This document shows, one piece after another, positions 1 through 64,000 of a DNA stretch of 64,000 nucleotides. The DNA comes from Fibrisoma limi BUZ 3 (GTDB lineage Bacteria > Bacteroidota > Bacteroidia > Cytophagales > Spirosomataceae). Under the pieces are notes generated by a model. That model was not told where the DNA came from and did no database searches. It worked only from the letters and a program-made list of their open reading frames with translations. The stretch spans positions 1 to 64,000 of the forward strand of contig NZ_CAIT01000008.1 of NCBI RefSeq assembly GCF_000296815.2, written 5' to 3'. Every line of letters starts with the position of its first letter. The first letter of the stretch is position 1. The position numbers and the translations under genes were made by a program.

Positions 1-36
1 CTCTCCTTGGCAAGGAGAGGGGTTGGGGTGAGGTTA
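1..36. repeat. Partial GC-rich intergenic hairpin
   Basis: The window opens inside a small inverted repeat: CTCTCCTT at 1-8 pairs with AAGGAGAG at 12-19, followed by a GGGGTTGGGGTGAGG stretch. The same word set (CTCACCCC...GGCCCCT...) recurs in the hairpin at 24496-24534, so this is probably one member of a dispersed intergenic hairpin family, lying just after the stop codon of the GH13 gene. It may act as a transcription terminator. The left part is cut by the window edge. Confidence 0.5.
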
Positions 37-1641
37 CTGCAACCGAATGATAACCCCTTCGTCGCCACTTAGATTGAGGGTATCGCTGACACTAACGCCC
101 TCTGACTCGGGATAGGTAGCAATCGCTACCGTACCGGTGAAAGGGAAATGCTGAGGCCGAAAGTAGCCCGGTCGGTGGCTCAGGTTGAGCACAATCAGGA
201 AACTATCGTGCCCTTCAGCCTCTCGTTTAAAGGCAACCAGATTCATATCTGAATACACCGGCGTGTATGTACCTACCTGCAGGGCTGGTTCGTTCCGGCG
301 CAGGTCGATCAGCCGCCGGTAGAGAGTCAGCATCGACAGGTCGTTGTCCCGCTGTACCGCTACGTTCTCCCGGCTGTAGTTGGCCGCCAGCCGAAGCCAG
401 GGTTTCACGTCGGTGAAACCGGCGTTGGGGCTGCCGTCCCACTGCATGGGCGTCCGGGCAGGGTCACGGCTCAGGTTCTTGTCGGGCATGTTCAGCCCCT
501 GCGGGTCCTGCACTTCCTCGAACGGTATTGGTACGTCGCGCATACAGATTTCGTCGCCGTAGTAGATCGTGGGGGTGCCCCGCAGGGTGAGCAGCAGCAT
601 GGCCGCTACCCGCGCCTGCTGCATACCGACGCGGCTCGTGATACGCGGCTGGTCGTGGTTGCCGAGCACCCAGTTTGGCCAGCCGTTCGGCGGTAAGGCG
701 CCCTCGTACTGATCAATGGCCGACGCAATCTGCCGGGCATCCCACGGCAACGACAGCAACTGAAAATTAAACGGCAGATGCGCCCCCTTCCCGTCGATAC
801 CGTAGTACGTTACCAGCTTCTGGATGGGCAGGTAAATTTCGCCGATCATCATGCGCTCGTCGTATGAATCGAGTACGCTTCGCATCTGCCGGACAATTGT
901 ATGAACCTCGGGCTGGTCAGTCGAATACACTGGCAGTAGCTGTTCGTACGTAGCCATGTGCGCCTGGTAGTCGGGGTTGACCGGGTTATCGCGGAACTGC
1001 TCATCCTTGATCATGTGCCACATGACATCCACCCGGAAACCATCGACGCCCTTGTCGAGCCAGAACCGCATAACGTCGAGCATGGCCTGCTGCACCTCGG
1101 GGTTCCGCCAGTTCAGATCCGGCTGCTCTTTCAGGAATGCGTGGTAGTAGTACTGCTGCGTGGTTTCGTCCCACTCCCAGGCCGGTCCCCCAAATACGCT
1201 CAGCCAGTTGTTCGGCACGGAGCCATCCGGCAGCGGATCGCACCAGATGTACCAGTCACGTTTCGGGTTATCACGCGACGAACGGGATTCCAGAAACCAG
1301 GGGTGCTGATCGGACGTATGATTCGGCACCAGGTCCAGAATGAGTTTCATGCCCCGGCCGTGTACCGCCTGAAGCAACTCGTCGAAGTCCGTTTCAGACC
1401 CGAACAGCGGATGGACACCCCGGTAATCGGAAATGTCGTAGCCATAGTCTGCCATCGGCGACGGGTAAATCGGCGACAGCCAGACGGCATCGATTCCCAG
1501 CCACTGGAGGTAATCGAGCCGCTGGATAATACCGCGCAGGTCGCCCACACCGTCGCTGTTACTGTCCTGAAAGGATCGGGGATAAATCTGATAAACTACG
1601 CCTGTCTGCCACCAAAGGTATGTTTTCTGGCTTTCCTGCAT
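34..1641 (-). CDS. GH13 alpha-glucosidase / alpha-amylase family protein
   Basis: A 535-residue glycoside hydrolase family 13 protein, predicted to hydrolyse alpha-glucosidic bonds in malto- or isomalto-oligosaccharides. The N-terminus WWQTGVVYQIYPRSFQDS and the motif GVGDLRGI are typical of the oligo-1,6-glucosidase/alpha-glucosidase branch. The conserved regions are visible: DLVPNH (103-108), GFRVDV with the nucleophile Asp205, IGEIY with acid/base Glu268, and GNHDQPR with Asp330. No signal peptide is evident, so it is probably cytoplasmic. The length is normal for the family and the catalytic triad is complete. It stands alone on the minus strand, divergent from the M16 peptidase gene. Exact substrate (trehalose, sucrose, isomaltose or maltose) cannot be read from the sequence. 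Confidence 0.93.
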   Translation of the reverse strand: MQESQKTYLWWQTGVVYQIYPRSFQDSNSDGVGDLRGIIQRLDYLQWLGIDAVWLSPIYPSPMADYGYDISDYRGVHPLFGSETDFDELLQAVHGRGMKLILDLVPNHTSDQHPWFLESRSSRDNPKRDWYIWCDPLPDGSVPNNWLSVFGGPAWEWDETTQQYYYHAFLKEQPDLNWRNPEVQQAMLDVMRFWLDKGVDGFRVDVMWHMIKDEQFRDNPVNPDYQAHMATYEQLLPVYSTDQPEVHTIVRQMRSVLDSYDERMMIGEIYLPIQKLVTYYGIDGKGAHLPFNFQLLSLPWDARQIASAIDQYEGALPPNGWPNWVLGNHDQPRITSRVGMQQARVAAMLLLTLRGTPTIYYGDEICMRDVPIPFEEVQDPQGLNMPDKNLSRDPARTPMQWDGSPNAGFTDVKPWLRLAANYSRENVAVQRDNDLSMLTLYRRLIDLRRNEPALQVGTYTPVYSDMNLVAFKREAEGHDSFLIVLNLSHRPGYFRPQHFPFTGTVAIATYPESEGVSVSDTLNLSGDEGVIIRLQ

Positions 1642-1917
1642 GTTTTGGTGAAGTTTTAGGTGGTTCTGTATTTTTCAGAATAACCCAAAACCACTGCCGA
1701 CAGCTACCCCGGAACGGTATATTTTATCAGCCGGGCGGTTATCAACCGTTCCGGCCATCACTTCGTGTGGAAAATGGAGACATTTTGCATCCTGATTATT
1801 AGTAGTATAACCGCACATCAGCCTTAAAACCCTTTTGTTAAAAAGTTGTAACAGAAGTTGGTTTTACAGCTACGTATCGTTAACTATACGAATAGTTTCC
1901 ACTTAAATACTATCCTC
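1642..1917. other. Divergent intergenic region, no gene seen
   Basis: About 275 bases separate the divergent GH13 and M16 peptidase genes. I see no convincing small ORF, tRNA or strong hairpin and no exact TAnnTTTG promoter, although both promoters should lie here. Confidence 0.4.
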
Positions 1918-4731
1918 ATGTTTTTCCCGAACCACTCTACTCGAAGATGGCTGCTGGTTGCCGCTTTGCTGAGCGGCAGCGTTGCCGTATCCCCAGCGCA
2001 GGATAAGGCTACGGGTTCCCTTCCCAACGGCGTCACGAAGGTCACGTCGGTCGAAGGCATTACGGAGTATCAGCTCAAAAACGGTCTCCGGGTGCTGCTT
2101 TTCCCCGACCCATCGAAGCCGACCATCACCGTGAATGTTACGTATCTGGTTGGGTCGCGGCACGAAGGCCTCGGCGAAACCGGCATGGCGCACCTGCTGG
2201 AGCACATGGTTTTCAAAGGTTCGACCAAGCACAAGAATATCCCGCAGGAACTGACCGAACATGGCTGCCGCCCGAACGGTACGACCTGGTACGACCGGAC
2301 CAACTATTTCGAAACGTTTTCGGCTACCGACGAGAACCTGAAATGGGCACTCGACCTGGAATCGGATCGGATGATCAATAGCTTCATCGACAAGAAAGAC
2401 CTGGAAACTGAATTCACGGTCGTGCGCAACGAGTTTGAAATGGGCGAGAACTCGCCACAGTACGTGCTGATGGAGCGGATTCTGTCAACGGCTTATCTGT
2501 GGCACAACTACGGCAAATCGACCATCGGCTCAAAGGAGGACATTGAGCGCGTTCCCATCGATAACCTGAAGGCATTCTACAAGAAATATTACCAGCCCGA
2601 CAACGCGATTCTGCTGGTGGCCGGTAAAATCGATGAACCGAAAACCCTGGCCTTGATCAACGAGTACTTTGGGCCTATTCCAAAGCCGGAGCGTGTGCTG
2701 CAAAAGCCCTACACAGTCGAGCCGACGCAGGACGGCGAACGTAACGTGACGCTGAAGCGTGTGGGCGATACCCAGGCCGTCGGGGTTGCCTACCATACGC
2801 CATCCGGCTCGCACCCCGACTATGCCGTGATGGACGTCGTTATCGACATCCTGACCAATGAGCCATCCGGCCGTCTTTACAAAGCGCTGGTTGAAGGCAA
2901 AAAAGCCGCTTTCCAATACGGCTGGGCCCCTTCGGTACACGATCCGGGCTTTGCTTATTTCTACGCCGAAGTGCGTAAAGAACAGTCGCTGGACTCGGCC
3001 CGGACGGTGATGATGAACACCCTGGATGAGATCACCCGCAAAGCGCCGACGAAAGAAGAAGTTGAACGGTCTAAAACGAAGCTGCTGGCCGATATCGATC
3101 TGCTCTTCAAAAACACCGACCGCGTCGGCCTGCAACTGAGCGAGTGGATGGGTGCCGGCGACTGGCGTCTGGTGTATCTTTATCGCGACAACATTCGCAA
3201 AGTTACCCCCGCCGACGTACAGCGCGTAGCTTCGGCTTACCTGAAGCCCTCGAACCGTACCGTGGGCGTGTTCATCCCCGACCAGAAGCCCGACCGCGCC
3301 GAAATTCCGGAAGCGCCGAACGTAGCGGAACTGGTAAAAGATTACAAAGGCGAGAAAGCCATTGCGGCCGGCGAAGCCTTCGACGTATCGCCCGCCAACA
3401 TCGAATCGCGCACCAAACGCGGCCAGGAACCGAAGAGCGTCAAATACGCCCTGCTGCCGAAAAGCACCCGGGGTGGCAGCGTGAACGTACAGATGACGAT
3501 CCGCTACGGCGACGAGAAAAGCCTGATGAACAAGTCGGTGGTGTCCAGCATGACGGCGTCCATGCTCGAACGCGGCACCAAAACCCGGACCTATCAGCAG
3601 ATCAAAGATGAACTTGACAAGTTGAAGGCCCGCGCCTACGTAGGTGGTGGCGGTCAGACAGCCGGGGTATTTGTTGAAGCCTCGAAGGAGAACCTGCCCG
3701 CCGTGATGAAGATCGTGACCGACTACCTGAAGAACCCGACTTTCCCCGAAGCCGAATTCCAGAAGCTGAAGGAAGAACGGCTGGCGCAGATTGAGTCGCA
3801 GAAGCAGGAACCGCAGGCCATTGCGTTCAACGTAAGCCAGCGCCTGCTGAGTCCTTATCCGAAAGGCCATCCGCTCTATACCATGACCTTCGATGAAGAA
3901 ATCGAAGCCATCAAAGCCCTGAAACTCGACGATGTCAAGCAGTTCTACAAAGACTTCTACGGAGCCGACAACGCGACGGTGGCTGTGGTAGGCGACTTCG
4001 ATGAGGCTGCCCTCCGCACCATGATCAAGACCGATCTGGGCAAGTGGAAAGCCGCAAAGCCGTATACCCGTATTGCCCGGACGTATCAGGACATCAAGCC
4101 GGGTGGCGAGTCGATCCAGACGAACGACAAAGCCAACGCTATGTTTGTAGCTGGTTTCAACCTGCCGATGCGCGACGACGATCCGGATTTTCCGGCGCTG
4201 GTGCTGGGTAACTACATGCTGGGGGGCGGTTTCCTGAACTCACGCCTGGCCACTCGCGTCCGGCAGAAAGAAGGTATCAGCTACGGCATTGGCTCCTACA
4301 TAAACGCTGATCCGCGCGACAAGGTAGCCTCGTTCGGTACGTACGCCATTTACAATCCTGAAAACGCCGAGAAACTGGAAAAGGCCATTAAAGAAGAGTT
4401 CGAGAAGATGGCCAAGGACGGTTTCGCCCCCGACGAAATCAAGGCGGCCAAGAGCGGCTGGCTACAGAGCCGGTCGGTAACGCGGTCGCAGGACGGTTCG
4501 CTGGCCGGTCGGCTGAACGGCTACCTTGACCTGAACCGCACGCTAGCCTGGGACGCCGACTTCGAGAAAAAGATTGAAGCCCTCACGCCCGATCAGGTAA
4601 ACGCAGCCGTGAAGAAGTACCTCGACCATAGCAAGATGGTAGCCGTAAAAGCCGGTGACTTTGAGAAAGCAGCCAAGAAGATAGCCGAAAAACAACCAGC
4701 CGCTTCAGTCGGCAGCGGGAAAAAGGATTAA
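1918..4731 (+). CDS. Secreted M16 family zinc peptidase (double domain)
   Basis: A 937-residue zinc metallopeptidase of the M16 (pitrilysin/insulinase) family with two tandem M16 units. I start at the ATG at 1918 rather than 1858 because it gives a clean signal peptide (positive N-terminus, LLVAALLSG core, ending SPAQ). The inverted zinc motif HLLEH is at His92-Glu95-His96 with the downstream acidic helix (LESDRM...) expected for the third ligand. The second half carries the non-catalytic M16 domain, with the family-typical LGGGFLNSRLATRVRQKEG. The product should be periplasmic and degrade peptides. A paired-stem hairpin at 4758-4814 follows the stop. A second, single-unit M16 gene lies at 51572-52810. 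No truncation is seen. Confidence 0.93.
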   Translation: MFFPNHSTRRWLLVAALLSGSVAVSPAQDKATGSLPNGVTKVTSVEGITEYQLKNGLRVLLFPDPSKPTITVNVTYLVGSRHEGLGETGMAHLLEHMVFKGSTKHKNIPQELTEHGCRPNGTTWYDRTNYFETFSATDENLKWALDLESDRMINSFIDKKDLETEFTVVRNEFEMGENSPQYVLMERILSTAYLWHNYGKSTIGSKEDIERVPIDNLKAFYKKYYQPDNAILLVAGKIDEPKTLALINEYFGPIPKPERVLQKPYTVEPTQDGERNVTLKRVGDTQAVGVAYHTPSGSHPDYAVMDVVIDILTNEPSGRLYKALVEGKKAAFQYGWAPSVHDPGFAYFYAEVRKEQSLDSARTVMMNTLDEITRKAPTKEEVERSKTKLLADIDLLFKNTDRVGLQLSEWMGAGDWRLVYLYRDNIRKVTPADVQRVASAYLKPSNRTVGVFIPDQKPDRAEIPEAPNVAELVKDYKGEKAIAAGEAFDVSPANIESRTKRGQEPKSVKYALLPKSTRGGSVNVQMTIRYGDEKSLMNKSVVSSMTASMLERGTKTRTYQQIKDELDKLKARAYVGGGGQTAGVFVEASKENLPAVMKIVTDYLKNPTFPEAEFQKLKEERLAQIESQKQEPQAIAFNVSQRLLSPYPKGHPLYTMTFDEEIEAIKALKLDDVKQFYKDFYGADNATVAVVGDFDEAALRTMIKTDLGKWKAAKPYTRIARTYQDIKPGGESIQTNDKANAMFVAGFNLPMRDDDPDFPALVLGNYMLGGGFLNSRLATRVRQKEGISYGIGSYINADPRDKVASFGTYAIYNPENAEKLEKAIKEEFEKMAKDGFAPDEIKAAKSGWLQSRSVTRSQDGSLAGRLNGYLDLNRTLAWDADFEKKIEALTPDQVNAAVKKYLDHSKMVAVKAGDFEKAAKKIAEKQPAASVGSGKKD

Positions 4732-4757
4732 TCGTTATCTGAACCGCACGAAAGATC

Positions 4758-4814
4758 ACGGGATTTATCTGATTAAGCTCAACAGCTTGAATTTAACCAG
4801 ATAAATCCCGTTTT
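4758..4814 (+). terminator. Intrinsic terminator after M16 peptidase gene
   Basis: ACGGGATTTATCTG (4758-4771) pairs perfectly with CAGATAAATCCCGT (4798-4811), followed by TTTT. A second inner stem (AAGCT/AGCTT) lies in the loop. Position 27 bases after the stop codon fits a terminator. Confidence 0.75.
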
Positions 4815-4868
4815 AACATATTGTATTAACTATAATTTTCGTTATTTCACTAAAAAATACGTTACGCC

Positions 4869-6299
4869 GTGAAAAAGCTCTTTCTTTCCGCACTTTTTGG
4901 GTTGACCCTGGTATCGGGATGGGCACAGACCCGGGTTGTTTTACTGAACGATACGGCTCGGCTGGGCGTATCGCCTACGGCACTGGCGAAGACTTACCCA
5001 CCAGCGCTGGCAACGAGAAGCGGTGAGAAAGGCGTTTTTGAGCGACACGGCAAACGATTTATGGATAGCACCCATGCGTCCATGCAGCGATTTTTCAGCT
5101 TCATGGAGGCTAACAAAAAACGCCTTCCGGTTAAAGGGGTGCTGCTACAGGTTCAGGAGTTTGTCCGGCCCGACGGCAGCTACGACTGGGTATTTTGCCA
5201 GTTCAGGAGCGACACCCTGACGGAAGCCCAAAACACGGCCCTCCTGGCTGTTCTGACCGACTGGTATACGCAACATCCGTTCCCCATTCGAACGACAACC
5301 GGCTTTCAGACGAGTCGTTTCACGCAGATTGGCAACGTACCACAACCCCGCAAGCCCCGACGCGGACCGGGCATCATCGCTACCCTGGAGGCTGCGCGTA
5401 AAACGGACCGCCCCGACACCGTAAGGATGCTGGCTTTTAACCAGCTTGACCTAACCGACATCCCCGACGTTGTTTACCGCTTCCCGAAGCTGGAAGAGCT
5501 GGATCTGTCGAAGAATGGCCTTCGCTACGTACCCGCCGAATTGACCGAGCGCATTCCCACGCTGAAACGACTGAGTTTTCTGTACAACAGCATCCCCGAC
5601 GACAGTGTCTTCTTCCCAAAGAATAATCACCTGCTCGCGCTAAATCTCCAGGGTAATCGGCTCACCCGTATTCCGCAAGCGGTCGGCAACAACCGGCGGT
5701 TGGAAAGCCTGTGGATGGGAAACAACAAACTGCGGGAGGTTAACGCCAAACTGCTTCGTCGCCTGCGCCGGCTCAACGACCTGAACCTCTACAACGCCGG
5801 GCTGGCCCAACTACCCAAAAACTTCGGGGGCCTTCGTCGCCTGAAGGTACTGGACCTCTACTACAACAAGCTGACGACGCTGCCCCGCTCCATGCGCCGG
5901 ATGAAGCGGCTGGAACAGTTGGCCATCGCCCACAATGACTTTACTACCCTACCTGCTACGCTCGGCCGACTGCCAAAACTACAGGTACTATACACGCATC
6001 ATAACCGCATCAGCCAGTTACCAGCATCACTCCAGAAGCTTAAGACCCTGCGCGTGCTTGACATTAGCTACAACTGGTTTACGGTGCCACCCCCGATCCT
6101 CGCATCGTTGCCCTCGCTGGAGGAACTTGACATGAGCAACAACAACCTACAGGAACTCCCCATCACACTAAGCAGCCTTAAGAGCCTCAAAAAAGTGTAT
6201 CTGCGCGCCAACCCCCTGTCGCAGGGCGATACCAAATCTGGCCCCTACGCCCAGCTCATCAAGCAGTTGGAAGCTAATCAGACGGAGGTGTTTTATTGA
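4869..6299 (+). CDS. Secreted leucine-rich repeat protein
   Basis: A 476-residue protein starting at a GTG codon, with a signal peptide (MKKLFLSALFGLTLVSGWAQ). Residues about 20-170 form a non-repeat domain I do not recognise; from about 185 to the C-terminus there are roughly eleven leucine-rich repeats of about 23 residues (L..L.L..N.L..LP). These look like the plant-like/Ras-suppressor LRR type often found in Bacteroidetes. It is predicted to be periplasmic or surface-exposed and to bind another protein; no catalytic motif is visible. The repeats are diverged at DNA level, unlike those of the Roco gene at 44.5 kb, so the two LRR arrays are not recent copies. It has its own upstream terminator and a polypurine/polypyrimidine hairpin downstream. 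Confidence 0.85.
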   Translation: MKKLFLSALFGLTLVSGWAQTRVVLLNDTARLGVSPTALAKTYPPALATRSGEKGVFERHGKRFMDSTHASMQRFFSFMEANKKRLPVKGVLLQVQEFVRPDGSYDWVFCQFRSDTLTEAQNTALLAVLTDWYTQHPFPIRTTTGFQTSRFTQIGNVPQPRKPRRGPGIIATLEAARKTDRPDTVRMLAFNQLDLTDIPDVVYRFPKLEELDLSKNGLRYVPAELTERIPTLKRLSFLYNSIPDDSVFFPKNNHLLALNLQGNRLTRIPQAVGNNRRLESLWMGNNKLREVNAKLLRRLRRLNDLNLYNAGLAQLPKNFGGLRRLKVLDLYYNKLTTLPRSMRRMKRLEQLAIAHNDFTTLPATLGRLPKLQVLYTHHNRISQLPASLQKLKTLRVLDISYNWFTVPPPILASLPSLEELDMSNNNLQELPITLSSLKSLKKVYLRANPLSQGDTKSGPYAQLIKQLEANQTEVFY

Positions 6300-6300
6300 A

Positions 6301-6418
6301 ATGGAGGAAGGGGAAGAGAGGGAGGAGAGCAGGAAGGGAGAAAAGGAAAAGCCTTTTTATTTCCTCCCCTTTCCTCCTCTCCTCCCCTTCCTCCTTTATT
6401 TCCCTTTCCTCCTTCCCC
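6301..6418. repeat. Polypurine/polypyrimidine inverted repeat
   Basis: A purine-only arm (about 6302-6349, GGAGGAAGGGGAAGAGAG...) is followed by a pyrimidine-only arm (about 6352-6417, ...CCTCCTCTCCTCCCC). Together they can form a long imperfect hairpin in the 3' flank of the LRR gene. A near-copy in style, not in exact sequence, lies at 48088-48193. It may serve as a terminator or RNA-stabilising hairpin. Confidence 0.8.
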
Positions 6419-6536
6419 AAATATTCTTTTGCTTAGAATCTTCATAAATTATTAACGAACTGTGTAAAATACTTGAGTCTCAACGGAGAAAAAGTCAACT
6501 TGCTGGTGTTACAGAGGCAAATAAGCGGTACGAGTT

Positions 6537-7457
6537 ATGCAAGCGGTTTCTACTCCGGTCATTACCCCGTCAAATCGAACGACACTTTGGTCAGCGCTGG
6601 TGTCGGTTTACATTCTGTGGGGATCAACCTATCTGTTTATCCACTTTATGACGGAGCGAATGCCACCCTTGTACATGGCATCGCTACGGTATATTATTGC
6701 CGGTACGCTTCTCTATAGCTACGCCCGCCTGACGGGTACGTCCCGCCCGACCACCCAACACTGGAAATCGGCCGGGCTAGTTGGTATCCTGCTGCTGACG
6801 ATTGCCAACGGGGCGCTCACCATTGCTCTGCAATATATCCCGACCGGCATGGCCGCCCTGCTGGGAGGTATGTTGCCCGTATTTCTGCTGACGCTCAACT
6901 GGGTTTCATTCGGTAGAGTACGACCATCCAATATGGCCCTGGCCGGCCTGGGACTGGGTTTGCTGGGTATCTACTTCCTGATAAAACCCGACCGCCTGCA
7001 CACGACCGGTGGTGTTGATGCCAACCTCATCGGTGCCGGACTCGTTACGGTCGGTAATTTTTCGTGGGCCATCGGTACGTTGCTGGCCCCGCGCGTGTCG
7101 CTGCCGTCGCAGATCATTTCGAGCGGTATTCAGATGCTGGTCGGTGGCTTTGTGCTGCTGGCGATCAGTCTGGCGGTGGAACCCGTCACGCTCTGGAGCA
7201 TTGTCGATGCCCCCAGCAAGGCCATCGGCTCCATGTTATACCTCGTTGTTTTCGGCAGCATCATCGGTTTCTCATCCTACGCGTGGCTGGCCCGTAATGC
7301 CCGCCCGCAACTGCTTTCGACCTACGCTTTTGTAAACCCGGTTGTGGCTATGCTGTTGGGCGTATTCTTCGCGGGCGAAACATTCTCAGCCCAATCCCTT
7401 CTTGGTGCTCTGATTGCGCTCGGTGGAGTTGTGTTGATTACATTCGGCAAAAAATAA
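6537..7457 (+). CDS. EamA/DMT family transporter
   Basis: A 306-residue inner-membrane protein of the drug/metabolite transporter superfamily, with about ten hydrophobic helices arranged as two EamA repeats (about 17-145 and 160-300). The opening VYILWGSTYLFIHF and the RYIIAGTLL segment are typical of the RhaT/YdcZ-like EamA exporters. It probably exports small metabolites such as amino acids; the substrate cannot be inferred. The start at 6537 is the first ATG that leaves a short hydrophilic N-terminus before helix 1. It is followed by a 22-bp perfect inverted repeat and the PfpI-like gene on the same strand. A second EamA protein lies at 32016-32927. Confidence 0.9.
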   Translation: MQAVSTPVITPSNRTTLWSALVSVYILWGSTYLFIHFMTERMPPLYMASLRYIIAGTLLYSYARLTGTSRPTTQHWKSAGLVGILLLTIANGALTIALQYIPTGMAALLGGMLPVFLLTLNWVSFGRVRPSNMALAGLGLGLLGIYFLIKPDRLHTTGGVDANLIGAGLVTVGNFSWAIGTLLAPRVSLPSQIISSGIQMLVGGFVLLAISLAVEPVTLWSIVDAPSKAIGSMLYLVVFGSIIGFSSYAWLARNARPQLLSTYAFVNPVVAMLLGVFFAGETFSAQSLLGALIALGGVVLITFGKK

Positions 7458-7526
7458 TCAGTAAATAAATGAGTTAGTAAATGCCTGGTATATTCAATCA
7501 TTCGCTAACTCATTTATTTACTGATT
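7456..7526. repeat. 22-bp perfect AT-rich inverted repeat
   Basis: AATCAGTAAATAAATGAGTTAG (7456-7477) is perfectly complementary to 7505-7526, with a 27-base loop. It begins at the stop codon of the EamA gene and ends six bases before the next start codon, so it fills the whole intergenic space. Words such as CATTCGCT and ACTCATT are shared with the repeat at 37868-38070. Confidence 0.85.
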
Positions 7527-7532
7527 GAATCA

Positions 7533-8168
7533 ATGCGCACTGTAGCTATTTTCATCTTCAACGAGGTTGAAGTTCTCGACTTTGCGGGTCCCTTCGAAGT
7601 CTTCGGCGTTGCTGGTCAGTATGCCGGCCAGCGACCGTTCCATGTCTTTACGGTCGCCGAACGTGGTCCTGTCTACGCCCGTAATGGCTTAGCGATTCAG
7701 CCCACGTACCTGCTGAACGACCACCCTCCCGCCGACATCATCATTGTGCCAGGTGGTGGTGGCCATCTTTCCGACGGAACACCCTACGGCTCCCGGCGCG
7801 AAATGGCCAATCCGGCCGTATTGAACTGGGTACGTCGCTCAGCCGAAACGGCCGAGTTGGTCCTATCAGTCTGCACAGGCGCGTTGATTCTGGCGAAAGC
7901 GGGTTTGCTGGAAGGTCTTTCGGCAACTACCCACTACAGAGCGCTTGAAAGCCTGCAACAGCTAGCTCCCAACACGACCATCTTACCCGACGAACGCTAC
8001 GTTGACAACGGCAAAGTGTTGACTTCCGCTGGAGTTTCGGCTGGTATTGATTTGTCGCTATATGTTGTTGGAAGATTACTCGGTGAAGAGGTCGCTGCCG
8101 GCACGGCCAAGTATATGCAGTATGATTACTGGCCAACGTCCGGGCTAAGCTCCCGCTTGGCCGTATGA
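7533..8168 (+). CDS. DJ-1/PfpI family protein (GlxA-like amidotransferase domain)
   Basis: A 211-residue single-domain DJ-1/PfpI protein. The opening TVAIFIFNEVEVLDFAGPFEVF and the nucleophile elbow LSVCTGALILAKAGLL are hallmarks of the group often annotated as the GATase1 part of GlxA/AraC-type regulators; the Cys in SVCTG is the predicted nucleophile, followed by TTHY. There is no AraC DNA-binding domain here. Candidate activities in the family are isonitrile hydratase or glyoxalase/chaperone functions; none can be selected from sequence alone. The last codons form the left arm of an 18-bp inverted repeat shared with the leader of the next gene. Confidence 0.88.
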   Translation: MRTVAIFIFNEVEVLDFAGPFEVFGVAGQYAGQRPFHVFTVAERGPVYARNGLAIQPTYLLNDHPPADIIIVPGGGGHLSDGTPYGSRREMANPAVLNWVRRSAETAELVLSVCTGALILAKAGLLEGLSATTHYRALESLQQLAPNTTILPDERYVDNGKVLTSAGVSAGIDLSLYVVGRLLGEEVAAGTAKYMQYDYWPTSGLSSRLAV

Positions 8169-8216
8169 GATTTGGTACGTAATCAGGCCAGGCAGAAACT
8201 TAGCCCGGACGTTGGC
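8132..8216. repeat. 18-bp perfect inverted repeat spanning a gene end
   Basis: GCCAACGTCCGGGCTAAG (8132-8149, inside the PfpI-like gene) is perfectly complementary to 8199-8216 (in the leader of the hydrolase gene), with a 49-base loop containing the stop codon. It could fold as a terminator-like or attenuating hairpin. There is no T-run. Confidence 0.8.
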
Positions 8217-8298
8217 GATACCGTTTGTACAACTCAGATTGACAACAAACCGAAAAGTTGTCAACTTACCAATCAGTACGGCAAACTCGCTACTCCCT

Positions 8299-10155
8299 AT
8301 GCGCTTCTTCCTGCTTCTGGCGGTATGCCTGGCCTTACCCGTCGGCAGCCAGGCTACACCACGCCCACGCAAGCCTATTAACACACTGGCCGAACTGCGC
8401 GACTCAATCCAGAAGGTTATGAAGCGGGAACACATTCCCGGCCTTATGCTGGTGCTGGCTACTAAAGACTCTGTGCTGATTGCCGAAGGACTCGGCCTGG
8501 CGGACATTGATCGTAAAACACCCGTTACGGATCAGCATCTGTTTCGAATGGGGTCGATCACCAAGATGTTCACCACCATGGGCATTCTGAAGCTGGTCAG
8601 TCAGGGTAAATTGAAGCTTGACGATCCTGTCAGTAAAATCGCACCGGAAGTGCCGATCCAGAACGACTGGGCTAGCACAAACCCCGTTCGCGTGGTCAAT
8701 TTACTGGAGCATACCGCCGGATTTGACGACATGCCGTTCAACAAAGTGTATAACCACGAGGCCACAGATCCGCAGGGCCTGGCGGCTGTGAAGGTTTTTG
8801 AACCAGCTTTACGGTGCCGTTGGCGGCCGGGTGAGCGGTTTTCGTATAGCAATCCGGGTTATGTCGTGGCTGGTTACCTCATCGAGAAACTAAGCGGTCA
8901 GCCGTGGCATCAGTTTGTAACGGAGCAGGTCATGCGCCCGGCCGGTATGACGCAGAGCAATCTGAATTTACGTCCCGACCAGACCGGTCGTTACGTGCAA
9001 GGCTACAAATGGGCCGACGGTTCGTTCAAGAAGGTGCCGTTTTTGCCTATTTATGGTGGGTCCGACGGCTCGTTGAATGCCAGTGCCACTGATATGGCAC
9101 GATGGATACAGTTTTTTCTTAACGACTGGCAAACCCAGACGGGGCAGTGGCTACCGGATTCTGTGTTGACGGAGATGGAAACACCCCACAGCACATTAGC
9201 AGCCAACGCGGGGCTAAAGGCTGGTTACGGACTGGCTAACTACACCGGCAACCTGAATGGTAAGTACCCGTATCATGGTCACAATGGCGGTATTGATGGC
9301 TTTATCTCGGTATTTGGCTACAACCGCGAGCTGGGCGTTGGCTATGCCTTGTCAAACAATGGAAGCAACCCATTAGCCTCCATCAATAAAATGGTGGCGG
9401 ATTTTCTGACCCGCCAGGCACCTTCGCCCACGTTGACTGCGCAGCCCCTCGACAAGCAAGCCGTTGAACCCTATTTAGGGCAGTATCGCGCCGGAAGTCC
9501 ACGTAATGAAATCTTAGGTTTTCTTGAACGACAGCTTACCGGGGTATCGCTTCGCATGGACGGTGACTCACTGGTGCTCAGCCGGGCGTTCGGTAATGAA
9601 ACCCGCTTGATTCAAACCGGCCCGCTCACCTTCCGCAAAGCGAATGATAACCTGCCCAGTATCGTCCTGACGGTCGACGCGGCCGGGAATCGGGTCATAA
9701 GCGACCAGGGCAACTACTTCAGGCACAGCTCATGGCTGGAAGCGTGGGGACTGCGCCTACTGCTCCTGATCAGTTTCGTCTTCGTTGGCTTTTCGATTCT
9801 TGCCGGAATAGTCTGGTTCATTTTTACCCTCCAGCGTAGTTACGCAGCGCCCGATGCCTGGCTAAGGTTGCTACCGGGCCTTGGCGCGTTATCCCTGATA
9901 GCCGCCGTTTTCGCCCTGGGCAATCTAGTGGGCAACTTAACCGCCGGTCCGGATGAAACATTGCCGGCTACCATCATATTTGCGGGTACGCTGGTTTTCG
10001 CCGGCTGTTGCGTCGCGGCTGTTTACTTACTGGTTCGCCGGTGGAAGTTTCTGCAAAACGGCTGGCTGAAGGCCTATCTGCTTGTGACCATTCTATCAAG
10101 TTGCTACGTTGCCGGACTTCTGTTTGCTAACGGCTGGATAGGCATTCGCTTCTGA
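8299..10155 (+). CDS. Membrane-anchored class C beta-lactamase-fold serine hydrolase
   Basis: A 618-residue exported serine hydrolase. I place the start at 8299 (MRFFLLLAVCLALPVGSQA, a clear signal peptide). The beta-lactamase/PBP4*-like domain (about residues 25-360) has SITK with Ser86/Lys89, YSN at 183-185 and GHNGGIDGF as the third motif. A middle region (about 380-490) resembles the beta-rich domain often appended to these enzymes, and the last ~120 residues contain four hydrophobic segments, so the protein is anchored in the membrane with the enzyme outside. Family members are peptidases/esterases rather than true beta-lactamases; substrate unknown. It is convergent with the SDR gene. 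Confidence 0.88.
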   Translation: MRFFLLLAVCLALPVGSQATPRPRKPINTLAELRDSIQKVMKREHIPGLMLVLATKDSVLIAEGLGLADIDRKTPVTDQHLFRMGSITKMFTTMGILKLVSQGKLKLDDPVSKIAPEVPIQNDWASTNPVRVVNLLEHTAGFDDMPFNKVYNHEATDPQGLAAVKVFEPALRCRWRPGERFSYSNPGYVVAGYLIEKLSGQPWHQFVTEQVMRPAGMTQSNLNLRPDQTGRYVQGYKWADGSFKKVPFLPIYGGSDGSLNASATDMARWIQFFLNDWQTQTGQWLPDSVLTEMETPHSTLAANAGLKAGYGLANYTGNLNGKYPYHGHNGGIDGFISVFGYNRELGVGYALSNNGSNPLASINKMVADFLTRQAPSPTLTAQPLDKQAVEPYLGQYRAGSPRNEILGFLERQLTGVSLRMDGDSLVLSRAFGNETRLIQTGPLTFRKANDNLPSIVLTVDAAGNRVISDQGNYFRHSSWLEAWGLRLLLLISFVFVGFSILAGIVWFIFTLQRSYAAPDAWLRLLPGLGALSLIAAVFALGNLVGNLTAGPDETLPATIIFAGTLVFAGCCVAAVYLLVRRWKFLQNGWLKAYLLVTILSSCYVAGLLFANGWIGIRF

Positions 10156-10164
10156 GGCTTCCAG

Positions 10165-10998
10165 TTAAGAGACTGGCGGGGGGCTAATGCTCGTCCAGCC
10201 GCCGTCGACAACCAGGCTTTGCCCCGTGATGTGCCGCGAAGCTGGCGCCACCAGAAACAAAGCGGCATTGGCAATATCCTCGACCGTAGCCGGGCGGCCC
10301 ATGGGCGTAATACGCGACCAGATCGGAATGTACGTCGGATCGTCCAGCGTCCGTTCTGTGAGCGTTGCCCCCGGTGCAATGGCATTGACCGTAATCTGAA
10401 GGGGCGAAAAATCAATCACCAGTTGTTTGGCCAGCATTTCCAGACCGGCTTTCGTCATGCTGTAGGCAGGCAGGCCGGGGTGCGCCTGATGCCCTACCAC
10501 CGACGACATGAACAGGACACTGCCACCCTGCTCCGGCGTCACGTCCGACTGCTTTCGTATCTGGCTGGCAGCCGCCTGAGCCAGAAAAAAGCTTCCGCGC
10601 AGGTTCAGGTCCACGATCTTCTGAAAGGCTTCCGGCGTTGTGGTGAAAATATCGCCGAATACGGTAATGCCTGCATTAGCAATGGCAATGGTTAGCTTCC
10701 CGAATCGCTCCACGGCCGCGTTAACCATCTGCTGAATAAACGTTACGTCGGAAGCATCGCCGGGATACGCTTCGCAACGAGCCGTACCCTGGCTTTCCTG
10801 ATTGATGGTTTCGGTGGCTTTTCGGGCCAGTGCTTCGTCGTAATCGTTCAGCAGGACGTGTGCCCCCTGCTGAACCAAAGCGCGGGCGATGGCAAATCCG
10901 ATGCCCTGGCCCGCGCCCGTAATAACGGCAACCTGGTGTTGAAAACTTCCATCAGCGGGCGAATTAATTCGCCCGCTAGCAGAACGGTTAGTTGGCAT
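10165..10998 (-). CDS. SDR family NAD(P)-dependent oxidoreductase
   Basis: A 277-residue short-chain dehydrogenase with the cofactor motif TGAGQGIG (27-34), the NAG motif (IANAGIT), a catalytic Ser (FMSSVVG) and YSMTK. The C-terminal ITGQSLVVDGGW is typical of the FabG-like/sugar dehydrogenase group. It follows the IlvD/Edd dehydratase on the same strand, suggesting a sugar or sugar-acid oxidation step. The start is odd: the only usable ATG (10998) lies in a transposase remnant and the first ~17 residues, including GRINSPADG, are encoded by the palindrome of a REP-like element. The family-like sequence begins only at FQHQVAVITG, so the native start appears to have been replaced. Confidence 0.88.
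   Translation of the reverse strand: MPTNRSASGRINSPADGSFQHQVAVITGAGQGIGFAIARALVQQGAHVLLNDYDEALARKATETINQESQGTARCEAYPGDASDVTFIQQMVNAAVERFGKLTIAIANAGITVFGDIFTTTPEAFQKIVDLNLRGSFFLAQAAASQIRKQSDVTPEQGGSVLFMSSVVGHQAHPGLPAYSMTKAGLEMLAKQLVIDFSPLQITVNAIAPGATLTERTLDDPTYIPIWSRITPMGRPATVEDIANAALFLVAPASRHITGQSLVVDGGWTSISPPPVS
10954..10977. repeat. REP-like perfect palindrome, left copy
   Basis: A 24-base perfect palindrome with core GGGCGAATTAATTCGCCC. An 18-base identical core recurs at 11211-11228. It marks the left end of the shrunken transposase element and lies inside the SDR reading frame. Confidence 0.9.
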
Positions 10999-11173
10999 AT
11001 AAAGCAATTTTTTTCATCTCATCATCGAGCGCATGAACGGCGTGGTGCTGCTCCTGATTGAAAATATAACTGATGTGCTCAAACAGAGGATAACGAACGT
11101 CTTTATGCAGGACCGGCTCCCGGTACTTGGTTGTCCATACCAGGTGGACATAAAAGGCAATGTAATTGTTCAT
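10988..11173 (-). pseudogene. Shrunken REP-associated tyrosine transposase (RAYT)
   Basis: A 61-residue frame starting at ATG 11173. Its first ~34 residues (MNNYIAFYVHLVWTTKYREP, then VLHKDVRYPLFEHI) match the N-terminus of IS200/RAYT-type Y1 transposases, while the rest (YIFNQEQHHAVHALDDEMKK) resembles the extreme C-terminus, where YI.NQE.HH is typical. The middle, with the HUH metal site and catalytic tyrosine, is missing, so the two ends were fused in frame by an internal deletion. It cannot be an active transposase. Its stop codon overlaps the start of the SDR gene by 11 bases. Confidence 0.75.
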
Positions 11174-11207
11174 GGTTACGGTGGATGTGTAAATCGTTCG
11201 TTCTTCC

Positions 11208-11231
11208 AGTGGGCGAATTAATTCGCCCACT
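11208..11231. repeat. REP-like perfect palindrome, right copy
   Basis: A 24-base perfect palindrome, identical to the left copy over the 18-base core GGGCGAATTAATTCGCCC and differing in the outer three bases (AGT/ACT here, AGC/GCT there). Nine bases separate it from the stop codon of the dehydratase gene. Confidence 0.9.
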
Positions 11232-11239
11232 AATGGAAA

Positions 11240-12946
11240 TCAGTGCGAATCGCGTTTCACCACCGAGCCCGATCCACCCCGCAGGAAATCGAAGTCAGCG
11301 CCTTCATGCGCCTGCGTGACGTGCCGGATGTACAGACCAACGTAGCCACGATCGTAGCCCAGTTCAGGCACCTTGAATTGAACCAGCCGACCAGCCAGTT
11401 CTTCGTCCGATACGTGCAGATGCAGCAGCCGCTGTTCAACATCGAGCGTAATGAGGTCACCATCCTGAACGAGCGCCAGGTTGCCGCCCACGGCCGCTTC
11501 GGGTGATACGTGCAACACGACTGTACCAAAGCCGGTACCGCTCATGCGTCCATCAGAGATACGTACCATGTCGTGAACACCCTGGGCCAGCACCTTGGCC
11601 GGAAGTTGCATATTGCCCACTTCGGGCATTCCCGGATAGCCTTTGGGACCTACGTTTTTCAGCACCAGCACGCAACTGGGGTCAACGTCCAGATTTGGGT
11701 CGTCGATACGTGCTTTGTAGTCGTCGATGTTTTCAAAAACCACGGCCCGGCCAGTATGTTTCATCAATTCCGGTGTAGCGGCCGACGGCTTCAGCACCGC
11801 CCCGTTGGGACACAGATTCCCTTTTAGTACGGCAATCCCTGATTCGGGTTTGAACGGCTTATCAACCGATGCAATAACGGCCGGATCGAAGCATTGAGCC
11901 CCGGTGCAGTTATCGCCGAGCGAGCGGCCGTTAACCGTCATTACGTTGTTATGCAGAAAGCCCCGCAGTTCGCGGATGATGGCCGGTAAGCCCCCGGCAT
12001 AAAATAGATCCTCAACAAAATGCTCTCCCGACGGCTGGAGGTTCGCCAGCAGCGGAATCTTCGCCGACAGCCGGTCGAAGTCATCCAACGATAAGTCTAC
12101 CCCGACCCGGCCGGCAATAGCCATCAGGTGGATGATGAAATTCGTTGAACCACCCAGCGCGGCATTGACCATAATGGCATTTTCAAAAGCCTGTCGCGTC
12201 AGGATATCCGACGGCTTCAGGTCCTCTTTCACCAGTTCGACGGCCCGCATACCAGCCATATGCGCCAGCACCTTCCGGCGTGAGTCGGCGGCCGGAATAG
12301 TAGCGTTGTCGGGCAGGGCCAGTCCCAGCGATTCGGCCATAGCAGCCATTGTGGAAGCGGTTCCCATCACGGCGCAATGCCCCTGGCTACGGGCCATACT
12401 GGCTTCGGCGGCTACGAATTCGGCCTGGGTCATCTTGCCGGTTTTGTAATCTTCGGCAAACCGCCAGAGATCGCTCGTTCCGATCTTGCGGCCCTGAAAC
12501 CGGCCGGCCAGCATCGGACCACCGGATACCACCAGCGTGGGCAAGTTCACACTGCACGCGCCCATCACCAGCGAGGGTGTAGTCTTGTCACAGCCACAAA
12601 GCAGTACAACCGCATCCAGCGAGTTACCCCGGATCGATTCTTCGACGTCCATACTGGCCAGGTTTCGGAACAGCATGGCAGTGGGTTTGATCTGACACTC
12701 GCCCAGCGACATCACCGGAAATTCCAGCGGAAAGCCCCCGGCCTCCCAGACGCCCCGCTTAACGGCCTCGGCCAGATCGCGGAAGTGGGCATTGCAGGGC
12801 GTTAGTTCTGACCATGTATTGCAGATGCCGATGACCGGCTTGCCTTCAAATTCGTGATGCGGAAATCCCTGGTTTTTCATCCAGGCGCGATAGATAAAGC
12901 CGTCTTTACCGGTGCGGCCAAACCATTCTTGTGAGCGGAGGGGCAT
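11240..12946 (-). CDS. IlvD/Edd family sugar-acid dehydratase
   Basis: A 568-residue iron-sulfur dehydratase. ICNTWSELTPCN (41-52) and CGCDKTTP (117-124) contain cysteines expected to bind the Fe-S cluster. CDKTTP and NTWSELTPCN are the forms I associate with pentonate/sugar-acid dehydratases (for example L-arabinonate or D-xylonate dehydratase) rather than with IlvD proper (CDKNMP) or Edd. The likely reaction is dehydration of an aldonic acid to a 2-keto-3-deoxy acid. It is the upstream gene of a pair with the SDR oxidoreductase, which could supply or consume sugar acids. The two are now separated by the RAYT-type element. Confidence 0.87.
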   Translation of the reverse strand: MPLRSQEWFGRTGKDGFIYRAWMKNQGFPHHEFEGKPVIGICNTWSELTPCNAHFRDLAEAVKRGVWEAGGFPLEFPVMSLGECQIKPTAMLFRNLASMDVEESIRGNSLDAVVLLCGCDKTTPSLVMGACSVNLPTLVVSGGPMLAGRFQGRKIGTSDLWRFAEDYKTGKMTQAEFVAAEASMARSQGHCAVMGTASTMAAMAESLGLALPDNATIPAADSRRKVLAHMAGMRAVELVKEDLKPSDILTRQAFENAIMVNAALGGSTNFIIHLMAIAGRVGVDLSLDDFDRLSAKIPLLANLQPSGEHFVEDLFYAGGLPAIIRELRGFLHNNVMTVNGRSLGDNCTGAQCFDPAVIASVDKPFKPESGIAVLKGNLCPNGAVLKPSAATPELMKHTGRAVVFENIDDYKARIDDPNLDVDPSCVLVLKNVGPKGYPGMPEVGNMQLPAKVLAQGVHDMVRISDGRMSGTGFGTVVLHVSPEAAVGGNLALVQDGDLITLDVEQRLLHLHVSDEELAGRLVQFKVPELGYDRGYVGLYIRHVTQAHEGADFDFLRGGSGSVVKRDSH

Positions 12947-13095
12947 TGTTCAGCGAAAAAGTATATGATAAAAAGCAGCAGCTCCGTGAGTTTTACTACA
13001 TAACTACCGTTCAAAAAATATGGAAAGTTAGCTGATGACCGTACGAAAAATTTATTTATTTTTCATACGAAAACACTCCTAAGCCCAACCACGCC

Positions 13096-13266
13096 ATGAA
13101 AACACTTCGTTGCCGCGATGCCGGCTTTGACTGCGACGCCGAGATCCACGCAGCCAGCGAGGAAGAAGTTCTTCAGCAGGCTGCCGTTCATGCACAGACC
13201 GTACACGACACGCAGGTAACTCCCGAAATGGCCGGACAAATTCGTACGCTGATTCGGGACGAATAG
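13096..13266 (+). CDS. DUF1059 domain small protein
   Basis: A 56-residue protein beginning MKTLRCRDAGFDCDAEIHAA and ending in QIRTLIRDE. The CRDxGxxCxxxI(x)AxSEEEVL pattern and the His pair (AVHAQTVHD) are characteristic of DUF1059, a small domain of unknown function with conserved cysteines. It lies in the 600-base space between the dehydratase and lytic transglycosylase genes and is followed by a strong bidirectional terminator at 13425. Cytoplasmic; function unknown. Confidence 0.85.
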   Translation: MKTLRCRDAGFDCDAEIHAASEEEVLQQAAVHAQTVHDTQVTPEMAGQIRTLIRDE

Positions 13267-13424
13267 CCTCGCAGGTATCTGTAGTTGCTTTATGCTGCTC
13301 TGATAACCAGTAACGCTTTACCTAACCTTAGTCCATACATCTATCCATACCAGAAACGGAAGCGTATTCATTTGTTAACGCTACTTACTAAATCTACATA
13401 ATAGTCTACTAAAACAAGTACATC

Positions 13425-13470
13425 AAAAAACGCAGTGTAAACAGGCGCTTCCGATTACACTGCGTTTTTG
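13425..13470. terminator. Bidirectional intrinsic terminator
   Basis: AAAAACGCAGTGTAA pairs with TTACACTGCGTTTTT (13455-13469) around a 14-base loop, with an A-run before and a T-run after. It would end transcription of the DUF1059 gene. The rest of 13267-13564 shows no gene. Confidence 0.85.
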
Positions 13471-13564
13471 TTTCTATAGAAGAAAAGCCTGCACTATATT
13501 GATAATCAGGCACGATTCACACGTACTTCATCGTTAAGACACCAGTATCAAGTGTGAAGCTGTT

Positions 13565-14374
13565 TTGATTAAACGAGTTGGATTCTCCTTGCTGATGGCC
13601 GTAGTACGCCCAGCCGCTATGGCCGCAACCAAGTTTGTTGCGACGCCGATCATTCCCAAAGACAATACCAAAGCCGTTTTTGCCGACTATTCCGCGTCAT
13701 CGGTGCTGCGGCATTCGGTCACTGATGCCGACCTCCCACTGCTGGATGTCAACTTCTGTGGCGAGACGATGCCCTTCGATCAGGCCGACGTGGTTACCCG
13801 CTGGAAGCACGTCTTCACGAACTTCCGGCCACACAGCAGCCAGCTAGGCGGGCTTCGGCAAAAATCAGAATCTTTTTTCCCCACGATTGATCCAATCCTG
13901 GAAAAGTATGACATACCGTCGGATTTCCGATACGTTCCCCTCGCCGAAAGCGGCCTGAATGCGAAAGCCGTATCACGGAAGGGCGCGGGTGGCTACTGGC
14001 AGTTAATGCCCGCCACGGCCCGCGAACTTGGCCTAAAGGTCAGCAGCCGGGTTGATGAGCGGTTCAATACCCGCAAAGCCACCGAAGCGGCCTGTAAATA
14101 CCTGCGCCGGCTCTACGATCAGTTTGGGTCATGGTCGCTGGTAGCCGCAGCCTACAACGCGGGACCGGGTTTTATCAAAGCCCAGCTACGACGCCAGGCC
14201 GACTGTAGCTATTACCAGATGCGGTTACCACGCGAGACCCGTTTTTACCTCTACCGCGTCCTGCTGTATAAGGAATTACTATCGCGCCCTGATGATTATT
14301 CATCTTTTTTGTCGCCCGAGGGATTGACGACGTATCACTTCCGGCCCGACGCCTTTTATCGGCAGGCTGCGTGA
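13565..14374 (+). CDS. Lytic transglycosylase (SLT domain)
   Basis: A 269-residue exported murein lytic transglycosylase. The frame opens with TTG at 13565, giving IKRVGFSLLMAVVRPAAMAA as a signal peptide; an ATG at 13595 is the alternative start but loses the charged N-terminus. The SLT domain (about 105-230) contains PLAESGLN with the catalytic Glu, GGYWQLMPATARELGL and AAAYNAGPG, all typical of the MltD/Slt70 fold. It should cleave peptidoglycan glycan strands, forming anhydromuropeptides. No LysM repeats are present, unlike long MltD. A clean terminator at 14407-14439 follows. Confidence 0.9.
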   Translation: MIKRVGFSLLMAVVRPAAMAATKFVATPIIPKDNTKAVFADYSASSVLRHSVTDADLPLLDVNFCGETMPFDQADVVTRWKHVFTNFRPHSSQLGGLRQKSESFFPTIDPILEKYDIPSDFRYVPLAESGLNAKAVSRKGAGGYWQLMPATARELGLKVSSRVDERFNTRKATEAACKYLRRLYDQFGSWSLVAAAYNAGPGFIKAQLRRQADCSYYQMRLPRETRFYLYRVLLYKELLSRPDDYSSFLSPEGLTTYHFRPDAFYRQAA

Positions 14375-14406
14375 GCTTACTCATTCTGTACGATAAAACT
14401 CAACAC

Positions 14407-14439
14407 GCAAAAGAGGGCTTGATGAAGGCCCTCTTTTGC
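14407..14439 (+). terminator. Intrinsic terminator after lytic transglycosylase
   Basis: GCAAAAGAGGGC (14407-14418) pairs with GCCCTCTTTTGC (14428-14439), a 12-bp perfect stem with a 9-base loop. 14440-14650 beyond it shows no gene. Confidence 0.85.
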
Positions 14440-14652
14440 ATTGGAATTGGCTACAGCGTCTGCCCTATCTTACGGTTGCTTTACCCTGTCGCCAGGGGTG
14501 CCAACGTGAACCGGTGTCGTTTTTCGGACCTGGTACCCGACACGTACTACCTAAATTTTACGGCGATTCTTCGCCTTCTTTCAGTTCACTTTATAACAAA
14601 TTCAAACCCGACCCGCGCTATTCGCGTTATGCAGGTTACGCTGGCCAATAAA

Positions 14653-14680
14653 TTGACTAATGACCAGGTTACTACCTTTG
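14653..14680 (+). promoter_or_regulatory. Bacteroidetes-type promoter for the Mla operon
   Basis: TACCTTTG at 14673-14680 matches the -7 consensus TAnnTTTG, with TTG at 14653-14655 as a plausible -33 element. The ATG of the permease gene begins only three bases after the motif, so the transcript is expected to be leaderless or nearly so. Confidence 0.6.
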
Positions 14681-14683
14681 TGA

Positions 14684-15499
14684 ATGGAGTCCACTACAAC
14701 GAAACCAGATGAAGCAGCGACCGAGAAACCGGTTGTTACGCGACGGCTCGACCGTGTTTTTCTGGAACTCTACAACGTGGCGGCTTTTGTGAGTCGCTTT
14801 TTTAAGGAAGTTCTCATGCCTCCCTACGAAGGCAAAGAGATTATTCGCCAATTTTTTGAGGTCGGCTATAAATCTCTGGGACTCATTTCGCTGACGGGTT
14901 TCATCACCGGCATCGTCTTCACCAACCAGTCGCGGCCATCGCTGGCCGAATTCGGCGCTACGTCGTGGCTGCCGTCGCTGATTGCTATTGCGATTGTTCG
15001 GGCGCTGGCCCCGCTCGTGACGGCCCTGATTGCGTCGGGCAAGGTTGGCTCCAACATTGGTGCCGAGCTCGGTTCGATGAAGGTGACCGAACAGATCGAC
15101 GCCATGGAAGTGTCGGCGACAAACCCGTACAAGTTCCTTGTCGTAAGTCGCGTACTGGCTACTACGTTCGCGATTCCGACGCTGACGATGTACACCATCT
15201 TCGTGGCAATGGTGGGGGCTTTCATCAACGTCAACGCGAATGAAGCGACCAGCTTTCCGGCCTTTATTGAGCAGTTTTTTGGGGCTATCACCTACCTCGA
15301 CGTGTTCTCATCGGTAATCAAATCGTTCGTATTTGGGTTTACGATCGGAATGGTCGGCTGCTACAAGGGCTACCATTCATCGAAGGGTACGGAGGGTGTC
15401 GGGAAAGCGGCCAACTCCTCCGTCGTTACGTCCATGTTTCTGGTTTTTATTGAAGAACTGCTGGCCCTGCAGATCGTAGCGGCTCTGCGGGCAGTATAA
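14684..15499 (+). CDS. mlaE: MlaE-type ABC transporter permease
   Basis: A 271-residue inner-membrane permease of the MlaE/YrbE family, part of a lipid (phospholipid) transport ABC system. The family-typical sequence GKVGSNIGAELGSMKVTEQIDAMEVSATNPYKFLVVSR is visible piecewise around residues 120-155, with five or so hydrophobic segments and the C-terminal segment GCYKGYHSSKGTEGVGKAAN. It is the first gene of a three-gene unit: the ATPase starts 4 bases after its stop and the MlaD protein follows. Function: retrograde or anterograde phospholipid movement between the membranes to maintain outer-membrane asymmetry. Direction is not determinable here. Confidence 0.93.
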   Translation: MESTTTKPDEAATEKPVVTRRLDRVFLELYNVAAFVSRFFKEVLMPPYEGKEIIRQFFEVGYKSLGLISLTGFITGIVFTNQSRPSLAEFGATSWLPSLIAIAIVRALAPLVTALIASGKVGSNIGAELGSMKVTEQIDAMEVSATNPYKFLVVSRVLATTFAIPTLTMYTIFVAMVGAFINVNANEATSFPAFIEQFFGAITYLDVFSSVIKSFVFGFTIGMVGCYKGYHSSKGTEGVGKAANSSVVTSMFLVFIEELLALQIVAALRAV

Positions 15500-15503
15500 G
15501 CGT

Positions 15504-16277
15504 ATGAAAAAACCCGAGGGACATATTGATCATAACAACGTCGTCATTTCAATCCGGGGGCTCCGCAAGTCGTTCGGCGATCTGCACGTACTCCGGGGCG
15601 TCGATCTCGATGTATATCAAGGCGAAAACCTGGTGGTACTCGGGCGATCGGGAACGGGCAAGTCTGTGCTGATCAAGCTCATCGTTGGCCTGCTCCGACC
15701 CGATGCCGGTACCATCAACGTACTCGGACAGGACGTAGATACCCTCACGGTCAAGGAGTTGGATCAACTACGACTGAAAGTTGGGTTTTCGTTTCAGAGC
15801 AGTGCTCTGTACGACAGCATGACCATCCGCGAGAACCTGGAATTTCCGCTGGTTCGGAATGTACGGAACCTGAGTCGGCAGGAGATTAACCGGGCCGTTG
15901 AAGAATCCCTGGAAGACGTCGGTCTCAGCCAGACCATCAACCAGATGCCTTCCGAACTATCAGGGGGACAGCGCAAGCGGATCGGTATTGCCCGGACGCT
16001 CATCCTGAAGCCGGATATTATGCTGTACGACGAACCGACGGCCGGGCTGGACCCCATTACGTCCAACGACATCAACAACCTGATCAACGAGGTGCAGGAA
16101 CGACACCGGGCTACGTCCATCATCATTACTCACGACCTGACCTGCGCAAAGGAAACCGGCGACCGCCTGGCGATGCTGCTGGACGGTCGGTTTGAACGCC
16201 AGGGTACGTTCGACGAGGTATTTGCTACCAACGACGAGCGGGTCCAACAATTTTACCACTATAATTTTATCGAATAA
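15504..16277 (+). CDS. mlaF: MlaF-type ABC transporter ATPase
   Basis: A 257-residue ABC ATPase paired with the MlaE permease. Walker A is GRSGTGKS, the signature is LSGGQRKRIGIARTL, Walker B is DIMLYDEPTAGLDP and the switch His is in IITHDL. The variant Q-loop FSFQSSALYDSMTIRENLEF is characteristic of the lipid-transport (MlaF/Mkl) branch. It powers lipid transfer by the MlaE-MlaF-MlaD complex at the inner membrane. Complete, four bases from mlaE and 25 from mlaD. Confidence 0.94.
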   Translation: MKKPEGHIDHNNVVISIRGLRKSFGDLHVLRGVDLDVYQGENLVVLGRSGTGKSVLIKLIVGLLRPDAGTINVLGQDVDTLTVKELDQLRLKVGFSFQSSALYDSMTIRENLEFPLVRNVRNLSRQEINRAVEESLEDVGLSQTINQMPSELSGGQRKRIGIARTLILKPDIMLYDEPTAGLDPITSNDINNLINEVQERHRATSIIITHDLTCAKETGDRLAMLLDGRFERQGTFDEVFATNDERVQQFYHYNFIE

Positions 16278-16302
16278 CGACAGTTATTAATCATTTACCA
16301 CC

Positions 16303-17346
16303 ATGAGTGCGGGAGATAACAGACGCTCAGTCGTCGTTGGCATATTTATCATACTGGGTCTGGTTATTCTGGTTGCCGGGATACTGGTACTGGGGGGCCA
16401 GCAAAAGCGGTTTACCAGCAGCATCCGGATCAATGCGGTGTTCAAGAACGTCGGCGGTTTGCGGGCTGGCAACAACGTCTGGTTTTCCGGCGTCAAAATC
16501 GGCACCGTCAAGCGAGTTCACTTCCTGGGCAACGCACAGGTTGAAGTAGAGATGAACGTCGAAAAAAGCTCGCAGGAATACATTCGCAAAAATGCCAGCG
16601 CCACCATCAGCTCCGACGGTCTGATCGGGAATCGTATTGTGGAGATTTTCGGCGGCACAACGCAGGCCGAACCCATTGAAGAAGGCGACCGGCTGCAAAC
16701 CCGCGAAGCGCTTAGTTCGGAAGAACTGCTGGAAACGCTGCAGGAAAACAACCAGAACCTGCTACGGGTCACTAACGACGTAAAAGACCTGCTCGGCAAT
16801 ATTAAACGGGGTAAAGGTACGGTTGGGGCCGTATTAACAGATTCGGTGCTGGCCAACAACTTCCGGAGAACCATGAACAACCTGCAGCAGGCTTCGGAGA
16901 ATACCGTTCAGTTGTCGGGGGCGGTGACTCAATTTGCCGGCAAACTCAACAAGCAGGGTGGCCTGGCTAACGAACTGGTTACAGATACTGTCGTGTTCAG
17001 CCGCATTCGCTCATCGATTGGGCAACTCGAGCAGGTGGCTACCAAAGCGCAGGAAACCGTCAGTACGCTGAGTCAGGCGTCTGGCAAGCTGAATCAGGCA
17101 TCGAGCAAACTTACCTCCAACAACAACGCGCTCGGCACGCTGCTCAACGATGAGGAAACTTCGCGCAACCTGAAAACTACGCTTCGCAACCTGAACCGGG
17201 GCAGCCAGTTGCTCAACGAGGATCTGGAAGCCGCCCAGCATAACTTCCTGCTACGTGGTTTCTTCAAAAAGCGGGAAAAAGAGCGGGCGAAACAACAGAA
17301 AGAACAGGAGCAATCGGGCGTAGCACCGAAAGACTCGGCGCAGTAA
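16303..17346 (+). CDS. mlaD: MlaD family (MCE domain) lipid-transport protein
   Basis: A 347-residue protein with an N-terminal membrane anchor (VVVGIFIILGLVILVAGILV) and an MCE domain at about 38-115 (FKNVGGLRAGNNVWFSGVKIGTV). The remainder (about 140-320) is polar and alpha-helical, likely a coiled coil, ending in a charged Lys/Glu/Gln tail. This is longer than enterobacterial MlaD (about 180 residues), as usual in Bacteroidetes. It should form the periplasmic hexameric ring that carries lipids to or from the MlaEF complex. Its stop codon overlaps the promoter of the methyltransferase gene. Confidence 0.92.
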   Translation: MSAGDNRRSVVVGIFIILGLVILVAGILVLGGQQKRFTSSIRINAVFKNVGGLRAGNNVWFSGVKIGTVKRVHFLGNAQVEVEMNVEKSSQEYIRKNASATISSDGLIGNRIVEIFGGTTQAEPIEEGDRLQTREALSSEELLETLQENNQNLLRVTNDVKDLLGNIKRGKGTVGAVLTDSVLANNFRRTMNNLQQASENTVQLSGAVTQFAGKLNKQGGLANELVTDTVVFSRIRSSIGQLEQVATKAQETVSTLSQASGKLNQASSKLTSNNNALGTLLNDEETSRNLKTTLRNLNRGSQLLNEDLEAAQHNFLLRGFFKKREKERAKQQKEQEQSGVAPKDSAQ

Positions 17347-17351
17347 ATTTG
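17344..17351 (+). promoter_or_regulatory. TAAATTTG promoter motif overlapping the mlaD stop
   Basis: TAAATTTG matches TAnnTTTG and shares the TAA stop codon of mlaD; the methyltransferase ATG is at 17356, four bases later. This suggests a separately initiated, leaderless transcript for the methyltransferase. Confidence 0.45.
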
Positions 17352-17355
17352 CAGC

Positions 17356-18414
17356 ATGCCAACTAATTCCGCGCCTGACCTGGCCACCATCACCCGCCAC
17401 CAGCGGGCCATGTTCGGGTCCCGGCTGCTGATTGCCGCCGTTCATCACCTGTCGGTTTTTGAACACCTCAGCGCCGGGCCGCTTTCCCCCGAAAACCTCC
17501 GCAACCAACTTGGTCTGGCCGAACGGCCCGCCATGGTGCTGTTTCCGGCCCTCTGTGCGATGGGGATGATCCACTACGATGCGTACGGTCGGCTGGCGCT
17601 GACAGCCCTCGGTCAGTATCTGACACCGGACAACCGTCCGACGCTGGCCGGCTATCTGGGTCTTGAGGGTACCGATCCCGGCGTACTGGATATGGCTGAA
17701 CGGCTGCGTAATGACGGTCCCCGGCAAACCCCGAAAGGTCTTGCCTTCGTTAAGGAAGGCGATGCGCACTCGCCGATGGATGATCCCCAGCAGGCCCGCT
17801 TTCTGACGCTGGGGTTGGCAGGTCGCGCCCAGCATCTGTCGCCCGTGGTTGCCGACCAGATGACGAAGCGCCAAGGGCATTTGCTCGACGTAGCGGGCGG
17901 CAGCGGCTTTTTCACCTTCGAATGGTTACTGGCGAACCCGACCTCGACCGCTACGTTGTTTGACCGGCCGCAGGTGCTGGCCGTTGCCAACGAACTGCTC
18001 GATACGTTCAGCCAGAGCGGCCGCCCGGGTGCCGATACAGTCCGGAGCCGCATTACGTTCCAACCCGGCGACATGCTGACCGACGCCCTCCCCGAAGCCG
18101 ACGTATTGCTGGCGGCAAGTCTGTTTCATGACTGGCCTACGGACACCTGCCGAATGCTGGCCCGTCGCTTTGCCGATGCACTCCGGCCGGGGGGTGAACT
18201 GTGGGTGCACGATGCCTTTCTGGACGATACCCTCGACGGACCGCTCGCCGTTACGGACTATTCGGCGCAGTTGTTCTGGGTCACGAAAGGGCGCTGCTAC
18301 AGCCGCCGGGAATACCGCAGTTGGTTCGCGGAAGCCGGGCTGGAACCGACTGATGCGAACATTCCTACACAAATGGACTACGGCCTGATCTGGGCCCGAA
18401 AGCCGGTACGGTAG
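17356..18414 (+). CDS. O-methyltransferase family 2 (acetylserotonin-O-methyltransferase-like)
   Basis: A 352-residue SAM-dependent methyltransferase. The N-terminal ~110 residues form a winged-helix dimerisation domain (FGSRLLIAAVHHLSVFEHLS...). The C-terminal Rossmann domain has motif I GHLLDVAGGSGFFTFEWL, the acidic MTase residues ERL.., and the motif SLFHDWPTD with the catalytic-type His of plant and polyketide O-methyltransferases, then LRPGGELWVHD. It probably methylates a hydroxyl group of a small aromatic or polyketide-like molecule. Context gives no pathway: it follows mlaD by nine bases but likely has its own promoter. Confidence 0.85.
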   Translation: MPTNSAPDLATITRHQRAMFGSRLLIAAVHHLSVFEHLSAGPLSPENLRNQLGLAERPAMVLFPALCAMGMIHYDAYGRLALTALGQYLTPDNRPTLAGYLGLEGTDPGVLDMAERLRNDGPRQTPKGLAFVKEGDAHSPMDDPQQARFLTLGLAGRAQHLSPVVADQMTKRQGHLLDVAGGSGFFTFEWLLANPTSTATLFDRPQVLAVANELLDTFSQSGRPGADTVRSRITFQPGDMLTDALPEADVLLAASLFHDWPTDTCRMLARRFADALRPGGELWVHDAFLDDTLDGPLAVTDYSAQLFWVTKGRCYSRREYRSWFAEAGLEPTDANIPTQMDYGLIWARKPVR

Positions 18415-18415
18415 A

Positions 18416-18745
18416 TCAGGCAATTCGCAGCCCGTTTTTGGCGGGGCGTTCGGGTTGCAGCAGCGTTATCTCTTTGTTGTCGCCGACGGCCCCTAGCACC
18501 AGACATTCAGATTGAAAGTTAGCAATCTGTTTCGGTGGAAAGTTAACGACCGCAATCACCTGTTGTCCAAGCAATTGCTCTTTGCTGTATAGCCGCGTGA
18601 TCTGCGCCGAGCTACGTTTAATGCCTATTTCGCCAAAATCGATCGTAAGCTGATAGGCCGGATTGCGGGCTTTGGGAAAATCGTTGACGTCAATGATGGT
18701 CCCGACGCGCATATCTACTTTTTCAAATTCGTCCCAGGTGAGCAT
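18416..18745 (-). CDS. csaA: CsaA-like tRNA-binding domain protein
   Basis: A 109-residue single-domain protein with the OB-fold tRNA-binding domain shared with MetRS C-termini and Arc1p (MRVGTIIDVNDFP..ARNPAYQLTIDFGEIGIKRSSAQIT). It matches CsaA, a dimeric protein reported to have export-related chaperone activity and tRNA binding. Full length for the family. Its start is 14 bases from the stop of the alpha/beta hydrolase, suggesting cotranscription, and it is convergent with the methyltransferase (1-base gap). Confidence 0.92.
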   Translation of the reverse strand: MLTWDEFEKVDMRVGTIIDVNDFPKARNPAYQLTIDFGEIGIKRSSAQITRLYSKEQLLGQQVIAVVNFPPKQIANFQSECLVLGAVGDNKEITLLQPERPAKNGLRIA

Positions 18746-18759
18746 GGTTGGTAATTGAT

Positions 18760-19719
18760 TTAAGGCAAGAACTCACTCAGCGCCTTAACATATAGTTCCG
18801 GCGTCTGAATATGCGGAATGTGCCCAACACCCGGCAGTTCGACCAGTTTACTCTGTTGGATGCGCCTGGCCGTTTGTTTACCCAGTTCTGGATACTGCCC
18901 GTATTTCGCCTGCTGATCTTTGGGCAACAACGCCTTTCCGACAACGGTCCGGTCTTCCTGGCCAATAATCAGCAGCGTCGGTACGCGGATGCGGTCGAAC
19001 TCATACACAACGGGCTGTTCATAAATCATCTGGTACGTCAGCGCGTTTGCCCAGGCTATCTCCTCAAAGTTAGGCTTATCCAGATCGCTGGCCTGCGCTT
19101 TCACCAAGGCTTCGTATTCCGGTTTCCAGACGGGGTAGTACGTCTGCTGGTACTGCTTATACGACTCGTACGTCGCTTTGACCTCTTTTTTGTACTGCGC
19201 ATCAATCGATTGATAGGGCACGAAGGTCTTGTAATCTTCCAGACCAATCGGGTTTTCCAGCACCAACCGACTGACCCGATCCGGAAACATGAGCGTGAAC
19301 CGCGTACCCAGCATCCCGCCCATCGAGTGCGCTAGCACCACCACGCGGTCAATCTTAAGTTTATCCAGCAACTGACGGGTGTTGTCGGCCAGGAGATGGA
19401 AGCTGTAGTGAATATTCGGGTGTGAGGACTTTCCCCAACCGACCTGATCAGGCACTACCACGCGGTAGCCCCTGTCGCTCAGCCACCGGACGACGTTGGC
19501 CCAGTAAAACCCGTTGAAATTTTTGCCGTGCAGCAGCAACGCCGTCTGGCCATTGGGTCGGGCGGGCTTCACGTCCATGTACGCCATCTGAACCGGCTGC
19601 GACTCAATCGTGAGCGACAGATACTGCACCGGATACGGATAGGTGACCTCGCCCGGGGTCTGCGCCCCAACGTATCCAGAACCAATTACTCCAACGACCA
19701 GCAACAACAGTAGACGCAT
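18760..19719 (-). CDS. Secreted alpha/beta hydrolase
   Basis: A 319-residue alpha/beta hydrolase with a signal peptide (MRLLLLLVVGVIGSGYVGAQ). The oxyanion/lid entry LLLHGKNFNGFYWANV, nucleophile elbow AHSMGGMLG, and late His in GVGHIPHIQ are visible, so the Ser-Asp-His triad seems complete (Asp in LIIGQEDRTV). Predicted periplasmic esterase or lipase-like enzyme; substrate unknown. It is the upstream gene of a probable pair with csaA. Confidence 0.88.
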   Translation of the reverse strand: MRLLLLLVVGVIGSGYVGAQTPGEVTYPYPVQYLSLTIESQPVQMAYMDVKPARPNGQTALLLHGKNFNGFYWANVVRWLSDRGYRVVVPDQVGWGKSSHPNIHYSFHLLADNTRQLLDKLKIDRVVVLAHSMGGMLGTRFTLMFPDRVSRLVLENPIGLEDYKTFVPYQSIDAQYKKEVKATYESYKQYQQTYYPVWKPEYEALVKAQASDLDKPNFEEIAWANALTYQMIYEQPVVYEFDRIRVPTLLIIGQEDRTVVGKALLPKDQQAKYGQYPELGKQTARRIQQSKLVELPGVGHIPHIQTPELYVKALSEFLP

Positions 19720-19803
19720 ATTTTCGTACCGACTGGATTGGTCGGCCTCCGGGTAACAACCCCAAAAAGCAACTGATTGTTGAGCTATCGGCCGTGGTAC
19801 CGA

Positions 19804-20973
19804 CTACTGTTTCACTGCGGCCAGCACTCGTTTGAAAAGTTCGTTGGGATTACCATCGTGCCACCGCCAGACAACCACGATGTCGTGTTCGGGGTCGATC
19901 CAGATAATATTGGAACCGGCACCAATAGCGGCAAAACTCGTAGCTGGCGCATCGGGCCAGGCCTTTCTCTCGGTATTGAGCCACCAGAGGTACCCGTAAT
20001 CAGGGCCGACCGAACCACGCGTAACGGCCTGCTTCAGCCAGCCGTCAGACACAATCTGTTTGTTTCCCCAGCGACCGTTGCGCAGAATCAGGTACCCGAA
20101 CCGGGCTTCGTCGCGGGAATTGATCCACAAGCCACCGCCCCAGCGCGTTCCGCCACTCACCGAGGGCATCCGCTTGCCGTCAATATCGGCATAAGCGTTC
20201 GGGTAGGGAATGTACTGCCACGTAGCTGAGGCTCCGATAGGGTTCATAATTTCGTCGCGGAATACGTCAGGCAGCGGTTTTTTCCACAGGCGCAGCAGCG
20301 ACAGGGCCAGCCGGTTGATCCGTACGTCGTTGTATTCGTAGTACGTACCAGGCTCTTTCAGTTCACGCGGAGGCCGTTCGCCCCGGCCAAACGCTTCCTT
20401 ACCGATAAAATCCCATTTCTTGCCCCACATCTCGCCCTCCCATTCGCTGGTTTGCCGGGCGTGGTGTTCCCAGGTAATTTTGCGGTTGTGCGGAGAATCA
20501 TAGCCCCCATCAGTAATGTAGTTCACGACCGGGTCACGTACATCTTTGATCATACCGCGATCAACGGTAATGCCCAGAATGGTTGATAGAACGCTTTTGG
20601 CAACGCTATACGTCGGATCAGCCCGCTGGGTTTCGCCCCACTCGGCCACGATATAGCCGTGCCGCAAAACGATGCCGTTGGTAGCGGCCCGGTCGTTGGG
20701 AATCGGCCCCAGCAGCTTTCCGAAGATTTCCTCCTGCGTCGAAAAATCGCGGGGCATCTGCTTTGTCTCCGTTGCGTTAGCAAATGCCACAGCCTGTTCC
20801 AGCAGAGCGGCATCCATGCCCACCTCATTGGGAGTTTTGCGCTGCCAGGCATCGCCTTTAGCCGGGAAGTAGGCCGTTGACGCGGTAGCCTGGGTAGTTG
20901 ATTGCTGAGGGGGGCGCTGGCAGGAAAGAACAACCAGCAGAGGAGCAACGAGAAGAAGCTGACGTAGGCGCAT
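19804..20973 (-). CDS. Lipoprotein serine hydrolase, beta-lactamase fold
   Basis: A 389-residue serine hydrolase starting at ATG 20973, which gives a lipoprotein signal peptide ([17 protein letters not shown], lipobox Cys18). SVAKS contains the SxxK nucleophile (Ser123/Lys126), and EYND is the YxN-like motif; the region [27 protein letters not shown] is typical of the 6-aminohexanoate-dimer hydrolase/class C group. It is expected to be anchored in the inner leaflet of the outer membrane. A TACCTTTG promoter lies 25 bases upstream. It is one of three members of this superfamily in the window. Confidence 0.88.
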
Positions 20974-20997
20974 AGGGGTCAAAACAAAGCCGTGCAG

Positions 20998-21005
20998 CAA
21001 AGGTA
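20998..21005 (-). promoter_or_regulatory. TACCTTTG promoter for the lipoprotein hydrolase
   Basis: On the minus strand TACCTTTGC matches the Bacteroidetes -7 motif; the chosen ATG (20973) lies about 25 bases downstream, which supports that start over the upstream in-frame one at 21000. Confidence 0.6.
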
Positions 21006-21056
21006 ATCAGGAAGACTATTGCTGCACGGCCATATTCCCTAAGGGCTACAGGTTAT

Positions 21057-22706
21057 TTATACCATAACGCGTTCCAGAATCTGCTCGGCAGCTACCCGAC
21101 CCGTTTCAGCCCCGCCGTTCATATACCCCTGGTAGTCTCCGCTACAATGTTCACCGGCAAAGAATAGCTGCTCCAGCGGCTCACCCTCAGCCCCACCGAT
21201 GCTCGTCCACTGCCCAACCCGGTAGCAGGCGTAGCTGGCTTTGACGAATGGGTACGTTGGCCAGTGCATTCGCTGTACGATTCCGTTGTACTGCGCGGCC
21301 GAGCCGGGGAAAATCTGATTCAGTTTAGGCAGGTAGCGCGATGCCTGGTAGTCGAGGCTGCCGTTACCCAGGTTCACGCCCGTCAGCCCGCCGGTATACA
21401 CCGTAAAGCCACCCCGCGTACCGGACTGAAGCTGCGTATTGTCCCATCCGCTCTGCAACCCGTTATCACTGAACACGTAGCCCGTATAACCCAGTGTCCG
21501 CCACGGACGGCTCTGGAAGCCCAGCAGCAGTTTGGCGTTGGTGCCATAGCCGAGCTGTTGAATGGCCTGCCGCTTCACCGCCGGCATCTTTACGTTGATA
21601 TCCATCTGCCGCAGCACACTGAACGGCACCGTGATGAGCACCAGATCCGCTCGTACAGGGCTACCCCCGTCAAATACGAGTTCGATCTGCGAACCGCGCT
21701 GGTTGATAGCCCGCAGCACCCGGCCCGTTTGAATATGACTCTGGTATAATTCGGTCAGACGGTTGGTCACCTGCTGGTTTCCGCCAGCAATTTTATACCG
21801 CTCGTCGCTCTCCCCGAAGATATCGAACTTGCCACCCGACGTATCGGTCGAGATCAGCGTCAGGAAATTCAGCGACGACTGGTCATTGCAGGAGCGGCCG
21901 AATTCGGTTTCGTAGGCAACTTCGAGCAGTTCTTTCAACCAGCCGGTTGCGCCAATGGACGAGAGGTAAGCCGAAATCGACGTCCGGTCGAGCCGAACAG
22001 CCGTTGGGTCGGTTGAACCGTAGCTGATATCATCGGGCAGGCTGTCGATATCCTGCTGAATCTGCGGAGCAATCGCCTGAAAGGCAGCTACAACCTCGGC
22101 CAACGTGTAGTGACGGCCGTTGAAGAAATAGGCGTCCTTGATCAGGGCCAGTTCGGAAGGCGCCTGCGTATCAAGCAGCGTCAGCCCAAACTCCGTGACC
22201 AGATTCAGCATGTCCTCGTGGGTACTGTCGATGAATTCGCCCCCCAGTTCAGTCGTCAACCCGGGCCCCATAAGACCGTTGACACTGAACATACGGCCAC
22301 CGGTACGGGTTGCGCCTTCGTAGATTGTGAAGTTATCGAAACCGCTTTTCGACAGCGTATGGGCTGCATTTAGTCCTGCAATACCGGCCCCAATAATTGC
22401 CAGTCGGGGCTGGTTCAGCAGGCGGGCACCACGGCCCCGCGTTCCCGGTTGTCCGGGCTGAATATCGGTTTCGGGGCTACAGGCGTTGATCAGGCCGAGG
22501 CCACCCGTCAGCATGGCCAGTTGGCCGGACGTACGCAGAAAGTCCCGACGGCTGCGTAGATTAGCTTCCCGACGCCGGTTGACGAGGTGCTCGTGCCATT
22601 GATCGATGAGTTCGTCGGCAGGAGCCGAGTGAGGCTGATTGGCAGTGACGGCCAGCCGAAACGCCTGCCGCACAAATTGAAGCAACGGAGTTTTACTTGA
22701 ACGCAT
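21057..22706 (-). CDS. Flavin monoamine oxidase, Tat-exported lipoprotein
   Basis: A 549-residue FAD amine oxidase. An unusually long N-terminus precedes a twin-arginine motif SRRDFL (52-57) and hydrophobic core ending in a lipobox (GLINAC, Cys76), so it is probably folded with FAD in the cytoplasm, exported by Tat and lipidated. The dinucleotide motif IIGAGIAGLNAAHTL is at about 92, and the C-terminal FAD motif LFFAGEHCSGDYQGYMNGG is at about 510. It likely oxidises a primary/secondary amine or amino acid with release of peroxide. Expression is from its own promoter (22732). Confidence 0.9.
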   Translation of the reverse strand: MRSSKTPLLQFVRQAFRLAVTANQPHSAPADELIDQWHEHLVNRRREANLRSRRDFLRTSGQLAMLTGGLGLINACSPETDIQPGQPGTRGRGARLLNQPRLAIIGAGIAGLNAAHTLSKSGFDNFTIYEGATRTGGRMFSVNGLMGPGLTTELGGEFIDSTHEDMLNLVTEFGLTLLDTQAPSELALIKDAYFFNGRHYTLAEVVAAFQAIAPQIQQDIDSLPDDISYGSTDPTAVRLDRTSISAYLSSIGATGWLKELLEVAYETEFGRSCNDQSSLNFLTLISTDTSGGKFDIFGESDERYKIAGGNQQVTNRLTELYQSHIQTGRVLRAINQRGSQIELVFDGGSPVRADLVLITVPFSVLRQMDINVKMPAVKRQAIQQLGYGTNAKLLLGFQSRPWRTLGYTGYVFSDNGLQSGWDNTQLQSGTRGGFTVYTGGLTGVNLGNGSLDYQASRYLPKLNQIFPGSAAQYNGIVQRMHWPTYPFVKASYACYRVGQWTSIGGAEGEPLEQLFFAGEHCSGDYQGYMNGGAETGRVAAEQILERVMV

Positions 22707-22731
22707 GAGTAGACTGGTGGTTAAGGGTAAC

Positions 22732-22739
22732 CAAATCTA
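22732..22739 (-). promoter_or_regulatory. TAGATTTG promoter for the amine oxidase
   Basis: Minus-strand TAGATTTG fits TAnnTTTG, 26 bases upstream of the amine oxidase ATG. No clear -33 element was found. Confidence 0.5.
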
Positions 22740-22812
22740 AACAGACGTTCAGAACTACATGATATTGTTTTCGTAAACGGCAGGAAGATGTTGCTACCGG
22801 CGCGGCTCCTGC

Positions 22813-22820
22813 TATTTTTG
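22813..22820 (+). promoter_or_regulatory. TATTTTTG promoter for the 41-aa membrane protein
   Basis: TATTTTTGC matches TAnnTTTG about 115 bases upstream of the small ORF at 22936. The resulting leader of about 108 bases holds no obvious structure. Confidence 0.45.
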
Positions 22821-22935
22821 CTCAACAGCCCCCTCTGAAAACGTCGTCGCGCACTAAACAGACAAACAGACGGTTATTAAGGACAACTACTAATCAGCGG
22901 GTCTGGAGCCTGCACCCACAAACTACGACGTACCA

Positions 22936-23061
22936 ATGAACGAGCGATTTAAATTATGGATCAAGCGGGTTGGCTGGCTGGGTTTCCTGTTCTTCCTGAT
23001 CAAAGGTCTGCTCTGGCTGATTATTCCGTACCTGATTGCGAAGGGCGTTCTATCAAAATAA
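22936..23061 (+). CDS. 41-residue single-pass membrane protein
   Basis: A short frame MNERFKLWIKRVGWLGFLFF followed by a hydrophobic stretch ending in LIAKGVLSK. It has a basic amphipathic start, one long hydrophobic segment (about 14-35) broken by a Lys, and a clean stop. A promoter-like TATTTTTG lies upstream. I recognise no named family; it may be a small membrane protein that partners a larger one or senses the membrane. Supported mainly by composition and context, so confidence is moderate. Confidence 0.6.
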   Translation: MNERFKLWIKRVGWLGFLFFLIKGLLWLIIPYLIAKGVLSK

Positions 23062-23132
23062 AACGGGTTTCGGTTCCAGGTTTCGTGTATAACGTTTTGA
23101 CTTGACGCATGAAACCTGGAACCGTAGACCGA

Positions 23133-23603
23133 CTAGTGGTGATGCCCCCCCGGACCATGTACGTGTCCGTGGGCGATTTCTTCAGGCGTGGCGTTACGCA
23201 CCTCCACCACTTCCACATCAAAATGAAGGCTCTGATCGGCCAGCGGATGGTTACCGTCTACCGTTACGGTGTCGGGACCTACTTGTGTGACCGTAATGAC
23301 CTGGCCATGATTCGCTTCGAACTGCATACCAACCTCAACCTGCTGGTTACCGAACGCATTGCGGGGCACCTCGCCGATCAGTTGCGGGTCGCGCCGTCCG
23401 TAGCCTTTCTCCGGGTCCACATCCAGATGAAGTTTATCGCCTTCTGATTTTCCTTCCAGTCCTTCTTCCATGCCCGGAATCAGGTTTCCCTCGCCGTGCA
23501 GGTAGTAGAGCGGTGTACGGCCCTCGCTCGAATCCAGCACGTTACCGTTGCTATCCCGAAGGGTATAGTGAATACCGGCTACCTTGTGTTTTGTGATTTG
23601 CAT
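23133..23603 (-). CDS. slyD: SlyD-like FKBP peptidyl-prolyl isomerase
   Basis: A 156-residue FKBP-type prolyl isomerase of the SlyD class. The FKBP part (GIHYTLRDSNGNVLDSSEG, LIPGMEEGLEGKSEGDKL, DPEKGYGRRDPQLIGEVPRN) surrounds the IF chaperone insert (about 70-125), and NHPLADQSLHFDVEVVEVR returns to the FKBP core. The C-terminal tail is His-rich (HGHVHGPGGHHH), consistent with nickel or zinc binding as in SlyD. No signal peptide: cytoplasmic folding helper and possible metal chaperone. Complete. Confidence 0.93.
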   Translation of the reverse strand: MQITKHKVAGIHYTLRDSNGNVLDSSEGRTPLYYLHGEGNLIPGMEEGLEGKSEGDKLHLDVDPEKGYGRRDPQLIGEVPRNAFGNQQVEVGMQFEANHGQVITVTQVGPDTVTVDGNHPLADQSLHFDVEVVEVRNATPEEIAHGHVHGPGGHHH

Positions 23604-23880
23604 GATCTATTCAGCTTACCTAATGTTTTTCAAAAGAAAGAAATAAAACCGTCGGGCAACGGAATTTCCTAAAAAAGTGATCGAATGAGAACTGTCTTTT
23701 GAACAACCCAACGACGAATCAGGCATCGCCTGCAAACCCGTTCGTTCGCTCATATCCCGGCCCTCCATAAAACATTACCCACAGACCCACCGTTCAATCA
23801 ACAAGTTGGGGTCAATCCTCACTGCTCATCGGCCTACCGGGCCTTGAGCATTACCATTCTTTCACCAAACGATCCGCGTT
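23604..23880. other. Intergenic region with a small hairpin, no gene seen
   Basis: Between the divergent slyD and fasciclin genes. TGCTCA...GGCC...GGCC...TGAGCA (about 23822-23850) can fold as a hairpin in the fasciclin leader. I see no ORF or tRNA. Confidence 0.4.
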
Positions 23881-24477
23881 ATGCGAAACAGATCAAATCT
23901 TTCATGGGCGCTCGCCCTGGCCATGTTCGTAGGCATTAACGCCGGCGCCCTGGCCCAGTCTCAAAACACCATGAGCCGTTCAGACTCTACTGGTACCACC
24001 AGCATGGGGAGTATGTCGGAGAGCGGCATGAAACCGGGCGGTTCAACCGGCAAGGACCTGGCTATCAGTGCGGCTAAATCGGCTGATCACACCATCCTGT
24101 TCCGGGCACTGCGGGTGTCGGGCCTGACCGACCAGGCAGCCGGCAAAGGACCTTACACAGTCTTTGCGCCCACGAACGATGCCTTTGGCAAACTACCCAG
24201 CGGTACGTTGGATGAACTGATGAAGCCCGCAGCTAAAAAGAAGCTGGTCAATCTGCTGGCCGGCCACGTCGTGAAAGGTAAGTACAGCGCCGAGGATTTA
24301 CAGGACGGTCAGAAGTTAAAGACCGTAACGGGCAAAACTCTGACGGTCAGCAAACAGGGTGAAACAGTCACCATTTCCGATGCAGCCGGCAATACGGCCA
24401 CGGTTAACCAGGCCGACATTGAGGCTACCAACGGCGTAATCCATTCCATCGATACCGTTCTGGCACCGGCTAACTAG
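23881..24477 (+). CDS. Secreted fasciclin (FAS1) domain protein
   Basis: A 198-residue protein with signal peptide (LALAMFVGINAGALAQ), a short Ser/Gly/Met-rich linker (about 27-55) and one FAS1 domain (about 60-198). H1 motif GPYTVFAPTNDAFGKLP and H2-like NGVIHSIDTVLAP are both present. FAS1 proteins mediate adhesion or are secreted surface proteins; no specific partner is indicated. Followed by a GC-rich 13-bp hairpin. Confidence 0.92.
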   Translation: MRNRSNLSWALALAMFVGINAGALAQSQNTMSRSDSTGTTSMGSMSESGMKPGGSTGKDLAISAAKSADHTILFRALRVSGLTDQAAGKGPYTVFAPTNDAFGKLPSGTLDELMKPAAKKKLVNLLAGHVVKGKYSAEDLQDGQKLKTVTGKTLTVSKQGETVTISDAAGNTATVNQADIEATNGVIHSIDTVLAPAN

Positions 24478-24495
24478 CTCTGACGTTATGTTGCC

Positions 24496-24534
24496 CTCAC
24501 CCCCGGCCCCTCGCAGGGAGAGGCCGGGGGTGAG
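24496..24534. repeat. GC-rich 13-bp perfect hairpin
   Basis: CTCACCCCCGGCC (24496-24508) pairs with GGCCGGGGGTGAG (24522-24534); the loop itself can pair (CCTC/GGAG-like). It shares words with the partial hairpin at the window start, lies 18 bases after the fasciclin stop, and may act as terminator for both flanking transcripts although no T-run follows. Confidence 0.75.
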
Positions 24535-24558
24535 AGCAACAAAAACGAAACGCCCTGC

Positions 24559-24708
24559 TTATTGCAGACATTTGTTATCGATGTAGTTCCGGCCGAACGT
24601 ATCGAGGTTCTTGACGTACCGCTGCGCCAGATCCGCCGGGTTCCTGGCCAGCGTGATCGCAAGCGTAACGATTTGACAAAATGAACAGGTGAATAAGAAG
24701 GGCCTCAC
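24559..24708 (-). pseudogene. Possible gene remnant of unknown family
   Basis: A 49-residue minus-strand frame from GTG 24708, with the C-terminal half LARNPADLAQRYVKNLDTFG then RNYIDNKCLQ. The codon choice and amphipathic pattern look like real coding sequence at a protein C-terminus, but the N-terminal part looks random and no start region is convincing. I do not recognise the parent family. The surrounding 24478-24899 shows no other gene. Confidence 0.3.
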
Positions 24709-24899
24709 TACCCCTTCTCCCGCTTCAACAGCATTCCGATTGAGTCAATCCGGATGGTCAGTGCAATTGACCGCAGGTTCAGTTTGTGAGCTGGATGCAG
24801 GATTATTCTACTAAGCATAGCAGCAAACAATACTAGTACAGGACAGTTAAGGCTTATACGGCATAAGTCGATAAACCCAATTTGTAAACCACAAACGTT

Positions 24900-25157
24900 A
24901 TGGAAAATCAGGATCCCGACAAGGAAGATCAAATCCGCGCCAAGCAGGCTATTTCGCCCGCTGGTCTCGGCGACCGGGCCGATAATATAGACCAGCTACC
25001 GGACGACATGGTTCCTATGGGTGGAGCACCATCCGACGAGCTGGAAGACGAGTATATGGACGGCGATGACCTGGGCGCGAACGTCCGCGAAATGCACCCT
25101 AATCGTAACCGCGACGGCAAGCCCGACCTCGACAAGCCTGCCTACGGCGGTTCATAA
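24900..25157 (+). CDS. Small acidic protein of unknown function
   Basis: An 85-residue hydrophilic protein, rich in Asp, Glu and Pro (MENQDPDKEDQIRAKQAISP at the start, then LPDDMVPMGGAPSDELEDEY and a Asn/Arg/Asp-rich tail). No signal peptide, membrane segment or known motif; probably disordered. A perfect terminator (25178) follows, which supports an expressed gene. Function not inferable. Confidence 0.7.
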   Translation: MENQDPDKEDQIRAKQAISPAGLGDRADNIDQLPDDMVPMGGAPSDELEDEYMDGDDLGANVREMHPNRNRDGKPDLDKPAYGGS

Positions 25158-25177
25158 GTTAGTTCGTGATGTTATGT

Positions 25178-25212
25178 GAGGGACTTGGCCAGGGCTGAGT
25201 CCCTCTTTTTTT
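25178..25212 (+). terminator. Strong intrinsic terminator
   Basis: GAGGGACT (25178-25185) pairs with AGTCCCTC (25198-25205), followed directly by seven T. Confidence 0.92.
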
Positions 25213-25214
25213 GC

Positions 25215-25412
25215 TCAGGGGATTTCGATTACCAGTTTGCCTTTTACATGCCCGCCCTCGAAGCTGTCCTTGCGGATACCCCAGTCGCTGGGGTTAATAC
25301 CGGCGGCATGAACGCGAATCAGCACCTGATGCGGCATAGGCTGGTGAATGGGCACATCCTCAATACGCAAAACACTACTCAGACCATAGGCGTTAAAGAC
25401 CGCTGCTTTCAT
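25215..25412 (-). pseudogene. Internally deleted quinone oxidoreductase/zinc-type ADH
   Basis: A 65-residue frame whose first 54 residues (MKAAVFNAYGLSSVLRIEDV ... VLIRVHAAGINPSDWGIR) are the N-terminus of an NADP-dependent quinone oxidoreductase (MDR superfamily), while the final residues GGHVKGKLVIEIP match the usual C-terminus (GHVRGKIVLxV). About 250 codons, including the whole cofactor-binding domain, are absent and the junction stays in frame. It cannot be an active enzyme. It is read towards the terminator of the preceding gene. Confidence 0.8.
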
Positions 25413-25513
25413 ACAGAGAGGCTATAACTTATCGGAAGGATTACGTGTTATTATGAATAACGTTAGATCATAGAATGTTTCTGGCGTTTTAAAAATACAA
25501 CACTCAACGACTT

Positions 25514-26722
25514 ATGAATAATAGACGAATCTGGATTGGCGTCGCTGTTGTAGCGGGGTTGGTACTCTTGTTTTTTGTCGGCCGCGAATTTCTCGACAAT
25601 CAGGCGGAACGAAAGCGCCAGGAAGAAGCCGCAGCTAAAGTACAGGAAGCCCAGCTTGCCCTGGGTCAGTTACGGACGTTTGCCGATGGCATTGGCATCG
25701 ATACGGCGCGGTTCGTGGCAGCACCCACCGCTACCTTCGATGAAGTTGAAGACAAAACAAAACGGCTCCTGATGGAGATCCGGTATGGCAAGAAGCCATC
25801 GCGCATTACGTTCGCGGGCTTGTCCGAAAAGGTAGACTCATCGTGGACAGAATCGCAGCCGTACCAGCCCGATCAGGTGGTTCAACTGGCCAAAGGCTCT
25901 TCTTCGTTCGGGCCATACGCCAAACTGATTGCTCACTACCAGCGACTACGCGGGCAGTCGGGCAGTAATCCCGCTGTTGCCGACTCGCTGCGGCTCCTAC
26001 GGCAAACACTCAACTTTTATCGCTACCTGAACCGCTTCAACATGGATCGGTTCGTACTGGTCAATATCCCGGCCGCCGAGCTGAACGTCTATGACCGCGC
26101 CGGAAAAAGCCTGATGGCGATGCACGCGATTGTAGGGAAGCCCGACAAAAAAACGCCCTGCATGACGACCTACATCAAGGACATTGTAGCCTACCCGTAC
26201 TGGAACGTTCCGAAGAACATCGCCATTAACGAAATGCTGCCTCGCATTCGCAAGAATCTGGATTACCTGTATTCCCAGAATTTACAGGTGCTCGATGAGC
26301 GGGGTAAAGAAGTGGACCCGGAAGAGGTAGACTGGGAGTCGCTGTCGGAAACCAACTTTCCGTACCGCATCCGGCAGGCATCCGGCTGCGAGAACGCCCT
26401 GGGGCTGATCAAGTTCGATCTGGAGAACCCGCTGGCCATTTATCTACACGACACCAATGGTCGCGATCTGTTTACGCTGACAAAAGACCGGTGGCGGAGT
26501 CACGGTTGTGTGCGGGTACAGAAGCCGGTCGAGCTGGCCAACTTCGTGCTGGGTGAAGCCAAGTTCGACAAAGGGTTTATGGATCGCTGCCTGATTGATC
26601 AGAAGCCACAGACACTAAAGATACCGAAGCCGTTTCCGGTGTTCATTGCTTACAACACCGCCGATGTTGATGCTACCGGCCAGCTTCGGTTCTACAAGGA
26701 CATCTACGCGTTGGACAGGTAA
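25514..26722 (+). CDS. L,D-transpeptidase (YkuD domain)
   Basis: A 402-residue exported protein with an N-terminal membrane anchor (IWIGVAVVAGLVLLFFVG), a helical region (about 28-180), and a C-terminal YkuD domain (about 190-380). The catalytic signature is HDTNGRDLF ... RSHGCVRV with the His and Cys in place. It would form 3-3 cross-links in peptidoglycan or attach proteins to it, like the YcbB/LdtD group. Its 3' end overlaps the convergent YkuD_2 gene by 19 bases. Confidence 0.9.
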   Translation: MNNRRIWIGVAVVAGLVLLFFVGREFLDNQAERKRQEEAAAKVQEAQLALGQLRTFADGIGIDTARFVAAPTATFDEVEDKTKRLLMEIRYGKKPSRITFAGLSEKVDSSWTESQPYQPDQVVQLAKGSSSFGPYAKLIAHYQRLRGQSGSNPAVADSLRLLRQTLNFYRYLNRFNMDRFVLVNIPAAELNVYDRAGKSLMAMHAIVGKPDKKTPCMTTYIKDIVAYPYWNVPKNIAINEMLPRIRKNLDYLYSQNLQVLDERGKEVDPEEVDWESLSETNFPYRIRQASGCENALGLIKFDLENPLAIYLHDTNGRDLFTLTKDRWRSHGCVRVQKPVELANFVLGEAKFDKGFMDRCLIDQKPQTLKIPKPFPVFIAYNTADVDATGQLRFYKDIYALDR

Positions 26723-27396
26723 GTCGAGCGCTTCAGGTACTCGGCGTTGGGTGAGTACACAAATAGGCAGGAGCCGTCTTTCACTGCCTGAATGATTGAC
26801 TTACTCAGCGCGTATGGAACCGCCGGGCAGCCCTGGCTGCGGCCCAGTCGGCCTGTCCGGCGGATAAAATCCTCGCAGACGTAATCGGCCCCGTGCAACA
26901 CAATGTTGCGGTCATAGGCCTTGTCGTTGAAGCCTTTCTCCAGCCCCTTCAATTGCAGCGACAGGCCATGCTTCCCGTTGTAGGTTTTCAATGTCTGGTA
27001 GAAGCCCAGGCTCGACTGAAACGACGACGTAATGTTGGAAAACCGGCTGGCTACCAGATCGCCGGAGTTACGTCCGTGCGACACGTACGTTTGGAAAAGC
27101 AATTTACGGTTCAGCAGATCGATAACGTACAACCGCTTTTTGTTAGACGGCTGGCTCAGGTCCACAATCGAGACAATAGGCTTGGCCGACGCCATTTTTT
27201 GCCAGCCACGCAGAGCATAATCAAAAATTTCTTTCCGTAAACCAGAGCTTCCCAGGTTTAATTCGTCATATACCTGAAGATACGTTGCAGCCTTATTTAC
27301 GTTAACAATACGATCAGAAACGGCGGGGGTGTGTGAGGAGTTGCCAACACGGGCGAAGCTGAATAGGGCACAAAGCAATAGCACGGCTTTTTTCAT
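26704..27396 (-). CDS. Secreted murein L,D-transpeptidase catalytic domain protein (YkuD_2)
   Basis: A 230-residue protein with signal peptide (KKAVLLLCALFSFARVGNS) and the YkuD_2-type catalytic domain: IVDLSQPSNKKRLYVIDL, VLHGADYV, and GRSQGCPAVP with the active-site Cys. This family of L,D-transpeptidase-like enzymes acts on peptidoglycan in the periplasm. It is convergent with, and overlaps, a second L,D-transpeptidase gene of a different subfamily, so two cross-linking enzymes share one 3' junction. Confidence 0.9.
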   Translation of the reverse strand: MKKAVLLLCALFSFARVGNSSHTPAVSDRIVNVNKAATYLQVYDELNLGSSGLRKEIFDYALRGWQKMASAKPIVSIVDLSQPSNKKRLYVIDLLNRKLLFQTYVSHGRNSGDLVASRFSNITSSFQSSLGFYQTLKTYNGKHGLSLQLKGLEKGFNDKAYDRNIVLHGADYVCEDFIRRTGRLGRSQGCPAVPYALSKSIIQAVKDGSCLFVYSPNAEYLKRSTYLSNA

Positions 27397-27503
27397 AAGC
27401 TCGGGGTTGGGTTTTCAATATTTTTTTTTGGGAGTTACTAATCTAACGCTATAGATTGAATTATAATTCTGTTATCAGGAATATTTTACATTAAAATTTC
27501 GCT

Positions 27504-28244
27504 ATGTCACCGTACGAAACGTCTGTTCAGCAGGAGTTGAGCCGCTGGCAGCACCAGATGCAAAAGCCCCCTTCGACGGCAAACCGGTTGTCAAAATCCT
27601 TGCAAACCCGGCTTAACCGGCTCATTCCGGATAAGATACATCAACTGATTACCAACGCCATTAAGCAGATGACCCGCGGGGTTCTGTTTGGTGCAGGCTA
27701 TCTGACCAAACCACCCGTCGAAGGGCTGACACTCCCCCAGCGCGAGGCCACCGTGGTGGAGCGGATTAATTTTTACAAGAAAGTAGGGGCGGCCGAAGGG
27801 GGCGCTACCGGCGCGGGGGGCCTCTGGTGGGGGCTGGCGGATTTTCCGCTGCTGCTGAGTCTGAAGATGAAGATGCTGTTTGAAATCGCGGCTCTCTACG
27901 GTTATTCCGTCAGCGATTACCGCGAACGGTTGTTCATTCTCTACATCTTCCAACTGGCTTTTTCCAGCCAGGAACGGCGACAGGAAGTGTACCGGCACAT
28001 GGCCGACTGGGCCAAACACAGTCGCCAACTCCCCGAAGACATCAACCAGTTCGACTGGCTGACGTTCCAGCAGGAATACCGCGACTACATTGACCTGGCT
28101 AAAATGGCGCAGTTGATTCCCGGTATCGGTGCGGCCGTAGGGTTGGTGGTCAACTACCGGCTCGTTAATCAACTGGGCATAACGGCCATGAACGCGTATC
28201 GGATGCGCTGGCTGGCCGACAGAGCGTCGAGACTGGTGGAATAA
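27504..28244 (+). CDS. EcsC family protein
   Basis: A 246-residue protein of the EcsC family, recognised by the central Gly-rich segment GGATGAGGLWWGLADFPLLL and the following KMLFEIAALYGYS, plus a C-terminal GIGAAVGLVVNYRLVNQLG. These segments look membrane-active. The family is named from Bacillus EcsC, of unclear function. Divergent from the YkuD_2 gene; convergent with the hydrolase-CBM48 gene four bases away. Confidence 0.88.
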   Translation: MSPYETSVQQELSRWQHQMQKPPSTANRLSKSLQTRLNRLIPDKIHQLITNAIKQMTRGVLFGAGYLTKPPVEGLTLPQREATVVERINFYKKVGAAEGGATGAGGLWWGLADFPLLLSLKMKMLFEIAALYGYSVSDYRERLFILYIFQLAFSSQERRQEVYRHMADWAKHSRQLPEDINQFDWLTFQQEYRDYIDLAKMAQLIPGIGAAVGLVVNYRLVNQLGITAMNAYRMRWLADRASRLVE

Positions 28245-28248
28245 CGAC

Positions 28249-29928
28249 TTACTTCACCGTCAGCAGCGAGTTGACATTGCCGGATTCGTCCGTCTGCGTT
28301 GTAGGGTTGGCCGGATCGGTGATCCATTTGCCGTCAACGACGAATTTGTAGGTATACGAGCCGGGTTTAGCATCCAGGTAACATTCCCAGACATCCCCTT
28401 TCCTGGTCAGGAAGGTATGCAGATCATCCCAGTCGTTGAAGCTGCCGGCCACCGTTACCAGTTTCGCCTTTGGGTAGCCCGCCAGCACCAGTCTGGTCCC
28501 TCCCTGACTAGCCGGGGTTGCGGTCAGTTGGGCAACGATCTTGCTGATACGGTCGTTGTCGGGCTTCTGTTCCAACGCTTTGCGAAAATACGTAATGGCT
28601 TCGGAGGGGTTGCCGTTATACAGGTTCGCGTAGGCGTAATTGGTCAGGGCATTGGCCGAAGTTGGATAAGCCTCCAGATTATATCGAAACACGTCCAGAG
28701 CGTCGGCTGGGCGTCCCATGTACATCAGTTGATCGCCGACCCAGCCTAGTTTGTCCTCGTTCAGTGTCGATTTTCCGTTGCCATCGAGATACGGCTTTAT
28801 AGCCGCCGATACGCCTTTGTCCAGCACATAGCGCGCAAACAGACTGTGTTTATCGTCGTAGGCGTTGTAACCGAGGAATGCTACGGCCGGGTGTTCGCCC
28901 CCCACAAACCGATTGACCATCGCCCCGATCAGTCCCAGGCCGTTATAGCCGTTGGCGAAATACACGACTGCGCTTTTATCCTTCCGGCTGGCTGTGACGT
29001 ACCCCTTGAACGTACCATTGTCGCCCCAGTGCCAGAAATAATCGCCCGTTAGGGTTTGCTCCAGCCCAAACCCCAGCCCCCAATACAAACCAGTAGACAA
29101 CGTATCCTTCCCGCCAAATTGCTTCGGCAGGCGGCTTTGCGGAGTCAGCATCTGGTCGATGGTTGTTGCTTTGAGCCCTTTCCCGTTCAGAATAGCCAGG
29201 ATGAATTTGGCGTAGTCATCGGCGGTGGTTTGCAGCGAGTAGGCGGTGTTGGCCCTGGTAGGTTTACCTTTAGCTTCCGGCTGACCGAAATTGTTGTGCG
29301 GATGGGCAAAGTTGGCGTCAAACGCAGGTTGCCAGACGTAGCTGCTGTTGGTCATCTGTAACGGCCTGAAGACCCGCTCCATCATCAGGTCGTTCAAGGC
29401 TTTCCCCGTAATCGATTCAACTACTTTCTGCAAATACACAAAACCCTCACCCGAGTAGCCGAACCGTTCGCCCGGATTAAAGGCAATGGTTAATTCCTTC
29501 GACTGCCGGTTCCGACGCCAGTTCGGAAAGCCGCTCCTGTGGCTCAGCACCATCCGGGCCGTAATGCGTTTATACCGTTCGTCGGTTGCTACGTCCGGGT
29601 AAGGTAGGTATTCATAAAGCGGCTTATCCAGCGCAATCCGCCCGGCTTCGACCAGTTGCAGGACCGCGTAGGCAAATACCGGCTTGCTCAGGGAGGCCGC
29701 ATCAAAGATGGTCGTCGAGGTTACCCGCTGCGTCGAATCAGCTTTGGTGAGCCCATACCCCTTGCTATAGGCCAGTTTCCCATCCCGAATGATGGCGATC
29801 GACAGTCCCGGTACGTTGGCACTATCCATGATGCGGGTAATCACCGGATCAATCTGACGGGGAGTCAGTTGGGCCTGAACCGGCAGAGACAATACGCTTA
29901 GGAAAAGAAAGACAGGGTGGAGCTTCAT
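28249..29928 (-). CDS. Serine hydrolase with TPR and C-terminal glycogen-binding (CBM48) domain
   Basis: A 559-residue exported protein (start at 29928 gives signal peptide MKLHPVFLFLSVLSLPVQAQ). Domain order: beta-lactamase-fold hydrolase (about 20-350; SLSK nucleophile at 79-82, YSGEG in place of YSN, GHWGDNG-like third motif HWGDNG), a TPR unit (about 405-470; NALTNYAYANLYNGNPSEAI), and a C-terminal AMPK-type glycogen-binding domain (about 475-559; VTVAGSFNDWDD, SYTYKFVVDGKWITDPANP). The fusion suggests an esterase targeted to a glucan or to another protein at the cell surface. A bidirectional terminator lies upstream (29998). Confidence 0.9.
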   Translation of the reverse strand: MKLHPVFLFLSVLSLPVQAQLTPRQIDPVITRIMDSANVPGLSIAIIRDGKLAYSKGYGLTKADSTQRVTSTTIFDAASLSKPVFAYAVLQLVEAGRIALDKPLYEYLPYPDVATDERYKRITARMVLSHRSGFPNWRRNRQSKELTIAFNPGERFGYSGEGFVYLQKVVESITGKALNDLMMERVFRPLQMTNSSYVWQPAFDANFAHPHNNFGQPEAKGKPTRANTAYSLQTTADDYAKFILAILNGKGLKATTIDQMLTPQSRLPKQFGGKDTLSTGLYWGLGFGLEQTLTGDYFWHWGDNGTFKGYVTASRKDKSAVVYFANGYNGLGLIGAMVNRFVGGEHPAVAFLGYNAYDDKHSLFARYVLDKGVSAAIKPYLDGNGKSTLNEDKLGWVGDQLMYMGRPADALDVFRYNLEAYPTSANALTNYAYANLYNGNPSEAITYFRKALEQKPDNDRISKIVAQLTATPASQGGTRLVLAGYPKAKLVTVAGSFNDWDDLHTFLTRKGDVWECYLDAKPGSYTYKFVVDGKWITDPANPTTQTDESGNVNSLLTVK

Positions 29929-29997
29929 GGAGCGGCAGATGTTCGTGACAACGTAAAGATGCACGGGAAATTGAATCCGTTGCACCACCCTGAGTAG

Positions 29998-30046
29998 AAA
30001 AGCCGACGGTACAGTCGCTTTTGATAGCGGCTTCCGTCGGCTTTTT
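29998..30046. terminator. Bidirectional terminator
   Basis: AAAAGCCGACGG (29998-30009) pairs with CCGTCGGCTTTT (30034-30045), with A and T runs on both sides. It ends the DUF1269 transcript on the minus strand, upstream of the hydrolase gene. Confidence 0.88.
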
Positions 30047-30060
30047 GCAGGTACTTGCAG

Positions 30061-30594
30061 TTACTGCGCCATCGTCGGCGCTGGATTGTCGACGGTGGCG
30101 GTTGGGCCGCTCAGAACACGGGCAAGGCGATCCTCCGCTTCTTTCGACAGGGAAGTGCGCAGGATTTTACCCCGTACGTCTTTTAGTTCGTCCAGCACCT
30201 TGTCTTCTACCGCATTACGCAGCAGAATGAACAAGGCCGACGTATTAGGCTGGAGCTGATTGCCCAGGTCTTTGATGAAATCATCGTCGATGCCGTAGTC
30301 ATTGAGCGAACCGGCGATGGCTCCCAGGGCCGCGCTGGTTCCACCCGCCAGCAGCATACCCAGCGGACCGGCGAAGATCAGGCCGATGAGCGATCCCCAC
30401 AGGCCACCGTACAGCGCCCCGCCGGCCGTCAGATCGACCGACTGTTTGATCTTCACTTTGCCTTCTTCGTCGCGGGTCACGACGACGGCATCTTCCAGAT
30501 CAAGCAGATAATCGCGCTGGAGCTGCCCCAGGCGGTTCAGGACCTCAGCGGCTTCGTTTTTCTGGTCGAAAGCGACCGCGATTAGTGTGTTCAT
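30061..30594 (-). CDS. DUF1269 domain membrane-associated protein
   Basis: A 177-residue protein with the DUF1269 pattern: an N-terminal ferredoxin-like half (LIAVAFDQKNEAAEVLNRLG..DLEDAVVVTRDEEGKVKIKQ), a Gly/Ala/Leu-rich double hydrophobic hairpin (ALYGGLWGSLIGLIFAGPLG, then a second), and a C-terminal half ending LSKEAEDRLARVL. Members are common stress-associated proteins of unknown function. Stands alone, with a terminator downstream. Confidence 0.88.
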   Translation of the reverse strand: MNTLIAVAFDQKNEAAEVLNRLGQLQRDYLLDLEDAVVVTRDEEGKVKIKQSVDLTAGGALYGGLWGSLIGLIFAGPLGMLLAGGTSAALGAIAGSLNDYGIDDDFIKDLGNQLQPNTSALFILLRNAVEDKVLDELKDVRGKILRTSLSKEAEDRLARVLSGPTATVDNPAPTMAQ

Positions 30595-30690
30595 ACGCGT
30601 TTCGGTTTATGGTTCAACCCTAAACAACCCGACAATCCGCGGCAGGGTTTATTAAGAAATTGGTAAGCTTATTGCGCAGTCCCGCTACGG

Positions 30691-31362
30691 TCAGAACGTC
30701 CACGCAGCCTGCACAAGTCCGTTCAGTTCGATCGACGGATTGTGCGTAGCGGCCTGCCCAAATTTGCCCAGGTTGTAGTTCACCATCAGTTGCCCCAGCA
30801 GGCTGATCCGGTTCGTCAGCCGATAGGACCACCCACCCGCAACGCTCACCCGAAACGCTACGCCCCCGTTGTAAGTCAGGTTCAGGCGCTGACGGGGCTG
30901 CTCATCACGACGCACCAGCACCCGCGCCGGCAGCAGATAGTCTAAATGCAATCCGCCCGACCAGTACGGCGATAATCGGTTCTTCGATTGGCGGTAGTTC
31001 AACTGGATCGGTATGCGCAGCGAACGGTTCCGGATGTTCGTCAGAATCCGCTCGTCGGCCGACTCCCGGGCCTGCCGGTACGTCAGCGTGCTAAGCCAGA
31101 CACCCGACGACACCGACCAGCCGGGCGCGTAGACGTACTCGACCGTTGGCCCGAGCAGATACCCAGCCGAATGGCTCCGTCCCGTCACCAAAATTGGCTC
31201 CACCACCTGCCCATCGCTGTCGGGATACAGAAATTGCGGTTTGTAAGCGGTGTAGGCATACGTCGGCGCGGCCGCGACGGACAAAACGATTTTTTTCTGC
31301 CCAAAGGCCACCTCCGCGCTGAGCAGCACTCCCCAAAGCAACAGGCCCAAGAATCGTTGCAT
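30691..31362 (-). CDS. Outer-membrane beta-barrel protein
   Basis: A 223-residue protein with signal peptide (LGLLLWGVLLSAEVAFGQ) and alternating hydrophobic/aromatic strands ending in an aromatic residue (C-terminal WTF), as in 8-strand PorT/OmpA-like barrels of Bacteroidetes. No enzyme motif. Likely a small surface barrel or structural protein; no partner implied by its neighbours. Confidence 0.8.
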   Translation of the reverse strand: MQRFLGLLLWGVLLSAEVAFGQKKIVLSVAAAPTYAYTAYKPQFLYPDSDGQVVEPILVTGRSHSAGYLLGPTVEYVYAPGWSVSSGVWLSTLTYRQARESADERILTNIRNRSLRIPIQLNYRQSKNRLSPYWSGGLHLDYLLPARVLVRRDEQPRQRLNLTYNGGVAFRVSVAGGWSYRLTNRISLLGQLMVNYNLGKFGQAATHNPSIELNGLVQAAWTF

Positions 31363-31390
31363 ACCTAATGTTCAGGCTGATAAACCAGCT

Positions 31391-31419
31391 AAAAAGCCGG
31401 GGCACTCACGCACCCCGGC
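31391..31419 (-). terminator. Terminator for the PEGA lipoprotein gene
   Basis: GCCGGGG (31396-31402) pairs with CCCCGGC (31413-31419); on the minus strand it is followed by TTTTT. Confidence 0.75.
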
Positions 31420-31460
31420 CAAGATAAGCATTCAACCGTAATCTGGTAAATCGGTTTACC

Positions 31461-31850
31461 TTACCGATTGCTGGCCGACCGCGCCGGATCTAACGTAATG
31501 TTGTAATTAATCGGGTCGTACTTTTTGATGGCCCCCGTAACGGCATCTACGATGAAGCCCGCCGGGAAAAAGATATTGAGGATACTAACCGTGTTGAATG
31601 TACTCTCCGGACTAAATGCTTTGGTTTCGTAGCCTTCTTTCCGGAGCAGGATGCTGGGTGTATCCAGGCTCTTTTTCAGGCTGATGGTAGCCGGTGTCGT
31701 ACCGTAATCGATGCCGTTCACTTCAATTCTGGCTCCGGCAGGCACCGACTCCACGCGGACGGACTGGCGGTTTCCCGAAAAGATGGTAGCACAACTGGTC
31801 AGGCTGATCGACACTATGGATAGAGCCAATCCAATAGAAAAGCGTTTCAT
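31461..31850 (-). CDS. PEGA domain lipoprotein
   Basis: A 129-residue lipoprotein (lipobox SLTSC, Cys19). A PEGA domain at about 30-75 (VRVESVPAGARIEVNGIDYG, then TTPATISLKK) is followed by a hydrophobic segment (ILNIFFPAGFIVDAVTGA). PEGA domains are small beta-folds found in surface proteins, possibly binding carbohydrate or protein. The combination resembles bacterial lipoproteins annotated only as PEGA proteins. Function unknown. Confidence 0.87.
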   Translation of the reverse strand: MKRFSIGLALSIVSISLTSCATIFSGNRQSVRVESVPAGARIEVNGIDYGTTPATISLKKSLDTPSILLRKEGYETKAFSPESTFNTVSILNIFFPAGFIVDAVTGAIKKYDPINYNITLDPARSASNR

Positions 31851-32015
31851 GGGGAGTAGGTAAGTTTACGTGTTCAAAAAGATGCTTACCAATATCTGTA
31901 ACTATAACCAATTTACCAATCAGTAGACATCAATAATCATTATTTCTTAACGTGGCTGCTGAATTGACAAACATCGTGCAAATTCGCTGGTCAAAACCCG
32001 CTGTAGTCTGGCTTT

Positions 32016-32927
32016 ATGCTCTTCCTTGCTCTCAGTATCCTGCTCTCGGTTCTGTTGCTGCTGAATTTCCGGCTGTTTCCCCGCTACAACGTCAATACGT
32101 TCCAGGCCATTGTGTTCAACTATCCGGTCTGCTTCCTGACCGGCTTTCTGCTGCTGCCCAGCGGCCAGTCGTTCGCCATCGATTTCGGGCAAACCTGGAC
32201 GTGGCTGTCGCTGGGCCTGGGCGTCGGATTCATCATTACGTTCCTGCTGTCGGGCGCATCGACGCAGCGGACGGGCATCACCACGACCTCACTGGCCAAT
32301 AACCTGTCGCTGGTGATTCCGGTCTGCTTCAGCCTGTTCGTGTTTCAGACCGGCGGCAAAACGTTCGATGCCCTCAACTACACGGGCCTGATCCTGGCCG
32401 TAGTGGCCGTCGGGCTCAGTACGTTCAAGAAAGAGCGAACCAGCAGCAACCAGCGACTGGGCGCTAACGTACTGCTGCCAGTATCCGTATTCCTGCTCTA
32501 CGGCAGTACTAATACGCTGATCAACTACATCAATCTGCGCTATATTCCTTCGGCCGACAAGACCGTGGTCGTCACGCTTACGATGGTGCTGGGCGCTATC
32601 GTAGCCGGGCTGCTGATGCTGGCCATCCGGCTCATTCAGGGCAAAGAAACGATTCAGGCCCGTAGCTTCATCGCGGCCTTTACGCTCGGCGTACCGAACT
32701 TCCTGAGTTTTTACACGTTGCTGCTGGCGCTGTCGCAATTTGGCGGCAACGGTGCGTTCGTTTATCCCCTCTACAACATCGGCGTGATTCTGGTCGCGGC
32801 CCTGACAGCGGCCCTGTTTTTTCAGGAGCAGCTGACCACCGCCAACAAGATCGGGCTTGCGCTGGCCGTACTGGCCATCGGCCTGATTTCGTGGCAGGAA
32901 CTGTCGGCTCTGGCCGGCTACCGGTAA
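32016..32927 (+). CDS. EamA/DMT family transporter
   Basis: A 303-residue inner-membrane protein with ten hydrophobic helices in two EamA-like halves. It begins MLFLALSILLSVLLLLNFRL and shows GVGFIITFLLSGASTQRTGITTTSLANNLSLVIPV, typical of a DMT subfamily widespread in Bacteroidetes. Predicted metabolite exporter. It is not closely related to the EamA protein at 6537 in its N-terminal sequence. Stands alone. Confidence 0.88.
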   Translation: MLFLALSILLSVLLLLNFRLFPRYNVNTFQAIVFNYPVCFLTGFLLLPSGQSFAIDFGQTWTWLSLGLGVGFIITFLLSGASTQRTGITTTSLANNLSLVIPVCFSLFVFQTGGKTFDALNYTGLILAVVAVGLSTFKKERTSSNQRLGANVLLPVSVFLLYGSTNTLINYINLRYIPSADKTVVVTLTMVLGAIVAGLLMLAIRLIQGKETIQARSFIAAFTLGVPNFLSFYTLLLALSQFGGNGAFVYPLYNIGVILVAALTAALFFQEQLTTANKIGLALAVLAIGLISWQELSALAGYR

Positions 32928-33080
32928 GCAAACCAATTTAATAGCAACCCCATCAACTCCAGCCTTGTAGTGTCTCCGATCCTTTCGCTCGTAAAGTGGC
33001 GAACTGGCAAAACTTTCGTGGCATTTTTTGGATTAATTCCCTAATTTGACCTACCATTAACCGCTTCACTGTCAGTGCCC

Positions 33081-33545
33081 ATGCGTTTACGTCTATTCCT
33101 GCCGCTTGCCGTCGTTTTCACTACCCTTACTACCTATGGTGCACCCGTGCCACGCATGGGTCATTCGGGCCGACTCAAGCCCGTTCCGGCCGAAACCGAA
33201 ATCCGGGCGACGCTCGACTCAACCTCGTCGGGCTGGAACAAAGGCGACCTGGCGCAGTACCTCAGCGCTTACGTACCCACCGCCACCGAGATGGGACCAG
33301 ATGGGCCACGCGGAGGTGTTGAACGCATTGAACAAACCATGCGGAACGGTTTCTGGAAAACGGGGCGTCCCCTTCAGCAACTGCGCTACGAACACGTTGA
33401 GGTGCGGATGCTGGGCAAGGAAGCCGCCCTGGTAACGGGCCAGTTTGTGCTGACCGGCGGGGGCCGCCCCGACCGTACCGGCTGGTTCACGACCGTCTGG
33501 ACGCATACGAAACAAGGCTGGCGGATGATCCACGACCATTCATAA
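33081..33545 (+). CDS. Secreted SnoaL/DUF4440-like protein
   Basis: A 154-residue protein starting at ATG 33081 (an upstream in-frame GTG at 33075 is less likely) with signal peptide RLRLFLPLAVVFTTLTTYGA. The rest has the NTF2-like DUF4440 pattern: EIRATLDSTSSGWNKGDLAQYL near the start and ALVTGQFVLTGG...GWFTTVWTHTKQGWRMIHDHS at the end. Such folds bind small ligands or act as isomerase-like enzymes; no activity can be assigned. Confidence 0.85.
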   Translation: MRLRLFLPLAVVFTTLTTYGAPVPRMGHSGRLKPVPAETEIRATLDSTSSGWNKGDLAQYLSAYVPTATEMGPDGPRGGVERIEQTMRNGFWKTGRPLQQLRYEHVEVRMLGKEAALVTGQFVLTGGGRPDRTGWFTTVWTHTKQGWRMIHDHS

Positions 33546-33571
33546 GTCAATCACGCTATGACCACTATGTT

Positions 33572-34822
33572 ATGAGACCATTGCTTACGTTCCTGCTGGT
33601 TTGCCTGTTCGTGCGCACCCAGGCCAACTCCATCCTGATTCCGATGGACGATCAGCAATCTAATCACCTGAAAGCCTACGGCATTGCGTATTCCGTGCTG
33701 AAAGACGAGGGTGAGGTAGACTGGCTGCTCAACTACCGGGGCGGCAGTTTTATGATGAAATACTCCACGAAAGTCGAAAACGAGTGCCGCATCCGGGGCG
33801 TTTCGCTGGAGGTCATCTCCGACGCCCGGGCCAATGCCATCCAGCAGGAAATTGCGACGCCGAACCTCAACATGAGTTCGGTCAAGCTGGTCAAGGCCGC
33901 CAAAATTGTGGTGTATTCGCCGATTAAGGTGGGTCCGGCCGAGTTTGAAAACACCGATGCCGTTTTGCTGGTGCTGAAATACGCCGAGATTCCTTTCGAG
34001 GTGGTGTACGACGAAGAGATTCTGAAAGGTGAACTGGCGAAATACGACTGGCTTCACCTGCACCACGAGGACTTCACGGGGCAGTTTGGCCGGTTCACGG
34101 GCATGATGTCGGCCGAGGACATCAAGGCGCAGGAGGATATAGCCAAGAAATACGGCTACGCGAAGGTGTCGCAGATGAAACTGGCCGTTGCCAAAACGAT
34201 CAAGGCGTTCTGCGCCAGTGGCAGCTACCTCTTCGCCATGTGTTCGGGGGCCGAAAGTTTCGACGTAGCGCTGGCGGCCGAGGGGGTCGACATCGTAGAC
34301 AGCCGCTTCGACGGCGACGGGGTGGACCCCAACGCGCAATCGAAGCTGGATTTCAGCAAAACGGTGGCCTTCCACAATTTCAATCTCGAACTGGAAAACG
34401 GCTACCGGGGCATGTCCTTCTCCGACATCAACATCTCAGCCGGGCGCTCGTACTACGATCAGCCGCTGGGTCATTTCCAGTTGTTCGACTTCTCGGCCAA
34501 GTTCGACATGATTCCGGCCATGCTGGTTCAAAACCACGAGCAGATCATCCGGGAGTTTCACGGACAGACCACGGCGTTCCGCAAGAGTACCGTGAAGCCC
34601 AACGTACTGGTGATGGGCGAAAGTCAGTCGTCGCACCGCTACATCTACGGCGAAATTGGCAATGGGCAGTGGACGTTCTACGGCGGGCACGATCCCGAAG
34701 GTATCCGGGGTTTTCATCGCACCCCCACCGACCTGAACCTCCACCCCCACTCGCCCGGCTACCGGCTGATTCTTAATAACGTCCTGTTCCCATCGGCACG
34801 TAAGAAGAAACGGAAGACTTAA
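33572..34822 (+). CDS. Secreted protein of the Bacteroidetes 'asparagine synthetase B' group
   Basis: A 416-residue exported protein (signal peptide RPLLTFLLVCLFVRTQA). Its start, SILIPMDDQQSNHLKAYGIA then LLNYRGGSF, matches a family that automatic pipelines often call asparagine synthetase B, although there is no N-terminal catalytic Cys of a class II glutaminase. It has a class I amidotransferase/DJ-1-like middle: HLHHEDFTGQ and LFAMCSGAESFDVALAAEGVD, where Cys of MCSG sits at the nucleophile elbow. The function is unknown; enzymatic amide synthesis in the periplasm is unlikely. Possibly cotranscribed with the DUF4440 gene 26 bases upstream. Confidence 0.75.
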   Translation: MRPLLTFLLVCLFVRTQANSILIPMDDQQSNHLKAYGIAYSVLKDEGEVDWLLNYRGGSFMMKYSTKVENECRIRGVSLEVISDARANAIQQEIATPNLNMSSVKLVKAAKIVVYSPIKVGPAEFENTDAVLLVLKYAEIPFEVVYDEEILKGELAKYDWLHLHHEDFTGQFGRFTGMMSAEDIKAQEDIAKKYGYAKVSQMKLAVAKTIKAFCASGSYLFAMCSGAESFDVALAAEGVDIVDSRFDGDGVDPNAQSKLDFSKTVAFHNFNLELENGYRGMSFSDINISAGRSYYDQPLGHFQLFDFSAKFDMIPAMLVQNHEQIIREFHGQTTAFRKSTVKPNVLVMGESQSSHRYIYGEIGNGQWTFYGGHDPEGIRGFHRTPTDLNLHPHSPGYRLILNNVLFPSARKKKRKT

Positions 34823-34841
34823 TCAATGTCAGTGTCGCTGG

Positions 34842-35132
34842 TCAGTCTGCCTTGGACACCTCACCATTGGCATGATCGGTGGCGAAGTCGCCCTTCATCC
34901 AGCGGGGTTTTACTCTTGGGCGTAAGTCAACCAAATACTGGCCTGTCTTCGTATCGAGGATAAGCAAATCTCCTTTTTCGCTCGTAACGGCCTGGTAGCG
35001 ACGTACCTCATCGGCGGCATCGTTCCGGCGGTCGTCGGCGTTGTTGAAATTGGACAGGGACATAATGGCGAATACGCCCAGCGCCCCAATGCAGATGGAC
35101 TTTAGATCCAGGGTAATGGTGATATTTTTCAT
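34842..35132 (-). CDS. Small membrane-anchored protein of unknown function
   Basis: A 96-residue protein from ATG 35132 (the frame continues upstream, but without a better start). One hydrophobic segment (ICIGALGVFAIMSLSN, about 12-28) is followed by a polar domain with GDLLILDTKTGQYLVDLRPR. No family recognised. A small two-strand domain of this kind (LDTKTGxY) suggests a periplasmic or cytoplasmic soluble domain tethered to the membrane. Convergent with the preceding gene. Confidence 0.6.
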   Translation of the reverse strand: MKNITITLDLKSICIGALGVFAIMSLSNFNNADDRRNDAADEVRRYQAVTSEKGDLLILDTKTGQYLVDLRPRVKPRWMKGDFATDHANGEVSKAD

Positions 35133-35190
35133 AAGGTTGTGATTAGTAAGTTGACCGGAGAATGGTCGTATGAAAAGTACAAAATTGCAC

Positions 35191-35218
35191 GTAGAGACGC
35201 AATATGTTGCGTCTCTAC
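35191..35218. repeat. REP-like palindrome GTAGAGACGCAA
   Basis: GTAGAGACGCAA (35191-35202) pairs perfectly with TTGCGTCTCTAC (35207-35218), with loop TATG. This form is a typical dispersed palindrome in Cytophagales and cyanobacteria, likely mobilised by RAYT-type transposases. Only one copy occurs in this window. Confidence 0.8.
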
Positions 35219-35327
35219 TTAACAACGTAACATCATTAACATCTGCTTCAAAAACTGCGACCACATCGAGGTGGTTGATTCTGGCTTTTTGCTAAATCTC
35301 ACACTCACCGTCCGTCGATTCATTGTG

Positions 35328-36293
35328 TTAGCGTTTAAATCGCTCCTGCATGTGCCATTGAAATCCCTCCTTACTGGGATAATGTACCTCACCAAATGGC
35401 AAACGTAGTGGCTGGCCGTGGAACTGCTTGAGGTTATATGGACTCGCTACATTGTCGGCCAAGGAGGGGGAGACAACCACGCGCATCCGTTCATCGATAC
35501 CGATCATACCCCGGTCAAAGGCGGTGTGAAGCGTCGGGCAAAGCGCAATCCCGTTTGTAACCTTATCGTCGCCGGAAATACTGATGGGTATAATATGACA
35601 GGCTTCTACCAACGATGCCCCATCAACAGCAATGACTTTCATTCCGGAGATTGCACAGGTGAAATCGTAAACCTTCGGCACCAGCTTCTTGAATAAACCG
35701 CCCCGAACGTAGCGGGTTTCTTCATCATCAACGGGTGGTAAAACTGTGCTGTAGATTCCTTCTTTCTCATTCAGCAGGTACGACTCCAACTCCTGGACGT
35801 AGCTCCGACCCACATTTTTTACCTGAAGGTATGCTTGTTTTGTATCACCGAAATAGGTGTTTAATAGCGTTTGCTTTAATTGAAATCGGGCTTCGTTATT
35901 AATCAGTAGGGCGAAAAGGTCGTCAGCGAAGTAGGCGTACTCTACACTATCGCTCAACGTCTGGACGCTGCGGATATACGTAGCTATTGGAACGCCTGAT
36001 CTTCCTTTTAAAAACCAGAAGCCTTCACTCTGCAAATAGTAAAATGGTTGAGTGAAGTCGTCTGTGTGGGTCGTTTTAACCAACAACGCAAAATTCTCCT
36101 TAAACGTAGCAACCAGTTCGGGCGAGATATAGACTTGATTTTCCCTGATTACCTGTTGGTCAATCAGATCAATTATTGTCAGCAGAAAAACTGGTTTGTG
36201 AGGAGCCTTTCCATACTTTGTTCCTCCTTGTTTCAGTTTGCCGAACCGTCTCGTGTATTCGGCTAACGGATGCCTGGCAGAAGCAGCTTGCAT
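35328..36293 (-). CDS. HNH endonuclease domain protein
   Basis: A 321-residue protein. The N-terminal half (about 20-180) starts with YGKAPHKPVFLLTIIDLI, a segment that recurs in a widespread class of HNH restriction-like proteins. The C-terminal HNH domain (about 205-275) has a Cys (FTCAISG), the core EACHIIPIS and NGIALCPTLHTAFDRG, consistent with a metal-dependent nuclease. The class includes modification-dependent (type IV-like) enzymes, some with DNA phosphorothioate-binding domains. No methyltransferase neighbour is present, so an orphan or type IV role is possible. Composition is AT-richer than the adjacent genes by eye. Confidence 0.85.
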   Translation of the reverse strand: MQAASARHPLAEYTRRFGKLKQGGTKYGKAPHKPVFLLTIIDLIDQQVIRENQVYISPELVATFKENFALLVKTTHTDDFTQPFYYLQSEGFWFLKGRSGVPIATYIRSVQTLSDSVEYAYFADDLFALLINNEARFQLKQTLLNTYFGDTKQAYLQVKNVGRSYVQELESYLLNEKEGIYSTVLPPVDDEETRYVRGGLFKKLVPKVYDFTCAISGMKVIAVDGASLVEACHIIPISISGDDKVTNGIALCPTLHTAFDRGMIGIDERMRVVVSPSLADNVASPYNLKQFHGQPLRLPFGEVHYPSKEGFQWHMQERFKR

Positions 36294-36400
36294 AAGGATT
36301 CTGTCTTAACCGTAAAGATAATTCGCCTTTCGCTGCATCGACGGCTTTTTCGTTTTTCTTACTTTTATCAATTCACAACCCACGAATTGATACAACCGCT

Positions 36401-37867
36401 ATGCAGAAACACCTACTCACCCTGGCACTGTTGCTGCCATTAGCCGGCTATGCGCAGTCGGCAAAGAAATCAGCCACCCCTGCTCCGGACAAAGACAAAC
36501 AGGCGGTCATCACCAGCCTGAACAACCGCTTTGCCGAATACGCGGGTATTTCCAAGCAAATCTGGGATTTTGCCGAACTGGGCTATCAGGAAGAAAAAAG
36601 CTCGCTGCTCCTGCAGAAACAATTGACGAAAGAAGGCTTCGACGTGAAAGCGGGCGTAGCCGGCATCCCGACGGCCTTCGTCGCTACCTACGGCTCCGGC
36701 AAGCCCGTGATCGGTATCCTGGCCGAATACGACGCCCTGCCTGGTCTGGCTACCGAAGCTAAACCTGAGTTTACGCCCATTCAGGGACAGAAGGGCGGAC
36801 ACGGCTGCGGCCACAACCTGTTCGGCACGGCCTCGGTAGCCGCCGGGGTGGAAGTGAAGAATTGGCTCAAGGCCGGTCATACGGGCACGATCAAAGTGTA
36901 CGGCTGCCCGGCCGAAGAAGGCGGCTCAGGGAAGGTATATATGGTCCGCGAAGGTCTGTTCAACGACGTGGACGTGGTGCTGCACTGGCATCCGGGCTCG
37001 CAGAATGCCGCCGACGCCGGTACGTCGCTGGCCAACAAGAACGCCAAGTTCCGGTTTCGGGGCATTGCGGCCCACGCGGCTGCTTCACCCGAACGCGGCC
37101 GGTCGGCCCTCGACGGCGTGGAAGCCATGAACTTTATGGTCAACATCATGCGCGAACACATTCCGTCGGATACCCGCATCCACTACGTCATTACCAAAGG
37201 CGGAGAAGCCCCGAACGTAGTGCCGGCCTTCGCGGAGGTGTACTATTACGCCCGTCACAAAGACCGCGATATTCTGCAAAGTGTCTGGAAGCGTATCGAG
37301 AACGCAGCCGAAGGAGCCGCCAAAGGCACTGGTACCAAAGTGGAATGGGAAGTACTGGGGGGCGTGTACAACCTGCTGCCCAATGTAACACTGGCCGAGG
37401 TCATGCACAAGAACCTCCAAACGGTAGGCGGCATCACCTACACCCCCGAAGAAACGGCGTTTGCGCAGAAGATCAGCGAAACCTTCGGCGAAGGGCAGAA
37501 AGTCCCCATTACCAATGCCGCCCTTGTTAAAGATTTCCGCGATGCTTCCGAAAGTGCAACCAGTGGCGGCTCCACGGATGTCGGCGACGTAAGCTGGGCG
37601 GTGCCGACGGTGGGACTTCAGACCGCTACGTGGGTACCGGGTTCATCGGCGCATAGCTGGCAGTCGACGGCCGCCAGCGGCATGACCATTGGCCAAAAAG
37701 GGATGCTGGTGGCTGCTAAAACCCTGGCCCTGACAGCGCTGGATCTGTACAAAACCCCCACCCTCATCGAAAAAGCCCGCGCCGAATGGCAGCAGAAACG
37801 CGGGGCCAACTTTAACTACGAAGCCCTGCTCGGCGACCGAAAACCCGCCCTGGATTATAGAAAGTAA
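36401..37867 (+). CDS. M20 family amidohydrolase (AbgB-like)
   Basis: A 488-residue secreted amidohydrolase (signal peptide QKHLLTLALLLPLAGYAQS). Metal-site motifs HGCGHNLFGTASVAAG and a bulk match to the aminobenzoyl-glutamate utilisation protein B group, with dimerisation domain (about 210-330) containing FRGIAAHAAASPERGRSALD. It should cleave amide bonds (for example p-aminobenzoyl-glutamate or acyl-amino acids) in the periplasm. Complete. The next gene, aspS, lies after a repeat-rich gap. Confidence 0.9.
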   Translation: MQKHLLTLALLLPLAGYAQSAKKSATPAPDKDKQAVITSLNNRFAEYAGISKQIWDFAELGYQEEKSSLLLQKQLTKEGFDVKAGVAGIPTAFVATYGSGKPVIGILAEYDALPGLATEAKPEFTPIQGQKGGHGCGHNLFGTASVAAGVEVKNWLKAGHTGTIKVYGCPAEEGGSGKVYMVREGLFNDVDVVLHWHPGSQNAADAGTSLANKNAKFRFRGIAAHAAASPERGRSALDGVEAMNFMVNIMREHIPSDTRIHYVITKGGEAPNVVPAFAEVYYYARHKDRDILQSVWKRIENAAEGAAKGTGTKVEWEVLGGVYNLLPNVTLAEVMHKNLQTVGGITYTPEETAFAQKISETFGEGQKVPITNAALVKDFRDASESATSGGSTDVGDVSWAVPTVGLQTATWVPGSSAHSWQSTAASGMTIGQKGMLVAAKTLALTALDLYKTPTLIEKARAEWQQKRGANFNYEALLGDRKPALDYRK

Positions 37868-38073
37868 AGAGCGAAAGAGCGAAAGAGCGAAAGAGCGAAT
37901 CAATGAAGGCGCGAATAGATAAGTACTGCGCAGTAGCGACAAACTCCCTACCTTTGCAACCATACTACAGTAACTGAATGATGGAATGATTGACCGAATC
38001 GCCGGTGCGATACTTGAATTAGGATTCTACTAGCCATTCGCTCTTTCACTCATTCGCTCTTTCACTCATTAAA
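37868..38073. repeat. Low-complexity inverted repeat with GAGCGAAA units
   Basis: A tandem (GAGCGAAA)n stretch (37869-37900) is followed about 140 bases later by ATTCGCTCTTTCACTC twice (38036-38070), approximately complementary to it. Both arms use the words CATTCGCT, CTTTCAC and ACTCATT, also found at 7500-7526. Between them is a promoter motif (37949) for aspS. Confidence 0.75.
37949..37956 (+). promoter_or_regulatory. TACCTTTG promoter for aspS
   Basis: TACCTTTGC matches TAnnTTTG about 120 bases upstream of aspS, inside the arms of the low-complexity inverted repeat, so the repeat would be in the leader. Confidence 0.5.
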
Positions 38074-38075
38074 AT

Positions 38076-39866
38076 ATGCTCCGAACACACACCTGCGGGG
38101 AACTCCGCCTGTCCAACGTTGATCAACAAGTTACCCTCGCCGGCTGGGTTCAGACCATCCGCGATAAAGGGGGCGTCCTCTGGATCGACCTGCGCGACCG
38201 GTATGGACTCACCCAGCTTATTCTGGAAGAAGGCGTCACCGCGCCCGAGCTTTTCGACGTAGCCCGGTCGCTGGGCCGCGAGTACGTCGTCAACGCTACG
38301 GGCACCGTCGTCGAACGAAAATCCAAAAACCCCAATATTCCGACCGGCAACATCGAAATACGTGTGTCGGCGCTCAGCGTGCTGAACCCAGCCAAACTGC
38401 CGCCCTTCCTGATCGAAGACGATACTGACGGGGGCGACGACCTGCGGATGAAATACCGCTACCTCGACCTGCGCCGGAACGCCGTACGCCGGAACCTGGA
38501 ACTGCGCCACAAGATGGCCCAGCAGACCCGAATTTACATGGACGGCCAGGGCTTTATCGAAGTCGAAACACCGGTACTGATCAAATCAACGCCGGAAGGC
38601 GCACGGGACTTCGTCGTACCCAGTCGTATGAACCCCGGTGAGTTCTACGCCCTACCTCAGTCCCCCCAGACGTTCAAGCAGTTGCTGATGGTGTCGGGGT
38701 TTGACCGGTATTACCAGATTGTCAAATGCTTCCGCGATGAGGACCTCCGCGCCGATCGCCAGCCTGAGTTTACGCAGATCGACTGCGAAATGTCGTTCAT
38801 CGAGCAGGAAGACATTTTGCAGATGTTCGAAGGGCTGGTACGTCACCTGTTCAAAACCGTGAAAGGTATCGATCTGCCCGAGGTGCTGCGCATGACCTAC
38901 GCTGAAGCCATGAGCCTGTATGGTTCTGATAAACCTGATACGCGGTTCGGCATGAAGTTCGTCGAACTGAAAGGTACGTTCGACACGGTTGATCTGACGT
39001 CGGGTAAAAACTTTGGCGTGTTCGATTCCGCTGAACTGGTTGTGGGTATCAACGTACCGGGGGGAGCCAGCTACACCCGCAAGCAGATCGATGAGCTAAC
39101 CGACTGGGTCAAACGCCCGCAGGTGGGAGCCAAAGGCCTGATTTATGTGCGCTACAATGAGGATGGCACGCTGAAATCGTCGGTCGATAAGTTCTATTCG
39201 GAAGACGATCTGAAGCAGTGGGTAGCCCGCTTCAATGGCGAGGGCGAAACCTGCCAGCCCGGCGATTTGATCCTGGTCATTTCCGGCGAAGCGGCCAAAG
39301 CCCGGAAGCAGTTGAACGAACTGCGGCTCGAAATGGGCAGCCGCCTGGGCCTGCGCAATCCCGACGAATTTAAAGTCCTGTGGGTGCTTGATTTCCCCCT
39401 GCTCGAATACGGCGAGGAGGAACAGCGCTGGTTCGCCATGCACCACCCGTTCACGTCGCCGAAGCCCGAGGACATTCCGCTGCTGGATACCGATCCGGGC
39501 GCGGTACGGGCCAACGCCTACGACATGGTCATCAACGGCACGGAAGTTGGGGGGGGCTCCATCCGGATTTTCCAGCGCGACCTGCAAGCCCGGATGTTCG
39601 ATCTGCTGGGCTTCTCGCCGGAAGAAGCGAAAGCTCAGTTCGGCTTCCTGATGGATGCGTTCGAGTTCGGCGCACCACCCCACGGCGGCATTGCGTTCGG
39701 TTTCGACCGGCTGTGCTCCATCTTCGGCGGGGCCGACTCGATCCGCGATTTCATCGCGTTCCCGAAAAACAACTCCGGCCGCGACGTCATGATCGATTCA
39801 CCGTCGGTTATCAGCCAGGCGCAACTGGATGAACTGAAGATAAAGACGGTAGCCGAAACAAAGTAG
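38076..39866 (+). CDS. aspS: Aspartyl-tRNA synthetase
   Basis: A 596-residue class II aminoacyl-tRNA synthetase that charges tRNA-Asp (possibly also tRNA-Asn). Domain order: OB-fold anticodon binding (about 1-110), class II core with [12 protein letters not shown], motif 2 [18 protein letters not shown], the bacterial GAD insertion (about 290-420), and motif 3 AFGFDRL. The C-terminal [11 protein letters not shown] is typical. Full-length, cytoplasmic and essential. Followed by a clear terminator. Confidence 0.97.
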
Positions 39867-39924
39867 CCGGTTATGCCGACTAAATCGGGCAATTAATCAG
39901 CCCTCAGCACGAAATTTGCTCTGT

Positions 39925-39957
39925 AAAAAAGCAGTCCCGGACGGGGGCTGCTTTTTT
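39925..39957 (+). terminator. aspS intrinsic terminator
   Basis: AAAAAAGCAGTCCCG pairs with GGGGGCTGCTTTTTT (one mismatch region in the middle) with a T-run at the end. Confidence 0.88.
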
Positions 39958-40038
39958 GTTTTCATAAGTCTTTAGTGTTTATCAATACAATTTATATACA
40001 TATTTTAATACATTATACCATTTGATCTTACTTCATTC

Positions 40039-43000
40039 ATGAAACTACGTTTACCGGTTGTGGGGTGGCTTGTGTGCTGGCTTCTTCCGCTCCCTTTATT
40101 CGCTCAACTGATCATTACCAATCCAGTGCAACGGATGGTGTTTCAACGTAACCAGGCAAACCAGGCGACTATAATTGTCACGGGCACGGCACCGCCAGCC
40201 GCAACCCTCATTGAAGCCCGGCTGGTACCGCTGGTGGTTGGTCAGGGGCAGCCGACCAATTGGGTGGCGCTCCCACGACTGGCTTCTTCCACGGCCTTCC
40301 AGGGACCACTAACCGCATCGGGCGGCTGGTACCGACTCGACGTCCGGGCCAAAAACGGGGCTACAGTCCTTGAGCAGAAGCAGGTTTTTCGGGTCGGTAT
40401 CGGCGAGGTTTTTGTGGTGGCGGGACAATCCAACGCGCTGGGTGGCTTTGAACCGGGGCTGGGAGCCGGCGACGACCGCGTTTCGTGCGTCGATTTTCGG
40501 CAGGAGCGAGCGCTGGATGAGCAGATGTTTCCGCTGTTGTTCAGTAAGATCAGCAGCGGTACCAACATTGGCCCGTCTAATCCGCCCTACATCTGGGGAC
40601 CGCTGGGCGATAAACTGGTCGCCCGGCTGAACGTACCGGTGCTGTTCCTGGGGGCGGCACAGGGTGGCACCAGCAGCACGCAGTGGCGACAATCGGCCGA
40701 GGGTATCAATGATCCCGACAATAATCAACCGATTCCGTACCGCTGCCTTGGCGTTGCGTTGCTCCACTACGTAGCCCGAACCGGTATGCGGGCCGTACTC
40801 TGGCACCAGGGCGAAAGCGACAATCTGAACGGCATCAGCACGCAGCAATACGTCGACAACATCCAGTACGTCATTACGAAAAGCCGGCAGCAGACCGGCT
40901 TCACCCGATTACCCTGGCTTGTGTCGCGGGTGAGCTATATCAACAACTCAACGAGTTCGTCCATTATTTCGGCTCAGAACCGGCTGATTGCAGAGGTGCC
41001 CGATGTCTTTGCGGGCCCATCGACCGACGACATGCTCAACGAAAACCGCCGGGCCGATGGCGTTCACTTCAGTAGCATCGGTATGGTGCGGCTGACCGAC
41101 CGCTGGAACGAAAACCTGACCGACGCGTTCTTCGCCCAGTCGCAGCCCTTCACGCCGTCTGACCCAACCTCCCTGCTGACCACGGGCTATACGCTGCCTG
41201 TCAAGCGCCGACCGGGTGAAACCATTCAAATTCCTTCCCTGCGCAACAACCCCACCGAAGCCGACAATACGTACAAGGCCCAGGTGATCCGGTCGTCGGA
41301 CGGCGCTGTGGTAAGCGAGTCGGCCCCTGGACAACAGAACCCGTTGCCCGTAACGCTACCGGCCAATCTGGCATCGGGTACTTACCAGATACGGACGCTG
41401 GGCACCAAACCGGCCTGGATTGGTCACGCGGGCGAACCGTTTACCGTGACACCGGACGCGCCCCCGACGCCAACCCAATCGACAATTGGCCGCGTCACCT
41501 ATGCCGGTACGCCCGACCCATCGATCACCCGGATCGGCTACCGGTACGAAGCGGGCAGCCACGGGTATTATATTATGGTTGAAGCTACCAGCCAGGTCGA
41601 TGTTCGGATGGAGCGTATTGACGGCGGTCCGTTTGATGACTCAGGCTGGCACCAATCTCCACCCCGATCGCAAGCACCCAATTATGCGGAGTTTGCCGAT
41701 TACAACTACGTGCGCTTCTATCCACCCGTAGCATTTGCCGTGGGTGGTGTTGAGCCGGGGCGATACCGCCTGTCGGTTCGGCGTACGGGCGATACGGGCA
41801 ACGGCTACCAGATCGAAACGTACCTGCTCGATAGTCGGCAGACAGTGTACATTGGTCAGGAAGCCATCGCCCCCGTCCCCCCCATCATCAGCCTGACGGG
41901 CCTGTCGCCGGCCACGCCCTGCCCCGGTCAGTCGTTCGCCGTTTCCTTCGATGTCAGCGAAGGGTCGATGAGTGCCGGTAATACGTTCTCCGTGCTGCTA
42001 TCCGACGCGACGGGTTCATTTGCGAATGCCACCACCATCGGCACCGGCTCCGGCAGTCCTATTACGGCTACGCTGCCGGGTGGCTTATCGGCTGGTGCCA
42101 CGTACCGTATCAAAGTGGTGGGCAGCAATCCGGCTGTTGAAAGTCCGCCCAGCGAACCGCTTACGTTCTGCTCCGTAACGGGTGGCACGGCCGATCTGTC
42201 GCTGACCATGCAACTTACTAACCGAACGCCGAGAATCGATCAACCCGTTACGTATACGATTCGGGTAGCCAATGATGGGCCGCAGGCTGCAACAGGGGTT
42301 GTAGCCCGGAGTATTCTGCCCGTCGGGCTGAGCTTCATTGATGCATCAACCCCTACCATCAGCGCAGCCGACGGCATCGTGACGGTAAACGCCGGAACCA
42401 TTGGCAACGGCACCGCCGTGACCTACTCTTTTCGGGCAAAAGCGGTGCAGTCGGGTACGTTCGCGACGGCGGCTCAGCTCACCGCCAGCAACGCTACCGA
42501 CCCCGACAGCCAGCCGAATTCCGGCACCGGCGATGGCCAGGATGATGCCGCAATGGTCTACTTCCGCACAGCCGACGCCAACGGCCCGCTGGTCGCATCA
42601 GCGAACCCCAATCAGACACCCCTTCCACCGGTTCAGGGGAACCAGCCAGCGCCCGATCCGGCAAAAGCGGATCTGAGCCTCGGTGCGTTCGTGAGCAACC
42701 AGGCTCCCCGTCCAAACGATGCTATCACCATTACGTTGCAGGTTAGCAACCGGGGCGGCCTGACCGCGTCGTCGGCTACGGTGCAGACGCTGCTGCCTTC
42801 GGGCTGGCAGCTAACCAACACCGCTGGTCTTTCGGTCAATGGGCAAACGGTGACGGGTACGCTGACGAACATCCCGCCCAACGGCTCGGCCTCCCTGTCC
42901 TTGTCGGTTCGGGTGACGGGATCGGGTACCATCAGGTCCCAGCTCCAGAGCGCTGCGCCCGCCGATCCAGATTCAACACCCGGCAACGGCTACACCACCG

Positions 43001-43041
43001 GCGAAGACGACGAAGCGGCCGTTAGCGTTCGGGTACCGTAA
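40039..43041 (+). CDS. Large secreted SGNH/sialate O-acetylesterase-like protein with DUF11 repeats
   Basis: A 1000-residue exported protein. After a signal peptide (LPVVGWLVCWLLPLPLFAQ), a putative SGNH (sialate O-acetylesterase-like) domain spans about 100-360: block I VAGQSNALGG with the Ser, LWHQGESDN, and RADGVHFS with the Asp-x-x-His pair. Beta-sandwich regions follow, then two DUF11/CARDB-like domains (about 715-830 and 880-1000; ADLSLTMQLTNRTPRIDQPVTYT begins one). The end has no recognisable sorting signal. It likely deacetylates surface or environmental glycans. A long promoter-less upstream gap follows the aspS terminator. Confidence 0.87.
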   Translation: MKLRLPVVGWLVCWLLPLPLFAQLIITNPVQRMVFQRNQANQATIIVTGTAPPAATLIEARLVPLVVGQGQPTNWVALPRLASSTAFQGPLTASGGWYRLDVRAKNGATVLEQKQVFRVGIGEVFVVAGQSNALGGFEPGLGAGDDRVSCVDFRQERALDEQMFPLLFSKISSGTNIGPSNPPYIWGPLGDKLVARLNVPVLFLGAAQGGTSSTQWRQSAEGINDPDNNQPIPYRCLGVALLHYVARTGMRAVLWHQGESDNLNGISTQQYVDNIQYVITKSRQQTGFTRLPWLVSRVSYINNSTSSSIISAQNRLIAEVPDVFAGPSTDDMLNENRRADGVHFSSIGMVRLTDRWNENLTDAFFAQSQPFTPSDPTSLLTTGYTLPVKRRPGETIQIPSLRNNPTEADNTYKAQVIRSSDGAVVSESAPGQQNPLPVTLPANLASGTYQIRTLGTKPAWIGHAGEPFTVTPDAPPTPTQSTIGRVTYAGTPDPSITRIGYRYEAGSHGYYIMVEATSQVDVRMERIDGGPFDDSGWHQSPPRSQAPNYAEFADYNYVRFYPPVAFAVGGVEPGRYRLSVRRTGDTGNGYQIETYLLDSRQTVYIGQEAIAPVPPIISLTGLSPATPCPGQSFAVSFDVSEGSMSAGNTFSVLLSDATGSFANATTIGTGSGSPITATLPGGLSAGATYRIKVVGSNPAVESPPSEPLTFCSVTGGTADLSLTMQLTNRTPRIDQPVTYTIRVANDGPQAATGVVARSILPVGLSFIDASTPTISAADGIVTVNAGTIGNGTAVTYSFRAKAVQSGTFATAAQLTASNATDPDSQPNSGTGDGQDDAAMVYFRTADANGPLVASANPNQTPLPPVQGNQPAPDPAKADLSLGAFVSNQAPRPNDAITITLQVSNRGGLTASSATVQTLLPSGWQLTNTAGLSVNGQTVTGTLTNIPPNGSASLSLSVRVTGSGTIRSQLQSAAPADPDSTPGNGYTTGEDDEAAVSVRVP

Positions 43042-43113
43042 CGGCACTGGTGATCAGTGAGCTACTTCCGGTGGTATATCGTAGGCAGCCCTATACGTTC
43101 GACGCTTACGAAA

Positions 43114-43149
43114 TTTTGGAACAATTTTAGGGTTTTGGTGCAATTTTAG
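43114..43149 (+). promoter_or_regulatory. Two 17-base direct repeats upstream of MoeB gene
   Basis: TTTTGGaaCAATTTTAG (43114-43130) and TTTTGGtgCAATTTTAG (43133-43149) are identical except for two bases and spaced exactly 19 bases apart, about two helical turns. They lie 55-90 bases before the moeB start and may form an operator for a regulator dimer or overlap a promoter. Confidence 0.5.
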
Positions 43150-43203
43150 TAGAGCCAAACCTGTTGGATTATTGCAACGACGAGTTGCTCAACGTGTGAC
43201 ACT

Positions 43204-44421
43204 ATGGAATCAACGACCTTATTACCTACCGAACAACAGCGCTATCAGAAGCACCTGAACTTACCCGAGATTGGTCCGGAGGGCCAGCTTCGGCTGAAGA
43301 ATGCGCGCGTACTGGTTGTCGGGGCCGGTGGCCTCGGCTGCCCCGTTCTGCTTTACCTGACAGCCGCAGGCGTTGGGACCATTGGCGTCGTTGATCCCGA
43401 TGTCGTCGATATGAGCAATCTGCAGCGGCAGGTTCTGTACACCACCGACGAAGTGGGCAAGCCTAAAGCCAAGATTGCCGTCAGCCACCTGATGCGGCTG
43501 AACCCTGAGCTGCATTTCAACACCTATACACTGGCGCTGGACATCAGCAACGCCCGCAGCATCATTGAAGAATACGACATCGTGGTCGATTGCACCGACA
43601 ATTTTAAGGTCCGGTATCTCGTCAACGATGTCTGCGTTACGTTAGGCAAACCGTTCGTTTACGGAGCCATCCACCGGTTCGAAGGTCAGGTAGCCGTACT
43701 GAATGCACCGATTCCCGCTCCTTCGTCTGACGGTACGTCTGACGCTGTTAAAGCGTTTGGGGATGGGTATTCAAAACCTGCGTCAGACGAGCATAAAGTC
43801 CGCCGGGGGCCAACGTACCGCTGCCTGTTTCCGGAGTATCCGAACGAGATCGAAATTCCAAACTGCAACGACACGGGTGTGCTGGGCGTGCTGCCGGGCG
43901 TGATCGGTACGTTGCAGGCCAATGAAGTCATTAAGCTCATCACGGGCATTGGCCAGCCGCTGAACGAGCACCTGCTGATGATGGACCTGCTCTCGATGCA
44001 GCAGCAGAAAATCAAGGTAAAACGCCGGGCCGACGCCGACGAACTGGCCCGCCAGGGTCTCGCATCGGGCTACCGACCCGCAACTGCCACCTCAACCGGA
44101 CCGCAGAAGATGTCGGCGCGGGAACTGGCCGACCGGCTGGCCCGGGGCGAATCCATCTTCCTGCTCGACGTTCGCGAACGGCCGGAATACGACCTCTGCC
44201 ACCTGGAGCAGGCGGTACTGATTCCGATTGATATGATTCCCAACAACCGCAAGCGCATCCCGACAGACCGCCCGGTGGTGGTGTACTGCCACCACGGTAT
44301 CCGCAGCGCCAACGTTGCTAATTACCTCTACGCGCAGGAGGGCCTGACGAATCTCTACAACCTCGAAGGTGGCATCGACGCCTGGGCGCGGGAAATCGAG
44401 CCTGAAATGGCCGTGTATTGA
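43204..44421 (+). CDS. moeB: MoeB/ThiF-type adenylyltransferase with C-terminal rhodanese
   Basis: A 405-residue protein with an E1-like adenylation domain (about 10-270: VVGAGGLGCPVLLYL, DNFKVRYLVND) and a rhodanese domain (303-398, active-site Cys362 in VVVYCHHGIRSAN). It activates the C-terminus of a sulfur carrier such as MoaD or ThiS and supplies the persulfide. It has an unusual insertion at about residues 168-200, between GQVAVLN and GPTYRCLFPEY, whose DNA contains a palindromic repeat (43736-43789). Relatives have only a few residues there. Two 17-base direct repeats precede it. Confidence 0.9.
   Translation: MESTTLLPTEQQRYQKHLNLPEIGPEGQLRLKNARVLVVGAGGLGCPVLLYLTAAGVGTIGVVDPDVVDMSNLQRQVLYTTDEVGKPKAKIAVSHLMRLNPELHFNTYTLALDISNARSIIEEYDIVVDCTDNFKVRYLVNDVCVTLGKPFVYGAIHRFEGQVAVLNAPIPAPSSDGTSDAVKAFGDGYSKPASDEHKVRRGPTYRCLFPEYPNEIEIPNCNDTGVLGVLPGVIGTLQANEVIKLITGIGQPLNEHLLMMDLLSMQQQKIKVKRRADADELARQGLASGYRPATATSTGPQKMSARELADRLARGESIFLLDVRERPEYDLCHLEQAVLIPIDMIPNNRKRIPTDRPVVVYCHHGIRSANVANYLYAQEGLTNLYNLEGGIDAWAREIEPEMAVY
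43724..43789. repeat. Palindromic repeat inserted in frame in moeB
   Basis: CGTCTGACGC (43736-43745) is perfectly complementary to GCGTCAGACG (43780-43789), with a further direct copy CGTCTGACG at 43724-43732. The whole segment encodes the extra ~30 residues of the MoeB protein. The layout suggests insertion of a REP-like element that kept the frame open. Confidence 0.7.
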
Positions 44422-44467
44422 CCTTTTAAGCGAAAGCAGTTACACAAACCGGTTTACAACGTAGTGG

Positions 44468-44511
44468 CATCGTGGGTGGAGATTTTATATTTGTAAAAAC
44501 CACCCACGATG
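44468..44511 (+). promoter_or_regulatory. Promoter within a 12-bp inverted repeat over the Roco start codon
   Basis: CATCGTGGGTGG (44468-44479) and CCACCCACGATG (44500-44511) form a perfect 12-bp inverted repeat with 20 AT-rich bases between. The spacer contains TATATTTG (44487-44494), a TAnnTTTG promoter, and the right arm ends in the ATG start codon of the Roco gene at 44509. Transcription would begin within the right arm, so this can be an operator for a dimeric repressor as well as a hairpin. Confidence 0.65.
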
Positions 44512-47500
44512 ACGCCACCCGAAGCCCTCAAACGGATTGCTGCTTGCCAAAAGCGCCACGAACCAACACTAGATTTAAGTGGATTAAAGCTGGTAGAAAT
44601 TCCTCCTGAGATAAGTGAATTAGTTTGGCTGACTACATTATCCCTTCGCAATAACCAGATCCGTGAGATCAAAGGTCTTGCCTCGCTCAACCAGTTAACA
44701 GAATTATCCCTTCGCAATAACCGGATCAGTGAGATCAAAGGCCTGGAGTCGCTTACTCAGTTAACTAAACTGTCCCTTTCCGACAACCGGATCAGTGAGA
44801 TCAAAGGCCTGGAGTCGCTCAACCAGTTAACAGAATTATACCTTTTAGACAACCAGATCAGTGAGATCAAAGGCCTTGAGCCGCTTACTCAGTTAACTAC
44901 ATTATACCTTTCCGACAACCAGATCAGTGAGATCAAAGGCCTTGAGCCGCTTACTCAGTTAACTACATTAAACCTTTCCGACAACCAGATCAGTGAGATC
45001 AAAGGCCTGGAGCCGCTTACTCAGTTAACTACATTAAACCTTTCCTACAACCAGATCCGTGAGATCAAAGGCCTGGAGTCGCTTACTCAGTTAACTACAT
45101 TATACCTTTCCTACAACCAGATCAGTGAGATCAAAGGCCTGGAGCCGCTTACGCAGTTAACTACATTATACCTTTCCTACAACCAGATCAGTGAGATCAA
45201 AGGCCTGGAGTCGCTTACGCAGTTAACTACATTATACCTTTCCGACAACCAGATCCGTGAGATCAAAGGCCTGGAGTCGCTTACTCAGTTAACTACATTA
45301 TACCTTTCCGACAACCAGATCCGTGAGATCAAAGGCTTGACTATTGCCCAGTTGGAGCGAATGAAAAAACTGGATTTAACAAATAATCCAATAAAAGGTG
45401 TTCAATTAAGTGACTTCGCCGATGTTAAGGGCATCATTGGTTATCTGAAAAGTCAGCAGGAAGACCCGGTGCGGTTAGTCAGCAATCTGCGTCTGAAAGT
45501 TAATATCCTGGGGGCCGGCCGAATTGGCAAAACGCAGTTGTTTCGCTTCTTTAAAAAAGAGCCGTTTACCGACAATGAGCCAGAAACACACGGTACTAAC
45601 GCATATGATTACGTCCTGCCACATACGGATTACCGAGCTAAACTGTGGGATTTTGGTGGGCAATCCTATCACCACGGCTTCCATTACCTGTTTTTGCGCA
45701 AGTCTGATTTTTATGTAGTGCTGTGGCGTAATAACAGGCAGCGCGACCCGGACTATGGCTACTGGTTAGGGACGGTACGCGCCTTCGCGCCCGATCCTGC
45801 ACAAGCCCCTTTGCTATTAGTGCAAAATTGCTGGACAAGCTGGAGTGAAGATTATCAACAAGCGCAAAATGACAGCAATCTGCCGGATGTAGTCGCTTAC
45901 CCCGACAGTGAACGCTTACGATTATATCAGCTTGGCTTAACTGATGTATTCGCCATCGACGTCCGTCAACTTTCCGGCTCCGGTTTGCGGGAGCGATATT
46001 TTTTAGACGTCCTGCACAGTCGGATGCAGCATCATGCGGATTCGTTCGATCGTATTTCTTTGAAGTGGGTACGTGTAGCAGAACGATTGGACGAATCTCC
46101 CCTCGAAGATTTTTACCTGAAGAAGGGTGCATTTAAAAAACGCTACGCCGACGATTTCGATGAAACAGCGTTTGCCGGTTTGCTCAATTACCTGGAGTTC
46201 TCGGGCAACATTCTGTATTTCAGGGAAAGGCCGCTACTCGACCAGTACGTATTCGCCAACCCGCCCCAACTTTCAGACTGGCTTTTCAGCACAATCCTCG
46301 ATGCGGAGTTTAAAGACAAAAACGAAGGCAGGATTAGTCGACAGCTTTTAGCCAAGAAACACGGTAAGGAGAAATCGGACCTGTTTTTTGCCCTGATGGA
46401 CGAGTTTGGGCTAATTTTCAAACAACCCCACCCCGACAGCCCAACAGCCACCACTTCCGACGTTTACATCATTCCGCAGTTTCTGCCAGAATACAAGCAC
46501 AGCTTCAAGCAGGTGCTGCTTGAACTACTACCATTTACGTTCAGCCTGAAGTTTCCTGACTTCATTCACGAAGGCACCATCTTTCGGTTTATTGCGGCTT
46601 ATGGACGGTATGCCAAAGACAACACTGCTTACTGGAAATATGGCCTGCTGTTTAGCTATGAAACCAATCGCCATCGTACAAACAAAACACCGGAGCAAAA
46701 ACACGAAGACACGCTGCAGGTACTGGTGTACTACCTGTACGAAAACCGGCAATTGATGGTGCATATTGAAGACCGTAAGGGGCGTAGCGAAGCAGCCCGC
46801 GAGATCTTTGACTATTTTGTCTTTGATCGTCATTCATTACCATCAACCGAAACACCGGTAGAAAAACCTGGGGCAGGCCGAAAAAAGAAGGAGAACCTGA
46901 CCGAACGAGAAGACATAGCGCTGCGAACTAGTAACCCGTCGCGCGACCTGAAAGATCTCAAAAGCGCAGCCTATCTCTCTACAAACCGGCCTTATTTCAT
47001 GGATGTTGCGGAGACAATGCAAAACGTGAAAGATCAGAATTATTTTGGCACTTGTGTAACTACCAGAAAACGCATCAAACTAGATTTCATGGCCATCAAC
47101 CTCCTTTCTAACGACGATAAACGGAAACTCAGGATTTTCTTTTCATACTCACATAAAGATGAAGCTTACCGCAAGGAGTTTGACGTACACATGGCGATGC
47201 TGAAGCGATCGGGCCGAATCGAAGCCTGGCATGACCGCGAGATCAGGGCCGGTGAAGAGTGGGACGACCGTATTAAGGAGCAGCTTGAAATGGCCGACAT
47301 TGCCCTCCTGATGATTAGTGCCGATTTCCTGAACTCAAACTACATCTGGGAACAGGAGTTAGGCATTCTGCGCCGACGGCTGGAGGCTAAAGACGGCGTC
47401 GTTGTGATTCCGATCTTCACCCGCCCTTGTGATACGCGAGACTTTGATATGATGCGTTTTCAGGGTGCACAGCGCGACCAACAAAGCAAGCTGCCCTGGA

Positions 47501-47580
47501 TTTCATCCAGCCCTGACCGCGATCAGATATACATGGACATCGTCGGCGAAATCAGAAAAACAATTGATTCGATTAGGTAA
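44509..47580 (+). CDS. LRR-Roc-COR-TIR (Roco) protein
   Basis: A 1023-residue multidomain protein with no signal peptide. Residues 41-282 are eleven 22-residue LRRs (unit like LTTLYLSDNQISEIKGLEPL). A Roc GTPase domain (about 325-510) has P-loop GAGRIGKT (335-342) and WDFGGQ (370-375); the usual NKxD is replaced by QNCWTS (439-444). A COR region (about 515-770) follows, then a charged linker (about 785-865). The C-terminal TIR domain (about 873-1005) starts RIFFSYSHKDEAYRKEF and keeps the pattern NSNYIWEQEL, with Glu950 where TIR NADases have their catalytic Glu. It is a relative of LRRK2 without a kinase. It lies alone between moeB and panD, with an AT-richer look than its neighbours, suggesting transfer. 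A defence role is inferred from the TIR, not shown. Confidence 0.9.
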   Translation: MTPPEALKRIAACQKRHEPTLDLSGLKLVEIPPEISELVWLTTLSLRNNQIREIKGLASLNQLTELSLRNNRISEIKGLESLTQLTKLSLSDNRISEIKGLESLNQLTELYLLDNQISEIKGLEPLTQLTTLYLSDNQISEIKGLEPLTQLTTLNLSDNQISEIKGLEPLTQLTTLNLSYNQIREIKGLESLTQLTTLYLSYNQISEIKGLEPLTQLTTLYLSYNQISEIKGLESLTQLTTLYLSDNQIREIKGLESLTQLTTLYLSDNQIREIKGLTIAQLERMKKLDLTNNPIKGVQLSDFADVKGIIGYLKSQQEDPVRLVSNLRLKVNILGAGRIGKTQLFRFFKKEPFTDNEPETHGTNAYDYVLPHTDYRAKLWDFGGQSYHHGFHYLFLRKSDFYVVLWRNNRQRDPDYGYWLGTVRAFAPDPAQAPLLLVQNCWTSWSEDYQQAQNDSNLPDVVAYPDSERLRLYQLGLTDVFAIDVRQLSGSGLRERYFLDVLHSRMQHHADSFDRISLKWVRVAERLDESPLEDFYLKKGAFKKRYADDFDETAFAGLLNYLEFSGNILYFRERPLLDQYVFANPPQLSDWLFSTILDAEFKDKNEGRISRQLLAKKHGKEKSDLFFALMDEFGLIFKQPHPDSPTATTSDVYIIPQFLPEYKHSFKQVLLELLPFTFSLKFPDFIHEGTIFRFIAAYGRYAKDNTAYWKYGLLFSYETNRHRTNKTPEQKHEDTLQVLVYYLYENRQLMVHIEDRKGRSEAAREIFDYFVFDRHSLPSTETPVEKPGAGRKKKENLTEREDIALRTSNPSRDLKDLKSAAYLSTNRPYFMDVAETMQNVKDQNYFGTCVTTRKRIKLDFMAINLLSNDDKRKLRIFFSYSHKDEAYRKEFDVHMAMLKRSGRIEAWHDREIRAGEEWDDRIKEQLEMADIALLMISADFLNSNYIWEQELGILRRRLEAKDGVVVIPIFTRPCDTRDFDMMRFQGAQRDQQSKLPWISSSPDRDQIYMDIVGEIRKTIDSIR
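44629..45354 (+). repeat. 66-bp tandem repeat array encoding the LRRs
   Basis: Eleven 66-base units, each one 22-residue LRR. The central units are almost identical in DNA (repeated text such as CAGATCAGTGAGATCAAAGG and CTTACTCAGTTAACTACATT). Identity at synonymous positions implies recent tandem duplication or strong homogenisation. The array is an in-frame minisatellite and is likely to vary in copy number. It resembles a CRISPR array only superficially. Confidence 0.92.
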
Positions 47581-47642
47581 GAAGGAGAGGGTCAGTTAAC
47601 CGCAGGAACCAAGCCTGCCGACCGGCTGTTTTGGAAGTGCCG

Positions 47643-47673
47643 TTGGGATCGGTCAGCGATTACGCTATCTTTG
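47643..47673 (+). promoter_or_regulatory. Promoter for panD
   Basis: TATCTTTG at 47666-47673 matches TAnnTTTG; TTG at 47643-47645 lies 20 bases upstream, the spacing expected for the -33 element. panD starts at 47734. Confidence 0.6.
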
Positions 47674-47733
47674 CCGCGCCCAAGAGCATTTTACGTGGTT
47701 TGTGCTCGCACAGGCCGCTGTTCACTGACACTC

Positions 47734-48087
47734 ATGTTCGTCAACGTACTGAAATCGAAATTGCACCGCGTCAAAGTCACGCAGGCTGAGTTGAATTATG
47801 TCGGTAGCATCACCATTGATGAGGACCTGATGGATGCCGCCGGACTGATGGAAAATGAACAGGTCCACGTCGTCAACAACAACAACGGCGAACGGCTCAT
47901 CACCTACGTCATCAAAGGCGAACGCGGCTCGGGCATTATCTGCCTGAACGGGGCCGCTGCCCGCCGGGCTCAGGTAGGCGATATTGTGATCATTATCGCC
48001 TACGCCATGATGACGCCCGACGAAGCCCGTACGTTCAAGCCTACGGTTGTGTTTCCGGACGATAACAACCGGTTGGTGAAGGAATAA
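47734..48087 (+). CDS. panD: Aspartate 1-decarboxylase
   Basis: A 117-residue pro-enzyme that self-cleaves to form a pyruvoyl group and makes beta-alanine for pantothenate/CoA synthesis. The cleavage site Gly24-Ser25 is in YVGSITID and the conserved MLKSKLHR-like start ([19 protein letters not shown]) fits the family. I start at ATG 47734; the frame is open 21 residues upstream, but the normal start is clear from family length. panC is not in the window, although panC-panD pairing is usual; the Roco gene lies upstream instead. Confidence 0.95.
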
Positions 48088-48193
48088 AAAGAGGGAAGAA
48101 AGGGAGGAGGAAGGAAAGGGTATGGATTGAATTCCTCTCCTACTTTCCTCCCCTTTCTCTTTTCTCCCCTCCTCCCTTTCCTCCTTTTTCCCC
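48088..48193. repeat. Polypurine/polypyrimidine inverted repeat
   Basis: A purine arm (about 48088-48120, AGAGGGAAGAAAGGGAGGAGG...) is separated by a short mixed spacer from a pyrimidine arm (about 48133-48192). Style matches 6301-6418. It begins at the panD stop and ends about a dozen bases before the next start codon. Confidence 0.75.
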
Positions 48194-48204
48194 AACTTTG
48201 CGTT

Positions 48205-49254
48205 ATGAACCTCAAAAACGTTCTTAAATACCTGATTTCGCTGGCCATCGCGGGTGGCCTGCTCTGGTTCACATTCCAGCAAAGCCACATCGATGCCGCC
48301 GACCTCTGGCGAAAAATCAGTGCCGCCGACTACCGGTGGGTATTGGTGTCGGCCATCCTGACGATCGTCGCCCACTGGAGCCGGGCCGAACGCTGGCGGG
48401 TGCTGCTGGAGCCGGTTGTTTCGCACCGTCCTTCATCCCTCGATGCTACGGCAAGCGTCCTGACGGGTTATCTGGCTAACCTGGCCCTGCCCCGGGCGGG
48501 TGAAGTAGCCCGCTGCGGCACACTCTACCGCTTGTCGGGCGTACCGGTCAACGTTAGTTTCGGAACGGTGGTGGCCGAGCGGCTGTTCGACGTCCTGATG
48601 CTGCTGGTGCTGCTCGGCGTTACGTTCCTGCTGGAGTTTAACCGGCTCAGCCAGTTCTTCATTGAGTTTTTTGGCGGTAAACTCCCCCAGGGGTCCAGCG
48701 GAACCGGTATCCTGCTGCTGGCCGGAGCCGTATTGCTGGGGCTGGCCGTGCTTGGCTGGTTCCTGTACAACCGCTACCGCGAAGCACTGGGTCGCCACCC
48801 GTTGTATCAGAAAGTGAGCGGTTTTTTGACTGGCCTGCTGGAAGGGCTGCTGAGCGTTCGGAAGCTACGTCGGCCGGGGCTTTTTCTGTTCCACACGGCC
48901 CTGATCTGGACCATGTATTACTTCATGTCCTACACGCTGTTCTTCTCGCTGCCCAGTACAGCCAACCTCGGCCCGCTGGCGGGGCTCACCATCCTCGTGG
49001 TCGGATCGCTCGGTATGGCCGCCCCAACGCCGGGGGGTATCGGCTCGTTCCACCTGCTGGTCGGACAGGTAGCCCTGCTCTACGGCCTGACCAGCCAGGA
49101 CGGGCAAGTGCTGGCGACGTTTATTCATGGCGTTTCCACAATCATGATCATCATTCTCGGCATCCTGAGCCTGCTGGTCGTCCTGCTACGTCGGAATCAC
49201 ACGGGCGCTGACGTACCGACCAATACCCCCGCCCCCATCAACGCTGAACGGTAA
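48205..49254 (+). CDS. Lysylphosphatidylglycerol synthase TM-type (UPF0104) flippase-like protein
   Basis: A 349-residue integral membrane protein starting at ATG 48205. The upstream in-frame ATG at 48127 is rejected because the intervening 26 residues are encoded by the polypyrimidine tract. Segments such as GYLANLALPRAGEVARCGTLYRLSGVP and AAPTPGGIGSFHLLVG are hallmarks of the LPG-synthase TM/UPF0104 family, which have MprF-like flippase folds. It probably moves a lipid across the inner membrane. It sits between panD and rfaE2, as is common in Cytophagales, with an 8-base gap to rfaE2. Confidence 0.9.
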   Translation: MNLKNVLKYLISLAIAGGLLWFTFQQSHIDAADLWRKISAADYRWVLVSAILTIVAHWSRAERWRVLLEPVVSHRPSSLDATASVLTGYLANLALPRAGEVARCGTLYRLSGVPVNVSFGTVVAERLFDVLMLLVLLGVTFLLEFNRLSQFFIEFFGGKLPQGSSGTGILLLAGAVLLGLAVLGWFLYNRYREALGRHPLYQKVSGFLTGLLEGLLSVRKLRRPGLFLFHTALIWTMYYFMSYTLFFSLPSTANLGPLAGLTILVVGSLGMAAPTPGGIGSFHLLVGQVALLYGLTSQDGQVLATFIHGVSTIMIIILGILSLLVVLLRRNHTGADVPTNTPAPINAER

Positions 49255-49261
49255 CCATAGC

Positions 49262-49741
49262 ATGACCGAGTCAAAGATTGTAACCCGTACCGAAGCCATC
49301 CGGCAGGCCGAAGCCTGGCATGCTGACGGGCAGCAGCTTGTGTTTACCAACGGCTGCTTCGACATTGTTCACCTGGGCCACATTGATTACCTCGAAAAAG
49401 CCCGCCAGCTCGGCGACCGGCTGATCCTGGGCCTGAATACCGACGCGTCGGTCAGCGCCATCAAAGGGCCGCAACGGCCGGTCGTCAACGAATACGCCCG
49501 CGCCCGATTGATGGCCGCTCTGGAATTTGTTGATCTGGTCACCCTGTTTGATGAGCCAACCCCCCTCGAACTGATTCAGGCCGTTCAGCCGGATATTCTG
49601 GTAAAAGGCGACGATTATACCGTTGCCAACATCGTCGGCTCGGATTTTGTCTTGGGACGCGGGGGGCGCGTCGAAACTATCGCGCTGGTGCCCGGCTATT
49701 CGACCACCCGCCTGATCGAGCGCATTAAAACCAGTTTCTGA
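49262..49741 (+). CDS. rfaE2: D-glycero-beta-D-manno-heptose 1-phosphate adenylyltransferase
   Basis: A 159-residue nucleotidyltransferase that makes ADP-heptose for LPS core synthesis. Motifs FTNGCFDIVHLGHIDYL with the HxGH pair and YSTTRLIERIKTSF are visible. Single-domain, corresponding to the C-terminal half of enterobacterial HldE. It works upstream of the glycosyltransferase family 9 protein at 52839. Probable translational coupling with the membrane protein (8-base gap). Confidence 0.96.
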   Translation: MTESKIVTRTEAIRQAEAWHADGQQLVFTNGCFDIVHLGHIDYLEKARQLGDRLILGLNTDASVSAIKGPQRPVVNEYARARLMAALEFVDLVTLFDEPTPLELIQAVQPDILVKGDDYTVANIVGSDFVLGRGGRVETIALVPGYSTTRLIERIKTSF

Positions 49742-49962
49742 GCGAACGGTCCACACCCCTGACGGTCAATATATTTTCTATTACAAAAGCCTGCTAGTCA
49801 GCCTACCCCGGCATTTTATTGCCGCAGCGATACGTTTATAAGTATCAGTAAATCCTGGAATTTTATAACTTTAAAGAGATTAGCACATTTTCACGTGTTA
49901 ATTTCGTTATAACTACGACTTCCCCAATAGAGTTAGTTATCTATAAAGTCCCGGATACCTAT

Positions 49963-50382
49963 ATGAAACTGACGCTTCAACGTACTGCCTGGGCTGGGAG
50001 CCTGTTGTTTCTTCTGATATGGCCCAATCCGGGTCAATCCGCCGATGACCGTTCAGCCGACCTGATTCTGGGGCGCTGGCTCTTTCCGGCCAAGCAGTCG
50101 AGCATCGAGGTCTATCGGTCCGGGGATCGATACTTCGGGCGTATCGCCGACGTAAGTGGTAATGGGCGTCAACAGTTTGGCATCGTTAAAAATCAGTTGT
50201 TGATCAGCAACCTGTCGTTCAACGGTACGGGCTGGTCGGGTGGCAAGCTGGTTCATCCCAAAACGGGCGACCATTTTGATGTGGAGCTGAAATTACGGGA
50301 CTCCAAGACCTTAGTAGCCAGGGTATACAAAGGGTGCCGCTGGCTGCACAAAGAATACACGCTGACCCGTCAGTCGTCGTAG
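49963..50382 (+). CDS. DUF2147 domain secreted protein
   Basis: A 139-residue exported protein (signal peptide LLFLLIWPNPGQSA) with the DUF2147 pattern ILGRWLFPAKQSSIEVYRSG, DRYFGRIADV and the end RVYKGCRWLHKEYTLTRQ. These proteins have a lipocalin-like/beta fold of unknown function. It ends 29 bases before the convergent ECF sigma gene. Confidence 0.85.
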   Translation: MKLTLQRTAWAGSLLFLLIWPNPGQSADDRSADLILGRWLFPAKQSSIEVYRSGDRYFGRIADVSGNGRQQFGIVKNQLLISNLSFNGTGWSGGKLVHPKTGDHFDVELKLRDSKTLVARVYKGCRWLHKEYTLTRQSS

Positions 50383-50411
50383 CTCTCCGCAGCCGCCAGC
50401 CGGTTTTCCTG

Positions 50412-51008
50412 TCACCGACTTAGAATCGCCACCCAGCAGAACAGGTCCAGCAGCATCCGTTTTTGCAGCGACGCAATGGCTTTGTAAATCACTTTGTAGG
50501 CCGACGTAGTTTCAATGCCCATGATACCCGCGATTTCCTCGTAACTAAGGTTATCAAAAAACTTCAGGAACAGGGCTTCCTTCTGGCGGGCGGGAAGTTG
50601 ATTCAGTTCCTGAAGCAGCGCTTCCGACCGCTCTTTCGAAATCTGAGAATCCAGCCAGGTTGGTTCGTAATGAAACTCAACCATAAACCCTACATCCGGC
50701 TCAGTTGTGTCTGCGAATCGGTGCTGTGCGTTCAGCTTCCGGACAATATCCCGCCGAAGCGCCCGCATCAGGTAAAATTTAATGGAATCCGTATGACTTA
50801 GTCGCTCGCGGGTTTCGAGGATGTTCAGGAAGAGGTCCTGCAAACAATCTTCAGTCAGTTGTCGGTCCTGAGCAATCTTGTAGCCGTAGTTATACAGGAC
50901 CCGAGCGTATTTTTCGTACATGAACGAATAGGCGGCCTTACTGCCCCGCAGAAAGTCGTCCCAGATTTGGGCGTCGGTTGCCTGATCGTACATACGAATC
51001 TCTTCCAC
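50412..51008 (-). CDS. ECF-type RNA polymerase sigma-70 factor
   Basis: A 198-residue sigma factor with sigma-70 region 2 (FMYEKYARVLYNYGYKIAQD, LTEDCLQDLFLNIL) and region 4 (LPARQKEALFLKFFDNLSYE, EIAGIMGIETTSAYKVIYKAI). In Bacteroidetes these usually pair with a FecR-type anti-sigma factor and a SusC/SusD locus, but no anti-sigma gene follows here and the SusC gene is 10 kb away on the same strand. It may be an orphan ECF factor or regulate distant genes. Confidence 0.92.
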   Translation of the reverse strand: MEEIRMYDQATDAQIWDDFLRGSKAAYSFMYEKYARVLYNYGYKIAQDRQLTEDCLQDLFLNILETRERLSHTDSIKFYLMRALRRDIVRKLNAQHRFADTTEPDVGFMVEFHYEPTWLDSQISKERSEALLQELNQLPARQKEALFLKFFDNLSYEEIAGIMGIETTSAYKVIYKAIASLQKRMLLDLFCWVAILSR

Positions 51009-51106
51009 TCCTATTGACTCAGTATCTTGAATCGGATAAAGCTAGCGATTTTTTACTACTCGATCTTATTTTAATCCAGTATAAAAGAAAAAAAACAGTC
51101 GACCAT

Positions 51107-51140
51107 CTGCTTCACAGCCAATACGTAGGCCATGAAGCAG
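51107..51140 (-). terminator. Possible terminator for the MazG-like gene
   Basis: CTGCTTCA (51107-51114) pairs with TGAAGCAG (51133-51140). On the minus strand a run of eight T follows after about 13 bases, which makes it weak but correctly placed 36 bases after the MazG-like stop codon. Confidence 0.5.
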
Positions 51141-51175
51141 CCGGTTGCTGCTTACGTCACAGATTGCCGGATGAT

Positions 51176-51502
51176 CTACCTGAGTTTCTCGTTGTTCAGG
51201 TGTCGTGTAGCGTCCCGGATATTCTTTTTCTCCAGGTTTTTGGCAAAAGCCTCGGTCAGGTCCACGCCGGTCTGATTAGCCAAACAGATGAGCACCCAGA
51301 GCACGTCGGCCATCTCGTCGCCCAGATCGCGGTTTTTATCCGATTCCTTCTCCGACTGTTCACCGTACCGCCGGGCCATGATCCGGGCCAGTTCGCCAAC
51401 CTCTTCGGTCAAAATGGCCATGTTGGTCAGTTCGCCAAAATAGCGAACCCCCACCGTTTTTATCCATTGATCAACGGTATCCTGTGCTTCTTTGAGGGTC
51501 AT
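51176..51502 (-). CDS. MazG-like nucleotide pyrophosphohydrolase
   Basis: A 108-residue all-alpha NTP pyrophosphatase. The metal-binding EEVGEL helix and the partner helix DEMADVLWVLI form the MazG/dUTPase-like site. The protein would hydrolyse an NTP or dNTP to monophosphate and pyrophosphate, serving as house-cleaning. The central insert (QSEKESDKNRD) is typical of short MazG-like proteins. Cytoplasmic. Confidence 0.9.
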   Translation of the reverse strand: MTLKEAQDTVDQWIKTVGVRYFGELTNMAILTEEVGELARIMARRYGEQSEKESDKNRDLGDEMADVLWVLICLANQTGVDLTEAFAKNLEKKNIRDATRHLNNEKLR

Positions 51503-51571
51503 AGCGTGTAGGTTGTGGTTTTCGGTTAGCTAAATCTGGATGATCTACTGAAAACCATAAACTGAAAACTG

Positions 51572-52810
51572 TCAGTTCTTCTCCGGCACGAACGTCAGGG
51601 AACTGAACTGGCTCTCGTCGAACATTTCCTGGGCGATGTCCTGCATGGTAGATGCCGATACGCCCCGGATGTCGTTAAAAATATCCGTCAGGGCTTCCAC
51701 CCGATCGATGTCAAGAATACTCTTGGCCATCATCAGCATGAAGCTGTTGTTGCTTTCTTCGGCCATGGCCAACTGTCCCATCAGTTGCTCTTTAGTCTGA
51801 TGAAGCTGGAGGGTTGTCAGCGGTTTCTCACGCAGGAGCTTCAGCTCTTTCATGATGAGGGCGTGGCTACGTTCGACCTTCCTGGGGTCCGTACCGAAAT
51901 AGATACCCAGATACCCCGTATCCAGGAACGGCGTATAGCTGGCATCGATCGAATAGACCAGGCCGTATTTCTCGCGCAGATTCATGTTCAGCCGCGAGTT
52001 CATACCTGGCCCACCCAGCAGGTTGACGAGCATAAAAAACGGCAGCCGACGCGGATCGGTCAGGCTGTAGGCCGGACGCCCCAGGGCGCACTGAGCCTGC
52101 GTAATCGGCCGCTCCACCCGGGTGTGCTGAGCCGCATAGCCGGAGGGACCCCGACGCTGGCGCTGGGTTGTCTGCATCGGTACGTCACGCAGGTATTTCT
52201 CCACCGTTTTCACCACTTTTTTGAACGGCTCATTACTCACCGATGCAAACACGATGTGGCTGGTATCGTAGTTTTCGGCAATGAACCGCTGCAAATCCTC
52301 CCGACGGAACGACTGAACGGTTTCGGGCGTACCGAGAATATTGCCCCCCAGCGGGTGATCGGGAAAGATCAACTGGTCGAAATCATCCTGAATCGCATCT
52401 TCGGGCGAGTCATAATACATCGCCATTTCTTCCAGAATGACACCCCGCTCCCGCTCGATCTGCTTCTCCGGAAAGACTGAATGGAAGGCAATATCGGCCA
52501 GCAGTTCGGTCGCTTTTTCAAAATGAGCACCCAGCACCGACGCGTGGAAGCAAACTTTTTCTTTGGTTGTGTATGCATTAAGTTCACCACCTACCGTTTC
52601 TAAGCGAGTGATGATGTGGTACGATTTACGTTTCTCCGTACCTTTGAATGCCATATGTTCCCAAAAATGGGCTAATCCCTGTTGATGTGGCTGTTCATCC
52701 CGGCTACCAATGTCGAGCATGATGCCACAGTGGGCAATCTGGGTATGCGGTATTTGTTTATGGGCAATCCGTATCCCGTTTGGCAATGTATGTAATTCGT
52801 AATCTTCCAT
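51572..52810 (-). CDS. M16 family zinc peptidase, single-unit
   Basis: A 412-residue processing-peptidase-like protein from ATG 52810 (upstream frame rejected because it overlaps the divergent gene). Zinc motif HFWEH lies in QQGLAHFWEHMAFKGTEKR; the family-typical CFHASVLGAHFEKATELLADI and LLGGPGMNSRLNMNLREKYGL follow. No signal peptide. Similar to bacterial PqqL/YmxG-type peptidases. It is divergent from the family 9 glycosyltransferase, with 28 bases between the starts. Confidence 0.9.
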   Translation of the reverse strand: MEDYELHTLPNGIRIAHKQIPHTQIAHCGIMLDIGSRDEQPHQQGLAHFWEHMAFKGTEKRKSYHIITRLETVGGELNAYTTKEKVCFHASVLGAHFEKATELLADIAFHSVFPEKQIERERGVILEEMAMYYDSPEDAIQDDFDQLIFPDHPLGGNILGTPETVQSFRREDLQRFIAENYDTSHIVFASVSNEPFKKVVKTVEKYLRDVPMQTTQRQRRGPSGYAAQHTRVERPITQAQCALGRPAYSLTDPRRLPFFMLVNLLGGPGMNSRLNMNLREKYGLVYSIDASYTPFLDTGYLGIYFGTDPRKVERSHALIMKELKLLREKPLTTLQLHQTKEQLMGQLAMAEESNNSFMLMMAKSILDIDRVEALTDIFNDIRGVSASTMQDIAQEMFDESQFSSLTFVPEKN

Positions 52811-52838
52811 TCGTAGATTTACGCACGACAGCGTACTA

Positions 52839-53843
52839 ATGATAACCGTAACCAATCCACCCCGGTTCCTGATCATTCAAACTGCCTTCATTGGCGATGT
52901 GATTCTGGCTACGGCGGTGCTTGAACAACTACACCAGACCCGGCCGGACGCCCGGCTCGATGTATTGGTACGCAAAGGTAATGAGGGGTTGCTGCAGGGC
53001 CATCCGTTTCTTAATGAGGTATTGGTCTGGGATAAGAAAAAAAAATATAAGAGTCTCTGGCAGGTGCTACAGCGCATCCGGACCGAGCCCTACGATGCCA
53101 TCGTCAACCTGCAGCGTTTCGGAACAACGGGCCTGCTGACGGCTTTATCCAACGCCAGAATGACGATTGGTTTCGATAAGAACCCGTTTTCCCGTTTTTT
53201 CACCTACGCGCTTCCGCACCACATTCTGCCGGATGTACACGAGGTCGACCGCAACCGGAGTTTACTTGATCCGTTGTTGCCTCAGGGAGCAGCCTCTAGC
53301 CGGGTACGTCCCAAGCTCTACCCATCAGCTCAGGACTACGACAGTATCCGTGGGTACCAGTCGACTTCGTACGTTTGCATAGCCCCCACATCAGTCTGGT
53401 ATACTAAACAATACCCCGCTGAAGGCTGGGCCGAACTGATTGACGAACTACCGACCGACACCACGGTTTATTTGATGGGCGCTCCCTCCGACGCAGCGGC
53501 CTGTGATGCAATCATCGCCCAGTCGGGACGAAAAAAAGGAGTGGAAAACCTGGCTGGAAAGCTGAAACTGCTACAGTCGGCGGCACTGATGCAAGGGGCC
53601 GTGATGAACTACGTGAACGACTCGGCTCCGCTGCATCTCTGCTCGGCCATGAACGCGCCCACTACGGCCGTATTCTGCTCGACGGTACCGGAGTTTGGCT
53701 TCGGGCCGCTGGCTGATCAGTCGCGCACGGTCGGTACCCCCGAACCCCTCGATTGCCGCCCCTGTACGTTGCATGGCCGGTCGGGATGCCCGCTCGGTCA
53801 TTATCGCTGCGCTTACAGCATCCAGCCAAAGCAGTTGCTATAA
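52839..53843 (+). CDS. Glycosyltransferase family 9 (ADP-heptose:LPS heptosyltransferase-like)
   Basis: A 334-residue GT-B glycosyltransferase of family 9. It starts RFLIIQTAFIGDVILATAVL and has the sugar-nucleotide region around VENLAGKLKLLQSAALMQGA then VNDSAPLHLCSAMNAPTTAVF. It would add a heptose (or related sugar) to LPS core, using ADP-heptose, a product of the RfaE2 pathway encoded 3 kb upstream. Cytoplasmic or membrane-peripheral. Confidence 0.92.
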   Translation: MITVTNPPRFLIIQTAFIGDVILATAVLEQLHQTRPDARLDVLVRKGNEGLLQGHPFLNEVLVWDKKKKYKSLWQVLQRIRTEPYDAIVNLQRFGTTGLLTALSNARMTIGFDKNPFSRFFTYALPHHILPDVHEVDRNRSLLDPLLPQGAASSRVRPKLYPSAQDYDSIRGYQSTSYVCIAPTSVWYTKQYPAEGWAELIDELPTDTTVYLMGAPSDAAACDAIIAQSGRKKGVENLAGKLKLLQSAALMQGAVMNYVNDSAPLHLCSAMNAPTTAVFCSTVPEFGFGPLADQSRTVGTPEPLDCRPCTLHGRSGCPLGHYRCAYSIQPKQLL

Positions 53844-54019
53844 AACCGATATCAAGGCCTAATCTACCGACTGCACGCCGGACGATTGTTATGAGCGAAT
53901 TTGGCCAGACCTCGTAACCAAAGAGTGTGACGTTACAAATCCTTCATTACCCCATCTCATATTAACAGCCTGAACGCAATCGTATTTTCCGTACGTTATA
54001 CCGAAAAGATTTGAATTCT

Positions 54020-55507
54020 ATGTCAGTTGCTCCATTTCCGACCGACGAAACGCCACTGGATGTATTGATTGTGGGGGCTGGCCTGTCGGGCATCGGTACG
54101 GCCTGCTGGCTTCAGACCGAATGCCCCGGCAAACAATACGCCATTCTGGAGGCCCGCGATACGATCGGCGGTACGTGGGACCTGTTTCGCTACCCAGGCA
54201 TCCGATCCGATTCCGATATGCATACACTGGGGTATTCCTTCAAACCCTGGAGCAACGCCCAGGCCATTGCCGACGGGGCGTCCATCCGGCACTACATCCA
54301 GGAAACCGCCCGCGAGTATGGCGTTACGCAGCACATTCACTTCGGTTATAAAGTGGTAGAGGCTACATGGTCCAGCGAGCAGGCCTGCTGGACCGTTGAG
54401 GCTGAGCAGCGGGTCACGGGCCATCGCCAGATCGTGCGAGCCCGATTCCTTTTTATGTGCAGCGGGTATTACAGTTATGATGAAGCCTACCGGCCTGAAT
54501 TCACCGGCGAAAAAGACTTTCGGGGGCCGATCGTTCTACCGCAGTTCTGGCCCAAAGACCTTGACTACACGGGCAAACGGGTGGTGGTAGTCGGGAGTGG
54601 GGCCACCGCTGTGACACTGGTGCCGGCTATGGCCGAGAAAGCGGCTCACGTGACCATGCTCCAGCGTTCGCCCACCTACATCGTTGCGCTGCCGGGCCAG
54701 GATGCCATTGCCAAAGGGCTTCGGCGGTTCCTGCCCGAACGCGTAGCCTACGGTATTACGCGGTGGAAAAACCTGTCGCTTAGTATGCTCACGTACCGGA
54801 TAGCCCGTGGCTTGCCGTCGCTCACCAAACAGCGAATTGTGAAGATGGCAGCCCAGCAACTCGGTCCTGAACACGCGGTTGATCCCCATTTTAGTCCCCG
54901 CTACAATCCCTGGGATCAACGGCTCTGCGTTGTCCCGGACGGCGACCTGTTTCAGGCCATTCGACAGGGCAAAGCCTCGGTAGTGACTGACGAAATTGAC
55001 CAATTCACGCCTGCCGGCCTGAAGCTTACATCAGGTCAGGAATTACCGGCCGACATTGTGGTACTGGCTACAGGCTTAAAGATCAAACTATTGGGGGGCA
55101 TGCAACTAACCGTCGATGGTCGGGTGTGCCAGGCTAACCAGTTGATGGTCTACAAGGGCATGATGCTCAGCGATGTTCCTAACTTTGCCCTTGCCTTTGG
55201 GTATACCAACGCGTCGTGGACGCTAAAAACCGACCTGACGGCAGGGTATGTCTGTCGATTGCTACGCTACATGGATCAGCACGGTCATGCCATTGCCGTA
55301 CCGCGCCGGGAGGCTGATGTGCAGCCACAGCCGTTTCTGAATTTCACCTCCGGTTATATACAGCGTGCCGGACAAGTGCTTCCTCAACAGGGTTCGCGTC
55401 GACCGTGGCAGGTGTATCAGAACTATTTGCTGGATATGCTGACTATCCGGTTTGGCCGCATCAACGATGGTGTGATGCATTTTGGTCCTAAAGGAAGCCT
55501 TCCCTGA
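54020..55507 (+). CDS. Flavin-containing monooxygenase (BVMO-like)
   Basis: A 495-residue FAD/NADPH enzyme from ATG 54020 (a TTG start nine bases earlier is rejected). Rossmann motifs VLIVGAGLSGIGTA (near residue 18) and VVVVGSGATAV (about 190) and FRYPGIRSDSDMHTLGYSF identify the class that includes Baeyer-Villiger monooxygenases. The fingerprint FxGxxxHxxxWP appears as FRGPIVLPQFWP, with Leu in place of the His. Expected to oxygenate ketones or other nucleophilic compounds; the fingerprint change may alter the reaction. Confidence 0.88.
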   Translation: MSVAPFPTDETPLDVLIVGAGLSGIGTACWLQTECPGKQYAILEARDTIGGTWDLFRYPGIRSDSDMHTLGYSFKPWSNAQAIADGASIRHYIQETAREYGVTQHIHFGYKVVEATWSSEQACWTVEAEQRVTGHRQIVRARFLFMCSGYYSYDEAYRPEFTGEKDFRGPIVLPQFWPKDLDYTGKRVVVVGSGATAVTLVPAMAEKAAHVTMLQRSPTYIVALPGQDAIAKGLRRFLPERVAYGITRWKNLSLSMLTYRIARGLPSLTKQRIVKMAAQQLGPEHAVDPHFSPRYNPWDQRLCVVPDGDLFQAIRQGKASVVTDEIDQFTPAGLKLTSGQELPADIVVLATGLKIKLLGGMQLTVDGRVCQANQLMVYKGMMLSDVPNFALAFGYTNASWTLKTDLTAGYVCRLLRYMDQHGHAIAVPRREADVQPQPFLNFTSGYIQRAGQVLPQQGSRRPWQVYQNYLLDMLTIRFGRINDGVMHFGPKGSLP

Positions 55508-55518
55508 ACGTGCCTCAA

Positions 55519-56565
55519 TCAACGTCCGGACCCGGCAAATTGCCGAAATTCACGGGTGCCAGGCTGCCAGGCTGCCGTCTGGATGATCCCGTGCTGCTGA
55601 AACCAGTCGAAAGCATCTTTAATGGCTGTGCGGACCGGGGTTTGCGGTAGGTGCAGCTCATGGATGGCCTTGTCGGCGCTGAAATAATGACCATCGTTAG
55701 CAACAGCGGTCATTGCTGAATTTAACTGAGCCAACTGCCCCGTCAGTTGGTATTTCCAGTCGCTGATGTGGCCAACCAGTTGCGCAACGGATCGGGGAAC
55801 AATCCAGCGGGGTGGCCGTACGTGCATCACCTCAGCCATCAGCGCAAACGCTTCCTGGTAGCTGAGGTTTTCGTTCCCCAGAATGTACGACTCCCCTATC
55901 CGGCCTTCTGTCAGGGCGTTAACAGTAGCCGTAGCCGCGTCGTCGACATGGATGTAGTTTTTACCGCCCGGTGGAATAGCCGCCAATTGACCGCGATACA
56001 ACGCCAGCAATAGTGCATTGGACGTAATCTTATGATCTATTGGCCCCAGCATGAAGGTCGGGTGTACCAGCACGGCCGGAACACGGTGCTCGGCGGCAGC
56101 CTGGGTTACCATCCGGGTAGCAACCAGTTTGCTGTCCATGTAATCGAGTCCATAGCGGGCACCGTTGTAGGGACTCGTTTCGTCGCCGGGCTGCTCTTTG
56201 GAACCGAACCCGAATACGTTGGCTGTACCGACAAATACCAGCCGTTCTACCTGTGCTTCCGTGGCCGCGGCCAAAACAGCGGCCGTCCCGCCCACGTTTA
56301 CGTTAACGACTGTTCGCGACCGGGCCGGATTCACCTGTGCGGCCGCTCCGGCATGAATAACGTAGTCGCAGCCGTACGTAGCCCCCCGTACATTGTGCGC
56401 ATCGCACAGATCGCCTTCCCAGATATCCAACGGCAGGCCATTCAACACGCGTTTGCTACCGCCCGGCCGCACGAACGCCCGTACCGCGTAACCACGTTGC
56501 AGCAGTTTTCGGCAAAGATGACCTCCCAGGAATCCGTTCGCACCCGTCAGTAGTACTGTTTTCAT
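55519..56565 (-). CDS. NAD-dependent epimerase/dehydratase-like SDR
   Basis: A 348-residue extended SDR starting at ATG 56565. It has the cofactor loop TGANGFLGGHLCRKL, a YGLDYMDSKLV segment in the position of the catalytic Tyr-Lys pair (Y...K), and PTFMLGPID. It resembles dihydroflavonol reductase/nucleoside-sugar epimerase relatives. The start overlaps the stop of the glycosyltransferase gene (ATGA), so translation is coupled and the two likely act in one cell-surface or lipid pathway. Confidence 0.88.
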   Translation of the reverse strand: MKTVLLTGANGFLGGHLCRKLLQRGYAVRAFVRPGGSKRVLNGLPLDIWEGDLCDAHNVRGATYGCDYVIHAGAAAQVNPARSRTVVNVNVGGTAAVLAAATEAQVERLVFVGTANVFGFGSKEQPGDETSPYNGARYGLDYMDSKLVATRMVTQAAAEHRVPAVLVHPTFMLGPIDHKITSNALLLALYRGQLAAIPPGGKNYIHVDDAATATVNALTEGRIGESYILGNENLSYQEAFALMAEVMHVRPPRWIVPRSVAQLVGHISDWKYQLTGQLAQLNSAMTAVANDGHYFSADKAIHELHLPQTPVRTAIKDAFDWFQQHGIIQTAAWQPGTREFRQFAGSGR

Positions 56566-57257
56566 TCGCGGTGATTTAGCATCCGGCTGTACGTTCTGGC
56601 AATACGCACCGGCGCGATTTTCATAAAAAACATCGTAAACGCGGTCAAATTGGCAATCTGAACCCGCAACCAACTATTGACCTCATACTTGCGGGCCGAC
56701 ACGATCACGTCTTTAGGTATAATGCAGAACCGCGCCGTTTGTCTGATCCGGATGATGATCTCAAAATCTTCCATAACCACGTAGTGCTCGTCAAATCCGC
56801 CCAACCGCCCGAACAAGTCACGCGTGATAAACAAAGTCTGATCGCCCCCGCGACTCATCAACCCCTGGAAACGGGTTCCATAGCTGTTGAGCCGTAGTAA
56901 AGGATGAGACGAAGCAAAGCGAAAGCGGTAACACCCTGCCTCGTATCCTTCTGTAATAGCCTCCCGAATATCACTGACGAAATCGGGGTTGACCTTCACA
57001 TCAGCATGCACAAAATACAACACGTCGCCCGTAGCAAACCCGGCTCCATAATTCATCTGCTGAGGCCGGCCTGGCTGCGGAGCAATCAGAACGCGAGCAC
57101 CCGCCTGACGGGCTATCGTAACCGTTTGATCTGTACTGCCGCCGTCCACTACGAGTAAATCCACTACATCGGATCGCCCAATCGCCTGCAACTCACGAAG
57201 TAACGGGCCGATATGATCAGCTTCGTTAAACGTAGGTATGATTATACTCAGCGTCAT
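56562..57257 (-). CDS. TIGR04283-type family 2 glycosyltransferase
   Basis: A 231-residue glycosyltransferase starting at ATG 57257 (MTLSIIIPTFNEADHIGPLL). DGGSTDQTV and VYFVHAD-like motif (DVLYFVHADVKVN) match the GT-A fold and DxD-type metal site. The family is associated with biosynthetic clusters in which a rSAM/selenodomain protein may occur, but no such partner is present. Its promoter (TTG-21-TAACTTTG) and translational coupling with the downstream epimerase indicate a two-gene operon. Confidence 0.88.
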   Translation of the reverse strand: MTLSIIIPTFNEADHIGPLLRELQAIGRSDVVDLLVVDGGSTDQTVTIARQAGARVLIAPQPGRPQQMNYGAGFATGDVLYFVHADVKVNPDFVSDIREAITEGYEAGCYRFRFASSHPLLRLNSYGTRFQGLMSRGGDQTLFITRDLFGRLGGFDEHYVVMEDFEIIIRIRQTARFCIIPKDVIVSARKYEVNSWLRVQIANLTAFTMFFMKIAPVRIARTYSRMLNHRE

Positions 57258-57314
57258 TCTGCCGTCTTTCCACTGATGACTACAAAATAGCTCTGCCGAC
57301 ATCCAACTGCCGAG

Positions 57315-57346
57315 CAAAGTTACCGTAAAATATATTATAGTAACAA
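57315..57346 (-). promoter_or_regulatory. Promoter of the glycosyltransferase-epimerase operon
   Basis: On the minus strand TAACTTTG (57315-57322) has a TTG element 21 bases upstream (57344-57346), a good fit to the Bacteroidetes consensus. The leader to the ATG at 57257 is about 50 bases. Confidence 0.65.
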
Positions 57347-57353
57347 GAAAACA

Positions 57354-58457
57354 CTAAAAGGCTTCGCCAACGGTTAGGTAAAGGCCATTCGACTGGCGGC
57401 CAAAGCCATAATCAGCGCGGATATTCAATCGATCGCGGTTAATCCGGATGCGCAGCCCCGCTCCATAGGCCCCTTTTGGATCAGCCAAACGTACCAGTTG
57501 CCTGTTATTGCCCAGCACACCAACCGACCCAAAGGCAACAACGCCCACCCGTCGCCAGACAGATACCCTTCCTTCGGCCTGAAGCAGCGCTACGTTCCAG
57601 TCGCGAAACCGGCCTTCGTAGTACCCACGCATCCGTTTGGTTCCTCCCAGCAGCGATAAGGCATTGAAGGGAGCAGCCCCATCCGACATACTTACGACAT
57701 AGTTGACTGCCAGGATTGCCCTGTCGGTAAGTTTATGGTAAGAAGCCACATCCAGTACGTAACGGCCAAAACGGTTAACTTGTCTATCAGTAACGGTTTT
57801 CCCTACGCTAAACTTTGACTCCCAGCTATTTATAAGATAGGCAAAATCAGCAACAACGCCTTTAGAAGGGTAGAAAATATTATCGCGGGTATCGAAAAAA
57901 AAACCGGCTCCAGCTCCCCACAACCGGCTCCCCAAACCACCGGGTACTTCACCGCTGCCTAACAAGCCACCGGCACTGGTCTGGGTTACGTCGTAATCTT
58001 CGTATTGAAAGCGGGCACCTGCATACAGATTTTTCCAGAACCCCTGGTCGGCCACCCGGCGAAAGGCGTTTACCCGAATGCGGGGAAATTTGACACTGTA
58101 CAACTCGCGCGGTACCTCCCGCTGGCCCAGCCCGAAGAAATAATAGCTGTATGTGTAGTAGCCAACCTCCCCGTTGCTGTAATAGCGGTTCTGGTCGTAA
58201 AACACCTGAAACGGTACGTAGAAAAGCGTCTGTTTATTCTGCGTATAGGCAGCCCCAACCGTCACCTGCGACGGCCGAACGGTCGGTAGCGTATCGCGCC
58301 TGAACCGGAAGGTCATCGTGGCCGCAACGCCGTAGGCCAGCCGGGTTTCGGGCGTATAATAAATGAGCGGAAACGGAAAAATGCTGAAGCGTTTGGGTGT
58401 GGAGTCGGCCGGAGCCGTAAGCAGTAATGAGGAGAAGACAGCGAGCGCAGCAACCAT
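57354..58457 (-). CDS. Omp85/BamA-TamA family outer-membrane barrel
   Basis: A 367-residue beta-barrel of the Omp85 superfamily with no POTRA domains. It begins MVAALAVFSSLLLTAPADST; the barrel runs to the C-terminal LYLTVGEAF (aromatic end). GLGSRLWGAGAGFFFDTRDN and the central LLGGTKRMRGYYEGRFRD motif match the surface-antigen D15 group. It may mediate lipid or protein insertion. The coding start is problematic: an upstream ATG at 58477 (MLKRLF...) would supply the missing charged N-terminus, but a run of seven T puts it out of frame by one base. Confidence 0.85.
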   Translation of the reverse strand: MVAALAVFSSLLLTAPADSTPKRFSIFPFPLIYYTPETRLAYGVAATMTFRFRRDTLPTVRPSQVTVGAAYTQNKQTLFYVPFQVFYDQNRYYSNGEVGYYTYSYYFFGLGQREVPRELYSVKFPRIRVNAFRRVADQGFWKNLYAGARFQYEDYDVTQTSAGGLLGSGEVPGGLGSRLWGAGAGFFFDTRDNIFYPSKGVVADFAYLINSWESKFSVGKTVTDRQVNRFGRYVLDVASYHKLTDRAILAVNYVVSMSDGAAPFNALSLLGGTKRMRGYYEGRFRDWNVALLQAEGRVSVWRRVGVVAFGSVGVLGNNRQLVRLADPKGAYGAGLRIRINRDRLNIRADYGFGRQSNGLYLTVGEAF

Positions 58458-58464
58458 AAAAAAA

Positions 58465-58492
58465 GGCGTTTCAGCATATACGCCGAAACGCC
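58465..58492 (-). terminator. Hairpin plus T-run before Omp85-like gene
   Basis: GGCGTTTC (58465-58472) pairs with GAAACGCC (58485-58492). On the minus strand it precedes seven T and then the annotated ATG. It looks like the terminator of the SusCD-DUF4397 operon, but the hairpin also overlaps the likely true start of the next gene. Confidence 0.65.
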
Positions 58493-58510
58493 CCTGTTGG
58501 GTTTTGATAC

Positions 58511-59284
58511 TTATCGATTCACATAACCATTCAACGCTGGTGCCTGCGTGCCGGTTTTTCCTGGCAAACCACGGGCAAAAAGCGTCAGCACCCGACCGTT
58601 CGCGGTACTGGTGAAGGTATAGACGGCTCCAATGTTCGTGGTTGTTCCGGCAGCCCGTAACACCAGTGATACATTGTTGCTGACATCGACTCCCACAAAC
58701 GGCGATACGCTCTTATACGCAGCGCCCGACACCAATACCGTGCCTGTCGACAGAGCCAGATCGTACTTAACGTCATTAGGGATCAGATTGACGAACCGCA
58801 CATAGAACTTGCTAGGGTCGTTTGCATTGCTGAAATCGTCGGTAACCAGCAATACGTCCGGCTTCTGACCGGCACCAGTCAGCAGCAAAGAATAGTATTT
58901 GTTATCCTCGAGCTGCGTTGTCTGCTCGTAAAGTACCGTAGCGCTGGTAGCAGTCGTCGTAGCCGGTGCCGAAATTTGCAGAGCCGCCTGGCCAACCGGA
59001 ACCACCGCATAGCTGGCACCAGTGCCTGGAAACGTATTGTTGAAGCTGATTGGTACGGGCGTTCCCGGGCTGGTTGTAGACGCGTTGGCTGGGGTAAATG
59101 CACTCAGTTTGGTTCCGTTGACGAACAGGTCAACCCCCGGGGCTTCCAGTGCCGCATGTACCAGTTTAATCCGCGCTCCACTCGTAACAGGTTCATTAGG
59201 CAGGATCAGGGCGTTTTTCTCGCACGACCAGCCTATTAAAGCCGCCACCGATAACGCTATTACCGAAAAAAATCTGTATGTCAT
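58511..59284 (-). CDS. DUF4397 domain lipoprotein
   Basis: A 257-residue protein from ATG 59284. It has a lipoprotein signal (VIALSVAALIGWSC, Cys21) and DUF4397 repeat-like domains (about 35-250: ARIKLVHAALEAPGVDLFVN, LFARGLPG). DUF4397 proteins are secreted or surface-associated in Bacteroidetes and are often linked to glycan or carbohydrate uptake systems. It is 26 bases downstream of the SusD gene, so it is probably the third gene of that operon and could be an accessory surface lipoprotein. Confidence 0.85.
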   Translation of the reverse strand: MTYRFFSVIALSVAALIGWSCEKNALILPNEPVTSGARIKLVHAALEAPGVDLFVNGTKLSAFTPANASTTSPGTPVPISFNNTFPGTGASYAVVPVGQAALQISAPATTTATSATVLYEQTTQLEDNKYYSLLLTGAGQKPDVLLVTDDFSNANDPSKFYVRFVNLIPNDVKYDLALSTGTVLVSGAAYKSVSPFVGVDVSNNVSLVLRAAGTTTNIGAVYTFTSTANGRVLTLFARGLPGKTGTQAPALNGYVNR

Positions 59285-59310
59285 AAAACGAATTGTCAAG
59301 AAGTTAGCAA

Positions 59311-60852
59311 TCAGGGTTGGGTAAACCACAGCGGTTTGGTATGGAAATCAAGCTCCAGACCGCCAATTTTGGCCAACGCATCGGCGTTCCATACGTACTC
59401 AGAGTTGTAACGTGGACGCAGGCGCTGCACGGGTTTGCCGTTGTTATTCTGGTAATACGTCGTTGGCAGGGTTAGGCTGGTAAATACGTTGGCATCGTAG
59501 TTATAGCGACGCAGATCGGTCCACTGCTCCAGAAAACCCCATCCCCACTGCGCAATATATTTCTGAAGCATAATCTGACTGAGTGTCAGATTGGCTGCCG
59601 ACGCCGGCACAATGGCCGGATTGCTCAGATAAGCCGTCCGGTCGGCCGCTGGCACGTTCACGTACGGAGCCGTCAGGTGAGCTTCGATGCCTTTCCGATA
59701 CGCGGCCAGGGCCGTCGCCTTATCGCCTTTGATGAACGCGGCTTCGGCTTTGATGAACTGCAATTGCGCATAGGTCATCAACGGGAATGGCCCCTTGTCG
59801 GTAAAGATGTATCGTCCCGTCGTCCCGGCCGGGGGGTTGATACCTAACTGCGTACCCCACGGACTAACCACCCGACCGTTCAGCGGAACGCTGGCGGCCG
59901 TTGACTGCCCCTGACCGAGCGTAATGCCCCGGTACTGTCCGTCGCCACTGGCTGCCAGCATCACCGGCAAACGCGGATCTTTCACACCGTTGAATACCGT
60001 ACCATCGAGCAGGCGGAGCGTGAATGCCGACTGGCCGTATACCTGTAGGTTCTGGCGTAGCGGGCCGAAGAAACTGCCATCGGCTGTGCTCAGGCCATTG
60101 AACGTAAATTGCGCGTCGTCGGCATTGCTTGTCAATGCACTGTCCACATAAGCAATGACCTGATCGGGTTTGTACAGGCTTTTCTTATTCGACAGGTGGT
60201 GCGCGTTGATAGCCAGCAGGCCATACGCAAACTTTTTCCACTTCGTCCGGTCGCCCTTATAGATCACATCGCCCCGACTGAGCGACGCCTGCGATACGGC
60301 CCCATCGGCCCGGTTCAGGTTCTTGATAGCCTCGTTGGTCAGCTCAACCACTTTGGCGTACACGGCCTCCTGCGTATCGTAATTAAACGTGTTTTTGGTG
60401 GGATCGAGATCATACGCTTCTGACAGGATAATTTCGCCGTGCAAGTCGGTCAGCATCTGCCAGCCCCAGGCCTGCATCACCAGTCCCACGCCGAGGTAGT
60501 CCCATTTCTGGTTGGTGCGGGCATCGTCCATTAGGTTGAGCAAGTTTCGGCCACCTTTCCAGTATACGCTCCGCCACATTTCCCCACCAGCATCTGATGA
60601 TGGTACGTAGCCCTGTAGGTCCCACGATACTCCAGAAAGGTAATTATGCCAGTTCTGATTGTATGAACCGATGTAGCGGGCGTCGAATTGAATACCCAGC
60701 GTGTACTGATTCTGAATGGGAGCCAGTAGCAGCGCAGCCTCAACCCGGTCCGGGTTGTTTGGGTTATTGTTGATGTCCAGATACTCGTTGCAACTGCTCA
60801 GCGTCAGGGCTAGTCCGGTCAGCAACAAGCCGGTTAATTTCTTATAATTCAT
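59311..60852 (-). CDS. susD: SusD/RagB family nutrient-binding lipoprotein
   Basis: A 513-residue outer-membrane lipoprotein (LTLSSC, Cys21) with SusD-like TPR-type helical structure; NEYLDINNNPNNPDRVEAALLL near the start, then repeated Trp/Tyr-rich segments such as NLMDDARTNQKWDYLGVGLV. It partners the SusC channel next to it, with a 79-base gap. The pair binds and imports a glycan, peptide or other nutrient; substrate is not deducible. No GH or PUL enzymes are next to it except the distant GH13 at the other end. Confidence 0.93.
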   Translation of the reverse strand: MNYKKLTGLLLTGLALTLSSCNEYLDINNNPNNPDRVEAALLLAPIQNQYTLGIQFDARYIGSYNQNWHNYLSGVSWDLQGYVPSSDAGGEMWRSVYWKGGRNLLNLMDDARTNQKWDYLGVGLVMQAWGWQMLTDLHGEIILSEAYDLDPTKNTFNYDTQEAVYAKVVELTNEAIKNLNRADGAVSQASLSRGDVIYKGDRTKWKKFAYGLLAINAHHLSNKKSLYKPDQVIAYVDSALTSNADDAQFTFNGLSTADGSFFGPLRQNLQVYGQSAFTLRLLDGTVFNGVKDPRLPVMLAASGDGQYRGITLGQGQSTAASVPLNGRVVSPWGTQLGINPPAGTTGRYIFTDKGPFPLMTYAQLQFIKAEAAFIKGDKATALAAYRKGIEAHLTAPYVNVPAADRTAYLSNPAIVPASAANLTLSQIMLQKYIAQWGWGFLEQWTDLRRYNYDANVFTSLTLPTTYYQNNNGKPVQRLRPRYNSEYVWNADALAKIGGLELDFHTKPLWFTQP

Positions 60853-60931
60853 GATGTTTGTTTTGTGGTTAGTGGTTTGTCGTTACTAGATGCCAGACAG
60901 CTTCAACGACAAACCACAATTACAACCTCAG

Positions 60932-63900
60932 TTAAAAGCCTACGTTAATGCCTACGTTGTACACTCGCGGCAGGGGCAGATTACCAAAATCGATGCCATA
61001 GCCGCCCGAACCACCCGTAGCCGTGTTGACACCATTAACACCCGGATCACCACCCGTGTAATTGGTCAGCAACAGCAGATCCGTTCCCGTAAAGAACACC
61101 CCTACTGATTTAAACACCCGCGACCGGGTCAGTAGTGAGCCTGGCAGATTATACCGCAGGGTAACTTCCTTTAACCGCAGCCAGTTGACATCACGCTCGA
61201 TGAAGTTTTCATCCGCCAGCGCCGAGTAGTATGCATTGTTGTAGTACGGTACAACCTGGATGGTGTTGCGGGTCGGGTTATCGGTATTTTCCAGACCGTC
61301 TTTCAGCACACCCGTAAAGATGCGGGGCGTCTCGCGGTCTAGGGTTTTCATGCTCAGCCCCTGCCGGTACAGAAACGACTCCGTAGCGTTGTAAACATCA
61401 CCTCCTTTCCGGATGTCGAGCAGGAAGTTCAGCGAAAAGTTCTTGTACGAAAAGCTGTTGAGGAAGCCCATCACAAAGTCAGGGTTCCGGTCGGCCACTA
61501 CGTTCCAGGCAGTTTCGGTAAACGGCAGACCCGTGATGGGGCTAATCAGGATGTCACCTTTAGCGTTACGAACGTAGCTGTTGCCGGTCAGCGTCGTGAG
61601 CGGTCCGCCCAGACGTGATCCGTTGCGGACGTTACCATATAGCCACGTATCCGAGCTGTAGAATTCTGGCAATCCTGGTGCCAGCTCCACTAACTGGCTG
61701 TTGGTTTTAGTGAAATTGACAGTCGAGTTCCACGTAAAGTTTGCCGTACGAATGGGTTCGCCGGTCAGCGAGATTTCTACCCCATTGTTCCAGAGTTTAC
61801 CACCGTTGATGGTTTTCAGGATAAACCCGGTCCCGTAGCTGATGCGCAGGTCGCGGATGATCTGCGACGTACTGGTTGTCTTGTAATAAGCCGCATCGAT
61901 ACCCAGCCGGCCGTTGAAGAATTTCAACTCGGTCCCAATTTCAAACGAGTTAACTTTCTCAGGTTTCAGGAATGGGTTCGGGGCTGTGAAGCCATAGGCA
62001 AAGCCACCGCCCGTTGTGGTCTGGCTTTCGTAAGCCTGCGAGGTCGAATACTCCGGCGCTTCCTTACCCACCTGTGCCAGCGATACCCGGAACTTACCGT
62101 ACGACAATGCGTTGCGGAATGCCCCCTGAGGCACCAGGTCGGTGAAGACAAAGCCCAGTGATGCCGACGGGTAGAAGAACGAGCGGTTGGCCGGCGGGAA
62201 AGTCGATGACCAGTCGTTGCGTCCCGTTACGGTCAGGAACAGCAGGTTGTCGTACCCGAAGGTTGCATCGCCAAAAACCCCGATGAGCCGCCGTTGCCGC
62301 AGCGTTGTAAGCGATTTCTGCGTGAGCGGGTCCGTATTGTTGATCGATGTGAAGTTTGGATCAAGGAATTTTTCGCCCCGGGTTGCCAGCACCTCGTACC
62401 GATAATCATAGATGGCCTGCCCAACGCGCACCGACGTACTGAATTTACCAAAGTCGCGCTTGGCCGTGGCGAAATACTGAGCCGTCAAGGTCCGGTTGTT
62501 GTCCGATGCCTGGTCGAGCGCCCCACCGATAACGCCCCCCGCCCGGTTCGATTCGGGGTGGTACTTAATCAGGTACTGGGTCGAGAACACATCCAGCCCA
62601 ACACGGGCCGTCAAGGTCAGCCAGTCGGTCGCGGCATAATTGGCCCCGATGTTCGTCACGGCGCGGTTGCCCCGGTCGCGCAGCAGATTCTTATTTACAT
62701 CGAAGTATGGGTTCTCAATTTCTGAATTGGCTGTCGTTACGCGTCGGCGCGACCCGTCGGGGTTCAGGTAATTGCTCATATCATCATTCGCCGGCCAGAC
62801 CAGCATACCCAGCAGGAAGCTGTTTGTCCCCTTGGATACCTTCCGGTTGTCGGTGTTGATGTACTGAATTGTTGATTCCAGCGACAGTTTATCGGTGATT
62901 TTCGCCGTTCCGCCCAGACTGATGTTCAGACGCTTGTAGTTGGTTGTCGGAATTACCCCCTGGGAGTTGGTGTAGCCGGCCGACAACCGGTACGTGTAGC
63001 GGTCGGTCCCCCCGTCGAACGATACGTTATGCCGCTGCCCGAAGCCAGTTTGCAGAAAGTTCTCAGCGTTGTTGTAGAATTGCACACCTTCAGGGTAACG
63101 CGGTCCGAAGGCATTATAACTAGTTGTCTGCGAAACCCCGTTGTTGCCCTGACCGTACACGCGCTGCGTTTCGGGCAACGATCCCGGCTCCTGCCAGGTG
63201 AAGCTGTTCTGGTAACTGATGCGACCCTGTCCGGCGCGCCCCTTCTTAGTTGTGATAACGATGGCTCCATTGGCCGCTTCCACGCCGTAGAGCGCAGCCG
63301 CTTCGGGGCCTTTCAGAATCGTAATGGTTTCAATGTCATTTGGGTTAATGTCCTGCGCCCGGTTGCTGAAATCGACGGTCCGGTTCTCGGTCGATTGCCC
63401 CGATGTACGCGATGATACAAAGCTGTTGCTGGCAATCGTATTGTTGCTGATCGGCATCCCGTCAATCACGTAGAGGGGCTGGTTGTTGCCGCTCAGCGAG
63501 TTAATCCCACGTATAATAACCGATGACGATGACCCCGGCATCCCACTCGATGCACCTACCTGTACCCCAGCTACACGGCCCTGAATGGCATTCAGGAAGT
63601 TGTCGCGCTGCGAATTAGCCAGATCCTGGCCGGCTACTTCCGTAACTGCGTAACCAAGCTGCCGTTTTTCGCGCTTGATCCCGAGCGCCGTCACAACGAC
63701 CTCGTTCAGGGCGTTGGTTTCCTGTTTCAACAACACGTTTACGACGTCGCTGTTGCCAATTACGACGTCCTTGCTAGTGTTGCCAATGAAGCTAAACCGG
63801 AGCGTCTGACCGCTTTGGGCCTGGATGCGGAAGTTACCATTTGCATCAGTGGTTGTCCCCCGCGAGGTGCCGCGCACCACGACACTGGCTCCCGGAATGG

Positions 63901-64000
63901 GCGCACCATCATCGGCCGACGTAACCTTACCCGAAATAGTACGATCCTGGGCCAAAGCAGCAACGCCGGCCATCGTACTGATGAGCAGGAATAGGAATAA
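60932..64000 (-). CDS. susC: SusC/RagA TonB-linked outer-membrane receptor (5'-partial)
   Basis: At least 1013 residues, with the start beyond the right edge of the window; codons for a signal peptide (LFLFLLISTMAGVAALAQ) can be read in the final bases. Order: CarboxypepD_reg-like domain (ISGKVTSADDGAPIPGASVV), TonB-dependent plug (NEVVVTALGIKREKRQLGYA), then a 22-strand barrel ending RVYNVGINVGF. It imports a nutrient delivered by the adjacent SusD. No STN domain is visible, so ordinary non-anti-sigma-linked uptake is likely. Confidence 0.95.
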   Translation of the reverse strand, partial: LFLFLLISTMAGVAALAQDRTISGKVTSADDGAPIPGASVVVRGTSRGTTTDANGNFRIQAQSGQTLRFSFIGNTSKDVVIGNSDVVNVLLKQETNALNEVVVTALGIKREKRQLGYAVTEVAGQDLANSQRDNFLNAIQGRVAGVQVGASSGMPGSSSSVIIRGINSLSGNNQPLYVIDGMPISNNTIASNSFVSSRTSGQSTENRTVDFSNRAQDINPNDIETITILKGPEAAALYGVEAANGAIVITTKKGRAGQGRISYQNSFTWQEPGSLPETQRVYGQGNNGVSQTTSYNAFGPRYPEGVQFYNNAENFLQTGFGQRHNVSFDGGTDRYTYRLSAGYTNSQGVIPTTNYKRLNISLGGTAKITDKLSLESTIQYINTDNRKVSKGTNSFLLGMLVWPANDDMSNYLNPDGSRRRVTTANSEIENPYFDVNKNLLRDRGNRAVTNIGANYAATDWLTLTARVGLDVFSTQYLIKYHPESNRAGGVIGGALDQASDNNRTLTAQYFATAKRDFGKFSTSVRVGQAIYDYRYEVLATRGEKFLDPNFTSINNTDPLTQKSLTTLRQRRLIGVFGDATFGYDNLLFLTVTGRNDWSSTFPPANRSFFYPSASLGFVFTDLVPQGAFRNALSYGKFRVSLAQVGKEAPEYSTSQAYESQTTTGGGFAYGFTAPNPFLKPEKVNSFEIGTELKFFNGRLGIDAAYYKTTSTSQIIRDLRISYGTGFILKTINGGKLWNNGVEISLTGEPIRTANFTWNSTVNFTKTNSQLVELAPGLPEFYSSDTWLYGNVRNGSRLGGPLTTLTGNSYVRNAKGDILISPITGLPFTETAWNVVADRNPDFVMGFLNSFSYKNFSLNFLLDIRKGGDVYNATESFLYRQGLSMKTLDRETPRIFTGVLKDGLENTDNPTRNTIQVVPYYNNAYYSALADENFIERDVNWLRLKEVTLRYNLPGSLLTRSRVFKSVGVFFTGTDLLLLTNYTGGDPGVNGVNTATGGSGGYGIDFGNLPLPRVYNVGINVGF

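What the first reader, a model, noticed from the sequence alone, without database searches (positions are those of the whole stretch)
44509..47580. Roco protein with a TIR effector (LRR-Roc-COR-TIR)
One 1023-residue protein carries eleven LRRs, a Roc GTPase domain (GAGRIGKT, WDFGGQ), COR and a C-terminal TIR domain with a conserved Glu950 pattern. In LRRK2-like proteins the C-terminus is a kinase; here it is TIR, which in bacteria often degrades NAD+ after phage sensing. This layout suggests an LRR-GTPase-gated NADase. The gene looks AT-richer than its neighbours, as expected of an acquired defence gene. No phage test is available from sequence.
Basis: partly seen in the sequence, partly recalled or inferred. 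Interest (0 to 1): 0.82.

Follow-up and report, generated by a model that had tools for sequence, protein, structure and literature searches.

The report
Bacterial Roco sensor with TIR effector
This bacterial gene makes an LRRK2-like switch protein whose repeat-built sensor arm has been rebuilt from near-identical copies and whose tail is a TIR domain that probably destroys NAD when triggered; proteins of this layout were already predicted to be immune receptors, so the layout is known, while the rebuilt sensor repeats are its freshest aspect.

Summary
Window 44509-47580(+) is an intact 1023-aa ORF with eleven 22-aa LRR units, Roc, COR-A (COR-B below cut-off) and a C-terminal TIR. Glu950 is invariant in 26 of 26 aligned C-terminal TIRs of Roco proteins. 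The gene is a clean single-gene difference: the sister species has 39 bp at the site. Its nearest relative found, in Larkinella humicola, lies at an unrelated locus; pN 0.187, pS 0.860 over Roc-COR-TIR. The architecture is not new: PMC8195603 (section read) predicts LRR-Roc-COR proteins with TIR and other effectors as counter-invader systems. I add: occasional effector exchange on a Roc-COR tree (C-termini of 61: 27 TIR, 4 CHAT, 3 SEFIR, 2 SIR2_2, 25 unnamed), and LRR arrays homogenised at DNA level (20 of 20 units nearest their own array; 12 of 59 genes with high-purity arrays, scattered on the tree). Selection on the LRR concave face is only suggestive. Most likely a self-contained abortive-infection receptor; NADase activity and phage sensing are inferred.

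The parts
44509..47580 (+). LRR-Roc-COR-TIR protein, 1023 aa
44614..45339 (+). eleven 22-aa LRR units (residues 36-277); 66-bp tandem array called at 44632-45336
45496..45828 (+). Roc GTPase domain (residues 330-440); P-loop GAGRIGKT 45511-45534, WDFGGQ 45646-45663; G4 motif reads QNCW
46063..46485 (+). COR-A domain (residues 519-659)
46540..46719 (+). COR-B-like region (residues 678-737), below Pfam cut-off
47134..47454 (+). TIR_2 domain (residues 876-982)
47356..47358 (+). codon of Glu950, invariant in 26 of 26 aligned TIRs
44420..47604 (.). segment absent in the sister species, where 39 bp lie between the matching flanks
44468..44511 (.). perfect 12-bp inverted repeat (20-bp loop holding TATATTTG) that overlaps the start codon; role unknown

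Best explanation
A single-protein, NLR-like abortive-infection receptor. Inferred mechanism: the LRR arm binds an invader protein or an infection-induced host change; this releases an LRR/Roc-COR restraint, and a GTP-driven Roc-COR conformational cycle (reported for CtRoco; abstract passage of PMC11052575 seen) rearranges the protein; the C-terminal TIR domains come together, and Glu950-dependent cleavage of NAD+ starves or arrests the infected cell. The sensor changes by tandem-repeat recombination within the LRR array, and the effector now and then by domain exchange on the Roc-COR core. Shown here by sequence: the domains, the invariant Glu, purifying selection on Roc-COR-TIR, presence/absence as a single gene, homogenised arrays, effector exchange. 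Inferred: ligand, GTP gating, NADase activity, phage defence.
For: Roc, COR-A and TIR_2 above curated cut-offs. E950 invariant in 26 of 26 TIRs while only 4 columns reach 90%. Profile match to the CRISPR-associated TIR Cat1 (1.2e-9) and, weaker, to BtTir, plant TIRs and AbTIR. Roc-COR-TIR pN 0.187 against pS 0.860 (uncorrected) between the two nearest genes, so the protein is maintained. Named C-termini of its kin are effector types: 27 TIR, 4 CHAT, 3 SEFIR, 2 SIR2_2 of 61. Patchy: COR-A in 43 of 222 family genomes; not found in the sister species, which has an empty site. LRR arrays homogenised separately: 20 of 20 units nearest their own array. Published prediction of the same role.
Against: No experiment. 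No defence gene next to it. The same TIR profile also matches Toll-type receptor TIRs (4w8h 1.6e-5, second; TLR15/TLR2 construct 4.4e-5), so fold kinship alone does not show an enzyme. The G4 motif is degenerate, so GTP specificity is in doubt. AF2 models of the TIR alone (pLDDT 52.6) and of everything beyond the LRR are poor. Concave-face enrichment of replacements is weak (172 of 1287 position subsets as high for this gene). The effector mostly stays with its core: the TIR label needs 8 changes on the tree against 19.9 when shuffled, so exchange is occasional, not free.
Confidence: 0.6

Rival explanations
1. The TIR is a signal-maker: on activation it produces a cyclic ADP-ribose isomer that switches on a separate effector, as ThsB does in Thoeris (recalled), rather than depleting NAD+ itself.
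For: The only PADLOC match is the ThsB TIR model, 5.6e-37; Pfam ThsB_TIR is above its cut-off in one relative (L030) and below it in two (L034, L039) of the nine scanned.
Against: No ThsA-like gene beside it: the neighbours are a ThiF-rhodanese protein and panD. Relatives carry SIR2_2 or CHAT in the same polypeptide position, which suits a self-contained effector. A ThsA elsewhere in the genome was not searched for.
Confidence: 0.2
2. A receptor for something other than phage: rival bacteria, plasmids, predators or internal stress, ending in programmed cell death or dormancy.
For: No ligand is known; PMC8195603 uses the wider term counter-invader; eukaryotic Roco proteins have many roles (passages of PMC6337361).
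Against: The effector set (TIR, SIR2_2, CHAT) overlaps that of proven phage-defence systems (recalled), and repeated effector exchange suits an arms race.
Confidence: 0.15
3. A recently acquired passenger without function in this host, kept by chance.
For: Single-gene segment missing from the sister species; low GC.
Against: Intact 1023-aa frame, pN/pS about 0.22 over Roc-COR-TIR against the nearest relative, active-site Glu kept.
Confidence: 0.05

Closest known systems
Prokaryotic AP-GTPase (Roc)-COR counter-invader proteins, eLife 2021 (PMC8195603; section 15 read)
   Same: LRR-Roc-COR core with a variable C-terminal effector, TIR among at least 24; several paralogues per genome; rapidly evolving LRRs
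   Different: No difference in kind. Added here: an empty site, an E950 conservation count, effector changes on a Roc-COR tree, and array homogenisation in DNA
CtRoco of Chlorobaculum tepidum (LRR-Roc-COR; PDB 6hlu, 8r4b, identity of these entries recalled)
   Same: LRR-Roc-COR order; these entries are among the best solved relatives of the Roc-COR part
   Different: PMC11052575 (passages) says bacterial Rocos consist only of LRR-Roc-COR; here a TIR is fused and the G4 motif is degenerate
Thoeris ThsB
   Same: Closest PADLOC TIR model
   Different: ThsB works with ThsA (recalled); here the TIR is fused to an LRR-GTPase and no ThsA lies next to it
Fungal NLRs with highly similar tandem repeats (PMC4986451, PMC12222747; passages)
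   Same: Homogenised repeat sensor, copy-number change, concerted evolution, effector exchange
   Different: WD40/ANK/TPR repeats on fungal NLRs; LRRs on Roc-COR in bacteria here; positive selection reported there, only suggestive here
Brown-algal LRR-ROCO candidate receptors (PMC11378527; passages)
   Same: LRR-Roc-COR with shuffled LRR units proposed to give new specificities
   Different: Exon shuffling and splicing there; intragenic 66-bp tandem repeats and a TIR effector here

Membership tests
Roco (Roc-COR) proteins | Roc GTPase domain | tested here: met
   Pfam Roc 52.5 bits, cut-off 27; P-loop and DFGGQ present, G4 atypical
Roco (Roc-COR) proteins | COR domain directly after Roc | tested here: met
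   COR-A 43.4 bits, cut-off 35.3; COR-B only 22, cut-off 27
Roco (Roc-COR) proteins | GTP binding and a dimer-monomer cycle | not testable with these tools
   needs biochemistry
TIR NADases | TIR domain | tested here: met
   TIR_2 45.5 bits, cut-off 28; ThsB model 5.6e-37
TIR NADases | Catalytic-type Glu after the S-x-[YF]-[IC] stretch (position of the catalytic Glu recalled) | tested here: met
   E950, 26 of 26; aligned with the E of EL in Cat1 and BtTir
TIR NADases | Fold superposable on solved TIR NADases | tested here: inconclusive
   Best hits are TIRs (Foldseek 8.6e-5, RUN1; VIA Z 11.9, RPS4/RRS1 entry 4c6t_C, rmsd 3.1, 139 aligned) but the model has pLDDT 52.6 and unrelated folds reach Z about 9
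TIR NADases | NAD+ cleavage | not testable with these tools
   needs an assay
AP-GTPase counter-invader systems (PMC8195603) | N-terminal LRRs, Roc-COR, C-terminal exchangeable effector | tested here: met
AP-GTPase counter-invader systems (PMC8195603) | several paralogues can occur in one genome | tested here: met
   two LRR-Roc-COR-TIR genes in this genome (two COR-A places)
Thoeris | ThsA gene next to ThsB | tested here: not met
   neighbours are ThiF-rhodanese and panD
Anti-phage defence system | protects against phage | not testable with these tools

The most novel reading that the evidence does not exclude
Bacterial LRR-Roc-COR receptors diversify their sensor by ongoing recombination of near-identical 66-bp LRR units, with replacements favoured on the concave ligand face and effectors exchanged on the same core: a bacterial counterpart of the repeat-shuffling NLRs of fungi and the LRR-ROCO genes of brown algae, able to change specificity within a species.
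Probability: 0.4. Interest if true: 0.7.

Novelty: new member of a known kind. Interest (0 to 1): 0.48.

Why it matters
In the paper listings seen I met no experiment on a bacterial TIR-Roco protein (searches list 25 of 83, 20 of 37, 25 of 1,068 and 15 of 2,036 papers; searches list all 12, 2 and 14), and PMC6337361 (passages) says very little is known of Roco functions in bacteria and archaea. This gene is a compact, intact case with a clear residue to mutate, a sister species without it for comparison, and a repeat array whose turnover can be measured. If confirmed it would tie the LRRK2 family to bacterial immunity and give a tractable model of a GTPase-gated TIR and of sensor change by repeat recombination.

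Tried and rejected
Thoeris membership: rejected, no ThsA next door. Phage or viral relatives: no match among 50,697 phage records at E 1e-5; in viral contigs 150 stretches matched a TIR pattern, none confirmed by tblastn. Defence island: rejected for the immediate surroundings only; 10 window proteins, the Roco included, were scanned with Pfam and 2 with PADLOC. Positive selection on the concave face: not established; pN 0.269 against 0.175 at other free positions in this gene, 172 of 1287 position subsets as high (72 of 1287 for units 3-11); in the L. humicola array 128 of 1287, and 19 of 1287 for units 2-9. The narrower unit sets were my choice after seeing the data. Degenerate G4 as a mark of this clade: not claimed, since by a crude pattern 35 of 61 Roco genes lack an NKxD-like motif. 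Start-codon inverted repeat: the window holds 11 perfect inverted repeats of this size class and the L. humicola gene lacks it, so I give it no role. Structure models: too poor for placing Glu950 in a pocket; VIA-align also lists receiver domains, dehydroquinases and GTPases at Z 8-9.

Rows dropped: of 62 COR-A places I left out three (a contig-edge piece, G125:C379, and two halves of a broken gene, G161:C14) and added two Roco genes found by the first search (L035, L038), giving 61. One row (L111, Roc cut by the contig end) was left out of the tree (quick search, SH-aLRT support only). In the array census 2 of 61 (L111, L125) had too little upstream sequence and were not counted. The TIR profile was built from 12 of the sequences later counted with it; L037, a TIR by Pfam only, is not among the 26 aligned. 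At locus ends one search took open frames from their first residue.

Full report
What is there. Window 44509-47580 (+) encodes 1023 residues without interruption. Pfam places LRRs, Roc (330-440), COR-A (519-659), a sub-threshold COR-B (678-737) and TIR_2 (876-982). PADLOC's ThsB TIR model matches residues 876-1021 at 5.6e-37. The Roc-COR part finds solved prokaryotic Roco proteins first: 4wnr 4.1e-16, then 3dpu, 6hlu and 8r4b (that these are the M. barkeri and C. tepidum proteins is recalled). A profile of eight TIRs of this group finds Cat1, the CRISPR-associated TIR, first (1.2e-9), then Toll-receptor-related 2 (1.6e-5), BtTir (3.1e-5), plant TIRs and a Toll-like receptor construct, and AbTIR (9.1e-4).

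Active site. Glu950 is the second E of WEQEL. In an alignment of 26 C-terminal TIRs from Roco proteins of one bacterial family, Glu is present in 26 of 26, and only Y880, D909, W918 and E950 reach 90%. The profile alignments to Cat1 and BtTir place it on the E of their EL motif, with a one-residue gap before it. Predicted structures add little: the TIR alone reaches pLDDT 52.6; its best matches are TIRs (RPS4/RRS1 entry 4c6t_C, Z 11.9, rmsd 3.1 over 139 residues), but unrelated alpha/beta folds follow at Z about 9. In the full-length model only the LRR arm is confident.

GTPase motifs. P-loop and DFGGQ are intact. The fourth motif, usually NKxD (recalled), reads QNCW here and in L. humicola and QNVW in two further relatives, while the second Roco gene of this genome has LNKI. 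By a crude pattern scan 26 of 61 Roco genes have an NKxD-like motif, against 60 with a P-loop and 59 with a G3 motif. Base specificity is therefore an open question, here and in much of the family.

Acquisition. GC is 47.2% against 55.0% elsewhere, second lowest of 34 ORFs compared. In the one other genome of the genus that is held, the flanks match at 85-87% and 39 bp stand in place of window 44420-47604. The gene sits between a ThiF-rhodanese gene and panD. No Roco gene was found in that sister genome with the full protein at E 1e-20 or with COR-A at 0.001. The nearest relative, in Larkinella humicola, is 69% identical over the aligned protein and lies elsewhere: that genome's matches to the window flanks are on other contigs. 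Between the two, residues beyond 325 show pN 0.187 and pS 0.860, uncorrected: the protein is under constraint. Gain here and loss in the sister cannot be told apart from two genomes, but low GC and the unlinked relative favour gain.

Family. With the Roc-COR-TIR query 12 of 222 family genomes match at 1e-20, some by the TIR alone; COR-A is in 43 of 222. I recovered 61 Roco genes. Their C-termini: TIR in 27 (26 by my profile, one more by Pfam), CHAT in 4, SEFIR in 3 (two of which also pass the TIR_2 cut-off), SIR2_2 in 2, none named in 25. On a quick Roc-COR tree of 60 of these the TIR label needs at least 8 changes, at least 5 of them forced by strongly supported branches; the shuffled mean is 19.9 with 0 of 500 as low, so the effector is mostly inherited with its core and exchanged now and then. 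The window protein sits in a five-member TIR clade (support 99); the genome's second TIR-Roco (C9, 925 aa) is in a distant clade. Among 53 plasmid records matched, COR-type genes appear on plasmids of Nostoc, Calothrix, Haliscomenobacter, Acaryochloris and Spirosoma linguale, while most of the 30 rows listed match by the TIR alone; none of 50,697 phage records matched.

The LRR array. Eleven 22-aa units are encoded by a 66-bp tandem array, 91% matches; L. humicola has nine. Unit DNA is 84% and 85% identical within each array but 64% between them, and 20 of 20 units have their nearest neighbour in their own array. The gene beyond residue 325 is 67% identical in DNA. So each array has been re-expanded or homogenised since the two genes parted. 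An array with a 57-78 bp period is detected in 29 of 61 Roco genes, 2 of the 61 being untestable. High-purity arrays (84% matches or more, four copies or more; my cut) are in 12 of 59 counted and scattered on the tree (10 changes; shuffled mean 11.1, as low in 43 of 200), from which I infer that homogenisation recurs and fades. Replacements between units are commoner at concave-face positions (pN/pS 1.28 against 0.39 for all other positions), but against other non-structural positions the contrast is weak (172 of 1287 subsets as high; 19 of 1287 in the most favourable L. humicola subset). Which positions are concave is recalled from LRR structures. Assembly collapse of the array cannot be excluded.

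Compared with the literature. PMC8195603 (section 15 read) describes prokaryotic LRR-AP-GTPase-COR proteins with at least 24 C-terminal domains including TIR, 11 paralogues in Haliscomenobacter hydrossis, and rapidly evolving LRRs. The architecture and the predicted role are therefore already in print; an older review (PMC6337361, passages) and PMC11052575 (passages) still describe prokaryotic Rocos as LRR-Roc-COR only. The listings, several of them capped, showed no experiment on a bacterial TIR-Roco protein; most subscription papers are not held. Near-identical repeat sensors with concerted evolution are known from fungal NLRs (PMC4986451, passages); [quoted passage not shown] Brown-algal LRR-ROCO genes shuffle LRR exons (PMC11378527, passages). 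The two searches for homogenised LRR arrays (12 of 237 and 12 of 61 papers listed) showed none in bacterial Roco genes; that is a limited search.

Verdict. Observation confirmed; interpretation reasonable and already predicted for the kind. The member is well preserved, was probably acquired as a single gene, and its sensor array has turned over. Function remains inferred.

Noticed in passing
window 35328-36293 (-): HNH endonuclease gene (Pfam HNH_2; PADLOC HNH 3.8e-16), lowest GC of 34 ORFs compared (46.9%). The sister species has no matching sequence for window 35180-36359 and about 3.3 kb of other DNA there: a second variable site about 8 kb from the Roco gene.
   Followed up: partly
window 44468-44511: Perfect 12-bp inverted repeat with TATATTTG in its 20-bp loop, overlapping the Roco start codon; with a spacing of 15-25 it occurs once in the genome, and not upstream of the L. 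humicola gene.
   Followed up: partly
L039 7829-10606 (own genome, C9): Second LRR-Roc-COR-TIR gene of this genome, with strong COR-A and COR-B matches, a TIR 36% identical to the window's, and its own 69-bp repeat array.
   Followed up: partly
L035 9085-12312 and L038 7762-10875: Roco proteins with a TIR at both ends (TIR-LRR-Roc-COR-TIR); in L035 a further 152-aa TIR gene lies just upstream.
   Followed up: no
L036 5741-8569 (-): TIR fused to an Hsp70-like protein, 942 aa.
   Followed up: no
L041 9214-9981: EAD11-TIR protein, 255 aa, an effector-associated-domain fusion.
   Followed up: no
window 37865-37915 and 38035-38076: Short repeats (units AAAGAGCG and CATTCGCTCTTTCACT) that account for 38 of 42 match rows of this region in the sister genome: a small dispersed repeat family.
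   Followed up: no
L124 3053-6832 (-): Roco gene with a SEFIR/TIR-like C-terminus and a 22-copy, 94%-match 66-bp LRR array, the highest-scoring array of the census.
   Followed up: no
window 4869-6299 (+): 476-aa LRR protein with no other Pfam domain, with weak similarity to the Roco LRRs (1.3e-10).
   Followed up: no
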